64,000 bases of DNA from Burkholderiaceae bacterium (GTDB lineage: Bacteria; Pseudomonadota; Gammaproteobacteria; Burkholderiales; Burkholderiaceae_E), in NCBI GenBank assembly GCA_021166725.1, contig JAJPES010000008.1, forward strand, positions 1-64,000. Direction: 5' to 3'. The translations under genes and the position numbers were made by a program. The notes under the pieces are model-generated. The model saw nothing but the letters and a program-made list of their open reading frames with translations. It was not told the DNA's origin and searched no databases. Shown here in pieces: positions 1-64,000 of this stretch; position 1 is the first letter of the stretch, and each line of letters begins with the position of its first letter.

Positions 1-369
1 CTGGTGCGACTGGTCGGCCGCGATAGCGACATCGATCTGCGCGCCTCGAGTCACCCGGAGTTCGACGCCTGGCGTTGGAACGACTATTGGGTGCCGCTCG
101 ATGCGGTGATCGAGTTCAAGCGCGGCGTCTACGTGCAGGCGTTGAACGAGCTGGCGCGACTCGTGTTCGCGCATGCGCAGCGCGGCGAGCGCCCGCCGCG
201 CGTCGAGCGTGTGCCGCTCGAGGTCACGCAGCCGGGCGAAGCCGGACGTTACCTGCGCGGTCGGCATCGCGCGCGTTCGCACCTGGTCGAGGCGCCTGCC
301 GACGATGCCGAACGCGCATCGCTGCTCGGCGTGCCCGAAGCCGCGCTGCCGCGCGACGGCGAGCGTTGA
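1..369 (+). CDS. rppH: RNA pyrophosphohydrolase (Nudix), C-terminal part; 5' end outside window
   Basis: Frame open from window start; [31 protein letters not shown] matches the RppH C-terminal region. Confidence 0.85.
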
Positions 370-430
370 GAAGCCGAGCGGGCAGCGGCCTCGCCCCCCG
401 ACATCGCACGAAGCGCCCGCACCGATCCGC

Positions 431-1135
431 ATGCCGCGCCGGCACCGTCCGCACGACGAACACCATCGAACCGAGCGGGTGGGCTGGCTGCGTGCCGCGG
501 TGCTCGGCGCCAACGACGGCATCGTCTCGACGGCGAGCCTGCTGACCGGCGTGGTCGCCGCAGGCGGCACGCGGCGCGAATGGATCATCGTCGGACTGGC
601 CGGGCTGGTCGGCGGCGCGATGTCGATGGCAGCCGGCGAATACGTGTCGGTGAGCTCGCAGCGCGACAGCGAGCACGCCGATCTCGCGCTCGAACGCCAC
701 GAGCTGGCGACGAACCCGGCGAGCGAGTTGAACGAGTTGACGTCGATCTACGTGGCGCGCGGCGTGGATCCTGCACTGGCCGGCGAGGTCGCGCGCCAGT
801 TGAGCGCACACGACGCGCTCGCCGCGCATGCGCGCGAAGAGCTGGGCATCACGCACCAGACGATCGCGCGGCCGGTGCAGGCGGCGCTCGCGTCGGCGAC
901 CAGCTTCTCGCTGGGCGCCGGACTGCCGCTGGCGGTCGTCGCGCTCGCGCCGGTTGCTGCAATGATCGCCTGGATCTCGGGCACGTCGCTGGCGTTCCTC
1001 GTTACGCTGGGCGCGATCGCCGCCTACGCGGGCGGCGCGCCCGCGCTTCGACCGGCGATCCGCGTCGGCTTCTGGGGCGCGGCGGCGATGGCGCTCACGG
1101 CATTGATCGGAAAGCTGTTCGGCACGGTGGTGTAG
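431..1135 (+). CDS. VIT1/CCC1 family (iron/manganese) transporter
   Basis: [26 protein letters not shown] and [21 protein letters not shown] are hallmark VIT-family motifs; ATG at 431. Confidence 0.9.
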
Positions 1136-1139
1136 AACG

Positions 1140-2084
1140 ATGAAATTTCGCGACTACTACGAGATTCTCGGCGTCGAGCGAGGCGCGACACAGGACGAGA
1201 TCAAGCGCGCCTACCGCAAGCTCGCGCGCAAGTACCACCCCGACGTCAGCAAGGAACCCGACGCCGAGGCACGCTTCAAGGAGGTCGGCGAAGCGCACGA
1301 AGTGTTGCGCGACCCGGAGAAGCGCGCCGCCTACGACCGAATGGGCGAGAACTGGCGCGCCGGGCAGGACTTCCAACCTCCGCCGAACTGGGATGCTGGC
1401 TTCGAATTCCGCGGCGCGGACTTCGACGGCCAGGCGGGCGACTACAGCGACTTCTTCGAAGCGCTGTTCGGCGCGCGCATGCGCGAGGCGCACGCGCAGC
1501 AGCGACGCGCGCAGTCGATGCCGCGCCAGGGGCAGGATCACCACGCGAAAGTGCTGATCGATCTCGAGGACGCGTACCGCGGCGCGCGGCGCTCGATCCG
1601 GCTCGCGATGCCGACGGTCGATGCGAGCGGACACCTGGTTACGCAGGAGCGCGAACTCGACGTCAACATCCCGCGCGGCATCCGCGCCGGGCAGCACCTG
1701 CGGCTTGCCGGGCAGGGAGGCCCGGGCATCGGCAACGGCCCGCCGGGAGACCTCTATCTCGAGATCGAGTTCCGCGAGAACCCGCGCTGGCGCGTCGACG
1801 GTCGCGACGTCTACGTGGACCTGCCGCTCGCGCCCTGGGAGGCCGCGCTCGGTGCAGCCGTGCCGGTACGCACGCCGGAGGGCAGCGTCGAACTCACGGT
1901 GCCGCCGAACTCGCAGGCCGGGCGCAAGTTGCGGCTGCGCGGCAAGGGCATTCCGTCGCGGCCGCCGGGCGACCTGTACGCGGTCGTCTCGATCGCGTTG
2001 CCGCCCGCGTCCACCGACGCGCAGAAGGAGGCCTGGCGCACGATGGCCCAGGCCTTCGACTTCGATCCGAGAGCAGGAAGGTAG
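1140..2084 (+). CDS. cbpA: Curved DNA-binding protein, DnaJ-class co-chaperone
   Basis: J-domain [30 protein letters not shown] with HPD motif plus DnaJ C-terminal domain; followed by cbpM. Confidence 0.9.
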
Positions 2085-2090
2085 AACGCC

Positions 2091-2492
2091 ATGAGCGACG
2101 AATCCCGCACCCCGATACAGGGGCCCGTCGTCGAGGAGCAGATCGAGTTCACGCTGGTGGAACTGTCGCGCGCGGTCGGCGCCGACGAAGAGCAGATCAC
2201 CGCGCTGATCGTCGAGGGGGTGATCGAGCCGCTCGCCTCGACCGGCACCGGCGAGCCTCTCGCATCGGCCGACATGGGCACCGGCGCACCCCGCTCCACG
2301 CGAATGAACCCGTCGCAGCAGGTCGCGGCACGCGCACAATGGCGCTTCAGCGGTTCGGCGCTGCGCCGGGCGCGACTGGCCTTCAGCCTCGCGCGCGACC
2401 TCGAAGTGAACCCGCCAGGCGTTGCGCTCGCGCTCGACCTCATCGACGAGATCGGCGCGCTGCGCGCGATGCTGCATCGAATGGGACGTTGA
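2091..2492 (+). CDS. cbpM: Chaperone modulator CbpM (MerR-like)
   Basis: Small ORF immediately after cbpA; EFTLVELSRAVGADEEQITALIVEGVIEP and RRARLAFSLARDLEVNPPGVALALDLIDEI. Confidence 0.85.
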   Translation: MSDESRTPIQGPVVEEQIEFTLVELSRAVGADEEQITALIVEGVIEPLASTGTGEPLASADMGTGAPRSTRMNPSQQVAARAQWRFSGSALRRARLAFSLARDLEVNPPGVALALDLIDEIGALRAMLHRMGR

Positions 2493-2526
2493 GGCGCAGC
2501 GCCGCGGCGCCCGGAGGGAACGTCGC

Positions 2527-3507
2527 ATGAAGCTGCTCGCCCATCTCACGAAGAACCTCGCGCTCGCGATCCCCATCGCGATGCTGCTCGGCCTGCTGTA
2601 CGGCCTGGTCGCGCCCTCGGCGTGGCTGCGCGCGCTGATCGTGCCGCTCACGCTGCTGATGGTCTATCCGATGATGGTCGGGCTGCAGCCGCGCCAGCTG
2701 CTCGAAGGCGGCGACCTGCGCGCGCAGTGGATGGCGCAGGCGATCAACTTCGGCGTGATCCCGTTCGTCGCGTTCGCGATCGGTCGGCTGTGGTTCGCCG
2801 ACCAGCCGTATTTCGCGCTCGGCTTGCTGCTGGCCTCGCTGCTACCCACCAGCGGAATGACGATCGCGTGGACCGGCTTCGCCCAGGGCAACGTTCCGGC
2901 AGCGATCAAGATGACCGTGGTCGGACTGGTCCTCGGCTCGCTCGCCACGCCGTTCTATCTGCAGTGGCTGATGGGCGCGGTGGTGCCGGTCGACCTCGTC
3001 GCAGTGTTCGTGCAGATCGCGCTCGTCGTGCTGCTGCCGATGCTGCTGGGCCAGCTCACGCGCGAGTGGCTGGTGCGCCAGCACGGACGCGAAGCGTTCC
3101 GCAAGGAATGGGCGCCGCGCTTTCCGCCGTTGTCCACGCTCGGTGTGCTGGGCATCGTCTTCGTCGCGCTGGCGTTGAAAGGCGGCGATCTCGTCGCGCG
3201 CCCGGCGCTGCTGGTCGACGTGCTGGTGCCGCTGGTGGCGCTCTATGCGTTCAACTACGCTCTGGCGATTCTCGTCGGACGGCTCGCGCTGCCACGCGGC
3301 GACGCGATCGCGCTGGTGTACGGGACGGTGATGCGCAACCTGTCGATTGCGCTCGCGCTGGCGATGAATGCGTTCGGGGCGGGGGGTGTCGATGCTGCGC
3401 TGCTGATCGCGGTGGCGTATGTCGTGCAGGTGCAGTCGGCGGCGTGGTCGGTGCGGCTGACGGGGGTGTTCGGGGCGAAGCCGGCAGTGCCGTCGGCGGG
3501 ACGCTGA
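2527..3507 (+). CDS. Bile acid:sodium symporter / ACR3-like transporter
   Basis: About 10 hydrophobic segments; LLASLLPTSGMTIAWTGFAQGN and YGTVMRNLSIALALAM typical of the BASS/ACR3 superfamily. Confidence 0.8.
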   Translation: MKLLAHLTKNLALAIPIAMLLGLLYGLVAPSAWLRALIVPLTLLMVYPMMVGLQPRQLLEGGDLRAQWMAQAINFGVIPFVAFAIGRLWFADQPYFALGLLLASLLPTSGMTIAWTGFAQGNVPAAIKMTVVGLVLGSLATPFYLQWLMGAVVPVDLVAVFVQIALVVLLPMLLGQLTREWLVRQHGREAFRKEWAPRFPPLSTLGVLGIVFVALALKGGDLVARPALLVDVLVPLVALYAFNYALAILVGRLALPRGDAIALVYGTVMRNLSIALALAMNAFGAGGVDAALLIAVAYVVQVQSAAWSVRLTGVFGAKPAVPSAGR

Positions 3508-3515
3508 GGGCGCGG

Positions 3516-3621
3516 GCAAAGGCGGGGCCATCGGCCGCAGTGGGCCGGTTACGCGCTGCGCGCCGGTCGGGTGGCGGGCAGCGCATAACCGGCCCATTGC
3601 GGCCGATGGCCCCGCCTTTGC
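3516..3621. repeat. Long inverted repeat: two 44-bp arms (42/44 identical), 18-bp loop
   Basis: GCAAAGGCGGGGCCATCGGCCGCAGTGGGCCGGTTACGCGCTGC (3516-3559) versus GCAGCGCATAACCGGCCCATTGCGGCCGATGGCCCCGCCTTTGC (3578-3621). Confidence 0.95.
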
Positions 3622-4037
3622 AGGCGACCTGCTTTGTTGCCAACCGAAACAACCCCGGTGTTACCGCGTGGCGCGTTTTGCACGCGAACAACAAGGGTCG
3701 GCAAAACAAACCCGCCGCCGCAATTCGACGACACCGCGGTGCGTCAGCGCCGCAGAGACCGCGGCCCTTTCAACGAGATCGAATCGCGCGAAATCCGCGT
3801 GGTCCTGGCCGAGCGATCGGCAGCACCAGCGGAAACGCGCGGAAAGCGAACACCGGCGTCCGCGTCCGTCCATGCGCGCGCCGAAATGCGCGGCAAGCGC
3901 GCATTCCCGGCCGCACCGCGATGGACCGGATGTGAGGGAGCAACGCGATGACGGATCGCGTGCTCGCGAGTCTCGCGCAAGACCTCGCTGTGCACGATCG
4001 CGCCTCACTCGCCTGCGAACGCGGCGAGCGTGCTCGA

Positions 4038-4402
4038 GCGGCAATCGGCAGCGGGCCGGCCCCAGAGGCCTGCGGCGGGGCGCCGCCAGGCGGGCACGGC
4101 CCACGGCGAGCGCTTCCGCCGGGCGGTGCGACCTCTGCGGCGCCGAGCAGCGCAGCCTCGGGGTCGGCGCGCGAAGCGCGCTTCGTACGTCTGACTCGCG
4201 GCGGCATGTCTGAGCGCAGCGAGCGAAGCTCGCGAAGCGAGTTCCGCCGCGCGACCCCGAGGTGAGCAGCGGAGGGAAGTCGGCGCGCAGCGCCGACCGC
4301 CGCAGCGGGAGCGCCGCCCGGCGGAGGCGCTCGCCGTGGGCCGTGCCCACCTGGCGGCGCCCCGCCCAAGGCCTCTGGGGCCGGCCCGCTGCCGATTGCC
4401 GC
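4038..4402. repeat. Large inverted-repeat element: two 89-bp arms with 4 mismatches, 187-bp centre that also folds
   Basis: Arms 4038-4126 and 4314-4402, aligned by hand; internal arms CCTCGGGGTCG (4156-4166) and CGACCCCGAGG (4252-4262). Confidence 0.92.
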
Positions 4403-4430
4403 GATCGCACCAAACGCCGCACGAAGCCGA

Positions 4431-6305
4431 TCACGCCTCGAACTGCATCGCCGCCAACCGCGCATACAACCCACCCCGCTCGATGAGTTGCGCGTGCGTG
4501 CCGATCTCCACCACGCGCCCGTGGTCCAGCACCACGATGCGGTCCGCGCCGACGATCGTCGACAGCCGGTGCGCGATGACGATCGTCGTGCGCGACTGCA
4601 TCGCGCGCTCGAGCGCCGCCTGCACCGCGCGCTCGCTCTCGGCGTCGAGCGCGCTGGTCGCTTCGTCCAGCAGCAGCAGCGGCGGGTTGCGCAGCAACGC
4701 GCGCGCGATCGCGATGCGCTGGCGCTGCCCGCCGGACAGGCGCACGCCGCGCTCGCCGAGGAAGGTGCGGTAGCCGTCGGGAAGGCGCTCGATGAACTCG
4801 TGCGCATTCGCCGCCTTCGCCGCATCGATGACTTCCGCATCGGTCGCATCGAGCCGGCCATAGCGGATGTTCTCCATCGCGTCGGCGGAGAACACGACGC
4901 TGTCCTGCGAGACGAGTCCGATCGCGCCGCGCAGTTCGGCGAGATCGAGTGCACGGAGATCGACGCCATCGAAGCGGATGCATCCGGCCTGCGGATCGTG
5001 GAAGCGCAGCAGGAGCTGGAACATCGTCGTCTTGCCCGCGCCTGAAGGACCGACCAGCGCCACCGTTTCTCCGGGCGCGATGGCCAACGTGACCGCTTCG
5101 AGCGCGAGTTCGTGCGGCCGCGACGGGTAGCGAAAGCTCGCGCCTTCGAAACCGACGGACGCGCCCATCACGCGCGCTGGCAACGGCTGCGCAGCACGCG
5201 GCGAGACGATCGACGGCTGTGCATCGAGGAGTTCGAGCAGCCGCTCGGTTGCGCCGACTGCACGCTGCACGTCGCCGAGCACCTCGGCGATCGCGCCGGT
5301 GGCGCCGGCCACCAGCGCCGAATACAGGATGAACTGCGTGAGCAGTCCTGCCGTCAGGCGCTCGTCGAGCACGGCCCGCGCGCCGAGCCACAGCACGAAG
5401 ACGATCGCGCCGAACACGAGCACGATCGCCAGCGCGGTGAGCAGCGCGCGCGCCCGCGTGCGGCGGATCGCGCTGGCGAAGGCCGCTTCGGTCGTTGCGC
5501 CGAAGCGTTGCGCCTCGAGCGGCTCGCGCACGTAGGCCTGCACGATCTGGATCGCGCCGAGCGTCTCGCCGGCGAGCGCGCTGGTGTCGGCGAGCGCGTC
5601 CTGGCTCGCGCGCGACAGGCGGCGCACGCGCCGCCCGAACACGAGGATCGGCAGCACGACGACGAGCAGCAGTCCGACGATGATCGACGCGAGCTCGGCG
5701 CTGGTGACGATCAGCATCGCCAGCCCGCCGACGAACAGCAGCGCGTTGCGCAAGCCCAGCGACACGCTGGTGCCGACGAGCGTCTGGATCAGCGTCGTGT
5801 CGGTATTCAGCCGGGAGAGCACCTCGCCGGTCTTCAGCGTCTCGAAGAAACGCGCGTCCTGCCGCATCACCTGCCGATAGACCGCGCGGCGAAGGTCGGC
5901 GGTAACGCGCTCGCCCAGCCAGGACACGCTGTAGTAGCGCAGTGCCGTACCGAGCGCGAGCACGACGGCGACGCCGAACAGCGCGACGAACCAGGTGTCG
6001 ACGTGGCCGGAGAGCGCCGCACCGGCAAGACCCTGCGGCGAAGCGAAGCCGACGTCGATCATCCGCCGGAATGCGAGCGGGATGACCAGCGTCGCGGCTG
6101 CTGCCACCAGCAACGCGCCCGCGGCAACGGCGACGCGCCCGCGGTACGGCGCCATGAACGGCCACAGCGCGCGCAGGATCGACAGCGAGCCGCGACCGGC
6201 ACTCGCGGCGGCGACTTGCGCCGTAGCGGCCGCAGCAGCCGAAGACGAGAGCGGACTCCTCGCGCTCAAGCGCTCGGCCGCGTCATGTCCTGCGGGCGCA
6301 CCCAT
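4431..6305 (-). CDS. ABC exporter, fused permease and ATPase (MsbA/ABCB-like); true start may be internal
   Basis: [21 protein letters not shown] (Walker A), [30 protein letters not shown] domain upstream. Annotated start overlaps fumC by 40 nt. Confidence 0.9.
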
Positions 6306-7672
6306 TCGTCGAACTGCTTCGCATCGACGTAGCCGAGCGCGAGCGCCGCCTCGCGCAGCGTCGTGCCTTCACGGTGCGCCTTCTTCGCGATCTCGGCCGA
6401 ACGCTCGTAACCGATGTGCGGGTTGAGCGCCGTCACCAGCATCAGCGAACGCTCGAGCAGTTCCTCGATGCGCTCGTGCACCGGCTCGATGCCGCGCGCG
6501 AGGTTGCGCTCGAAGCTCGCCAGCCCGTCGGCCAGCAGCCGCAGGCTCTGCAGCACGTTGTGCGCGATCAACGGCTGGAACACGTTCAGCTCGAAGTTGC
6601 CCGACGCGGCGCCGATGCCGATCGCGACGTCGTTGCCGCAGACCTGCGCGCCGATCATGGTCAACGCCTCGCACTGCGTGGGATTGACCTTGCCCGGCAT
6701 GATCGAGCTGCCGGGCTCGTTCTCGGGAATGCGGATTTCGCCCAGTCCCGAGCGCGGCCCGCTCGCGAGCCAGCGCACGTCGTTCGCGATCTTGGTGCCC
6801 GCCGCGGCCAGCGCGTGCAGCGCACCGTGCAGCGCGACCACCGGTTCGTGCCCGGCGAGCGCGGCGAAGCGGTTCGGCGCCGGCACGAAGGGCAGCGACA
6901 GCCGCCGCGACAGTTCCTCGGCGACGCGGGCACCGAACTCGGGGTGCGTGTTCAGTCCGGTGCCGACCGCCGTGCCGCCGATCGCCAGCTCGCACACGCC
7001 GGGCAGCGCGCGCACGATCGCTTCGCGGGCGCGATCGAGTTGCGCGACCCAGCCCGACATCTCCTGCCCCAGCGTCAGCGGCGTGGCGTCCTGCAGGTGC
7101 GTGCGGCCGATCTTGATGATGTCGATGTATTCGCCCGCCTTGTCGTCGAGCGTGGCGCGCAGCGCGTCGAGCGAGGGCACCAGCCGTTGCACGACGGCGG
7201 TGGCCACCGCTACGTGGATCGCGGTGGGGACCACGTCGTTGGACGACTGGCCGCGATTGACCTCGTCGTTCGGATGCACGAGACGCCGGGTGCCGCGTTC
7301 GCCGCCGAGCAGTTCCGAGGCGCGATTGGCGAGCACCTCGTTGACGTTCATGTTCGACTGCGTGCCGGAGCCGGTCTGCCAGACCGCCAGCGGGAACTCC
7401 CGCGCGTGCACGCCGTCGAGCACTTCGTCGGCCGCGCGCACGATCGCGTCGGCCTTCGCCGCATCCAGCCGGCCGAGATCGCGGTTGACGATCGCCGCGG
7501 CGCGCTTGACCTGCGCGAGCGCCGAAACCAGCTCGTCGGGCATGCGCTCGGTGGAGATCGAGAAGAACTGCAGCGAGCGCTGCGTCTGCGCGCCCCACAA
7601 CCGATCGGCCGGCACCTCGATGGGTCCGAAGGTGTCGCGCTCGATGCGCGTCGATCCGTCGTTCGTCGTCAT
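6266..7672 (-). CDS. fumC: Class II fumarate hydratase
   Basis: [59 protein letters not shown]. Confidence 0.97.
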
Positions 7673-7678
7673 CGGAAT

Positions 7679-8581
7679 TCAGCCTCCGTGGTTCGGCAGC
7701 GCACCGATCGCCTGCAGTGCGGCGCGCACCTCGTCGACGCCGGCGGCCGAAAGCGGCGCCTGCGGCGGCAACGGAGCGCCGACCGCATAGCCCTGCAGTT
7801 CGAGTCCGCCCTTGATGCAGGCGGCCAGGTTGTGCTTCGCGAACGCCTGGTTCAGCCGCCACAGCGGCCGCTGCAGGACCATCGCGCGTGTCCAGTCACG
7901 AACGCGGCATGCCTCGTAGAGCGCGACGCTCTGCCGCGGCGCGATGCAGGCGGGCCCCGCCATCCAGCCCACGCCGCCGATCAGCATCACGCATGCCGGG
8001 ATGTGGGCCGAGGCGGCGAACACCTGCATGCGCCCCTCGACGCGATCGAGGATCGACAGCAGCCGCCCCGTGTTCGACGACGCGTCCTTGATGCCGACGA
8101 TGTTCGGCACGCGGCTCAGTCGCTCGATCACCGGCAGCGAAAGGTCGGAACGCTGGAAGTTCGGATTCGTGTAGAGCACCAGCGGCAGGTCGACGACGCG
8201 CGCGATCGACTCGAAGTAGTCCTGCACGCCGTCGTCGCCGACCGGGAAATAGGCCTCGAGGATCGCGATGATGCCGTCGCAGCGCATCTGCGCGAAGGCG
8301 CTGGCGCGCCGCTGTGCCTCGGCGATCGTCGTCGCCGCCACGCCGGCGAGCACCGGCACCCGTCCGGCCGCCGCCTCGACCACGGTGGCAACCACTTCGC
8401 ACTGCTGCTCCCAGTTCAGGTAGGCGAATTCGCCCGTGGAACCGAGCGCGGCCAGACCGTGCACGCCGGCGCCGATCAGGTCGTCGCACAGCCGCGCGAG
8501 CACCTCGGTACGTACGCGACCGTAGTCGTCGACGGGCGAGACGAGGTAGGGGAACACGCCGTGGAAAGTGGAAGCTGGCAT
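7679..8581 (-). CDS. Dihydrodipicolinate synthase / N-acetylneuraminate lyase family protein
   Basis: [21 protein letters not shown] and [13 protein letters not shown] (Schiff-base lysine) are DapA-superfamily motifs. Confidence 0.85.
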
Positions 8582-8729
8582 CGCGCAGGATTCGAGGGGG
8601 AGGCGCGATTGTCGCCCTTTTCCGCGCGTCGATCCGTGCCGACCCCGACATCGACGCCGTCGTCGGTGAATGCACGCGTCCCGCTCGCGTTTCGCCGAGA
8701 ATCGAGGGCCCCGTCCGCGAGGAGATCCG

Positions 8730-9734
8730 ATGAATCCGACCCGCCGCGCCTGCCTGCGCGCGAGCGCCGCGCTCGCCGCCGCTTCCTCGATGCCCTGGCT
8801 CGCCGGCTGCGCCGAGTTCGGTCCGGGCGACCTGCCCGGCTCGCTCGCCTATAGACCGAAAGGCGTGCGCGGCATCGCGCTGCGCGACGGCGTTGCGCGC
8901 ACCGAAATCGGTTCGACCATCGTCACCTCGTTGCGCGACGGCTCCGCCACGATGCCGCTCGACGAGAGTTTCGTGCCGGGCGTGCCGCTCGCACAGGTGC
9001 GCCAGGCGCTGGACGACGCCGGTTTGCGCGGCGCGTCGATCACCATTCCGTTCACCGCCTTTGTCGTCGAACGGCGCGATCGGCGCATGCTGCTGGATGC
9101 AGGAAACGGCCGCTTCGGCGCGCCCGGCAGCGGCCTGCTGCTGGCGAACCTGCGCGACGCCGGGATCGATCCGGCGTCGATCCACGACGTGCTGATCACG
9201 CATTTCCATGGCGACCACATCAACGGGCTGCGCGACGCCGACGGCAAGCTCGCCTTCCCGAACGCGACGATCCACGTGCCGCAGCCCGAATGGGACTGGT
9301 GGATGGACGACGCGCGCATGCGCGCGTCGCCGGCGGCGATGCGCGGCGCCTTCGAGGCCACGCGGCGCGTGTTCGGCTCCATCGCCGCCGACGTGCGGCG
9401 CTTCGCCCCCGGCGCCGACGCGCTGCCCGGCATCGCATCGATCCCGGCGTACGGCCACACGCCCGGCCACACCGGTTTCGGTTTCGAGGACGGCGGGCAC
9501 CGCTTCGCCTATCTCGGCGACGTGACGAACATTGCGCCGCTATTCCTGCGTCATCCCGACTGGGCGGTGCGCTTCGACATGGATCCCGAGGCCGCCCGGC
9601 GCACCCGACGCAGCCTGCTCGACCAGGCGGTCGCCGGCAACTGGGTGGTCGCCGGCTTTCACTGGCCGGGTTCGGCGATGGGACGCGTCGCGCGACGGGG
9701 CAGCGGCTACGAGTTCGCACCGCTGGTCCCCTGA
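8730..9734 (+). CDS. MBL-fold metallo-hydrolase with export signal and lipobox-like Cys
   Basis: [12 protein letters not shown] (HxHxDH), [10 protein letters not shown]-terminus [27 protein letters not shown]. Confidence 0.85.
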
Positions 9735-10179
9735 CGGAAGGAGGCGCGTCGCGACCGCGCAACGGCGAGCCCCCGCAACACGACGTTCGTCCCGCCCTGC
9801 CCCGCGTTCGCGCCCTGCACATCGTTTCCGCCGGATGCGGGCGCCTACTCTCGATGCGTGCCCTTCGAACGAGGAGACGTCCGATGGAAACGATCCGGAT
9901 CGAGATCCAGGCGCCGGCCGAGCACGACGGCGCTTTCGTCGCCGAGCCGCTCATCGACTCGCGCCCCGACGACACGTTCGTCACCGATGCGAACTGCTCG
10001 CTCGCGATGCTGCACGCGCCGCAGGCGGCGCTCGACGCCGCACGCCGGCTCTACCAGCGCAACCGCTCGGGACTTCGCTTCTTCTGCGAGAACCGGCGCG
10101 TCGTGCCGGTGGACCAGCTCGAGGCGCTCGGCGAATTCGGCGAGGGGGTCGAGTTGCCTGCCCTCGAGGCGCCCGCCCT

Positions 10180-12923
<2,744 letters not shown>

Positions 12924-12950
12924 TCCGTTTACTCCTGGATCAGCGCGAGA

Positions 12951-13352
12951 CTAGGCCGACACGGCCGGCGCTTCCGCCGGCTCGGCTGTCGTCGCCGACG
13001 CGCCCGTCGCGGCCTCGACGTCGGCTCGCGTTTCGCCGAGTGCCGACGCGATGCGACCGATGAACAGTTCGGTGTAGTTCTGCCGGTGGCCCTGCGTCTT
13101 GCGATAGTGCTTGCGCCGGCGCATCTTGAAGATGCGGATCTTCTCACCCCGGCCATGGGACACCACCGTTGCCGAGACGGTCGCACCCGATACCAGCGGC
13201 GCGCCGACCGACAACTGGTCGCCTGCGCCGACCGCCAGCACCTGGTCGATCGTGATCTCCGCTCCGATGTCCGCCGGTATCTGTTCTACCCTGATCTTGT
13301 CGCCGGCAGCGACGCGATACTGCTTGCCGCCGGTTTTTATGACCGCGTACAT
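12951..13352 (-). CDS. rplU: 50S ribosomal protein L21 with C-terminal extension
   Basis: [26 protein letters not shown]...[21 protein letters not shown]. Confidence 0.97.
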
Positions 13353-13380
13353 GGAATATTCCTTTCTAGGGGAACCGGGA

Positions 13381-13409
13381 ATTATGACCGATTCGGCGCG
13401 GCCGGTCAA
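13381..13409 (-). promoter_or_regulatory. Predicted sigma70-type promoter of rplU operon
   Basis: Minus strand TTGACC (13409-13404), 17-nt spacer, CATAAT (13386-13381). Confidence 0.6.
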
Positions 13410-13426
13410 AGAGTCGAGCCGCCGAC

Positions 13427-13432
13427 TATAAT
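13427..13432 (+). promoter_or_regulatory. Predicted -10 box for ispB
   Basis: Perfect TATAAT 22 nt upstream of the ispB ATG; weak -35 (GGTCAA at 13404-13409). Confidence 0.4.
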
Positions 13433-13453
13433 CGTCGCAACCCCTCCGCGCCG

Positions 13454-14437
13454 ATGAAGCCGCTCGAACTCTTCCCCATCCTCGCGTCGGACCTCGCCGA
13501 AACCGACCGCGTGATCCGCGAGCGGCTGGGTTCCGAGGTGCCGCTGATCCGCAACGTAGGCGACTACATCGTCGGCGCCGGCGGCAAGCGCATGCGTCCG
13601 CTGCTCGTACTGCTCGTCGCGCGAGCGCTCGGACAGGACAGCGGGGAGCGTGCGTTCCTGCTCGCCGCAGTAGTCGAATTCATCCACACGGCCACGCTGC
13701 TGCACGACGACGTCGTCGACGAGTCGGACCTGCGGCGCGGCAGGCAGACGGCCAATGCGGTGTTCGGCAACGCGGCGTCGGTGCTCGTCGGCGACTTCCT
13801 CTATTCGCGCGCTTTCCAGATGATGGTCGACGTCGACGACATGCGCGTGATGAAGCTGCTCGCCGACGCCACCAACACGATCGCCGAAGGCGAGGTGCTG
13901 CAGCTGTTGAACTGCAACGACCCCGACACCGACGAGACGCGCTACATGCAGGTGATCCGCTACAAGACGGCGCGCCTGTTCGAAGCGGCATCGCAGCTCG
14001 GCGCAATGCTGTGCAAGGCGCCGTCCGGCGCCGAGGCCGCCGCCGCCGAGTATGGCCGGCGCCTGGGCACCGCATTCCAGCTGATCGACGACGTGCTCGA
14101 CTACTCGGGCATCACCGGCGACATCGGCAAGCAGGTCGGCACCGACCTGCGCGAAGGCAAGCCGACGCTGCCGCTGATCCACGTGATGGAGCAGGGAACA
14201 CCTGCCGAGCGCGCACTCGTTCGCGAAGCGATCGAGCAGGGCTCCACCGGTCAGTTCGAGCCGATCCTCGAAGCGATCCGGCGCACCGGCGCACTCGAGT
14301 ACACGCGCCAGCGCGCCCGCGAGGAAGCGCAGGCCGCACGCGACGCGGTGGGCGCAATGCTGCCGCCGTCGGCCGCTTCCGTGTACCGCGACGCACTGCT
14401 ATACTTGACGGCTTACTCGATCGAGCGCGACCACTGA
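13454..14437 (+). CDS. ispB: Polyprenyl (octaprenyl) diphosphate synthase
   Basis: [15 protein letters not shown] (DDxxD) and [10 protein letters not shown]; divergent from rplU as commonly seen. Confidence 0.94.
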
Positions 14438-14453
14438 ATTAGGTGGTGCGGAG

Positions 14454-14481
14454 AGCGGCCGAATCCCGACCTCGGGCCGCT
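14454..14481 (+). terminator. Possible terminator hairpin after ispB
   Basis: AGCGGCC / GGGCCGCT arms followed by TTCTTC. Confidence 0.35.
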
Positions 14482-14554
14482 TCTTCGGCGCGAGGCGGGT
14501 GCGAAGCGCCGCTTCCTCCAGGCTCTCGCCTGGCCCTTCACGGGAAGCGCATCG

Positions 14555-14631
14555 CGGGGTGTAGCTTAGCCTGGTAGAGCGCTACGTTCGGGACGTAGAG
14601 GCCGGAGGTTCGAATCCTCTCACCCCGACCA
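14555..14631 (+). tRNA. tRNA-Pro (anticodon CGG)
   Basis: Acceptor CGGGGTG/CACCCCG with encoded CCA; anticodon arm CTACG-TTCGGGA-CGTAG; T-arm GGTTCGAATCC. Confidence 0.96.
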
Positions 14632-14646
14632 GCCGCCTGTTTCCCG

Positions 14647-16014
14647 TCACTCCTCCGGCTCGAAATCCCACAACTGGTGTGCATCGAGCAACAGCCTCGC
14701 TCGGCTCTCGAGCGCGTCCACCTGCACGCCTTGCGCGCGTAGCGCCGCATCGAGCGCCAGGCGCCGGGCGCGCAGCACCTCGGCCAGATCGGCCTCTCCC
14801 AGTTCCCGCGCTCGAGCGACCCGTTCGGCCGCGTTCGCCTGCAGTTGCGCGCTGCGCTGCGCGGCCTGCCAGCGCGCGACACCCGAGCGGGCGGCCGACA
14901 GCAGCGACGCGACGTCGGCGTCGACCTGGCGGCGCTGGGCTTCGGCGCGTTGCCCTGACGCGGCGGCACGCGCGACGCTCGCGTCGGCCTGTGCGCGGCG
15001 CGCCTCGCCGCCGAACGGTATCGACACGTAGACACCGAGGATGCGCTCGCCGCCTCCCCGCTCGCTGCCATATTGCACGCCCATCGTCGGGTCGGGCCGG
15101 CGATCGGCGATCGCGCGCTGCGCCTCGGTGCGCGCGCTCGCCGCCGCTGCCTGCGCGCCGCGCAGCGCGTGGTTCTCCTCGATCGCACGTTGCGCAAGCG
15201 CAGCGAGATCTTCCGCCGGCTCGGGCGGCGCGGGGAGCGCCTGCGGCGGCACGGCATCGGCGAGTATCGGGAACTCGCGAGCGAGCATGACCGCTGCGCG
15301 CTCGGCGAGGTCGGCGGCGACGCGTCGCGCCGCCTCGGCCTGCTCGGCGTCGGCCGACGCCTGCATCTCGTCGAGTTGCGACGCATCGCCCAGTTCGCGC
15401 CGGCGCGCAACGCCGGCGGCTTCGCGGGCGGCCAGTTCGGCCTGGTGGGCGAGCAGGTGCGCGCTTTCCCGCTCGCGCAACATCGCGTACCACAACCCGA
15501 GCAGCCGACGCGATGCCTCGTGCCGCGCATCGCCGAGCGCGATCTCGGCTTCGGTGATGCGCTCGGTACCGAGCCGGCGATCGAGTTCCGCCTTGCCCGG
15601 CAGCCGCACGCCGCGCTCGAGCGACAGGCTCCACTCGTTGAATCGATCGTTGGCGCCGACCTCGTGCACGCGACGGCGCTGGTAATCGGCGCGCGTTGAC
15701 CACTCGTGGGGGCCCACGACGAGCCGGCGCCGATCGGCGAGTGCGGCTTCGAGCATCGCCGCGGCGGCGTGCACGTCGGGCGCATCGGCAATCGCGGCGC
15801 GCACGCGTTCGGCGGGCGGCAGCTCGGGCGGATACGAATCGTCCCGGGGAGCGAGCGCAGCCGCCCGCGTGACCTGTGCGAACTGCACTCGCGGCGCCTT
15901 CGGTGCGGCCTGCTCCGCTTGCTCGATCGGCCCCACCTGTGCCGTCGCGAGAACCGCGGCCGCGGGACCGAGCGACGCGAGCGCAAGCAACGCCGCCGGC
16001 AGGCGCCGCTTCAC
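14647..16014 (-). CDS. TolC-family outer membrane efflux protein (CzcC-like)
   Basis: Signal peptide; repeated OEP helices (WSLSLERGVRLPGKAELDRRLGTERI; YVSIPFGGEARR); last gene of RND operon. Confidence 0.85.
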   Translation of the reverse strand: MKRRLPAALLALASLGPAAAVLATAQVGPIEQAEQAAPKAPRVQFAQVTRAAALAPRDDSYPPELPPAERVRAAIADAPDVHAAAAMLEAALADRRRLVVGPHEWSTRADYQRRRVHEVGANDRFNEWSLSLERGVRLPGKAELDRRLGTERITEAEIALGDARHEASRRLLGLWYAMLRERESAHLLAHQAELAAREAAGVARRRELGDASQLDEMQASADAEQAEAARRVAADLAERAAVMLAREFPILADAVPPQALPAPPEPAEDLAALAQRAIEENHALRGAQAAAASARTEAQRAIADRRPDPTMGVQYGSERGGGERILGVYVSIPFGGEARRAQADASVARAAASGQRAEAQRRQVDADVASLLSAARSGVARWQAAQRSAQLQANAAERVARARELGEADLAEVLRARRLALDAALRAQGVQVDALESRARLLLDAHQLWDFEPEE

Positions 16015-16385
16015 GATTCCTCCCCGTTCGCCGTACGCGCGGCCAGTGTTCCTGATTCGATCATCGGGCAGATCCAGTAGTAGACGTTCGCGTCACCCAA
16101 CGCCTCGTGCACGCGATCGAGCAGCGCCTGCGCCGCCTTCTCCTCCACGGCGAGCTCGAAGCGAACGCGTCGGCCGCGTCCCCGCACGCGCTCGCTCGCC
16201 GCCTCGAAGCGCAGGTCGGCGCCGTGGCCCGAGGCAGCGCTGGAGGTGAAGCCGCTGGCGAGTTCGGGCGACTCGAGCAGCAGATCGGCGATGCTCTCCT
16301 CGAGCGCCGCGGCAGCGATCAGCGTAAGCAGCACGACGGATGGCATCGACGTGCCGCTCGATCGATACGATCGTCGTTCGGTCAT
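16011..16385 (-). CDS. DUF3240-family protein
   Basis: Frame open with ATG at 16385, short overlaps with both neighbours; VHEALGDANVYYWICPMIESGTLA; family usually adjacent to CzcA-type pumps. Confidence 0.7.
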   Translation of the reverse strand: MTERRSYRSSGTSMPSVVLLTLIAAAALEESIADLLLESPELASGFTSSAASGHGADLRFEAASERVRGRGRRVRFELAVEEKAAQALLDRVHEALGDANVYYWICPMIESGTLAARTANGEES

Positions 16386-19300
16386 TCGACGGTCTCCAGC
16401 GCCGCATGATCGGTCGGGCGAGGCGCGCTCGCCGTAGCGAGCGCTTCGTCGTCGCGCCGCTTCCTGGCGCCCTGCTTCGCGCCTCCCTTCTCGCCTTTCT
16501 CCACGCCGAAGCGGCGGAACAGGATCGGAAAGAGCAGCAGCGTCAGCAGCGTGGACGTAGCCAGCCCCCCGATGACGACGATCGCCAGCGGCCGCTGGAT
16601 CTCCGAGCCGGGGCCGGTGGCGAACAGCAGCGGCACCAGGCCGAAGGCCGCGATCGACGCCGTCATCAGTACCGGGCGCAGCCGCCGGCGCGCGCCTTCG
16701 GTGACCACCTGCTCGATCGGCATCCGGTGCTCGAGCAACTGGTTGAAATGCGCGACCAGCACGACGCCGTTGAGCACGGCGATGCCGAGCAGCGCGATGA
16801 AGCCCACCGACGCCGGCACCGACAGGTATTCGCCCGCGGCGAGCAGCGCGAACACCCCGCCGACCATCGCGAAGGGCACGTTCGCCAGCACGAGCGCGGC
16901 CTGGCGCACCGAGTGGAAAGTGGAGAACAGCAGCAGGAAAATCAGCAGCAGGGCCACCGGCACGACGACGGCCAGTCGCGCCGCTGCACGCTGCTGGTTC
17001 TCGAACTGGCCGCTCCACTGGATGCGATAGCCCGCCGGCAGCGACACCTCCGCTGCGATGCGCGCGCGCGCTTCGTCGACGAAGCCGACGAGGTCGCGGC
17101 CGCGCACGTTGGTGCGGATCGTCGCGTAGCGTGCCGCGTTCTCGCGCTCGATCTTCACCGGCCCGTCCACGCGCTCGATGTGCGCGACCGCCGATAGCGG
17201 CACCGCCTTGCCGTCCGGCAACGCGATGCGCAGGTCGCCGAAACGCGCAGCACCCGCGCGCACGTCCTCGCCGGCGCGCAACTGGATCGGCACGCGCCAC
17301 CCCGCTTCCATCACGGCACCGGCGGGCTGGCCCTCGATCAGCGCGCGCAGGCTCGCCTGCAACTCGTCCACCGAGAGCCCGAGGCGCCCGGCGGCGAGAC
17401 GGTCGATGCGCACCTGAAGGTACTGCACCCCTTCGTTGCGCGCGGTGAAGACGTCCTCGGAACCGGGGATCGCGACCAGCAGCGACTCGATGCGCGACGC
17501 AAGCGAACCCAATTCGACGAGGTCGGGTCCGAACACCTTGATCGCCACATCGCCGCGCACGCCGGTGAGCATCTCCGAGATGCGCATCTCGATCGGCTGC
17601 GTGAACGACGCCTCGACGCCGGGGAAACCGTCGGTGACCTCGCGCAACTGGTCGACCAGCCAGGCCTTGTCGGGCACGCGCCACTCGGCGATCGGCTTCA
17701 GCACGAGGAAGCCGTCGGTCTCGTTCAGGCCCATCGGGTCGAGGCCGAGCTCGTCGGAGCCGGAACGCGCCACGATGCTGCGTACCTCGGGCACCCGATC
17801 GAGGATCGCGCGCTGCACCCGCGCGTCGACCGCGATCGTCTGCGCCAGGCTGATCGACGGCAGCTTCTCGAGCTGCATGATCACGTCGCCCTCGTCCATT
17901 GTCGGCATGAAGCTCTTGCCCAGCAGCGTGTACGCGCCGCCCGCGGCGACGAGCAGCGCGACCGCGACGGCGACGACGGTCTTCGCGTGCCGCAGGCACC
18001 AGCCGAGCACCGGCACGTACAACGCGTCGAGCTTGCGGGCGAGCCACGGCACGTGCGCGTCGCGCCGGCGCAGCAGCAGCGAGGCGAGTACCGGGATCAC
18101 GGTGAGCGCGAGCACGAGCGACGTGGACAGCGCGTAGACGATCGACAGCGCGACCGGGACGAAGAGCTTTCCTTCCAGCCCCTGCAGCGACAGCAGCGGC
18201 ACGAAGACGATGACGATGATCGCCACGCCCGAAACGACCGGCACAGCGACCTCGCGCACCGCGCGATAGACGACGTGCAGCATCGGCAGCCGCCGCTGCG
18301 CGCCGCCCTCGCCCAGGCGGCTCTCGATGTTCTCGACGACGACCACTGCGCCGTCGACCAGCAGGCCGATCGCGATCGCCAGTCCGCCCAGGCTCATCAG
18401 GTTGGCCGAAAGGCCCGTGTAGCGCATCAGCACGAAGGTGCCCAATGCGGCCAGCGGCAGCGTCAATGCGACGACCAGCGCCGCGCGCAGGTTGCCGAAG
18501 AAGGCGAGCAGCAGCGCGAGCACGAGCACGATCGCTTCGAGCAGCGCCTTCGACACCGTGCCCACCGCGCGATCGACGAGCGCCGAGCGGTCGTAGAAGG
18601 GCCGGATCGTCGTGCCTTCGGGCAGCGAGGGCGCGAGCGCCGCGAGGCGCTGCTGAACTCCGTCGATCACCTGCTGCGCATTGGCGCCGCGCAGGCCGAG
18701 CACGATGCCTTCGACCGCTTCAGCGCCGTCGCGCGTGACCGCGCCGTAGCGGGTGAGGCTGCCGATGCGCACATCCGCGACGTCGGACACGCGAACCGGC
18801 ACTTCGCCCGGCGTCGCGACGACGATCGCGCCGAGGTCGGCGACGCTGCCGATCGCCCCCTCGGTGCGCACGATCATCACTTCCTCGCCCTCGCCGATGC
18901 GTCCGGCGCCGTCGTTGCGGTTGTTGCGCTCGATCGCTGCGCGCAGGTCATCGAGACCCAGGCCGCGGGTCGCCAGCAGTTGCGGATTCGGAACCACCTC
19001 GTAGGTACGGACGAAACCGCCCAGGCTGTTGACGTCGGCGACGCCGCGCACGGTGCGCAGTTGCGGCCGCACGACGCGATCGAGCAGCGTGCGTTTCTGC
19101 TCCAGCGGCAGCGGCCCCTCGATGGTGAACATGAACAGGTCGCTGAGCGGCGTGGTGATCGGTGCCAGCCCGCCGCTCGCCTGCGACGGCAACAGTTCGC
19201 TCGCCGCGGCGAACCGTTCCGCCACCTGCTGGCGCGCCCAGTAGATGTCGGTTCCGTCGTCGAAATCGACGGTGATGTCGGTGATGCCGTATTTCGAGAC

Positions 19301-19552
19301 CGCGCGCAACAGGCGCTGGCGCGAGATGCCGAGCAGCTCCTGCTCGATCGGGATCGTGATCCGGCTCTCGACCTCCTCGGGCGTCATGCCGGGCGCCTTG
19401 ACGATGATCTTGACCTGCGTGGTCGAGACGTCGGGAAAGGCGTCGATCGGCAGTTCGCGCAATGCGACCACGCCCGCGCCGATCAGCAGCGCGGTCAGCA
19501 CGAGGACGAGCAGACGCTGCGTCAGCGAAAAATCGACGATGCGGGCGAGCAT
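16382..19552 (-). CDS. HME-type RND efflux permease (CzcA/CusA family)
   Basis: MLARIVDFSLTQRLLVLVLTALLIGAGVVALRELPIDAFPDVSTTQVKI; IGLLVDGAVVVVENIESRL. Confidence 0.95.
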   Translation of the reverse strand: MLARIVDFSLTQRLLVLVLTALLIGAGVVALRELPIDAFPDVSTTQVKIIVKAPGMTPEEVESRITIPIEQELLGISRQRLLRAVSKYGITDITVDFDDGTDIYWARQQVAERFAAASELLPSQASGGLAPITTPLSDLFMFTIEGPLPLEQKRTLLDRVVRPQLRTVRGVADVNSLGGFVRTYEVVPNPQLLATRGLGLDDLRAAIERNNRNDGAGRIGEGEEVMIVRTEGAIGSVADLGAIVVATPGEVPVRVSDVADVRIGSLTRYGAVTRDGAEAVEGIVLGLRGANAQQVIDGVQQRLAALAPSLPEGTTIRPFYDRSALVDRAVGTVSKALLEAIVLVLALLLAFFGNLRAALVVALTLPLAALGTFVLMRYTGLSANLMSLGGLAIAIGLLVDGAVVVVENIESRLGEGGAQRRLPMLHVVYRAVREVAVPVVSGVAIIVIVFVPLLSLQGLEGKLFVPVALSIVYALSTSLVLALTVIPVLASLLLRRRDAHVPWLARKLDALYVPVLGWCLRHAKTVVAVAVALLVAAGGAYTLLGKSFMPTMDEGDVIMQLEKLPSISLAQTIAVDARVQRAILDRVPEVRSIVARSGSDELGLDPMGLNETDGFLVLKPIAEWRVPDKAWLVDQLREVTDGFPGVEASFTQPIEMRISEMLTGVRGDVAIKVFGPDLVELGSLASRIESLLVAIPGSEDVFTARNEGVQYLQVRIDRLAAGRLGLSVDELQASLRALIEGQPAGAVMEAGWRVPIQLRAGEDVRAGAARFGDLRIALPDGKAVPLSAVAHIERVDGPVKIERENAARYATIRTNVRGRDLVGFVDEARARIAAEVSLPAGYRIQWSGQFENQQRAAARLAVVVPVALLLIFLLLFSTFHSVRQAALVLANVPFAMVGGVFALLAAGEYLSVPASVGFIALLGIAVLNGVVLVAHFNQLLEHRMPIEQVVTEGARRRLRPVLMTASIAAFGLVPLLFATGPGSEIQRPLAIVVIGGLATSTLLTLLLFPILFRRFGVEKGEKGGAKQGARKRRDDEALATASAPRPTDHAALETVE

Positions 19553-19560
19553 GGGTGCCC

Positions 19561-20694
19561 TTACTTCGCTGCCGAGCCGGGCGCCGCCGCACCGAGCGCG
19601 GCCTTCAACTGGCTCGCGCCGCGGGCGACGACCGGCTCGCCGTCGCTCAGCGCCGCCTGGACGACGATGTCGCCTCCGAGCTCGCCCAGCGGAACGGCGG
19701 GCACCGCGACATAGTTTTCGCCGCGCAACACGAAGACCGCCGGCGCCGAACCGCCGGCGCCCAGGCGCACGAGCGCCGCCGCGGGCACCGCCCAGCGGCG
19801 TACGCCGGAGGTCGTGGATTCGCCGGCGTCGATCTCCGCCTCGACGTGCTGTCCCGGGCCCAGCGTCGTCGTTCCCGAGTCGAGCCGCGCACGCACAAGC
19901 ACGGTCTGCGCATCGCCGACCGCACGCCCCACCGCGATGACGCGACCCGCCGCTCCTGCCTGCGGAACGTGCACGGCCGCGCCAAGCGCCACGCGCGATG
20001 CCGCCGCGATCGGGACGTCGATCTGCAGTTCGAGGGGATCCAGGCGGGCGATACGGAACAGCGTCGTGGCTGCATCGATGCGCTGCCCCGGGTGCACGTC
20101 CTGCGTCAGCACGACGCCGGCGATCGGGGCAACGATCTCGAAGTTACCGGTCGACAGCGGGCGCACGCCCGACAGGGCGAGTAGGCTGCGCTTCTCGGCG
20201 AGCGCCGCCTGCGCCTGCCGATCGGCGGCGCGGCTCGCTTCGACGCGCGACTCGGCAACCAGCCCTTCGGCGAGCAGGCGTTCGTCGCGCGCCAGCGCAC
20301 GATGCGAACGCTCGCGCTCGGCGCCCGCCTGGGCGAGATCGCGCTGCAGCGCGAGCAGTTCGGCGCTGACCACGCGGGCCAGCGGCTGGCCTTCCTTCAC
20401 GGCATCGCCGACACCGACGCGCACTTCGGTGACGAGCCCGCCGATCGGCGTCGCGACGAAGCGCTGCTGCGCATTGGGCACCTGCACGTGCGCCGGGAGA
20501 TTCGAGATGCGATCCGAAGACGCGGCGCGCACCGGCACCGTCTCGATGCCGCCGGCGGCGAACTGGCGAGCCGGCAACGACGGCGAGTCGTCCGCAGCGA
20601 GCGCCTGCGAAGCGCAGATCGCGGTGGCGGAGATCGCCGCCGCGCGCAGAACCCGTCGGAGGGAACGAACAGGAAGAGAGCCGAAACGGATCAT
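19561..20694 (-). CDS. RND periplasmic adaptor (CzcB/HlyD family)
   Basis: Signal sequence; VPNAQQRFVATPIGGLVTEVRVGVGDAVKEGQPLARV lipoyl-like hairpin domain; first gene of operon. Confidence 0.9.
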   Translation of the reverse strand: MIRFGSLPVRSLRRVLRAAAISATAICASQALAADDSPSLPARQFAAGGIETVPVRAASSDRISNLPAHVQVPNAQQRFVATPIGGLVTEVRVGVGDAVKEGQPLARVVSAELLALQRDLAQAGAERERSHRALARDERLLAEGLVAESRVEASRAADRQAQAALAEKRSLLALSGVRPLSTGNFEIVAPIAGVVLTQDVHPGQRIDAATTLFRIARLDPLELQIDVPIAAASRVALGAAVHVPQAGAAGRVIAVGRAVGDAQTVLVRARLDSGTTTLGPGQHVEAEIDAGESTTSGVRRWAVPAAALVRLGAGGSAPAVFVLRGENYVAVPAVPLGELGGDIVVQAALSDGEPVVARGASQLKAALGAAAPGSAAK

Positions 20695-20870
20695 CGAAGC
20701 GCCTGGTTCCTCGCGCCTGCGCGACGGTGCGCCAGCCGGCGCCGCTTCGTCCGCTGCACGAACGGGCGAATATTGTGGCAGAGCGCTGAATCGAAGCTGA
20801 ACACGCCGGGCGGCTCCGCTACGCAGCGGGCAGCTGCGCTACGATCGGTACGCAACCGACGGAGGAATCG

Positions 20871-22118
20871 ATGGACTTCGCCTACACCCCGAAAGTCGAG
20901 GAACTACGCCGGCGCGTGCGCGACTTTCTCGACGATCACATCGTCCCGCGCATCGGCCAGTGGCGCGACGAGGTCCACGCCGGCCACTATCCGGTCGCGT
21001 TCCTCGAAGACCTGAAGACGCTGGCGAAGTCCGAAGGCCTGTGGAACCTGTTCCTGCCGGCGCTGGCCGACGACGAACCGGGCACGCGACTGACCAACCT
21101 CGAATACGCGCCGCTCGCCGAGATCATGGGCCGCGTCTCGTGGGCCTCCGAGGTCTTCAACTGCAATGCGCCCGACACCGGCAACATGGAACTGCTGCAC
21201 ATGTTCGCCACGCCGCAGCAGCGCGAGCGCTGGCTGGTGCCGCTGCTGAACGGCGAGATCCGCTCCGCGTTCGCGATGACCGAGCCCGACGTCGCCTCGT
21301 CCGACGCGACGAACATCACCACGTCGATCCGTCGCGACGGCGACGACTACGTGATCGACGGGCGCAAGTGGTTCATCACGAACGCCGCACGTCCGAACTG
21401 CCGCATCCTGATCGTGATGGGCAAGACCGACCCGGAAGCGGAACGGCACCGTCAACAGACGATGGTGCTGGTGCCGATGGACACCCCGGGCGTCGAAGTC
21501 GTGCGCAACATCACCACCGTCAACCACTTCGCACCCGAAGGCCATTGCGAGATCGTCTTTCGCAACGTCCGCGTGCCGGTGTCGAACCGGCTCGGCGAAG
21601 AAGGCAGCGGTTTCGCGCTCGCGCAGGCGCGTCTCGGGCCAGGACGCATCCACCACTGCATGCGCTCGATCGGCGCGGCCGAACTCGCGCTCGAACTGAT
21701 GACGGAACGTGCGCAGGAACGCAAGACCTTCGGCAAGTACCTGTACCAGCACGGCAGCGTCGCCGAGGGAATCGCGCGCTCGCGCATCGAGATCGACCAG
21801 GCGCGGCTGCTCGTGCTGAAGGCGGCGTGGATGATCGACCGCGTCGGCGCGAAGGGCGCGCGCAAGGAAATCGCGATGATCAAGGCGCTCGTTCCGGCGA
21901 TGCACACGACGGTCGTCGACCGTGCCATGCAGGTCTTCGGCGCCATGGGCATCAGCCCCGACACGCCGCTGGCCGATTCGTGGACCTGGGGACGCGCGCT
22001 GCGCTTCGCCGACGGGCCCGACGAGGTCCACCTGCAGTCGATCGCGCGCATGGAAATCGGCGCGAGCAAGGCGACGCTCGGAGCGACGGCGGCTTACCTG
22101 ACGCCGCCGAAGCGCTGA
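20871..22118 (+). CDS. Acyl-CoA dehydrogenase
   Basis: FAMTEPDVASSDATNITTSIRRDGDDYVIDGRKWFITNAARPNCRI; C-terminal MQVFGAMGISPDTPLADSW. Confidence 0.95.
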   Translation: MDFAYTPKVEELRRRVRDFLDDHIVPRIGQWRDEVHAGHYPVAFLEDLKTLAKSEGLWNLFLPALADDEPGTRLTNLEYAPLAEIMGRVSWASEVFNCNAPDTGNMELLHMFATPQQRERWLVPLLNGEIRSAFAMTEPDVASSDATNITTSIRRDGDDYVIDGRKWFITNAARPNCRILIVMGKTDPEAERHRQQTMVLVPMDTPGVEVVRNITTVNHFAPEGHCEIVFRNVRVPVSNRLGEEGSGFALAQARLGPGRIHHCMRSIGAAELALELMTERAQERKTFGKYLYQHGSVAEGIARSRIEIDQARLLVLKAAWMIDRVGAKGARKEIAMIKALVPAMHTTVVDRAMQVFGAMGISPDTPLADSWTWGRALRFADGPDEVHLQSIARMEIGASKATLGATAAYLTPPKR

Positions 22119-22496
22119 GGGTGCGCTGCTCGGCGCGGCGGACCCTCTGCCGCGGACGCGACGATGCGCAGCCCGCGCTTCGCGGGGTTCGCTGCGATGC
22201 TCGCAGCGCCGGCTGCGCGCCGAACTCGCTGCTCGAGCTTCGCTCGCCCCGCTCGGACCTTGCCGCGAGAATGAAGACGACGCGCACCGGAGTGCGCGAA
22301 ATTCGCGCATTCTCGCGTGCGCCTTCGGGATCGCTTAGAGCAACGCGCGAATGGCGAACGATCCCGGCCGCGCCAACCTCCGGGCTGTCCGAAATGTGCG
22401 GGAAACGCGCACGCGAGCACCGCAGGCGTGCACGCCCTCGCGTGTTCGGGCTCGGGCGCGCGGGCCGATGCGCCGCGGGTACCGCCTGCCGCGCCC

Positions 22497-22946
22497 TCAC
22501 TCCGGCAGCGCAGGCTCCGGTCGATTGTCCGTCACCAGATGCGCCTTCGCCCGCTCGCGCAACGCCGCCTCGAGCGGCACGCTCTGGTTCGTATCGAGCG
22601 CCGCCTGCACCGCCACGCTGTCGCAGGTGGCGAGCATCGCGCCGCTCTCGTCGTCGAACATCTGGTGCAGGAAGCGGAAGTACTTGTCGCCGACCGCCAG
22701 AAAGCCGCTGCGCACCTGCACCAGTTCTCCGCCGCGCAGTTCGCGCATGAACTGGAAGTTCTGCCGGACGATCGCCACGCGCAGCCGCCTGTCCTTCATC
22801 GTCGCCGGCGTCAGCCCGATCGCGTGCAGCAGCAGCCACGTGGCCTGGTCGAAGCGCGAAACGTACATCCGCGAGTTCATGTGGCTCGCCTCGTCGTACT
22901 CGGAGGCAAGGACGACGCCCCGAAAGGTCTTGACCCAGTCGGACAT
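22497..22946 (-). CDS. Acyl-CoA thioesterase, hot-dog fold
   Basis: VVLASEYDEASHMNSRMYVSRFDQATWLLL and RLRVAIVRQNFQFMRELRGGELVQVRSGF; ATG at 22946. Confidence 0.8.
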   Translation of the reverse strand: MSDWVKTFRGVVLASEYDEASHMNSRMYVSRFDQATWLLLHAIGLTPATMKDRRLRVAIVRQNFQFMRELRGGELVQVRSGFLAVGDKYFRFLHQMFDDESGAMLATCDSVAVQAALDTNQSVPLEAALRERAKAHLVTDNRPEPALPE

Positions 22947-22948
22947 GA

Positions 22949-23482
22949 CTACTCGCTCCTTTCTCGGTCGGATTGCGAAGACTGCCCGGATCCGCCTGCA
23001 TCCGCCGCGCTCGCGTCGCTGCCCGGCTCGCCGGTCTGCTGCACCCAGTCGAGCGCCCAGGCAGGTGCAACCTCTTCGGGCAGCTCGCCCGAGCTCGCAT
23101 CGTGCTGCAGCATCTCGCCGGCGCGGCGCGCGCCGAGCGACGACAGCAGCTGGTCGAAGCGCGTGCCGCCGTGACAGAAAGTGTCGCCATAGGTGCGATC
23201 GCCAAGCGCGATCACCCCGTACACCACATTCGACAGGTCGGGACGCGACGCCTCCAGGCTGTCGATCAGCTCCTGTGCGTTGTCGGGCACGTTGCCGAAG
23301 CCGTAGGTGGAGGTGCAGACGAGGAAGAAGCCCCCTGCGCCGAAGGCACCGGCGTCGAGCCCGTCCATCATGCGCAACTCGACCTCGGCGCCTCGTGCCT
23401 CGAGCACCTGCTGCACTTCCTGTGCGACCATCTCCGCCGTTCCGGTCATGGTCGCGACGAGGATCGTGAGTGGCGACCGCAT
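22949..23482 (-). CDS. Flavodoxin-like / MioC-like flavoprotein
   Basis: ILVATMTGTAEMVAQEVQQ, VCTSTYGFGNVPDNAQEL, VIALGDRTYGDTFCHGG. Confidence 0.88.
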   Translation of the reverse strand: MRSPLTILVATMTGTAEMVAQEVQQVLEARGAEVELRMMDGLDAGAFGAGGFFLVCTSTYGFGNVPDNAQELIDSLEASRPDLSNVVYGVIALGDRTYGDTFCHGGTRFDQLLSSLGARRAGEMLQHDASSGELPEEVAPAWALDWVQQTGEPGSDASAADAGGSGQSSQSDRERSE

Positions 23483-23587
23483 TCCTGCGCTCCTTGTCGC
23501 GATGTTCGTGGGCTGCCGGGATTCGGAGGCAATAATGCGCCATTACTGCGCAGCCGACGCGCCTTTTCCCTACGGAACTCCTCGCTT

Positions 23588-24898
23588 GTGAAACATGTCG
23601 CCATCGTCGGCAGCGGTCCGGCCGGCTGCTATCTCGCCGACCAGCTGCTTCGCCTCGTGCCCGATGCACGAGTGGACATCGTCGAGCGCCTTCCGGTTCC
23701 CTTCGGCCTCGTGCGCTACGGCGTCGCGCCCGATCACCAGGGAACGAAGGCCGTCGCGCGACTGCTCGATCGCGTGCTCGCGCGCGACCGGCTGCGTTTC
23801 TTCGGCAATGTCGAGGTCGGCCGCGACGTGCGCCTGGACGAGTTGAGGGAACTCTACGACGCGGTAGTGCTCGCCACCGGCGCGCCGCGTGATCGCCGAC
23901 TCGGCATTCCCGGGGAGTCGCTGCCCGGCGTGATCGGTTCGGCTTCGTTCGTCGGCTGGTACAACGGCCATCCCGACTGCGCTGCGCCGCCGCTGCTCGA
24001 TGTGCGTGAAGCGGTGGTCATCGGCAACGGCAACGTCGCGATCGACGTGGCGCGCGTGCTCGCGAAGAACGCGGCCGAACTCGCCGGCTCGGACCTGTCG
24101 CCGCACGTGCACGAGCGGCTTCTGGCACAGCGGATCGAGACGATCCACATCGTCGGGCGACGCGGTCCGGCAGACGCGAAGTTCACCCGGGCCGAACTCG
24201 CCGAACTGGGCAAGCTCGCCAACGCACGCCCGATCATCGCCGAGCCGCAGGCGCTTGCCGAAGCGCAGCGCGCGCTCGCCGCGGCGCACAACCCCGACAA
24301 CGCGCAGTCGCCCGAACACTCGCGGACCTCGGGCGAAGCCGCGGCGATCGTCGAAGTGCTGAGCGGTTTCGCGCAGGCGCCGGATGTACGCGAGACCGCC
24401 GTGCGTATCGTCTTTCATTTCGGTGCGACGCCGCTCGCCTTCGAGGGAGGCGAGCGTCTCGAAGCGGTGCGCTTCGCGCGCGCGGGCATCGAGCCGCTCG
24501 TGCTGCCCGCGCAACTCGCCGTCAGCTGCATCGGCTACCAGGCGATCGACTGCTGCACGGCGACGCCGAACGCGGGTGTGTTCGCAAACGAGGGCGCGTG
24601 CATCGAAGACGGACTCTTCGTCACCGGATGGGCCGGCCGCGGTCCGTCGGGCACCATTCCGACCAATCGCACCGAGGCGCAGCGCGTCGCGCAGCGCATC
24701 GTTGCCGAGCTGGACGATCACGGCCGCGGCGGCGGCGAAGCGCTCGCCGCAAGGCTCGCGGCACGCGGCGTTCGCGTGGTCGACCACGCGGGGTGGCGGC
24801 GCATCGATGCAGCCGAGCTCGCGCGTGCGGGCGCCGATCGCTGTCGGCACAAGTTCGAGTCGATCGAAGCGATGCTCGAGGCATCGAGCGCGCGCTGA
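23588..24898 (+). CDS. Ferredoxin/adrenodoxin-type NADP+ reductase (FprA-like), GTG start
   Basis: KHVAIVGSGPAGCYLADQLL, VPFGLVRYGVAPDHQGTK, VIGNGNVAIDVARVL, GWAGRGPSGTIPTNR. Confidence 0.9.
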   Translation: MKHVAIVGSGPAGCYLADQLLRLVPDARVDIVERLPVPFGLVRYGVAPDHQGTKAVARLLDRVLARDRLRFFGNVEVGRDVRLDELRELYDAVVLATGAPRDRRLGIPGESLPGVIGSASFVGWYNGHPDCAAPPLLDVREAVVIGNGNVAIDVARVLAKNAAELAGSDLSPHVHERLLAQRIETIHIVGRRGPADAKFTRAELAELGKLANARPIIAEPQALAEAQRALAAAHNPDNAQSPEHSRTSGEAAAIVEVLSGFAQAPDVRETAVRIVFHFGATPLAFEGGERLEAVRFARAGIEPLVLPAQLAVSCIGYQAIDCCTATPNAGVFANEGACIEDGLFVTGWAGRGPSGTIPTNRTEAQRVAQRIVAELDDHGRGGGEALAARLAARGVRVVDHAGWRRIDAAELARAGADRCRHKFESIEAMLEASSAR

Positions 24899-24929
24899 GC
24901 GAAGCGCGTGGAGGTGACGAACCCGGACG

Positions 24930-26531
24930 TCAACGCGTCGGACGGCTCTTCATCCGGTACATGTCCTCGTCGGCGCGCGCGAGCAGTGTGTCGATCGTGT
25001 CCTGCGGCGTTGCCTCGGCGAGTCCGACGCTGATGTCGACCTCGATGCCGGTCGCCAGTTCATGCCAGGCGAACCGGCGAACGGCGCCGCGCAGCCGCTC
25101 GCACGCCAGGCGCGCGCTTTGAAGATCGGCGTTGGCGAAGACGATCACGAATTCGTCGCCGGCCATACGTGCCGGGAGATCGCCCTGTCGCAGGTGGGCG
25201 CGCAGCAGCGCAGCGAGCGACTGCAGCACGCGGTCGCCCACCGCATGGGAATGCCGATCGTTGATCTCCTTGAAGCGGTCGACGTCGAGCAGCGCGATCG
25301 CCGGGCCTCGTCGAGCGGCGCGCGCGAGCGCGGCGGCGATGCATTGCTCGAGCTGCCGTCGGTTCGGCAGCGCCGTGAGCGGATCCTCGAGCGACCACTG
25401 TTCGAGCCGGCGCGATTCGACTTCCAATTCGCGCAACTGCTGCGAGCGATGACGCAGCTCGAGCTGGCGCTGCGCCACGCGATCGTGATGCTCGAGGCTC
25501 TCCCGGCGAATCTCGATGTCGCGTCGCGCCAGCGCGCGAAGCTCGGCGAGCGCCTCGCGGCTGCGGCCTTGCGCGTCGAGCACGTCGCTCGCCAGCATGC
25601 GGCCGGTGCGCGCGAGCTGTTCGTGCTCCACCGACAGCGCGACGTCGATCATCGCGCGCATTGAGGCCACAGCCGCCTGAAGGTCGCCTCGAGAACGCGC
25701 CACCTCGCTTTGCGCCCACATCGCGATCGCATGCAACCACGACGTGCGCGCATGCCTGGCCGCGCATGCGGCCACCCGCATCGCCTGCGAATCGGCTTGT
25801 GCGATGTCGCCGCGCCATGCGGCGGCGATGCATTCCGTGAAGGCGAGCAGCGCACCCGGCGTGGGCTCGGCATCGTTGTCGAGTCGCGCGATGTGTACGT
25901 CCTGCACCAGGCGGCGGCATGCCTGCAGCGCCTGCTCGAGCAGCGTGCCGTCGGCCGGATGGGAATACAGGTGACGTTCGATGCTGGCGCGAACGATCTC
26001 GCCGTAGCAGCGGTTCAGTCGCGACGGGAAGGTCGCCGCCTCGCCGCAACGTGCCGCGTGGTCGACCGCCTCGTCCAGCGCGTCGGCGGAGCGATCGAAG
26101 TCGCCGTTGGCGATCAACGCAATTGCGCGTGCGTTGTGCGCCGACGCCAGCAACCGCGCGTCGCCTTGCGTCTGCGCGAGCGCTGCTGCCATGATGGCGG
26201 AAGTCACCGCCAGCTCGTTGCGTCGCAGGCAGCTGGCCACGTACGAGTAGATGACGAGCGATCGCGCCTCGCCGGCAGCGTCGCCCGCCTGCTCGAAGAG
26301 GTTGACTGCCCGGTGGGCAGCACGGTGCGCACTGCGCAGCCGCGAGACGAAGGTGTCGACACGCGCGATGCGCAGCAGCGCCTCGGCCTGGCCCTGCGCG
26401 TCGCCTGCTTCGGCCGCGAGCTGCGCAGCGGCGACCGCGCAGGCGCGGGCGTGGTCGTGCTCGCCGCGGCGCAACGCGCCGTCGGCCCGCTCGAGGTGGG
26501 CGCGCGTGTCTTCGAAGCGCCGGTCGATCAA
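24930..26531 (-). CDS. Diguanylate cyclase (GGDEF) with TPR-like N-terminal region
   Basis: DPLTALPNRRQLEQ, LLDVDRFKEINDRHSHAVGDRVL, RQGDLPARMAGDEFVIVF; alpha-helical repeats upstream. Confidence 0.93.
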   Translation of the reverse strand: MIDRRFEDTRAHLERADGALRRGEHDHARACAVAAAQLAAEAGDAQGQAEALLRIARVDTFVSRLRSAHRAAHRAVNLFEQAGDAAGEARSLVIYSYVASCLRRNELAVTSAIMAAALAQTQGDARLLASAHNARAIALIANGDFDRSADALDEAVDHAARCGEAATFPSRLNRCYGEIVRASIERHLYSHPADGTLLEQALQACRRLVQDVHIARLDNDAEPTPGALLAFTECIAAAWRGDIAQADSQAMRVAACAARHARTSWLHAIAMWAQSEVARSRGDLQAAVASMRAMIDVALSVEHEQLARTGRMLASDVLDAQGRSREALAELRALARRDIEIRRESLEHHDRVAQRQLELRHRSQQLRELEVESRRLEQWSLEDPLTALPNRRQLEQCIAAALARAARRGPAIALLDVDRFKEINDRHSHAVGDRVLQSLAALLRAHLRQGDLPARMAGDEFVIVFANADLQSARLACERLRGAVRRFAWHELATGIEVDISVGLAEATPQDTIDTLLARADEDMYRMKSRPTR

Positions 26532-26571
26532 GATGACTCCCGCCTGCTTTGGTTCACCGTTCCGCTTCTAG

Positions 26572-26632
26572 CACCGCGGGGGTCACCCCGAAGGAGCGGT
26601 GTTTCACGCCCGCCATAGGCCTTTCGGCCTAT
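26572..26632 (+). other. Structured leader: nested hairpin followed by a second hairpin
   Basis: CACCGC...GCGGTG (26572-26577/26596-26601) enclosing GGGG-TCA-CCCC; ATAGGCC-TTTC-GGCCTAT (26615-26632). Confidence 0.5.
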
Positions 26633-26742
26633 TGCGGCTTCGCTGTCCGACGTGCGCCGGATTTCGGCAGCCGAGCGGCAGCCAGCCTGTACCCTTGCCC
26701 CTTCCCCTTGTACGGGCCTGCCTGCATTTGCGAGGTGCGACG

Positions 26743-28320
26743 ATGGACACGGCAAGCGATTTCCGGCTCACCTACTCGACGATGTTCGATCCGCCCCCGG
26801 AGCTGCACGAGCGCTTCGACGCGGCGCTCTCGCAGGTATCGGGCGGCCTGGGCGCCGACCACGCGATGTTCGTCGACGGCTGCGAACGACACGCCGCATC
26901 GAGCTACGAGCTTCGTTCGCCGATCGACCGCGACCGGCTGATCGGCCGTTTCGCCGCCGGGCGGACCGAGGACGTGGACGCGGCGGTGCACGCCGCGCAG
27001 CGCGCCTATCCGGGTTGGTCGCACACGCCGTGGCCCGAACGCGTGGCGACGCTGCGCCGCGTGGCGGCGCTGATCGAGCAACGCGTCTACCCGATCGCTG
27101 CGGCGATGGCGATCGAGGTGGGCAAGAACCGGATGGAGGCGCTCGGCGAAGTCCAGGAGACGGCGGACCTGTTCCGCTGGTACTGCGACCAGTTCGAGCA
27201 GAACGACGGCTTTCGCCGCCAACTGCCGCACGACCCGCTGAAGGGCTTCGTCAGCCGCAACCGGACGGCGCTGCGTCCCTACGGCGTATGGGCGGTGATC
27301 GCGCCTTTCAACTTCCCGTTCGCGCTCGCCGGCGGCCCGATCGGGGCGGCGCTGGTCGCCGGCAACACGGTCGTCTTCAAGGTCGCGAGCGCCGCTTCGC
27401 TGTGCGGCCAGCTGCTGATGAAGGCGCTGCACGACGCAGGCGTTCCGCCCGGCGTCGCCAACCTGGTCAGCGGCGCCGGCGCGCAAGCCGGCGAAGCGCT
27501 GGTCGGGCATCCGGCAGTCGCCGGGATCACCTTCACCGGGTCGTACGAAGTCGGCATGGGGATCGTGCGCCGCTTCGCTCAACAGCGCTGGCCGCGACCG
27601 TGCATCGCCGAAATGGGCGGCAAGAACGCGGCGATCGTCAGTCGCAACGCCGACCTGGAACGCGCCGCCACCGGCATCTGGCGCTCGGCCTTCGGGCTGC
27701 AGGGCCAGAAATGCTCGGCCTGCTCGCGCGTGCTCGTCGAGCGCGAGGCGGCCGCCGAATTGCGCGAGCGTCTCGTCGTGGCGGCCGAAGCGATCGCGGT
27801 GGGCGATCCCACCAAGCGAGTCAACTGGATGGGGCCCGTCATCGACGAGCGCGCCCAGGCCCGCTTTCGGCGCTGCGTCGAGCGGCTGAAGGAGGTCGGA
27901 CGCATCTACGCTGGTGGACGCGTGCTCGACGAGGGAGCGCTGGCACGCGGCTGCTTCGTCGCCCCCACCGTGGCGCAGGCGCCGCGCGACGACGCGCTGT
28001 GGCGCGACGAGCAGTTCCTGCCGCTGGTACTGGTGAGCGAGGTGGATTCGCTCGACGAGGCGATTGACGAAGCAAACCGCTCCGACTACGGACTTACGGC
28101 GGGCTTCTACGGTGCGCCCGACGAAGCGCGACGCTTCCTCGACGAGGTCGAAGCCGGCGTCGTCTACGTGAACCGCCCGCAGGGCGCGACGACCGGCGCC
28201 TGGCCCGGCTACCAGCCCTTCGGCGGCTGGAAGGCGAGCGGCACCACCGGCAAGGCGATCGGCTCGTTCTGGTACCTGCCGCTTTACCTGCGCGAGCAGT
28301 CGCAGACGATCGTCGAGTAA
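26743..28320 (+). CDS. Aldehyde dehydrogenase family (possibly 1-pyrroline-5-carboxylate dehydrogenase-like)
   Basis: VIAPFNFPFALAGGPIGAALVAGNTVVFK, FTGSYEVG, EMGGKNAAIV, GLQGQKCSACSRV, PFGGWKASGTTGKA. Confidence 0.92.
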   Translation: MDTASDFRLTYSTMFDPPPELHERFDAALSQVSGGLGADHAMFVDGCERHAASSYELRSPIDRDRLIGRFAAGRTEDVDAAVHAAQRAYPGWSHTPWPERVATLRRVAALIEQRVYPIAAAMAIEVGKNRMEALGEVQETADLFRWYCDQFEQNDGFRRQLPHDPLKGFVSRNRTALRPYGVWAVIAPFNFPFALAGGPIGAALVAGNTVVFKVASAASLCGQLLMKALHDAGVPPGVANLVSGAGAQAGEALVGHPAVAGITFTGSYEVGMGIVRRFAQQRWPRPCIAEMGGKNAAIVSRNADLERAATGIWRSAFGLQGQKCSACSRVLVEREAAAELRERLVVAAEAIAVGDPTKRVNWMGPVIDERAQARFRRCVERLKEVGRIYAGGRVLDEGALARGCFVAPTVAQAPRDDALWRDEQFLPLVLVSEVDSLDEAIDEANRSDYGLTAGFYGAPDEARRFLDEVEAGVVYVNRPQGATTGAWPGYQPFGGWKASGTTGKAIGSFWYLPLYLREQSQTIVE

Positions 28321-28381
28321 AAAAACGGGGTCAGACCACGGTTTCGCTGAAGCGAAACCGTGGTCTGACCCCGTTTTTTTA
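28318..28381. terminator. Perfect 64-bp palindrome (31-bp arms, 2-nt centre), bidirectional terminator containing both flanking stop codons
   Basis: TAAAAAAACGGGGTCAGACCACGGTTTCGCT GA AGCGAAACCGTGGTCTGACCCCGTTTTTTTA. Confidence 0.93.
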
Positions 28382-29368
28382 CAGCGGCTTGCGCAGCAGG
28401 TGGGCGATCTCGCCGACGATACCGCGACGGAAGGCCAGCACGCACAGCACGAAGATCGCGCCCTGCACGATCGTCACCCAGGCGCCGATCTGCGCGAGAT
28501 AGTTCTGCATCGTGATGATCACGGCCGCACCGACCACCGGACCGAACAGCGTGCCCAGGCCGCCGACCAGCGTCATCAGCACCACCTCGCCCGACATCGT
28601 CCAGTAGACGTCGGTGAGCGATGCGAGTTGGAAGACCAGCGCCTTGGTCGCGCCCGCCAGCCCCGACAGCGTGCCCGACAGAATGTACGCGACGAGCTTG
28701 TACCGATCGGTGTCGTAGCCGAGCGAAGTCGCGCGCGGCTCGTTCTCGCGGATCGCCTTGAGCACCTGCCCGAACGGCGAATGCACGATGCGCCAGATCA
28801 ACAGGAAGCCGCAGAAGAAGACGACGAAGACGAGCGTGTACATCGCCACCGTGTCGTTCAGGTCTACGAGGCCGAACAGCTTGCCGCGCGGTACGCCCTG
28901 GATGCCGTCTTCGCCGTGCGTGAACGGCGTCTGCAGATAGAAGAAGTAGACCATCTGCGCCAGCGCGAGCGTGATCATCGCGAAATAGATGCCCTGGCGA
29001 CGGATGGCGAGCAGTCCGGTGACCCAGCCGAGCAGGGCCGAACAGGCGGTGCCGAAGACGATCGCCAGTTCGGGCGTGAAACCCCACACCTTCGCCGCAT
29101 GCGCCGTCGCGTAGCCGGCGGTGCCGAGGAACATCGCGTGCCCGAAGGACAGCAGCCCGCCGAAGCCGATGAGCAGGTTGAATGCACACGCGAACAGCGC
29201 GAAGCACATCACCTTCATCAGGAACACCGGATAGACGGCCAGCGGCAGCAGCACGAAGATCGCCGCCATCAGCACGAGCGCGTAACGCTGGTAACTGGTG
29301 TCGGCCTGCACGTGCAGGTGCGTCTTCGCGCCGGCCGGCGGCGCGAGCGTGGTGGTGTCGTTCGCCAT
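28379..29368 (-). CDS. livM: Branched-chain amino acid ABC transporter permease (LivM)
   Basis: FNLLIGFGGLLSFGHAMFLGTAGYA, GIYFAMITLALAQM, GALGTLFGP-like VGGLGTLFGPVVGA. Confidence 0.92.
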   Translation of the reverse strand: MANDTTTLAPPAGAKTHLHVQADTSYQRYALVLMAAIFVLLPLAVYPVFLMKVMCFALFACAFNLLIGFGGLLSFGHAMFLGTAGYATAHAAKVWGFTPELAIVFGTACSALLGWVTGLLAIRRQGIYFAMITLALAQMVYFFYLQTPFTHGEDGIQGVPRGKLFGLVDLNDTVAMYTLVFVVFFCGFLLIWRIVHSPFGQVLKAIRENEPRATSLGYDTDRYKLVAYILSGTLSGLAGATKALVFQLASLTDVYWTMSGEVVLMTLVGGLGTLFGPVVGAAVIITMQNYLAQIGAWVTIVQGAIFVLCVLAFRRGIVGEIAHLLRKPL

Positions 29369-29379
29369 TAGCGCGGGAC

Positions 29380-30264
29380 CTACTTCTGCGTGCCGAACAG
29401 GCCGGCCGGCTTGATCAACAGGACGATCGCCATGATCACGAAGATCACGGTGTTCGACGCCTCGGGGTAGAAGACCTTGGTGAGTCCCTCGATCAGGCCG
29501 AGTCCGAAGCCGGTGACGATGGAACCCAGGATCGACCCCATCCCCCCGATGACGACGACGGCGAACACGACGATGATCAGGTGCTCGCCCATCTGCGGGC
29601 TGACCTGGTAGATCGGCGCGGCCATCACGCCGCCGAAGCCCGCGAGCGCCACGCCGAATCCGTAGGTGAGCGTGATCATGCGCGGCACGTTGATGCCGAA
29701 GGCCTGCACCAGCTGCGGGTTCTCGGTGGCCGCCCGCAGGTACGCGCCCAGGCGGGTGCGTTCGATCATGAACCAGGTGCCCAGGCACACGACGACCGAC
29801 GCCACAATGACCCAGGCACGGTAGTTCGGCAGGAACATGAAGCCCAGGTTCTGCGAACCGGTGAGCGCGGACGGAATCGGATACGGCTCGCCCGAGGAGC
29901 CGAACCAGTTGCGAAACAGCCCCTGGATGATCAGCGCCAGTCCGAAGGTGAGCAGCAGTCCGTACAGATGGTCGAGCTTGTAGAGCCTGGCGAGCATCGT
30001 GCGCTCGATGACCATGCCGATCGCGCCGACGATGATCGGCGCGACGAGCAGCGCCCACCAGTAGTTGATGCCCAGTCGCGACAGCAGCAGATATGCGGTG
30101 AACGCGCCCAGCATGTACAGCGCGCCGTGCGCGAAATTGATGATGTTCAGCAGGCCGAAGATCACGGCGAGGCCGAGCGACAACAGCGCGTAGAACGAAC
30201 CGTTGATCAGGCCGATCAGCAACTGTCCGAACAGCGCGACGGTCGGTATACCGAATATTTCCAT
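29380..30264 (-). CDS. livH: Branched-chain amino acid ABC transporter permease (LivH)
   Basis: GLAVIFGLLNIINFAHGALYMLGAFTAY; GGMGSILGSIVTGFGLGLIEGL. Confidence 0.94.
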   Translation of the reverse strand: MEIFGIPTVALFGQLLIGLINGSFYALLSLGLAVIFGLLNIINFAHGALYMLGAFTAYLLLSRLGINYWWALLVAPIIVGAIGMVIERTMLARLYKLDHLYGLLLTFGLALIIQGLFRNWFGSSGEPYPIPSALTGSQNLGFMFLPNYRAWVIVASVVVCLGTWFMIERTRLGAYLRAATENPQLVQAFGINVPRMITLTYGFGVALAGFGGVMAAPIYQVSPQMGEHLIIVVFAVVVIGGMGSILGSIVTGFGLGLIEGLTKVFYPEASNTVIFVIMAIVLLIKPAGLFGTQK

Positions 30265-30292
30265 CGAGTCTGCGATCGAGTGCGGAATCAGC

Positions 30293-30318
30293 CGGGGAGC
30301 CGCCTAACCGGCTCCCCG
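30293..30318 (-). terminator. Hairpin between livK and livH, possible attenuator
   Basis: CGGGGAGCCG CCTAAC CGGCTCCCCG, perfect 10-bp stem. Confidence 0.55.
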
Positions 30319-30367
30319 CGTGTCGTTGGCTGCACCCGGCAAGCCGGGCGCAGCGAGCAGGAACAGC

Positions 30368-31591
30368 TCAGGACTTCACCAGCGGGCAGCCGCCCTCGTT
30401 CAGCGGACGAAACGCCTCGTCGGCGGGGATCGTCGCACGCAGCTTGTAGTAGTCGTACGGGCCCTTCGATTCGCTGGGCTTCTTCACCTCGAACAGGTAG
30501 GCCGGGTGCAACGTGCGACCGTCGATGCGCGTCGTGCTCTTGCCGAACAGCGGATCCTGGGCGGGACGCGACTTCATCTGCGCAACGGCCTTCGTACCGT
30601 CGTCGGAGTTGATCTCGTTGACCGCCTTCAGGTAGTCGAGGATGACCGCATACACGCCGGCGTGGTCGGACGACGGGTAGATGCCCTTGTTCGCCGCGGC
30701 AAAGCGCTTCGACCATTCGCGCGTCTGGTCGTTGTGATCCCAGTAGAAGGTCTCGGTCAGCAGCAGGCCCTGCGCCTTCTCGAGCCCCAGGCCGTGCACG
30801 TCGGTGATGAACACCAGCAGGCCGGCGAGGCTCTGGCCGCCCTTGACGATGCCGAATTCGGCCGCCTGCTTGATCGAGTTGATCGTGTCGCCGCCGGCGT
30901 TCGCCAGGCCGATCACCTTGGCCTTCGACGCCTGCGCCTGCAGCAGGTACGACGAGAAGTCCTGCGTGCCGAGCGGGTGGCGCACCGCACCGAGCACCTT
31001 GCCGCCGGCCTGCTTGACGGCTTCGGCCGTGTCGCGCTCGAGCGCGTGACCGAACGCGTAGTCGGCGGTCAGGAAGAACCAGGTGTCGCCGCCGTTCTTC
31101 GTCACCGCCGTGCCGGTGCCGTGCGCGAGCATCCACGTGTCGTACAGCCAGTGCACGGTGTTCGGCGAGCACGCCTTGCCGGTGAGGTCGGAACTGCCCG
31201 GACCGGTGGCGAGGAAGGCCTTGTTCTTGTCGCGCGTGACCTGCGAGACCGCCAGCGCCACCGACGAGGTGGGCACGTCGGCGATCGCATCGACGCCGTC
31301 GGTGTCGTACCACTGGCGCGCGACGTTCGAGCCGACGTCGGGCTTGTTCTGGTGGTCGGCCGAGACGATCTCGATCTTGAACTTCGGGTTGAACTGCTTC
31401 TGGAAATCCTCGACCGCCAGCTTGGCGGCGACGACCGAACCCGGGCCGCCGATGTCGGCGTACAGGCCCGACATGTCGTTCATGACGCCGATCTTGACGA
31501 CGCCGCCGGAGACTTCGGCGTTCGCCGCACCTGCGCCGAAGGCCAGCGCCAGCGACGCGACCATGGCCGAAAACTTCATTCTGGTTTTCAT
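30368..31591 (-). CDS. livK: Branched-chain amino acid ABC transporter substrate-binding protein
   Basis: Signal peptide MKTRMKFSAMVASLALAFGAGAANA; VKIGVMNDMSGLYADIGGPGSVVAAKLAVEDF. Confidence 0.93.
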   Translation of the reverse strand: MKTRMKFSAMVASLALAFGAGAANAEVSGGVVKIGVMNDMSGLYADIGGPGSVVAAKLAVEDFQKQFNPKFKIEIVSADHQNKPDVGSNVARQWYDTDGVDAIADVPTSSVALAVSQVTRDKNKAFLATGPGSSDLTGKACSPNTVHWLYDTWMLAHGTGTAVTKNGGDTWFFLTADYAFGHALERDTAEAVKQAGGKVLGAVRHPLGTQDFSSYLLQAQASKAKVIGLANAGGDTINSIKQAAEFGIVKGGQSLAGLLVFITDVHGLGLEKAQGLLLTETFYWDHNDQTREWSKRFAAANKGIYPSSDHAGVYAVILDYLKAVNEINSDDGTKAVAQMKSRPAQDPLFGKSTTRIDGRTLHPAYLFEVKKPSESKGPYDYYKLRATIPADEAFRPLNEGGCPLVKS

Positions 31592-31635
31592 CGTTCGTCC
31601 TCCTCGTAGTGGGACCCAGTGACCGGCGGCCGCGC

Positions 31636-32352
31636 TCAGACGCCGAGATACTCGCGCAGCACGTCCATCTTCTGCTCGAGCTCGGCCGCGTCGACGCGCT
31701 CGACGATGCGACCGTGCTCCATCACAAAGAACCGGTCGGCCAGCGGCGCCGCGAACCGGAAATTCTGCTCCACCATGACGATGGTGAACCCCTTTTCGCG
31801 CAGCATGCGGATCATCCGTGCCAGGCTCTGCACGATGACCGGCGCGAGCCCTTCGGAAATCTCGTCCAGCAGCAGCATCTTCGCACCGGTACGCAGGATG
31901 CGCGCCACGGCCAGCATCTGCTGCTCGCCGCCCGACAGCCGCGTGCCCTGGCTGTTGCGCCGCTCGGCGAGGTTGGGGAACATCTCGTAGATCTCGTCCA
32001 GGCTCATGCCGCCCGAGCCGGTCTGCGGCGGCAGCAGCAGGTTCTCCTCGCACGAGAGGCTGGCGAAGATGCCGCGCTCCTCGGGGCAGTAGCCGATGCC
32101 CAGCCGGGCGATCGCGTGCGGCGGCAGGTTCACCGCCTCGACGCCCTTGATGCGGATCGACCCGACGCGCCGGCCGACCAGTCCGAGGATCGACTTCAGC
32201 GTTGTGGTGCGCCCGGCGCCGTTGCGCCCGAGCAGCGTGACCACCTCGCCGCCGTTCACGACGAGATCGACGCCGTGCAGGATGTGCGACTCGCCGTAGA
32301 ACGCGTGCAGGTCGGAGATGCGCAGGAATTCGACGCCGCGCTCAGTGACCAT
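31636..32352 (-). CDS. livF: Branched-chain amino acid ABC transporter ATP-binding protein (LivF)
   Basis: LHAFYGESHILHGVDL, LLGRNGAGRTTTLK, LSGGEQQMLAVARIL, LLLDEISEGLAP. Confidence 0.93.
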   Translation of the reverse strand: MVTERGVEFLRISDLHAFYGESHILHGVDLVVNGGEVVTLLGRNGAGRTTTLKSILGLVGRRVGSIRIKGVEAVNLPPHAIARLGIGYCPEERGIFASLSCEENLLLPPQTGSGGMSLDEIYEMFPNLAERRNSQGTRLSGGEQQMLAVARILRTGAKMLLLDEISEGLAPVIVQSLARMIRMLREKGFTIVMVEQNFRFAAPLADRFFVMEHGRIVERVDAAELEQKMDVLREYLGV

Positions 32353-33124
32353 GCGGGCTCCCGAGTTCTTCGGTGGCACTGCCCATGTACGCTTCGAGCA
32401 CCTGCGGATTCCTCGAGACGACGTCGTAGGGTCCCTCGGCAATCACCTGTCCGCGCTGCAGCACGCTGATCGTGTCGGCGATGTCGGCCACGACGTTCAT
32501 GTTGTGCTCGACCATCAGCACGGTGCGGTTCGCCGAGACTTTCTTGATCAGCTGCGTGACACGGTCGACGTCCTCGTGGCCCATCCCCTGCGTGGGTTCG
32601 TCGAGCAGCATCAGCTCCGGGTCGGTGGCCAGCGTGGTGGCGATCTCCAGCGCGCGCTTGCGCCCGTAAGGCAGCTCGACCGTGACGTGGTCGGCGAACT
32701 CGCGCAGCCCGACGGTGTCGAGCAGTTCGATCGCGCGCGCATCGAGCACGTCGAGCGAGCGCTCGGACTTCCAGAAGTGAAAGGATGTGCCCAGCTTGCG
32801 CTGCAGCGCCACGCGCACGTTCTCGAGCACCGTGAGGTTCGGGAACGTGGCCGAGATCTGGAACGATCGAACGACGCCGCGGCGCGCGACCTGCGCCGGC
32901 TTCTCGGCCGTGATGTCGTGCCCGTTGAAGAGGATCTGCCCCGCCGTCGGAATCAGGAACTTCGTCAGCAGGTTGAAGAACGTCGTCTTGCCGGCGCCGT
33001 TGGGACCGATCAACGCATGGATCTGGCCCCGGCGCACTCGCAGGTGGACGTCGTTCACCGCGACGAAACCCTTGAATTCCTTGACGAGGCGCCTTGTCTC
33101 CAGGATGTAGTCGTTTTCGGCCAT
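32342..33124 (-). CDS. livG: Branched-chain amino acid ABC transporter ATP-binding protein (LivG)
   Basis: ALIGPNGAGKTTFFNLLTKFLIPTAGQI, LPYGRKRALEIATTLATDPELMLLDEPTQGM. Confidence 0.93.
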   Translation of the reverse strand: MAENDYILETRRLVKEFKGFVAVNDVHLRVRRGQIHALIGPNGAGKTTFFNLLTKFLIPTAGQILFNGHDITAEKPAQVARRGVVRSFQISATFPNLTVLENVRVALQRKLGTSFHFWKSERSLDVLDARAIELLDTVGLREFADHVTVELPYGRKRALEIATTLATDPELMLLDEPTQGMGHEDVDRVTQLIKKVSANRTVLMVEHNMNVVADIADTISVLQRGQVIAEGPYDVVSRNPQVLEAYMGSATEELGSPHGH

Positions 33125-33446
33125 CGAGCGCCTGTCTGTCGCGGGGGCGAGCTGCGCACGCCGCCCCGCCGTCGAGCGCGGATTATGGCCAAAGGCTCGT
33201 GGCGCAGCAATCCGGGTAAGCTCGGAACAGGGGATTTCGCGCCGGCAAGCGCGCCGCGCCTCCCCCGGCCACGCCGCGTCGCGGCGAGTACCCGCTACGT
33301 CGCGGCCAGTACGCGCCGCGCGCACCGTTCGTCCGGGCCGCGCACGCGCTCGTCGCGGCCGCACGCTCCGGCCGTCCGCGAGGACTGCGGCGGCGGGCAT
33401 CATTGCCCGCGAGTTTCCTGCGAACCGACCGAACCCGATCCGCGCA

Positions 33447-35171
33447 ATGGCCACCGTCGCCGCCTCCGGCCGCACCAAGGAACCGACCTCGCTGTCGGGG
33501 CTCGGCCGTGCGCTGGTGCAGCACCAACTGCTGCGCCTGGACGAAGCCAGCGCGATCCAGCGCAAGGCCGACGCAGGCAGGCACGGCTTCGTCGACGAGC
33601 TGATCGGCGCCGGTCACATGCCGGCGCGCCAGCTCGCGCAGTTCGCCGCCGAGTTGTGCGGGCATCCGCTGCTGGATCTGTCGGCGATCGATCCGGCCAC
33701 GCTGCCCACCGATCTGCTCGACCGCAAACTGGCCACCGAGTTGCGCGTGGTCGCGCTGGGCAAGCGGGGCGGACGCCTGTCGATCGCGGTGTCCGATCCG
33801 ACCGACTCGAAGCTGCTCGACCGCATCCGCTTTTCCGCGCAGGCGGCGCTCGACCCGATCGTCGTCGAGCACGACCGCCTGGTACGGCTGGTCGAGCGCC
33901 TCGGCCAGAGCACGACCGAGCAGCTCGAGGAGCTGGTCGACGGCTCGCTGGACGAGATCGCCGTGGCCGGCGACGAGCAGGCCGCACCCGACACCAGCGA
34001 CGTCGACGACGCGCCGGTCGTGCGCTTCCTGCAGAAGGTACTCATCGAGGCGATCCAGGCCGGCGCCTCGGACATCCACTTCGAGCCCTACGAGAAGTTC
34101 TACCGGATCCGCCTGCGCGTGGACGGCGAGTTGCGCGAAGTGGTGACGCCCCCGCTGGCGATCAAGGAAAAGCTCGCCTCGCGCATCAAGGTGATCTCGC
34201 GTCTCGACATCTCGGAGCGGCGCGTGCCGCAGGACGGCCGCATGAAGATCGTGCTGTCGAGCCAGCGCACGATCGACTTCCGCGTCTCGACGCTGCCGAC
34301 GCTGTTCGGCGAGAAGATCGTCATGCGGATCCTCGATCCGTCGTCGGCGAAGCTGGGCATCGACGCGCTCGGCTACGAGCCCGACCAGAAGCAGATCATG
34401 CTCGAGGCGATCCGCCGGCCGTACGGGATGATCCTCGTCACCGGCCCCACCGGTTCGGGCAAGACGGTGTCGCTGTACACCTGCCTGAACCTGCTCAACG
34501 AACCGGGCATCAACATCTCCACCGCCGAGGATCCGGCCGAGATCAACCTGCCCGGCGTCAACCAGGTCAACGTCAACGAGAAGGCTGGGCTCACCTTCGC
34601 CGCGGCACTGCGCGCGTTCCTGCGCCAGGACCCGGACGTGATCATGGTCGGCGAGATCCGCGATCTCGAGACCGCCGACATCGCGATCAAGGCCGCGCAG
34701 ACCGGCCACATGGTGCTGTCCACGCTGCACACGAACGACGCGCCGACCACGCTCACGCGGCTGGCGAACATGGGCGTGGCGCCGTTCAACATCGCCTCGT
34801 CGGTGATTCTGATCACCGCGCAACGGCTGGCGCGCCGACTGTGCAACTGCAAGCAGCCGCTCGCCACCGACGACGGCGCGCTGTTGAAGGCGGGATTCCT
34901 CGAGTCCGACCTGGACGGCAAGTGGACGCCGTACCGGCCGGTGGGCTGCGAACGTTGCGGAGGCACCGGCTACAAGGGCCGGGTGGGGATCTACCAGGTG
35001 ATGCCGATCACCGAGGAGACACAGAAGATCATCCTCGGCCACGGCAACGCACTGCAGATCGCGCAACAGGCGCAGCGCGAAGGCGTGCGCGACCTGCGCC
35101 GATCGGGTCTGATGAAGGTCATGCAGGGAATGACGAGCATCGAGGAGGTGCTCGGCGTCACCAACGAGTGA
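33447..35171 (+). CDS. pilB: Type IV pilus assembly ATPase
   Basis: ASDIHFEPYEKFYRIRLRVDG, LVTGPTGSGKTVSLYTCLNLLN, EIRDLETADIAIKAAQTGHMVLSTLHTNDAPTTLTRL, CERCGGTGYKGRVGIYQVM. Confidence 0.95.
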   Translation: MATVAASGRTKEPTSLSGLGRALVQHQLLRLDEASAIQRKADAGRHGFVDELIGAGHMPARQLAQFAAELCGHPLLDLSAIDPATLPTDLLDRKLATELRVVALGKRGGRLSIAVSDPTDSKLLDRIRFSAQAALDPIVVEHDRLVRLVERLGQSTTEQLEELVDGSLDEIAVAGDEQAAPDTSDVDDAPVVRFLQKVLIEAIQAGASDIHFEPYEKFYRIRLRVDGELREVVTPPLAIKEKLASRIKVISRLDISERRVPQDGRMKIVLSSQRTIDFRVSTLPTLFGEKIVMRILDPSSAKLGIDALGYEPDQKQIMLEAIRRPYGMILVTGPTGSGKTVSLYTCLNLLNEPGINISTAEDPAEINLPGVNQVNVNEKAGLTFAAALRAFLRQDPDVIMVGEIRDLETADIAIKAAQTGHMVLSTLHTNDAPTTLTRLANMGVAPFNIASSVILITAQRLARRLCNCKQPLATDDGALLKAGFLESDLDGKWTPYRPVGCERCGGTGYKGRVGIYQVMPITEETQKIILGHGNALQIAQQAQREGVRDLRRSGLMKVMQGMTSIEEVLGVTNE

Positions 35172-35241
35172 GCGACCAGCGCCCGCCGGCAGGCCGCGGC
35201 GCGCGCGACGACGCGAACGACCAGGACGAAGGGATGATGCG

Positions 35242-36519
35242 ATGAGCACGATCGGTACGACGGCCGGCACTGCCGGCGCCCGCGCCGCGGGCGGTACCCG
35301 CGGAGCGGCAACACGGCGCCCGGCGAACAAGGAGCAGGTCTACACCTGGGAAGGTCGCGATCGCGCCGGCAAGGTGCTGCGCGGCGAGATGCGGGCGAGC
35401 GGCCCGACCGCCGTGCAGACTTCGCTGCGTCGCCAGGGCATCTCGGTGACCAAGACGACCAGGCGGCGCTACAAGCGCGGCAAGCGCATCGGCGAGAAGG
35501 ACATCACGCTGTTCACGCGCCAGCTGGCGACGATGATGAAGGCCGGCGTTCCGCTGCTGCAATCGTTCGACATCGTGGCACGAGGGACGTCCAACGTGTC
35601 GGTGTCGAAGCTGTTCACCGACATCCGCGGCGACGTCGAAACGGGAACGTCGCTGTCGCAGGCGTTTCGCAAGTACCCGCTGTACTTCGATTCGCTGTTC
35701 TGCAACCTGGTCGGCGCCGGCGAGCAGGCCGGCATTCTCGACGACCTGCTCGATCGGCTGGCCAGCTACAAGGAAAAGATGCTGGCGATCAAGGGCAAGA
35801 TCAAGTCGGCGCTGTTCTACCCGATCGCCGTGCTGGTCGTCGCGTTCATCGTCGTCGCGGTGATCATGCTGTTCGTCGTTCCGGCGTTCAAGGAGGTGTT
35901 CTCGAGCTTCGGCGCCGATCTTCCCGCCCCGACGCTGATGGTGATCGGGCTGTCGGATTTCTTCGTCGAGTACTGGTACCTGGTATTCGGCACGATCGGC
36001 GGCGGCCTGTATTTCCTGCTGCAAGCGTGGAGGCGATCGCCGCGCGTGCAGATGGCGATGGACCGGCTGCTGCTCAAGCTGCCGGTGTTCGGCCCGGTCG
36101 TCGAGAAGGCGACGATCGCGCGCTGGCTGCGTACGCTGTCGACGATGTTCGCCGCCGGCGTGCCGCTGGTGGAGGCGCTCGACTCGGTCGGCGGCGCCTC
36201 CGGCAACCACGTCTACCTGGTGGCCACCAAGCGCGTCCAGCAGGAGGTATCCACCGGCACGAGCCTGACGGTGGCGATGCAGAACGTGCAGGTGTTCCCG
36301 AACATGGTGCTGCAGATGGCGTCGATCGGCGAGGAATCCGGCTCGCTCGACTCGATGCTGTCGAAGGCGGCCGACATCTTCGAGCGCGAGGTCGACGACG
36401 CCGTCGAGAGCCTGTCGAGCCTGCTGGAGCCGATGATCATGGTCGTGCTCGGCACGCTGATCGGCGGCCTGGTCATCGCGATGTATCTTCCGATCTTCAA
36501 GCTCGGGCAGGTCGTCTGA
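35242..36519 (+). CDS. pilC: Type IV pilus inner-membrane platform protein
   Basis: DITLFTRQLATMMKAGVPLLQSFDI, KLPVFGPVVEKATIARWLRTLSTMFAAGVPLVEAL. Confidence 0.95.
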   Translation: MSTIGTTAGTAGARAAGGTRGAATRRPANKEQVYTWEGRDRAGKVLRGEMRASGPTAVQTSLRRQGISVTKTTRRRYKRGKRIGEKDITLFTRQLATMMKAGVPLLQSFDIVARGTSNVSVSKLFTDIRGDVETGTSLSQAFRKYPLYFDSLFCNLVGAGEQAGILDDLLDRLASYKEKMLAIKGKIKSALFYPIAVLVVAFIVVAVIMLFVVPAFKEVFSSFGADLPAPTLMVIGLSDFFVEYWYLVFGTIGGGLYFLLQAWRRSPRVQMAMDRLLLKLPVFGPVVEKATIARWLRTLSTMFAAGVPLVEALDSVGGASGNHVYLVATKRVQQEVSTGTSLTVAMQNVQVFPNMVLQMASIGEESGSLDSMLSKAADIFEREVDDAVESLSSLLEPMIMVVLGTLIGGLVIAMYLPIFKLGQVV

Positions 36520-36556
36520 GCGCGGCTCGGCGCACGGCAGCGCAGGCCGATTCCCG

Positions 36557-37426
36557 ATGTTCGAGGCCCCGCCGATGCTCGAAGCTCTCCAACAGTCGCC
36601 CGCGCTGGCAATCGGCACCGCCGGCGTGTTCGGACTGCTCGTCGGCAGCTTCCTGAACGTCGTCATCCATCGGCTGCCGAAGATGCTCGAGCACGAGTGG
36701 GCACAGCAGGCGGCCGAGCTGCGCGGCGAGCCGACCGGGCCCGCGGCGCGCTTCAACCTGGTCGTTCCGCGCTCGCAGTGCCCCTCCTGCGGGCACCCGA
36801 TCGGCGCCCTCGAGAACATCCCGCTCGTCAGCTGGCTGCTGCAGCGCGGCCGCTGCAGGGCCTGCAACGCCGCCATTCCGGCGCGCTACCCGATCGTCGA
36901 GGGCAGCACCGCCCTGCTGAGCGCGGTCGCCGTCGCGCAATTCGGCTGGAGCGTCGCGGCGCTCGGCGCGGTCGTCCTCACCTGCTTCCTGATCACGCTC
37001 GCGTTCATCGACTTCGACACGCAGCTGCTGCCCGACAGCATGACGCTGCCGCTGTTGTGGATCGGGCTCGCCTTCAACCTGTGGGAAGTCTTCGCGCCGC
37101 TGCACGCCGCGGTCGTCGGCGCGCTCGCCGGCTACCTGAGCCTGTGGAGCCTGTACTGGCTGTTCAAGCTCGCCACCGGCAAGGAAGGAATGGGCTACGG
37201 CGACTTCAAGCTGTTCGCCGCACTGGGCGCCTGGTTCGGCTGGAGCACGCTGCCTTCGATCATCCTGCTCGCGTCGGTCGTCGGTGCGGTCGTCGGCATC
37301 GCGCTGATGATCGTCGCGCGGCATGGACGCGAGGTGCCGATTCCGTTCGGTCCGTATCTCGCCGGCGCCGGGCTGCTTGCGCTGTATTTCCGGGGTCCGC
37401 TCGCCTCCTTCTACGGGCTCGGCTGA
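36557..37426 (+). CDS. pilD: Prepilin peptidase / N-methyltransferase
   Basis: GSFLNVVIHRLPKML, CPSCGHPI...CRACNA, FIDFDTQLLPD, GMGYGDFKLFAALGAW. Confidence 0.96.
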   Translation: MFEAPPMLEALQQSPALAIGTAGVFGLLVGSFLNVVIHRLPKMLEHEWAQQAAELRGEPTGPAARFNLVVPRSQCPSCGHPIGALENIPLVSWLLQRGRCRACNAAIPARYPIVEGSTALLSAVAVAQFGWSVAALGAVVLTCFLITLAFIDFDTQLLPDSMTLPLLWIGLAFNLWEVFAPLHAAVVGALAGYLSLWSLYWLFKLATGKEGMGYGDFKLFAALGAWFGWSTLPSIILLASVVGAVVGIALMIVARHGREVPIPFGPYLAGAGLLALYFRGPLASFYGLG

Positions 37427-37448
37427 CGGCTCGACGACGGGCGTCGAA

Positions 37449-37504
37449 AGAGGATCGACAGCAGAGGATCGGCGGTAGAGGATCGACGGCAGAGGATCGA
37501 CGAC
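37449..37504. repeat. Tandem repeat, 4 x 14 bp (AGAGGATCGACGGC-like)
   Basis: AGAGGATCGACAGC | AGAGGATCGGCGGT | AGAGGATCGACGGC | AGAGGATCGACGAC. Confidence 0.92.
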
Positions 37505-37539
37505 CGAGGGGACGCCGTCCCCGCTGCTAGACTCGTCCG

Positions 37540-38169
37540 ATGACGGCAGCCGCAGACGCGACACTTCCGCGCAGGCCCTTCGTGGTCGGACTCACCGGCG
37601 GCATCGGCAGCGGCAAGAGCACGGTGGCCGAACTCTTCGCGGCCCGCGGCGCAAGCATCGTCGATACGGACGCCATCGCACACGAACTCACCGCTGCCGG
37701 CGGCGCGGCGATCGACGCGATCCGCATGCGCTTCGGCGACGCCGTCCTGCGTGCCGACGGCGCGCTCGATCGCGATGCGATGCGCGCGCGCGCCTTCGAC
37801 GATCCTTCGGCGCGCTCAGCACTCGAAGCGATCCTGCATCCGATGATCCGCGCGGAATCGCAGCGACGCATCGCCGACGCCCCCGGCCCCTACGTCATGC
37901 ACGTCGTTCCGCTGCTCGTCGAATCGGGCGGACGTTCGGGACGCTTCGATCGCGTACTCGTCGTCGATTGCCCGGTCTCGGTGCAGATCGCGCGCGTACA
38001 GCAGCGCAGCGGCTTGAGCGCGGCACGCATCGAGTCGATCCTGGCAGCACAGGCCAGTCGCGAGCAGCGTCTCGCAGCAGCCGACGACGTGATCGACAAC
38101 GGCGGCGATGCCGAAGCGCTGCCGGCGCAGGTCGACGCGCTGCATCGCAGGTATGCAGCAGCACGCTGA
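37540..38169 (+). CDS. coaE: Dephospho-CoA kinase
   Basis: [36 protein letters not shown]. Confidence 0.95.
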
Positions 38170-38203
38170 ACACGCGACGGGCTCGCGCTGCTGCGCGCGA
38201 GGT

Positions 38204-38232
38204 TTGTCAACGAAAGCGCTTTGCTACAGAAT
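38204..38232 (+). promoter_or_regulatory. Predicted sigma70-type promoter upstream of zapD
   Basis: TTGTCA (38204-38209), 17-nt spacer, CAGAAT (38227-38232). Confidence 0.4.
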
Positions 38233-38301
38233 TCGTCCGTCTGCACGGACCGAGCGCGGCTCGAAGATGTCGGCGACAGCGCCTGCGCAGCGCGACCGTC
38301 G

Positions 38302-39081
38302 ATGCTCGCGGCACAGGACGACGCCTTGATCTCGTACGAGTACCCGCTGAACGAACGCGTCCGGACGCTGCTGCGGCTCGAAGATCTGTTCGACCGGCTC
38401 GAATTCTTCGCGAGCCGCGAGCATCCGCTCGATCACCACGTCGCGCTGGGCACGCTGTTCGAGGTGCTCGACGTCGCCGGGCGCGCCGACCTGAAATCCG
38501 ACCTGCTGCAGGAACTCGAGCGCCAGCGGCAGACGCTGCTCGGCTTTCGCAACAGCCCCGACGTCTCGCAGGGCGCGCTCGAGCGCATCCTCGGCGACAT
38601 CGACGAGGCGCTTGGCGGGCTGGGCGCGGCAACGGGGAAGAGCGGCCAGCACCTGCGCGACAACGAATGGCTGATGAGCATCCGCAGCCGGATGTTCATC
38701 GCCGGCGGCGCCTGCGAGTTCGACCTGCCGTCGTACCACGCATGGCAGCACCGGCCGGCGGAACTGCGCCAGCGCGACATCGCCGCGTGGGCCGCGCCAT
38801 TCAAGCCGATGTACGACAGCCTGACGATCGTGCTTCGGCTGTTGCGCGAGAGCGCGCAGCGCACCGCTCTCACCGCACAAGGCGGCAGCTACCAGCAGCC
38901 GCTGGCGGGCAAGACCTACCAGATGGTGCAGGTCCGGCTCGATCCCACGCTCGGCGCCATCCCCGAGATCAGCGCGAACAAGTACCTGCTCTGGATCCGC
39001 TTCACGATGCGCGACCGCGACGAGCGGCCGCGCCCGGCCGACTCGAACATCGACTTCGAACTCGGCCTCTGCAATCTCTGA
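38302..39081 (+). CDS. zapD: Cell division protein ZapD
   Basis: [25 protein letters not shown] and [18 protein letters not shown]; followed by yacG. Confidence 0.93.
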
Positions 39082-39085
39082 AGCA

Positions 39086-39277
39086 ATGAAGAAGAACGTC
39101 GTCGTCCACTGCCCGGCCTGCGGCCGCAAGACGCCGTTCGATGCGTCGAACCGCTGGCGCCCGTTCTGCTCCCAGCGATGCAAGAGCCTCGATCTGGGGG
39201 CGTGGGCGGCCGAGCGCTATCGGATCGCCGGAGAAGAGAAGGCAGAAGGGGGAAGGGAACAACCCAGTGAAGGGTGA
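39086..39277 (+). CDS. yacG: DNA gyrase inhibitor YacG, zinc-binding
   Basis: VHCPACGRKTPFDASNRWRPFCSQRCKSLDLGAWAAERYRI (4 Cys). Confidence 0.93.
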   Translation: MKKNVVVHCPACGRKTPFDASNRWRPFCSQRCKSLDLGAWAAERYRIAGEEKAEGGREQPSEG

Positions 39278-39292
39278 AGGGGATCCTTCACT
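39266..39292. terminator. Hairpin overlapping convergent stop codons of yacG and the Nudix gene
   Basis: AGTGAAGG (39266-39273) with CCTTCACT (39285-39292); alternative GTGAAGG-GGAT-CCTTCAC (39274-39291). Confidence 0.55.
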
Positions 39293-40214
39293 TGCTCCAC
39301 CCGCGCAGCATTGCCAGCCCATGCGCGCCCGCCGCGAGCGCGTCGCGCGCATCGCTCTCCTGCAAGCCGCCCAGCGCGAACACCGGGACGTGCGAATGCG
39401 CAGCGAGTTCGGCGAAGGCCGCCCAGCCGAGCGTCGGTGCACCCGGGTGCGACTGCGTCGGCTTCACCGGCCCCAATACTGCGTAATCCACGCCGAGCCC
39501 GCGTGCGCGCTCGAGATCGCTTGCGTCGTGGCACGAAGCACCGACGATGCGCAAAGGCGGGCGCGAGACGCACGCGCGCAGATCCGCACTTCGAAGATGC
39601 AATCCGTCGCAGCCCGCTGCATACGAAGCGGGATGCGCGCTGTTGACGACCAGCGCGGCGCCCGCCGCGCGGCACATTGCACGCACCTCGCGCCACAGCC
39701 GATCGAGACGATCGAGCGCGATTCCCGGTTCGCGCAATTGCACGAGTCGCAGACCGGCGGCCAGCGCCTTGCGCAGCGCCGCGAGAAAAGCGTCGTCGCC
39801 GCGTTGCAGTGCGCTGCTGATCGCGAGCCGCTGCGGCAGGCGGAGCCAGCCGATGACCGGGATCGCCGCCGGCAGCATCGGCGCGAGATCGATTGCCGAG
39901 GGATGGCGCCAGGCGAGTGCCTGGCCTTCGCGCGAGCGCGGCGCGCCGCTCCATTCGACGACGCGCCGAAACGACAGGCGCACGTGGGCGTGCGGGTAGA
40001 CGTGCTCGCGAATCATCCACGGATACGAGCGCAGCACGTCGATGCCGAGCTCCTCGTGCAGTTCGCGCGCGAGTGCCTGCTCGACGGTCTCCGCCGCCTC
40101 GAGCTTGCCGCCCGGAAATTCCCACCAGCCGGCGTACGGCTTGCCCGGCCGGCGTTGGCCGAACAGCACCGCGCCGTCGTCGCGAATCACCACGCCGACG
40201 GCAACTTCGAGCAT
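39288..40214 (-). CDS. Nudix (MutT-like) hydrolase fused to ThiE/TenI-like domain
   Basis: Nudix box GGKLEAAETVEQALARELHEELGI; C-terminal QLREPG...CDGLHLRSADL...VLGPVKPTQSHPG. Confidence 0.88.
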   Translation of the reverse strand: MLEVAVGVVIRDDGAVLFGQRRPGKPYAGWWEFPGGKLEAAETVEQALARELHEELGIDVLRSYPWMIREHVYPHAHVRLSFRRVVEWSGAPRSREGQALAWRHPSAIDLAPMLPAAIPVIGWLRLPQRLAISSALQRGDDAFLAALRKALAAGLRLVQLREPGIALDRLDRLWREVRAMCRAAGAALVVNSAHPASYAAGCDGLHLRSADLRACVSRPPLRIVGASCHDASDLERARGLGVDYAVLGPVKPTQSHPGAPTLGWAAFAELAAHSHVPVFALGGLQESDARDALAAGAHGLAMLRGWSK

Positions 40215-40231
40215 CGGGGGAGGAACGGCGC

Positions 40232-41194
40232 TCAGGCTCGCTGGTCGGGACCGCGCCCCGCGCGGTCCTTCGCGAACTGCCAGGCGACGCGTCCCGAGCG
40301 CGACCCGCGCTCGAGCGCGAAGCGAAGCGCGTCGGCACGCGCAGCGTCGATTTCTACCGCGCTGCAGCCGAAACTGGCCAGCCAGTGCGCAACGATCGCC
40401 AGGTAGTCGTCCTGGCGAAACGGATAGAACGACACCCACAGCCCGAAGCGCTCGGACAACGAGATCTTCTCCTCGACCGTCTCGCCGGGGTGGATCTCGC
40501 CGTCGGACTGGTGCTTCGCCTCGAGGTTCTCGCGCATGTACTCGGGCATCAGGTGGCGCCGGTTCGACGTCGCGTAGATGAGCACGTTCTCCGACTGCGC
40601 GGCCACCGACCCGTCGAGCGCGACCTTCAACGCCTTGTAGCCCGGTTCGCCCTCCTCGAAGGACAGGTCGTCGCAGAAGACGATGAAGCGCTCGGGACGA
40701 CCGGCGACCAGTTCGACGATCTCGGGCAGGTCGACGAGATCGTCCTTGTCGACCTCGATCAGGCGCAGCTCCTGCGCTGCGTATTCGTTGAGCAGCGCCT
40801 TGATCAGCGACGACTTGCCGGTGCCGCGCGAGCCCGTCAGCAGCACGTTGTTCGCCGGGCGCCGCTGGACGAACTGGCGCGTGTTGCGCTCGATCGCGGT
40901 TTTCTGCTCGTCGATGTGCTTCAGATCGTCGAGTCGGATCGGCGACACGTGCCGCACCGGTTGAAGGCCCGCCTGCATACCGAAGGCCGTGGCGCGGCGA
41001 CGCCAGCGGAAGGCGATCGCCGACGCCCAGTCGGTCGCGGGGGCGGCGCCGAGCAACTGCTCGAAACGGCCGAGCAGCGATTCGGCACGCGAGACGACGC
41101 GGGCCAGCGCCAGCGGGTCGATCGCACCGCCGGGCGCCGAAGGGATGTCAGGCGCCGTGCCGGCGTCGCGCGCGTCAGGATCGATAGTCGGCAT
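40232..41194 (-). CDS. DUF815-family AAA+ ATPase
   Basis: [59 protein letters not shown]. Confidence 0.88.
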
Positions 41195-42449
41195 TGATCG
41201 ATACGTACTCGTGCGACAGGTCGCAGGTCCAGACCGTCGTCGACGCGCTGCCGCGCCCGAGCGCGATGCGCACGTCGATCTCGGCCTTCTTCATCACGCG
41301 CTGGCCGTCCTCTTCGCGATAGGCGGGGTGACGGCCGCCACGCGTGGCGACGTGTACGTCGTCGAGATACAGGTCGACTCGATCGACGTCGAGGTCGTCG
41401 ACGCCCGCACGGCCCACCGCGGCGAGGATCCGCCCGAGATTCGGATCGGAAGCGAAGAACGCCGTCTTCACCAGCGGCGAATGCGCCACGGTGAAGGCGA
41501 CCGCCGCCGCCTCGTCGTCGTCGCGCGCCCCCTCGACATGCACCGAGATGAATTTCGTCGCGCCCTCGCCGTCGCGCACGATCGCCTGCGCGAGTTCGCG
41601 AGCGACCGAAACGATCGCCTCGCGCAACGCGCTGGCGGCAGCGTCGCCGGCGGCACTGCCGGCGCCTGCGTCGGCGCCGACCGCCCCGTCGCCGGCGCCG
41701 GCGATCGACACTTTCGAGGCGCCAGAGGCGACGAGCATGAACGAGTCGTTGGTCGACGTGTCGCCGTCCACCGTGATGCGGTTGAAGCTCGCATCGGCCG
41801 CCTCGCGCGCCCAGCGCGCGAGGAGCGTGGCCGGCACCGCGGCGTCGGTGGCGACGAAACCGAGCATCGTCGCCATGTCGGGACGGATCATGCCGGCACC
41901 CTTCGCGATGCCGGTTACGGTGACCGTCTCGCCGCCGATCTGCACGCGGCGCGACGCTGCCTTCGGCACCGTGTCGGTGGTCATGATCGCTTCGGCGGCG
42001 TCGAGCCAGTCGCTCGCACCGAGCGCGTCGACCGCCTCGTCGATGCCGGCGAGCAGCCGCGGCATCGGCAGGTGCTCGAGGATGACGCCGGTGGAGAACG
42101 GCAGCACCGCATCGGTGGCCACGCCCAGCCGCTTCGCGAGCCGGGCGCAGCTCGCGCGCGCGTCGGAGAGCCCCTGCTCGCCGGTGCCGGCATTCGCGCA
42201 GCCGGTGTTGACGACGAGCGCGCGGATCTCGCCGTTTGCGCTCGCGAGATGCTCGCGGCAGACGACGACCGGCGCCGCGCAGAAGCGGTTGCGCGTGAAG
42301 ACGCCGGCGGCGCGCGCTCCGGGCGCCAGGCGCAGCACCAGCACGTCGCGCCGGTCGGGCTTGCGGATCGCCGCGCGCGCGGTACCGATGTCCACGCCGG
42401 CAACGGCCGACAGCGCGTCGCGCTGCGGCGCGATGAGGTTCACGGGCAT
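41175..42449 (-). CDS. argJ: Bifunctional ornithine acetyltransferase / N-acetylglutamate synthase
   Basis: [24 protein letters not shown] autocleavage-site motif, [16 protein letters not shown]. Confidence 0.96.
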
Positions 42450-42495
42450 CCGACTCTCCGGAAAACGGCCGACGCGCAGCGCGAGCGCAACGCGC

Positions 42496-45285
<2,790 letters not shown>

Positions 45286-45435
45286 TTTGAGAAGGCGCTA
45301 CGCCTGCAACCGGCGGAACGACGCAGCTGGACGGCGTCAGCGCCCGCGAAACCGGTACAGTCTAGCACGCGCCCCCCGAGCGCCCCGCGAGCGAACCGAC
45401 CGGCCGAAAGGCCCTCCGCAGCAGCGCAGCAATCG

Positions 45436-45876
45436 ATGAAGCCGACCTCCACCCGCCCGGTCAGCGCCTGGCTCGACGACGAGACCGCGTTCCGCGCACT
45501 GGCCGCGCGCGTCGATCGCCTCGTCGAGCTGCAACAGGCGCTGCGCGAACACGTGGCGCAGGCCCCGCTGACGGTCGTTGCGCTCGATGCCGGCACGCTG
45601 ACGCTGCGTGCGCCCAACGCCGCGTGGGCGGCGCGGCTGCGCCAGTCGACGCCGACCCTGCTTCAGGCGCTGCGCGCGCGCTTCGCCGGCATCGACAGGA
45701 TCCGCATCGTCACGCAGCGGGCGGGCGAGACCTCGTTCGCTGCGGCGCACGCGCCGCGCGCGGCGATTCCGTCAGCGGCGCTGCGCGAGCTCGACCGGTT
45801 GCGCGCCGCCACCGATGCGCCGGCGCTCGGCGAGGCGATCGAGCGCCTGGTTCGCCGCCATCGCAGCGCGCGCTGA
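45436..45876 (+). CDS. DUF721 / DciA-like protein
   Basis: Short ORF divergent from secA; PLTVVALDAGTLTLRAPNAAWAARLRQSTPTLLQALRARF. Confidence 0.7.
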   Translation: MKPTSTRPVSAWLDDETAFRALAARVDRLVELQQALREHVAQAPLTVVALDAGTLTLRAPNAAWAARLRQSTPTLLQALRARFAGIDRIRIVTQRAGETSFAAAHAPRAAIPSAALRELDRLRAATDAPALGEAIERLVRRHRSAR

Positions 45877-46083
45877 AGGCGCGTCGGGCGCCGTCGCGGC
45901 GGTCGGCGCCGTCAGCCGCTCGACGAACATCACCGCGAAGAAGACGAGCGCGGCGACCAGTCCGCCGACGAGCAGCCGCCAGGCGAGCCGCAGGTAGCGG
46001 CGCTCGCGCGTGAACACGTAGCCGAGCGCGCAGTACGCGACGGCGGCCAGCAGCACGACGACGAGGACGCGCAGGAAGATCAT
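45772..46083 (-). CDS. Small membrane protein, hypothetical
   Basis: Two hydrophobic segments: MIFLRVLVVVLLAAVAYCALGYV, WRLLVGGLVAALVFFAVMFVERL; downstream of lpxC. Confidence 0.55.
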   Translation of the reverse strand: MIFLRVLVVVLLAAVAYCALGYVFTRERRYLRLAWRLLVGGLVAALVFFAVMFVERLTAPTAATAPDAPSARAAMAANQALDRLAERRRIGGGAQPVELAQRR

Positions 46084-46161
46084 CGGTCGGGCGCGCGCGC
46101 GAGCGCCGGCGCCGGCACGGCAAGGCAGCTTGCGGGGAACGCGCGCCGCACCGGCGCGCGC

Positions 46162-47091
46162 TCAGGCATGGCTCCAGTCGAGCGCGAAAGGGCGCGGCGC
46201 ATCGCGCCGCTCGGCAAAGCCGACGCGCTCCCAGGCGTGCTCGCGAGCCAGCATTTCGCGCAGCAGCCGGTTGTTCAGCGCATGGCCCGACTTGTGCGCG
46301 CTGTACGCGGCGAGCAGCGGGTGACCGACCAGGTACAGATCGCCGATCGCATCGAGGATCTTGTGCTTGACGAACTCGTCGCCGAAGCGCAGGCCGTCGT
46401 CGTTGAGCACGCGGTACTCGTCCATGACGATCGCGTTGCCGAAGCTGCCGCCCTTGGCCAGGCCGTGCGCACGCAGCGTTTCGACGTCCTGCATGAAACC
46501 GAAGGTGCGCGCGCGCGAAACCTCCTTCACGTAGGACACCTTCGCGAAATCGACCTCGACGACCTGCTCGGTGGCGTCGATGGCGGGGTGCGCGAAATCG
46601 ATCGAGAAGCGCAGCTTGAAGCCGAAGTGGGGATCGAGCCGCGCCCACTTGTCGCCGTCGCGCACCTCGACCGGTTCGAGCAGCCGGATGAACTGCTTCT
46701 CGGCGCGCTGCTCGACGATGCCCGCCGACTGGATCAGGTAGACGAAGGACCCGGCTGAGCCGTCGAGGATCGGAATCTCCGGCGCGGTGACGTCGACGTG
46801 CACGATGTCGACGCCCATGCCGGCGAGCGCCGACATCAGATGCTCGACGGTCGCCACGCGCACCTGCGCGAGCGGGCCGTCGTCGGCTGCCGTGAGGGTG
46901 GAGGCCATGCGCGTGTCACCGACGCGCTCGGCGCAACTGCGGATGTCGACCGGCGGATCGAGATCGACGCGATGAAACACGATGCCGGTATCGGGCGCCG
47001 CCGGCCGCAGGACGAGCTCGACGCGCTCGCCCGAATGCAGCCCGACGCCCGTCGTGCGCACCAGCGAGCCGATGGTTCGCTGGCGCATCAT
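46162..47091 (-). CDS. lpxC: UDP-3-O-acyl-N-acetylglucosamine deacetylase
   Basis: [66 protein letters not shown]. Confidence 0.98.
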
Positions 47092-47143
47092 CGGGACGCG
47101 CTCGCGCCAAGCGGCGCGCGCAGGGAAGACCGGCGTGCCGCGT

Positions 47144-47638
47144 TCAAGCCTGCTTCACCATGGTGGCGGCATCGGACACCTCGAACTTGCCCGGCCGCTC
47201 GACGTTGAGCGTCTTCACGACGCCGTCTTCGAGCAGCATCGAGTAGCGCTGCGAACGCAGACCCATCGTCGGGCTGACGAAGTCCAGCCCCAGTGCGCGC
47301 GTCCATTCGCCGGCGCCGTCGGCGATCATGCGGATCTTTCCTTCGGTGCCCTGGTCGAGCGCCCACGCACCCATCACGAACGCGTCGTTGACCGACACGC
47401 ACCAGATCTCGTCGATTCCGTTGCCCTTGAGCGCGTCGTATTTCTCGAGATAGCCGGGAACGTGCTTCGCCGAGCAGGTTGGCGTGAACGCGCCCGGCAG
47501 GCCGAACACCGCGACGCGCTTGCCGCGCAACTCCTCGAGCACCTGGAAAGTGCGGGGCCCGATCGAGCAGCCCGGACCCTCGTTCTGCACGTACTCCTGC
47601 ACCTTTGCGTCGGGAACTCGCTGGCCGGATTCGATCAT
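47144..47638 (-). CDS. Peroxiredoxin (Prx5-like, redoxin family)
   Basis: [44 protein letters not shown]. Confidence 0.93.
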
Positions 47639-47726
47639 TGAAATGCGCCTCCGCTGTTTAACTGAATGCCGTTCGCTGCAAGCGGCAAACCTGGGATTTT
47701 AAGGGATGTCAGCTGGGGACGCTGGG

Positions 47727-47874
47727 CGGAGGGAGGGGAAGGGGGAAGGGGGAAGGGGAAAACCGTCGCGACATCGCATAGGGATTGGAGGCGTGCGCGA
47801 GCACCACGAAACGTGGCGCCCGTCGCACCGGGGCTGTCCCCTTCCCCCTCCCCCTTCCCCCTCCCCTTTCCTCC
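47727..47874. repeat. Polypurine/polypyrimidine inverted repeat downstream of ftsZ
   Basis: GGCGGAGGGAGGGGAAGGGGGAAGGGGGAAGGGGAAAA (left) and CCCCTTCCCCCTCCCCCTTCCCCCTCCCCTTTCCTCC (right, ends 47874). Confidence 0.85.
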
Positions 47875-47876
47875 AG

Positions 47877-49037
47877 TCAGTCCGCCTGCTTGCGCAGGAA
47901 CGCCGGAATATCGAAGCGCTCGACGCCGCTTTCCTCGAGCGCCTGGACCTGCGCGGCGGCCGAGGCGCGCGGGCTGCGCCAGACGGTGGGCTGCTCGAAC
48001 TGCTCGTAGTTCGGCTGCTGCACGGGCGCAGCGTCGTGGGTGCCGGTGCGCAGATGGGTCTGCGGCACGAGCATCGGCTTGGCCGGACGCCGGCCGATGC
48101 CGGTGGCGACGACGGTCACGCGCAGGCGGTCGCTCATGTTCTCGTCGAAGACGGTGCCGTGGATGATCGTCGCGTCGTCGGCGCAGAACGCCTTGATCGT
48201 GTTGATCACGTCGTTCGTCTCCTTCAGCTTCAGGCTGCGTCCGGCGGTGATGTTGACGATCACGCCGCGCGCGCCCTGCAGGTCCACGCCGTCGAGCAGC
48301 GGCGACGACACTGCCTGTTCGGCGGCGATGCGCGCACGATCCAGCCCCGACGACTCGCCGATCCCCATCATCGCCTTGCCCTGCTCGCCCATCACCGTCT
48401 TCACGTCGGCGAAGTCGACGTTGACCAGGCCCGGCACGTTGATGATCTCGGCGATGCCGGCTACCGCGTTGTGCAGCACGTCGTCGGCGCGCTTGAACGC
48501 GTCCTCGAGGCTCGCGTCGTCGTCCATCACCTCGAACAGCTTCTGGTTCAGCACGACGATCAGCGAGTCGACGTGCTCGACCAGCTGGTCGATGCCGTTC
48601 TCGGCGATCTGCAGCTTCTTCGCGCCTTCGAAGTCGAAGGGCTTGGTGACGACACCCACGGTCAGGATGCCCATCTCCTTGGCGATCTCGGCAACCACCG
48701 GCGACGCGCCGGTGCCGGTTCCCTTGCCCATGCCGGCGGTCAGGAACACCATGTTGGAGCCTTCGAGCGCACTGCGGATCTCGGTGCGCATCGCCTCGGC
48801 CGCGGCCTTGCCGGCTTCGGGGCGCGCGCCCGCGCCCAGGCCCATGTCGCCGAGCTGGATCGTGTGCTCGGCGAGCGAGCGGCGCAGCGCCTGCTTGTCG
48901 GTGTTCACGGCGATGAACTCGACGCCCTGCACGTCGCGGTTGATCATGTGATTTACCGCGTTGCCGCCGGCGCCGCCGACTCCGATCACCTTGATGACGG
49001 CGCCTTCGACTTCTTGCTCGATCAGTTCGAAACTCAT
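47877..49037 (-). CDS. ftsZ: Cell division protein FtsZ
   Basis: VIGVGGAGGNAVNHMI, TAGMGKGTGTGASPVVAEIAKEMG tubulin signature. Confidence 0.98.
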   Translation of the reverse strand: MSFELIEQEVEGAVIKVIGVGGAGGNAVNHMINRDVQGVEFIAVNTDKQALRRSLAEHTIQLGDMGLGAGARPEAGKAAAEAMRTEIRSALEGSNMVFLTAGMGKGTGTGASPVVAEIAKEMGILTVGVVTKPFDFEGAKKLQIAENGIDQLVEHVDSLIVVLNQKLFEVMDDDASLEDAFKRADDVLHNAVAGIAEIINVPGLVNVDFADVKTVMGEQGKAMMGIGESSGLDRARIAAEQAVSSPLLDGVDLQGARGVIVNITAGRSLKLKETNDVINTIKAFCADDATIIHGTVFDENMSDRLRVTVVATGIGRRPAKPMLVPQTHLRTGTHDAAPVQQPNYEQFEQPTVWRSPRASAAAQVQALEESGVERFDIPAFLRKQAD

Positions 49038-49144
49038 GATGGTGTTCTCCAGGACGGTTGGGAAGACGTCGACCCTTCCCGGTGAATGAAAACGACGATT
49101 GTTGGTATAGGCCTTCTTGCTCTTCGCGAAACAACGAACGGAAT

Positions 49145-50377
49145 TCAGAAATTGCCGAGGAACCACTCCTTCATTCTTCGCAGCGTTTCCTTGAACGAAC
49201 CCGATTGCTCGGCCACCTTTCGCCCGCGCAGGCGCTGCATGCGCGCCTCCTCGAGCAGTCCGACCGCGGTCGAATAGCGCGGCGAGCGAACGACGTCGGC
49301 GAGCCCGCCCGTGTACGCCGGCATGCCGATGCGCACCGGCTTAAGGAAGATGTCCTCGGCCAGCTCGACCATCCCCGGCAGCAGCGACGTGCCGCCGGTG
49401 AGCACGACGCCCGACGAGAGCAGTTCCTCGTAGCCCGACTCGCGGATCACCTGGTGCACGAGCGAGAACAGCTCCTCGATGCGCGGCTCGATCACCGCCG
49501 CCAGCGCCTGGCGCGACAGCGTGCGCGGCGAGCGCTCGCCCAGCCCGGGCACCTCGATCTTCTCGTTCGGATCGGCAAGCACCTGCTTGGCGATGCCGTA
49601 GCGCAGCTTGATGTCGTCGGCCTCGAGCGTCGGCGTGCGCAGCGCCATCGCGATGTCGTTGGTGATCTGGTCGCCGGCGATCGGGATCACCGCCGTGTGG
49701 CGAATCGCGCCGCCGGTGAAGATCGCGATGTCGGTCGTACCGCCGCCGACGTCGACCAGCGCAACGCCCAGTTCCTTCTCGTCCTGCGTGAGGATCGCCA
49801 GGCTCGACGCGAGCGGCTGCAGCATCAGGTCGTTGACCTCGAGTCCGCAGCGGCGCACGCACTTGACGATGTTCTGCGCGGCCGACACCGCGCCGGTGAC
49901 GATGTGCACCTTCACCTCGAGGCGCACGCCGCTCATGCCGATCGGCTCGCGGATGTCCTCCTGGCCGTCGATGATGAATTCCTGCGCCAGCACGTGCAGG
50001 ATCTGCTGGTCGGTCGGGATGTTCACCGCCTTGGCGGTCTCGATCACGCGAGCCATGTCGGCCTCGGTGACCTCCTTGTCCTTGATCGCCACCATGCCGC
50101 TGGAGTTGAAGCTGCGGATGTGGCTGCCGGCGATCCCCGTGTAGACGGTGCGGATCTTGCAGTCGGCCATCAGCTCGGCTTCCTCGAGCGCGTGCTGGAT
50201 CGACGCGACGGTCGACTCGATGTTGACGACCACGCCCTTCTTCAATCCGCGCGAGTCGTGCTGGCCCAGACCGACGATCTCGTAGTGGCCGTCGGGGCGC
50301 ATCTCGGCGACGATCGCCACGATCTTCGACGTGCCGATGTCGAGTCCGACGATCAAGTCCTTCGCGTCTCTGGTCAT
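49145..50377 (-). CDS. ftsA: Cell division protein FtsA
   Basis: IVGLDIGTSKIVAIVAEM; VVLTGGTSLLPGMVELAEDIF. Confidence 0.97.
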   Translation of the reverse strand: MTRDAKDLIVGLDIGTSKIVAIVAEMRPDGHYEIVGLGQHDSRGLKKGVVVNIESTVASIQHALEEAELMADCKIRTVYTGIAGSHIRSFNSSGMVAIKDKEVTEADMARVIETAKAVNIPTDQQILHVLAQEFIIDGQEDIREPIGMSGVRLEVKVHIVTGAVSAAQNIVKCVRRCGLEVNDLMLQPLASSLAILTQDEKELGVALVDVGGGTTDIAIFTGGAIRHTAVIPIAGDQITNDIAMALRTPTLEADDIKLRYGIAKQVLADPNEKIEVPGLGERSPRTLSRQALAAVIEPRIEELFSLVHQVIRESGYEELLSSGVVLTGGTSLLPGMVELAEDIFLKPVRIGMPAYTGGLADVVRSPRYSTAVGLLEEARMQRLRGRKVAEQSGSFKETLRRMKEWFLGNF

Positions 50378-50380
50378 TTG

Positions 50381-51220
50381 TTATCGCTGCTGATGCGGGC
50401 GCGCGGATGGGGCGCGGGGCCGCGCGCCCCCGCGCGCGGCCGGATGAAGTTTCTCGGCGTCTTCGCCGCCGTGTTCGAGTTGCGCGAGCGAGCGGATCGC
50501 GAAGCCGTTCGGATAGCGCAGATCGATCGCTTCGGCTCGCCGGTTCAGCGTCGCCGCCACCAGCGGCCAGGTCTCGACCCAGCGCGCGATGCGGCGCTCC
50601 ACCGGCATGCCCTGGTCGCGCCCGAGCAGCACCGTCGTGCCGTCGTCCAGGCGCAGCGTCCAGGCATGGCGCGCCGACAGCGACAGCGCGTCGGGCTGCA
50701 CGTCGAGCGCGGCGACCGCCTCGCGCAGTTCGGCATAGCGACGCGCGACCCGCAGCGCAGTGCCGTCGGGTCCGGAGAACTGCGGCAGCTCGCCCTCGTC
50801 CTCGGCCTCGGCCAGGTTCGCGACGAACAGTTCGCCGAAGGTGTTGACGATGCGTCCGTCGTCCCACAGCGCGAGCGCACGATGCTCCTCGATCGACACC
50901 TCGAGGCCGTCGGGCCAGACGCGGCGCACGCCGGCGCGGCGCACCCACGGCACCGACTCGAATACCGTGCGCACCGCGTCGAGATCCACGGCGAAGAAGT
51001 TGCCCTGCACGCGGCGTGCGACCGCCGAGCGCAGCTGCGCCGGCGAGACGCGCTGCAACTCGTGCCCGTCGGCGGCATCGATGCGCACGTGCGCGAGCGT
51101 GAAGAACGGCCGCTGCGAGACCCACCAGGCGCCGGCGGCCATCGCCGCGAGCAGCGTTGCGCCGAGCAGCGCGTTGGCGAGCGCGTTCAGCGCGCGGGCA
51201 TCGTTCCACAGGCCGCTCAA
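50381..51220 (-). CDS. ftsQ: Cell division protein FtsQ, proposed TTG start overlapping the ddl stop
   Basis: Single TM then POTRA-like [75 protein letters not shown]. Confidence 0.9.
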
Positions 51221-52178
51221 GCCGGCCTCCCGATCTTCAGGCTGGCCGAAGCGAGGATGCGCAGGCACAGCTGCTCGTAGGAGATGCCTACCGCGCGAGC
51301 GGCCATCGGCACCAGCGAGTGACCGGTCATGCCGGGCGAGGTGTTTACCTCGAGCAGGAAGGGCGCGTCGTCGCCGCGCCGGAGCATCACGTCGACACGG
51401 CCCCAGCCTTCGCAGGCGACCGCCCGGTAGGCGGCGATCGAAAGGGCGGCGATCGCCTCGGCGAGCTTCGCGTCGAGCGGCGCCGGGCACAGGTAGCGCG
51501 TGTCGTCGCTGAAATACTTGTTGTTGTAGTCGTAGTTGCCTTCGGGTGCGACGATCTCGATGATCGGCAGCGCCTGCGCATCGTCGCCGCTGCCCAGCAC
51601 TGCCACCGTCAGCTCGCGCCCGTCGACGAACTCCTCGCACAACACGTCGACGTCGTGCGCGCGTGCGGCGTCGAAGGCCGTTGCCGAAGCAGCGATCGAG
51701 GCGAGCTTCGTGAAGCCGATCGTCGACCCTTCGCGGCTGGGCTTGACCGCCATCGGCAGCCCGAGCCGCTGCGCCGCGTCGGCCACCTGCTGCGCGTTGC
51801 GGGCGAGCTCGAAGCCGGGCGTGCGCAGTCCGTGCGTCATCCAGATGCGCTTGGCGTAGATCTTGTCCATCGCGATCGCCGAGGCCATCACGCCGCTGCC
51901 GGTGTACGGGATGCCGAGCAGCTCGAGCGCGCCCTGCACGGTGCCGTCCTCGCCATAGCGACCGTGCAGCGCGACGAAGGCACGCGTGAAGCCGTCGCGC
52001 ACGAGATCGTCGAGCGGCCGCTGCGCCGGATCGAACGCGTGCGCATCGACGCCGCACGAACGCAACGCGTTCAGCACGCCCGTTCCGGACATCAGCGAGA
52101 CGTCGCGCTCGGACGAGCGCCCGCCGCACAGCACCGCCACCTTGCCCATCGCCTTCGGATCGATCGCCGTCGCTTCCA

Positions 52179-52179
<1 letters not shown>
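51217..52179 (-). CDS. ddl: D-alanine--D-alanine ligase
   Basis: [62 protein letters not shown]. Confidence 0.97.
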
Positions 52180-53569
<1,390 letters not shown>

Positions 53570-53573
<4 letters not shown>

Positions 53574-54652
53574 GCGCGCACGCCGCGCAGTCGCGCGGCC
53601 TCCTCGCAGACGTCGGCAACCTCGCGCGTCGCGCCGGGCCGCGCGAGCGAACGCGCGCGCACGGCCATCTGCGCCAGCGATTCGCGGTCGAGCGATGCCA
53701 GGCGCTGCGCGAGCGACGCGGCGTCGAGTTCGGCCTGCGGCACCAGCAGCGCCGCCTCGTTGCCGGAGAGAAAGCGCGCATTGCCCGTCTGGTGGTCGTC
53801 CACGGCATGCGGGAAGGGCACGAGCAGGCTCGCCACTCCGGCGGCGGCGATCTCGGCAACGGTCATCGCGCCCGCGCGGCAGACGACCAGGTCGGCCCAC
53901 TCGTAGGCACCCGCCATGTCGTCGACGAATTCGACGACGTGCGCGGCGATGCCGAGTTCGGCGTAACGCGCGTCGAGCGCTTCGCGCCGGTCGCGTCCAC
54001 TCTGATGCACGACCTGCGGACGCGCCGCCTCGGGCATCGCCGCGAGCGCCTGCGGGACGACGTCGTTCAGCGCCTGCGCGCCCAGGCTGCCACCGACGAC
54101 GAGCAGGCGCAGCGGCCCGCTGCGCTGCGCGTAGCGCTCGCGCGGATCGTCGTCGCGGATCATCGCGGCGCGCAGCGGATTGCCGCAGCAGCGCGCGCCG
54201 GGCAGCGTGCCGGGAAAGGCCTCGAGCACGCGATCGGCCAGGCGCGCGAGCAGCCGGTTCGTCAGCCCGGCAACCGAGTTCTGCTCGTGCACGACGAGCG
54301 GACGATTCAGCAGCGAGGCCATCATTCCGCCGGGGAACGCCACGTAGCCGCCCATGCCGAGAACGACCGCCGGCTGCGTGGTGCGCAATGCGCGCACGCT
54401 CTGCGCGAACGCGCGCAGCAGCGTCAGCGGCAACAGCAGCCGCGTAACCAGCCCCTTGCCGCGCACGCCGCCGACGCGCACCCACTGCATCGGGATGCCG
54501 TGCTTCGGCACGAGCGTCGCCTCCATGCCGGCCGGATTGCCCAGCCAGACGACGCTCCAGTTGCGCGCGCGCATCTCGGCGGCGACGGCGAGGCCCGGCA
54601 TCACGTGGCCGCCGGTGCCGCCGGCCATGATGAGGATGGTTCGCCCGGTCAT
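53570..54652 (-). CDS. murG: UDP-GlcNAc:lipid I glycosyltransferase
   Basis: [51 protein letters not shown]. Confidence 0.97.
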
Positions 54653-55902
54653 CCGAGCCCCCTCATCAGCTTCCTGTTCTCAAAGTCGACTCGAAGCAGG
54701 ATCGCGACGGCGACGCAGTTCACGAGGATGCCGCTGCCGCCGTAGCTCATCAGCGGCAGCGTCAGGCCCTTGGTGGGCAGCAGGCCGGTGTTCACGCCCA
54801 TGTTGATGAAGGCCTGCACGCCGATCCACAGGCCGATGCCCTTGGCGACGAGGCCGGCGAAGGTGCGCTCGAGCTTGATCGACTGCCGGCCGATCTCGAA
54901 GGCACGCCTGGTGAACCAGAAGAACAGCACCACGATGGTGAGCACGCCCACCAGGCCCAGTTCCTCGCCGATCACCGCCAGCAGGAAGTCGGTATGCGCC
55001 TCGGGCAGGTAGTGCAGCTTCTCGACCGACGCGCCGAGCCCGACGCCGAACAGTTCGCCGCGGCCGAAGGCGATCAGCGAATGCGACAACTGGTAGCCCT
55101 TGCCGAGCGCGTTGGCCGCGTCGAAGGGATCGAGATACGCGAAGATCCGCTCGCGCCTCCACGGCGACAGCCAGATCAGCAACGAGAACGTCGTCGCCGC
55201 GATGACGACGAGCGAGGCGAACAGCCGACCGTTCACGCCGCCGAGGAACAGCAGGCCCATCGCCACCGCGGCGATGACGATGAAGGCGCCCAGGTCCGGT
55301 TCGAGCAGCAGCAGCAGCCCGACCAGCGCGACGGCCGCGCCCATCGGCAGGAAGCCCTTGCGCACGTTCTGCATCGAGTCCTGCTTGCGCACCGTGAAGT
55401 CGGCCGCGTACAGCACGACGAACAGCTTCATCAGCTCCGACGGCTGCAGGTTCAGCACGTACAGCGACAGCCAGCGGCGCGCGCCGTACACCTCCTTGCC
55501 GACGCCGGGAATCAGCACGACGACGAGCAGCACGAGTCCGAGCAGGAACAGCCATTTCGCCGACTCGTGCAGGCGCGCGATCGGCACGGAGAACGTGGCG
55601 AGCGCCGCGACCAGGCCGACGACGAGCGCGAAGGCGTGACGCACCAGGAAGTGGGTGGACGAGTAGCTGGCGAATCGGTTCGAATCGGGCAGCGCGATCG
55701 ACGCCGAATACACCATCACCAGGCCGGTCAGCAGCAGCACGCCGACCACCCACAGCAGCGCCGGATCGACGACGTGCGCGGCGTAGGCCGCGCGCGATGG
55801 CGTTGCACGCACCGCTCGGCGCCGCTCGAAGCGCACCTCTGCGCCGTCCGAAACGGCAGCGCGCGCGACGCGCATCCGACCCGGCAGGCGCAGGCTCAGC
55901 AC
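54649..55902 (-). CDS. ftsW: Lipid II polymerase / SEDS protein FtsW
   Basis: Multi-[40 protein letters not shown]. Confidence 0.96.
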
Positions 55903-57491
55903 GGCGACTCCCCGTCGCGGTGCGCAGCGTCGCCGGAGTCGGGCGCCGACGTGGACTGCGACGCCGACCTCGATGCCTCTCCGGTCGGCTCGAGCGCGCG
56001 TACCGCATGCACGAAGCAGCGACCGCGGTGCTCGTAGTTGCGGAACATGTCGAGGCTCGCGCAGGCGGGCGACAGCAGCACCGCCTCGCCGGCCACCGCA
56101 TCGGCGCTCGCCCGCTGCACGGCCTCGTCGAGCGACCCGCAGCGCACGATCGGCACGCCGGCGGGCTCGAGCGCCTGCTGCAGGCGCGCGGCGTCCATGC
56201 CGATCAGGTAGACGCCGGCGGCATGGGCACGCACCGGTTCGACCAGCGCCGAGAAATCCTGCCCCTTGCCGTCGCCGCCGGCGATCAGCCGGCAGCGCCG
56301 GCCGAGGCCGCGCAGCGCGGCGACGGTGGCGCCGACGTTCGTTCCCTTGCTGTCATCGTAGTACTCGACGCCGACGATCGTCGCGACCAGCTGGCAGCGA
56401 TGCGGCTCACCGGCATACGAGCGCAGCCCGTGGAGCATCTTCGCCATCGGTACGCCGATCGCGTCGCACAGTGCGAGCGCTGCCAGCGCGTTCAGATGGT
56501 TGTGCGCGCCGCGAATACGCAGCGCGTCGGCGGGCATCAGCCGGCGCACGTGAAAGCCGGCGGGCGCACGGCGACGACGCGACGCTGCGCCGGCCGCCGG
56601 ATCGTCCTCCGCCTGCGCGTGCGCGAGCCAGTCGATGCCGTGCTCGCGCACGATGCCGAATTCGCCGGCGGCGGTGGGCGCATCGGCGCCGAAGGAAACG
56701 AGCCGCAGTGCAGCGCCGGGCGACGACGGCGCGCTGCGCGCGTCGCCGCGGTCGAACACGGCGAGACCGGCATGTGCGTAGATGCGCTGCTTCGCGTCGA
56801 CGTAGCTTTGCATCGACGCGTGCCAGTCGAGATGGTCCTCGTCCACGTTGACGATCGCCGCAGCGTCGGGCGCGAAGCTGCGCGCGAGCGCCAGCTGGAA
56901 GCTGGACAGTTCGAGCACCCAGGCGGCCGGCAGCCGATCGGCGTCGAGCGCCTCGCGCAAGGCATCGAGCATCGGCGGGCGGATGTTGCCGGCGCTCGCC
57001 GCGTCGATGCCCGCCTCACGGCACAGGTGCGCGGCGAGCGCGGTCGTCGTCGTCTTCCCGTTGGTGCCGGTGATCGCGATCACCTGCGGCGCATAGCCGT
57101 TCTCGCGCAGGTCGGCGAGCGCCTGCGCGAACAGCTCGAGCTCGCCGGCCACCGCGATGCCGCGCGCGACCGCTCGGGCATGGAACTGCGCGGAGTCGCC
57201 CTTCTCGATCGACAGCCCGGGGCTCCAGGCGACGAGGTCGACACCGTCGAGCCAGTCGTCGGACCACGGCGCCGCGTCGACGTAGCGCAGGCCGGGAATC
57301 GCGTCGCGCAGCGCCGGCCAGGCGGGCAGATCGGCGCCGTCGGCGCTGCGCGTGTCCGCCACGCGCACGTGCGCGCCCTGCCGCGCCAGCCAGCGTGCCA
57401 TCGCAGCGCCCGAAGCGCCCAGGCCGACGACGAGCGCCGTGCGTCCGGCGACGTCGAACAGTCCGGGTTGCGGCGGCGTGCGTTCGGTCAT
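55896..57491 (-). CDS. murD: UDP-N-acetylmuramoyl-L-alanine--D-glutamate ligase
   Basis: [62 protein letters not shown]. Confidence 0.97.
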
Positions 57492-58657
57492 CAACGCAGC
57501 TTCAACGTGGACAGGCCGAACAGCACCAGCATCATCGTGACGATCCAGAACCGCACGACGACCTGGCTCTCCTTGATGCCGCCCACCTCGAAGTGGTGAT
57601 GCAGCGGCGCCATGCGCAGGATGCGACGCCCTTCGCCATAGCGACGCTTCGTGTACTTGAAGTACCCGACCTGCAGCATCACCGACAGCGTCTCGGCGAC
57701 GAAGACGCCGCCCATGATGAACAGCACGATTTCCTGGCGGACGATCACCGCCACCGTGCCGAGTGCGGCGCCGAGCGCCAGCGCGCCCACGTCGCCCATG
57801 AAGACCTGCGCGGGGTATGCGTTGTACCAGAGGAAGCCCAGTCCCGCGCCGGCGATCGCCGCGCAGAACACGGTGAGTTCGCCGGCGCCCGGGATGTGCG
57901 GAATCAGCAGGTACTTCGCGAACACCGCGTTTCCGGTCACGTAGGCGAACAGCCCGAGCGCCGAGCCGACCATCACCGACGGCATGATCGCCAGCCCGTC
58001 GGCGCCGTCGGTGAGGTTCACGGCGTTGCTCGAGCCGACGATGACGAACCAGGTGAGGACGATGAATCCGTAGACGCCGAGCGGATACGCGACGTTCTTG
58101 AAGAAGGGAACGATCAGGTCGGCGCGCGCCGGCAGGTCGGTGAAGCCGTGCGAGACCCAGTCGACGAACAGCGCGAAGGCGTCGGCGTTCGACTGCGCCG
58201 GCACCGAGAACGCGAGGTACACCGAAGCGACGATGCCGATCAGCGATTGCCAGAAAAGCTTCTGCCGGGCCGACATGCCGCGTGGATTCCGATGCACGAT
58301 CTTGCGGTAGTCGTCGATCCAGCCGATCCAGCCGAAGCCGAGCGTGACGATCAGCACGATCCAGACGAAGCGGTTCGACAGGTCGCCCCACAGCAGCGTC
58401 GCCGCGGCCACCGAGATCAGGATCAGCGCGCCGCCCATCGTCGGCGTGCCGGATTTCGTCAGGTGCGTGCGGGGGCCGTCGCTGCGCACCGCCTGCCCGA
58501 TCTTCATCCCGGCGAGCTTGCGGATCAGCGAGGGGCCGAAGATCAGTCCGATCGCCAGCGCGGTCAGTGCCGCCAGCACCGCACGCAGCGTGATGTAGCC
58601 GAACACGGCGAACGCGCGCGTGTCCTTTGCCAGCCACTGGGTGAGTTCGAGCAGCAT
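57491..58657 (-). CDS. mraY: Phospho-MurNAc-pentapeptide transferase
   Basis: [50 protein letters not shown]. Confidence 0.98.
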
Positions 58658-58659
58658 CG

Positions 58660-60027
58660 TCAGGCGGCCACCGGCGCTTGCGCGAGCGCAGCGACGACGC
58701 GTTCCATCCGCATGAAGCGCGAACCCTTGACGAGCACCGTCGCGTCGTCGCCGGCGAGCGCGGCCGCGCTCGCGACCAGAGAGTCGACGTCGGCGTGGTG
58801 CGCGGCGCCCGTGCCGAAGGCATCGACTGCCGCGGCGCTGGCCGCGCCGATCGCGAGCAGCCGATCGATGCCGCGCTCGCGCGCATACGCGCCGACTTCG
58901 CGGTGGAACTCGGGGCCGCGCTCGCCGACCTCGCCCATGTCGCCGAGGACGAGAATGCGCAGTCCCGCGCACTGCGCGAGAACGTCTATCGCGGCGCGCA
59001 CCGAATCGGGGTTGGCGTTGTACGTGTCGTCGATCAGCGCCGCGCCCGAGGCCGCGCGGCGGCGCACGAGGCGTCCGGGCGGCGGTGCGAAACTCGCGAG
59101 ACCGAGTGCGATGGTCGCGGCATCGATGCCCAGCGCGTGCGCGCAGGCAGCGGCAGCCAGCGCGTTGCGTACGTTGTGCAACCCTTCGACCGGCAGCCGC
59201 ACCACGGCACGCGCAGCGCCCACCTTCATCTCGAACCGCGCGGACTCGGCGTTCGCGGCCGCGGCGACCTCGAAGCGCTGCAACGCGTCATCGAGGCCGA
59301 ATTCGACCCGGCGCCGCGACCCGGCAAGCGTTCGCCACAGCGGCGCCTGCGCATCGTCGGCCGGAAAGACCGCGACGCCGTGGTCGGACAACGCGCCGAT
59401 CGAAGCGCCGTTCTCGCGTGCAGAGCCTTCGGTGCCATCGAGAAACTCCTGGTGTTCGCGTTGTGCGTTGTTGACCAGCGCGACGTCGGGCCGCGCCACC
59501 CGCGCCAGCCAAGCGATCTCGCCGGGGTGGTTGGTACCGAGTTCGATCGCCGCAGCGCGGTGCTGCGCGCGCAGGCGCAACAGCGTCAGCGGAACGCCGA
59601 CGTCGTTGTTCAGGTTGCCCTGCGTCGCCAGGCGCGCGTCGGCGCCGAACGCCTGCGCGAGCACCGCCGAGAGCATCTCCTTGACCGTCGTCTTGCCGTT
59701 CGCGCCGGCAACGGTGACGACGCGCGTCGGCAGGCGCGAGCGCCAGCCGCGCGCGATCTCGCCCAGCGCGCGGCGCGTATCCGCGACGCGAATGGCCGGC
59801 GCGCGGATTCCTTCGACCCAGCGATCGAAGACCACCGCCGCCGCGCCGCGCTGCTGCGCCGACGCGATGAACTCGTGCGCATCGAAGCGTTCACCGCGCA
59901 GCGCGACGAACAGTTCGCCCGCAGCGATCGAGCGCGTGTCGGTGCACACGCCGCTCATGCGCACCGACGGATCGCCGTACAGGCATGCGCCGGAGAGCCA
60001 GCCGAAGGCTTCGCGCAGCTCGAGCAT
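58660..60027 (-). CDS. murF: UDP-MurNAc-tripeptide--D-Ala-D-Ala ligase
   Basis: [51 protein letters not shown]. Confidence 0.96.
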
Positions 60028-61574
60028 CAGTCGTCCGCCTGCGGCAGTCCGAGCCACCGACGTGCGACCGCCAGGTCGGAGAACGGCAGCCGCTCGTCGC
60101 CGATTTCCTGCCAGGTCTCGTGCCCCTTGCCGGCGATCAGCACGACGTCGTCGGGCGCCGCGAGCTCCAGCACCTTGCGGATCGCCTGCTCGCGATCGAG
60201 TTCGGTAAGCCGCGGCTCGTGCGTGAAGCCGGCGCGGATGTCCGAGACGATGCGAAAGGGCGTCTCGCTGCGCGGGTTGTCGCTGGTGACGACGACGTGA
60301 TCCGCGTAGCGCTCGACCACCATCCCCATCAGCGGACGCTTGCCCGGGTCGCGATCGCCGCCGGCGCCGAACACGCACCACAGCGCACCGCGTCGAGTCT
60401 CGGCCAGCGGGCGCAGCGCATGCAGCACGTTCATCAACGCGTCCGGCGTGTGCGCGTAATCGACGACGACGAGCGGACGCCCGTCGGCGGCGATGCGCTG
60501 CATGCGGCCGGGAATCGCCCGCAGCTGCTCGAGCCGCTGGATCGCTTCGCCGAAGGGCATGCCGTGCATCAGCCAGACGCCGGCCGCGGCCAGCGCATTG
60601 ACGACGTTGAACTGGCCGATCGTCTGCAGACGGATCTCGGCGCGGCCGTAGTCGCCGCCGATCGACACCTGCGAGCCGCTGGCATGCTCGACGATGCGAA
60701 AGGCGGAGAGCTTCTTCTTCGCGCGCCAGCCGTGCTCGCCGGGGAGATGGCCGAAGGCGAGCGAGGCGATTTCCGGCGACAGCGGGTCGAGCACCCGCGG
60801 CGCGATCGGGTCGTCGCCGTTGACCAGCGCCTGTTGCAGTCCCGGCCACGAGAAGAGCCGCAGCTTCGCCGCCAGGTACGCTTCTTCGGTGCCGTGGTAG
60901 TCGAGGTGATCGCGGGTGAAGTTGGTCAACACCGCGGTTTCCACGGGCAGCCCGTTCAGGCGCCCCTGGTCGATGCCGATCGACGAAGCCTCCATCGCCA
61001 CCACTTCGGCACCGGCGTCCGCGAACGAGGCGAGCATGCGTTGCAGGCCGGCGGCGTCCGGCGTCGTCAGGCCGAAACTGCGCAACCGCGGCGTACCGTC
61101 GGCGTCGACGATGCCGCTGCCGAGGGTGCCGATCACGGCGCAGCGCTTGCCGGCAGCCGAGAAGCCGCTGGCCATCCACTGCGTGGACGTCGTCTTGCCG
61201 TTCGTTCCGGTGACGGCGACGACGCGAAGGCGCCGCCCCGGATGTCCGTAGTACTGCGCGGCGATCGGCCCGGCGAGATCGCGCAGGCCGTCGACCGCGC
61301 GCATCGGCGGGGCCGCCGAGGATTCGTCGCGCAGCGCGAAGGCTTCGGCCCCGCGCGCTTCGTACAGCACGGCGGCTGCGCCGGCCGCGCGCGCCGCATC
61401 GACGAAGCTGCGTCCGTCGCTGTGCGCGCCGGGCCAGGCGAGGAAGACGTCGCCGGCTCGCAGCGCACGACTGTCGGAGACGAGTGCGGCACCCGGGGCC
61501 AGCGCCGAACGCAGCCAGTCGCCCAGCGGCGCGGCGCGTTCGAACTCGTCGCCCGCAGCTGCAGGCTTCGTCAC
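60027..61574 (-). CDS. murE: UDP-MurNAc-L-Ala-D-Glu--2,6-diaminopimelate ligase, GTG start
   Basis: [56 protein letters not shown]. Confidence 0.96.
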   Translation of the reverse strand: MTKPAAAGDEFERAAPLGDWLRSALAPGAALVSDSRALRAGDVFLAWPGAHSDGRSFVDAARAAGAAAVLYEARGAEAFALRDESSAAPPMRAVDGLRDLAGPIAAQYYGHPGRRLRVVAVTGTNGKTTSTQWMASGFSAAGKRCAVIGTLGSGIVDADGTPRLRSFGLTTPDAAGLQRMLASFADAGAEVVAMEASSIGIDQGRLNGLPVETAVLTNFTRDHLDYHGTEEAYLAAKLRLFSWPGLQQALVNGDDPIAPRVLDPLSPEIASLAFGHLPGEHGWRAKKKLSAFRIVEHASGSQVSIGGDYGRAEIRLQTIGQFNVVNALAAAGVWLMHGMPFGEAIQRLEQLRAIPGRMQRIAADGRPLVVVDYAHTPDALMNVLHALRPLAETRRGALWCVFGAGGDRDPGKRPLMGMVVERYADHVVVTSDNPRSETPFRIVSDIRAGFTHEPRLTELDREQAIRKVLELAAPDDVVLIAGKGHETWQEIGDERLPFSDLAVARRWLGLPQADD

Positions 61575-63331
61575 AACGCTGCCCCCGCCCGATGTGCAGC
61601 GGTCGTCGCGGGGATCTCCAGCTTCACGACAGTGGAGTCGGGCGGAACGCGCAACGTACGCAGCGTATCTCCCGCGATGCGCGAGAACACCGGCGCCGCC
61701 ACGACTCCGCCGTAGTACTTGCCGTCGGTCGGCTCGTCGATCATCACTGCGACGATCACGCGCGGATCCGACACCGGCGCGAAGCCGACGAACGAGGCGA
61801 TGTACTTGTTCACGTACTGCCGGCCGTCGCGCTTGTGCGCGGTGCCGGTCTTGCCGGCCACGCGGTACCCGGAGATCTGTGCCTGCGGCGCGGTGCCGCC
61901 CGGACCGGCGGCGAGCTCGAGCATGTGGCGTACCGCGCGCGCCGTCTGCGGCGACACGATGCGCTCGCCCTCGACCGCGTCGTCGTGCTTGAACATCGAC
62001 ACCGGCAGCAGTTCGCCGTCGGTGGCGAACACCGTGTAGGCGCGCGCGAGTTGCAGCAGCGAAACCGACAGCCCGTAGCCGTACGACATCGTCGCCTGCT
62101 CGATCGGCTTCCAGCTGCGATACGGGCGCAGGCGACCGGCCACCGCGCCCGGGAAGCCGATGCGCGGCGCCTGCCCGAGGCCGACCGACGAAAACATCTC
62201 CCACATCTTTTCGGCCGGCATCGCCAGCGCCATCTTCGCCGTGCCGACGTTCGACGACTTCTGCACGATCTGCTCGATCGTCAGCGGACCGTGCGGATGC
62301 GCGTCGCCGATCGTCGCGCGTCCGATCGTCAGGCGCCCGGGCGCGGTCTGGATCACCGTGTCGGGACGCACCTGGCCGAGTTCGAGCGCGAGCGCCGCGG
62401 TGAACGGCTTCATCGTCGACCCCGGCTCGAAGGTATCGGTGATTGCGCGGTTGCGCAGTTGCGCGCCGGTGAGCTGCCCGCGTTCGTTGGGGTTGTAGGT
62501 GGGCCAGTTGGCCAGCGCCAGGATCTCGCCGGTGTGCACGTCGAGCACCACCGCGGCGCCGGCCTTTGCCTTGTGCTCGTGGATGGCATCGCGCAGCGCG
62601 TCGAAGGCGAGGAACTGGATCGTGCTGTCGATCGACAGCGCCAGATCGCGCCCGTTGTGCGGCTCGCGCACCGCCTCGACATTCTCGACCACGCGGCCGT
62701 AGCGATCGCGGATCACGCGCCGGCTGCCCGACTTGCCGGCGAGATCGGGATTCTTCGCGAGTTCGACGCCTTCCTGGCCGATGTCCTCCACGTTGGTGAA
62801 TCCGACGACGTGCGCGATCGTCTCGCCCTGCGGGTAGTGGCGTTTGTACTCGCGCTGCTGGTGAACGCCCGCGATGCGCAGCGCCGCCACGCGCTCGGCG
62901 ACGTCGGCATCGACCTGGCGCTTCAGATAGACGAAACTGCGGTCGGCCGCCTGTGCGAGACGCCGGCGCAGGTCGCGCTCGCTCGCGCCCAGCAGCTTCG
63001 CGAGTTCGGTGAACTGCTGCGGCGTAGCGTCCACCTGCTCGGGAATCGCCCACACCGCACGGGCCGGCAGGCTCGAGGCGAGCACGACGCCGTTGCGATC
63101 GAAGATCTTGCCGCGCGAGGCCGGCAGTTCGATGGTGCGACCGTAGCGCAGTTCGCCCTGCTGTTGCAGGTAGCCCGGCGAGAAGACCTGCAGCCAGACG
63201 GTGCGCGCGGCGAGCGCCACGAACGCCACCGCGACGAACAGCATCACGAGCTGCGAGCGATACGCGGGCAAGCGCACCTGCAGCAACGGGTTCGACGCGA
63301 TCGGCACGTTGCGGCGAGTCCTGCGCGTCAT
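61571..63331 (-). CDS. ftsI: Septal peptidoglycan transpeptidase (PBP3)
   Basis: RGKIFDRNGVVLASSLPARAVWAIP, FEPGSTMKPF (SxxK), KSSNVG (SxN), KTGTA (KTG). Confidence 0.97.
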   Translation of the reverse strand: MTRRTRRNVPIASNPLLQVRLPAYRSQLVMLFVAVAFVALAARTVWLQVFSPGYLQQQGELRYGRTIELPASRGKIFDRNGVVLASSLPARAVWAIPEQVDATPQQFTELAKLLGASERDLRRRLAQAADRSFVYLKRQVDADVAERVAALRIAGVHQQREYKRHYPQGETIAHVVGFTNVEDIGQEGVELAKNPDLAGKSGSRRVIRDRYGRVVENVEAVREPHNGRDLALSIDSTIQFLAFDALRDAIHEHKAKAGAAVVLDVHTGEILALANWPTYNPNERGQLTGAQLRNRAITDTFEPGSTMKPFTAALALELGQVRPDTVIQTAPGRLTIGRATIGDAHPHGPLTIEQIVQKSSNVGTAKMALAMPAEKMWEMFSSVGLGQAPRIGFPGAVAGRLRPYRSWKPIEQATMSYGYGLSVSLLQLARAYTVFATDGELLPVSMFKHDDAVEGERIVSPQTARAVRHMLELAAGPGGTAPQAQISGYRVAGKTGTAHKRDGRQYVNKYIASFVGFAPVSDPRVIVAVMIDEPTDGKYYGGVVAAPVFSRIAGDTLRTLRVPPDSTVVKLEIPATTAAHRAGAAL

Positions 63332-63654
63332 CAGCGGGCTCCCGCAGCGCCGGCCGGCGTCGCCGAGCCGAGCCGCACGACGCGCTCCACCGGATCGACC
63401 ACCAGGTGAATCGTTCGCTGCGGCGAGATCGACTCCATCGACAACTCGCGACGCGCCTTCGTATCGATGCGCGAAGCCTTCGCCAGCACGGTCTGCTCGA
63501 TCTGCAGCTGGTCCCACTGCACCTCGAGGCGCGACGCCTGCGCATGCGCCTGCTCGACGTCGCCGAAGAGCTTGCGCGCGCGATCCTGCGAGCTCACCAG
63601 GGCGAGCGCGCAGATCACGAGCAGGAAGGCGAGCACGAGGTTGAGCCGGAGCAT
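63331..63654 (-). CDS. ftsL: Cell division protein FtsL
   Basis: Short bitopic protein between rsmH and ftsI; LVSSQDRARKLFGDVEQAHAQASRLEVQWDQLQIEQTVLAKASRIDTKARREL. Confidence 0.94.
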   Translation of the reverse strand: MLRLNLVLAFLLVICALALVSSQDRARKLFGDVEQAHAQASRLEVQWDQLQIEQTVLAKASRIDTKARRELSMESISPQRTIHLVVDPVERVVRLGSATPAGAAGAR

Positions 63655-63663
63655 CGCTCTACC

Positions 63664-64000
63664 TCAGATCCGCTCGGCGACGCGCAGCACGGCGGAGCGC
63701 GCGCGACGGTTGTCCGGTCGGCGACGCCGGGCGCGACGCTGGTCGCGCGCCGAGCCGTGCGTCTCGGCAGCAGCGCTCGTAGCTGCGTGCGCGGTCTCCG
63801 AAGCCAGCCGGCGTGCCAGCGCGTGCAGGCGCGGGATACGCGAGACGACCGAAGCGCCGGTAACCGGATCGCGCACCGCGTCGCGCCCCGATTCCGCGGC
63901 AATGAACTGCTTGACCATCCGGTCTTCCAGCGAATGAAAACTGATGACGACGATGCGCCCGCCTCGCCGCAGGCGCGCGACGGCCCGGTCCAGCGCTATC
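63664..64000 (-). CDS. rsmH: 16S rRNA m4C1402 methyltransferase, C-terminal part; 5' end outside window
   Basis: Reading through the window end: [32 protein letters not shown] ... [15 protein letters not shown]. Confidence 0.93.

Follow-up and report, generated by a model that had tools for sequence, protein, structure and literature searches.

What kind of element is the 365-bp inverted repeat that occupies an intergenic gap in a 64,000-nt stretch of Burkholderiaceae DNA (the window), and by what means do its two arms remain complementary? A reading of the sequence alone had offered three possibilities: a MITE-like element, a structured RNA, or a fold-back that joins two copies of a dispersed repeat in opposed orientation. 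The comparisons described here establish that the repeat is a member of a dispersed palindromic repeat family belonging to one betaproteobacterial genus, with patchy occurrence among the relatives of this genus. No paper describing this repeat family was found in the open-access literature.

The inverted repeat and its intergenic gap

The repeat, termed A, consists of 105-nt arms (4038–4142 and 4298–4402) that are 92% complementary and lie 155 nt apart. The 89-bp arms reported earlier (4038–4126 and 4314–4402, matching at 85 of 89 positions) were recovered within it, the outer 89 nt reaching 96%. The inverted repeat is far beyond chance: the 365-bp element folds with z-scores of −18.5 on one strand and −19.1 on the other, and none of 100 shuffles equals them. 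Among repeats with arms at most 700 nt apart, A is the longest in the window, and the only other one above 50 nt is the neighbouring hairpin B, which abuts the stop codon of the SBF gene; A follows the ABC transporter gene, and the two hairpins are parts of one unit (Table 1), which the sequence-only reading had missed along with B. Core A points the same way as the ABC gene it follows, the orientation relative to the preceding gene that nearly all copies have. The arms of the window's B hairpin are retained, and core B went undetected by searches. As the sequence-only reading had it, the gap is convergent, with the SBF gene on the plus strand (stop at 3507) facing the ABC gene on the minus strand (stop at 4431); the nested arms in the centre are present as described, and the gap carries no indication of a protein. 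In the A–B spacer, codon scoring did not indicate coding, and no match to this spacer was obtained at the other fetched loci. Element A contains no intrinsic terminator, defined as a GC-rich hairpin followed by a T-run, and three terminator-like sites sit in the spacer and at the edge of B. At Rfam gathering scores, tRNA alone was detected in the window and nothing for the element; the sub-threshold matches across 3480–4440 all fall on B and concern microRNA-precursor models.

Table 1. Features of the window copy and its flanking genes
Feature	Position	Strand	Remarks
SBF gene (bile acid:sodium symporter family)	2527–3507	+	flanking; start approximate
B hairpin	3507–3630	+	58-nt arms (90% complementary) around an 8-nt loop; like other B units, ends GGGCAAAGGCG / CGCCTTTGC
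A–B spacer	3631–4037	−	unusually long in the window copy
Distal arm of A	4038–4127	+	locus-specific; pairs with proximal arm; repeat reaches 4142 using core sequence
Core A	4128–4312	−	185-bp dispersed conserved part
Nested core arm CCTCGGGGTCG	4156–4166	+	partner 4252–4262; core helices covary
Nested core arm CGACCCCGAGG	4252–4262	+	partner 4156–4166; core helices covary
Gene-proximal arm of A	4313–4402	−	locus-specific; terminates GATC-GCGGCA, 28 nt past the ABC gene stop
ABC transporter gene (permease-ATPase fusion)	4431–6305	−	flanking; A lies behind it

Dispersal of the centre

With the 365-bp element as query, at least 31 matches were obtained in the source genome, mostly limited to the centre (query positions ~90–280, window ~4128–4317), and each copy has a flanking inverted repeat of its own, unlike that of the other copies. 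Copies elsewhere thus exist for the centre, whereas the window arms themselves recur nowhere else. The fold-back proposal is therefore wrong: the arms are unique to the locus and a single centre is dispersed. Several source-genome matches touch or lie near contig ends, and further copies have probably been missed for this reason. Copy numbers per genome are to be read as lower bounds. Most genomes are draft assemblies, and the palindromes disturb assembly, as seen in the runs of N within G002 arms. In G000, contigs C1, C10, C34, C37, C38, C46, C59, and C83 end in or near copies of the element, so that the assembly is broken at these places and the element undercounted. The core is carried by 17 of 18 genomes of the genus, G004 being the one without it, and G005 yielded at least 36 core matches; across the family the distribution is patchy (22 of 74 genomes, 4 of 16 genera). 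Copies are scattered across the chromosome, not arrayed like cassettes, and plasmids, phages, and viral contigs gave no match to the element.

Anatomy of the full unit

Along the reading direction of the preceding gene, a full unit comprises the stop codon, A, a spacer, B, and a tail. Hairpin A starts with a brief conserved end, in many copies GTCGCGGCA, followed by the locus-specific arm, core A, and the complementary arm terminating in TGCCGC. Hairpin B is built on an A-like plan in the opposite direction; its ends read AAAGGCGCGGGCC/GGCCCGCGCCTTTG, and its core has diverged. Core B was found downstream of A in 35 of the 63 copies with context, and paired A–B units measure 0.6–0.9 kb. The limits of the unit, and its recent dispersal, follow from near-identical units, short arms included, at no fewer than five loci of G002; judged by eye, the unit ends GTCGCGGCA... 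and ...GCGCCTTTG do not form an inverted pair. Across 80 cores, 41 of 69 predicted pairs show changes on both sides, a count that leans toward the predicted structure because this structure was predicted from the same alignment. The earlier proposal of a structured RNA thus stands with respect to structure, the core covarying; selection for pairing at the RNA level is a rather unlikely rival, weighed below.

Individual copies deviate from this plan. Some B units (L053, L073, L092) have an extra conserved hairpin (CCCGGGTGGCAAGGCGCGAACC...GCTGCCACCCGGGC) inserted behind core B. At the end of contig C41 of G014, positions 1–295 of L125, past the murA stop, show an A core turning into B-core sequence, reflecting an A–B deletion or an assembly error. 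The central hairpin of the core is interrupted in four loci (L014 from 1708, L016 before 131, L019 from 1604, L021 from 1668) by sequences with similar ends (...ATGGACGCCTCCC...), possibly insertion sequences targeting the repeat; the contigs end inside them.

Placement behind genes and insertion at empty sites

A gene of the same sense precedes A in 57 of the 62 copies with a called left neighbour, copies sit roughly 70–140 nt past a stop codon, and the distance from stop codon to core is mostly 70–200 nt. Copies lie in tandem (33) and convergent (24) contexts, and none occupies a divergent gap, with genes called by a simple codon-usage script for which five window genes served as the training set and the Pfam-confirmed genes as a control. 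Two gene pairs reveal the state before insertion. Between murA (assigned by TIGR01072) and hisG (assigned by its N-terminal sequence), the gap measures −4 to 58 nt in eight genomes of the genus (G000, G001, G002, G003, G008, G010, G011, G017) and, with the element, 951 nt in G005 and 931 nt in G009; the element also lies behind murA in G014, at a contig end, and in G006. In G015, this gap of 105 nt retains the right end only and is a deletion scar. An aminotransferase and a glycosyltransferase gene, named from reading their protein sequences without a family search, are 0 nt apart in G005, G006, and G016 and 765 nt apart in G002, where the element separates them. The element is therefore an insertion, because both sites are empty in relatives, and its dispersed copies together with these empty sites support the MITE-like interpretation.

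The check for target-site duplications gave a divided answer. In the empty-site comparison at the G002 aminotransferase–glycosyltransferase site, an 11-nt direct repeat (CGCTGACATGA) is present at both edges and spans the old junction, and L050 has an 8-nt direct repeat; a test of all 33 tandem sites was not significant (p ~0.06). Gene pairs separated by the element retain intact stop and start codons. At three loci, the right edge places GGAGCC(A/G)CTGA before the next start, which would provide a ribosome-binding site. Relic start codons directly past the upstream stop occur at 16 of 33 tandem copies, 2 of 23 convergent copies, and 4 of 39 control genes, an excess at tandem copies that is suggestive, the pattern having been noticed before it was tested. 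An RTGA overlap was rejected as a general target, being found at 6 of 33 tandem sites compared with a frequency of ~33% among all gene ends of the fetched loci.

Mirror symmetry and turnover of the arms

Among copies with flanks, the arms are complementary beyond the core in 64 of 72 for A and 36 of 42 for B, and the median arm among 67 measured units is 80 nt long with 96% identity. The median arm score of 135 compares with 23 (maximum 85) for arms mispaired between copies and 20 (maximum 29) for random places. Arm correction is neither instant nor universal, since 8 of the 72 A copies, including the murA copy of G006, are non-palindromic. Between loci, the arms of the 67 units are unrelated except in four pairs. 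The same holds for most orthologous copies: arms are 50–66% alike in eight of nine comparisons, at the level of unrelated arms (55–67%), whereas gene ends are 79–95% and cores 87–96% identical. In the ninth comparison (murA, L053/L073), the arms are still related (87–89%). The window site and its G012 ortholog have unrelated arms (0.57–0.59), and the A core of the ortholog lies in the opposite orientation. The idea that arms represent inverted host coding ends, for which L075 and L095 had first been suggestive, was discarded, as the coding parts differ and the arms just reach the stop codons.

Where arms can be aligned, in five pairs of copies, 46 substitutions are mirrored and 9 confined to one arm, and in the single pair with such columns, mirrored indel columns outnumber one-arm columns 5:1; these counts are not fully independent, coming from few pairs, some of which share a copy (L038, L073) and several of which are within-genome paralogs. 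Transversions are as frequent as transitions among the mirrored changes. Mismatches read in gene sense display no preference for G-U over A-C, neither in the arms (37:55; few mismatches, p = 0.076) nor in the core (30:131).

Comparison with known systems

The element works like a REP/BIME- or MITE-type repeat, but the REP hallmarks tested fail. Like REPs and BIMEs, which are palindromes tagged with GTAG or CGTC (PMC3733652), it is dispersed, lies mostly past coding regions in tandem or convergent gaps, and often forms opposed pairs. In contrast to the 20–40 bp of REPs, its hairpins span ~250–400 bp (365 bp for A) and combine a conserved core with locus-specific arms, and the stem, loop, and tail of the CGTC families do not fit it. 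Of the 31 units with a GCGGC-type start, 17 have an unpaired CGTC-like end ahead of the arm; the window copy has GATC in this place. With REPINs (PMC3116915), the element shares two opposed, related palindromes and a spacer that together form an apparent mobile unit, yet it is much larger and has no RAYT association. A drive by RAYT was rejected: among the 18 genomes of the genus, Y1_Tnp attained E 0.001 in no more than three and was absent from the element-rich G005 and G002, and the only RAYT-type gene of the source genome (L060) lies without a core in its vicinity, between GTGGTCTGACCCC repeats that are probably the REP family of this RAYT. In the window, a perfect 32-nt palindrome at 28317–28382 is built from opposed copies of GTGGTCTGACCCC. 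Elements of the MITE type, ERIC among them (PMC2229807, PMC10969869), are likewise small, non-coding, mobile, palindromic, and intergenic; the differences are that the A and B ends of the unit do not look like simple terminal inverted repeats and that a target duplication is well shown at a single site only. A further likeness concerns quasipalindrome template switching, which homogenises imperfect inverted-repeat arms and can invert the spacer between them (PMC8604942); quasipalindrome mutations occur in E. coli (PMC7202029). This mutational mechanism has been published for short repeats, whereas here it is proposed for arms of ~80 nt and for a whole repeat family.

Proposed mechanism and alternatives

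It seems fairly probable that the family is a non-autonomous dispersed palindromic element whose symmetry is kept by DNA-level templating and whose hairpin acts as a 3′-end barrier. The palindrome would perpetuate itself at the DNA level, during replication or cruciform repair, with one arm templating the other via template switching or intra-palindrome conversion. Mutations and indels of one arm would thereby be copied to the other, so that the arms could drift freely and remain mirror images, and the same process could flip the centre. Once transcribed, the hairpin may serve as a 3′-end barrier or insulator behind the gene. The mirrored changes and the lack of a G-U preference favour DNA-level templating, the simplest account, over RNA selection. 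The inverted core at the G012 ortholog of the window site would be explained by the spacer inversion published for template switching; alternatively, it could stem from an independent insertion. Evidence against this explanation comes from the failure to find a mobilising gene, from the non-significant test for direct repeats, from the eight non-palindromic A copies, and from the core tree, in which orthologous cores are not sisters; re-insertion or conversion at old sites could for this reason mimic fast arm evolution. A further and rather less likely reading is a mobile element whose locus-specific palindromes are brought along or quickly written by it: the core would nucleate repeated snap-back or template-switch copying, the arms would far outpace the flanks with mirror symmetry inherited, and insertion would prefer the stop/start junctions of coupled genes and split operons.

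Ordinary compensatory mutation might also keep the arms paired if the element were a 3′-UTR RNA (a terminator, RNase III substrate, or mRNA stabiliser), an account that agrees with the fixed orientation just past stop codons, the strong fold, and the many two-sided changes in core helices. It nevertheless appears rather unlikely, given that G-U mismatches are not in excess over A-C in arms or core, that mirrored transversions equal transitions in frequency, that A lacks a terminator T-run, and that arms at the unrelated level despite gene ends 94–95% identical would require many double events; it retains weight because the element nearly always occupies a transcribable 3′ position. Repeated re-invasion or conversion of sites by other copies, with arms arriving in the new copy and not evolving in place, is unlikely: cores do group partly by genome and not by locus, several G002 loci have arms in common, and L073 and L086 share both arms and core, but donor arms are nearly absent among the 67 units (the four related pairs), L034 and L084 have identical spacer stretches with different arms, and some orthologous arms align with mirrored changes (L053/L073).

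More doubtful still is a structured DNA site, used by an enzyme as a folded single strand in the manner of attC or IS200/IS605 ends, in which pairing is selected and arm sequence is not. Ends and core are conserved although the paired arms vary, A and B flank the unit in opposed orientation, and an RNA-type wobble bias is absent, all of which speaks for such a site; against it stand the failure to find a candidate enzyme, given the scarcity of Y1 (RAYT) hits and the different repeat that flanks the source-genome RAYT, and the scattering of copies. That the repeat is just a local terminator of unusual size, or an artefact of assembly, is hardly credible, even with several copies at contig ends and the trouble that repeats cause in assembly, as the same anatomy recurs in many independent assemblies, including genomes of three and four contigs, both flanking genes are attached to copies of the element, and the core is dispersed with sites empty in relatives.

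Covariation and repeats of the window

Covariation is widely taken as proof of structured RNA. In the present family, a long bacterial palindrome can be followed through dozens of natural replicates that differ wholly in sequence and retain the symmetry, which allows the question of whether covariation always reflects RNA structure or may also arise as a side effect of DNA palindrome copying. A repeat family that is large, oriented, and placed behind genes, apparently without a RAYT, is a further addition. Elsewhere in the window, positions 47724–47874 hold an inverted repeat made of a G-rich and a C-rich arm (GGGGGAAGGGGGAA / TTCCCCCTCCCCC).
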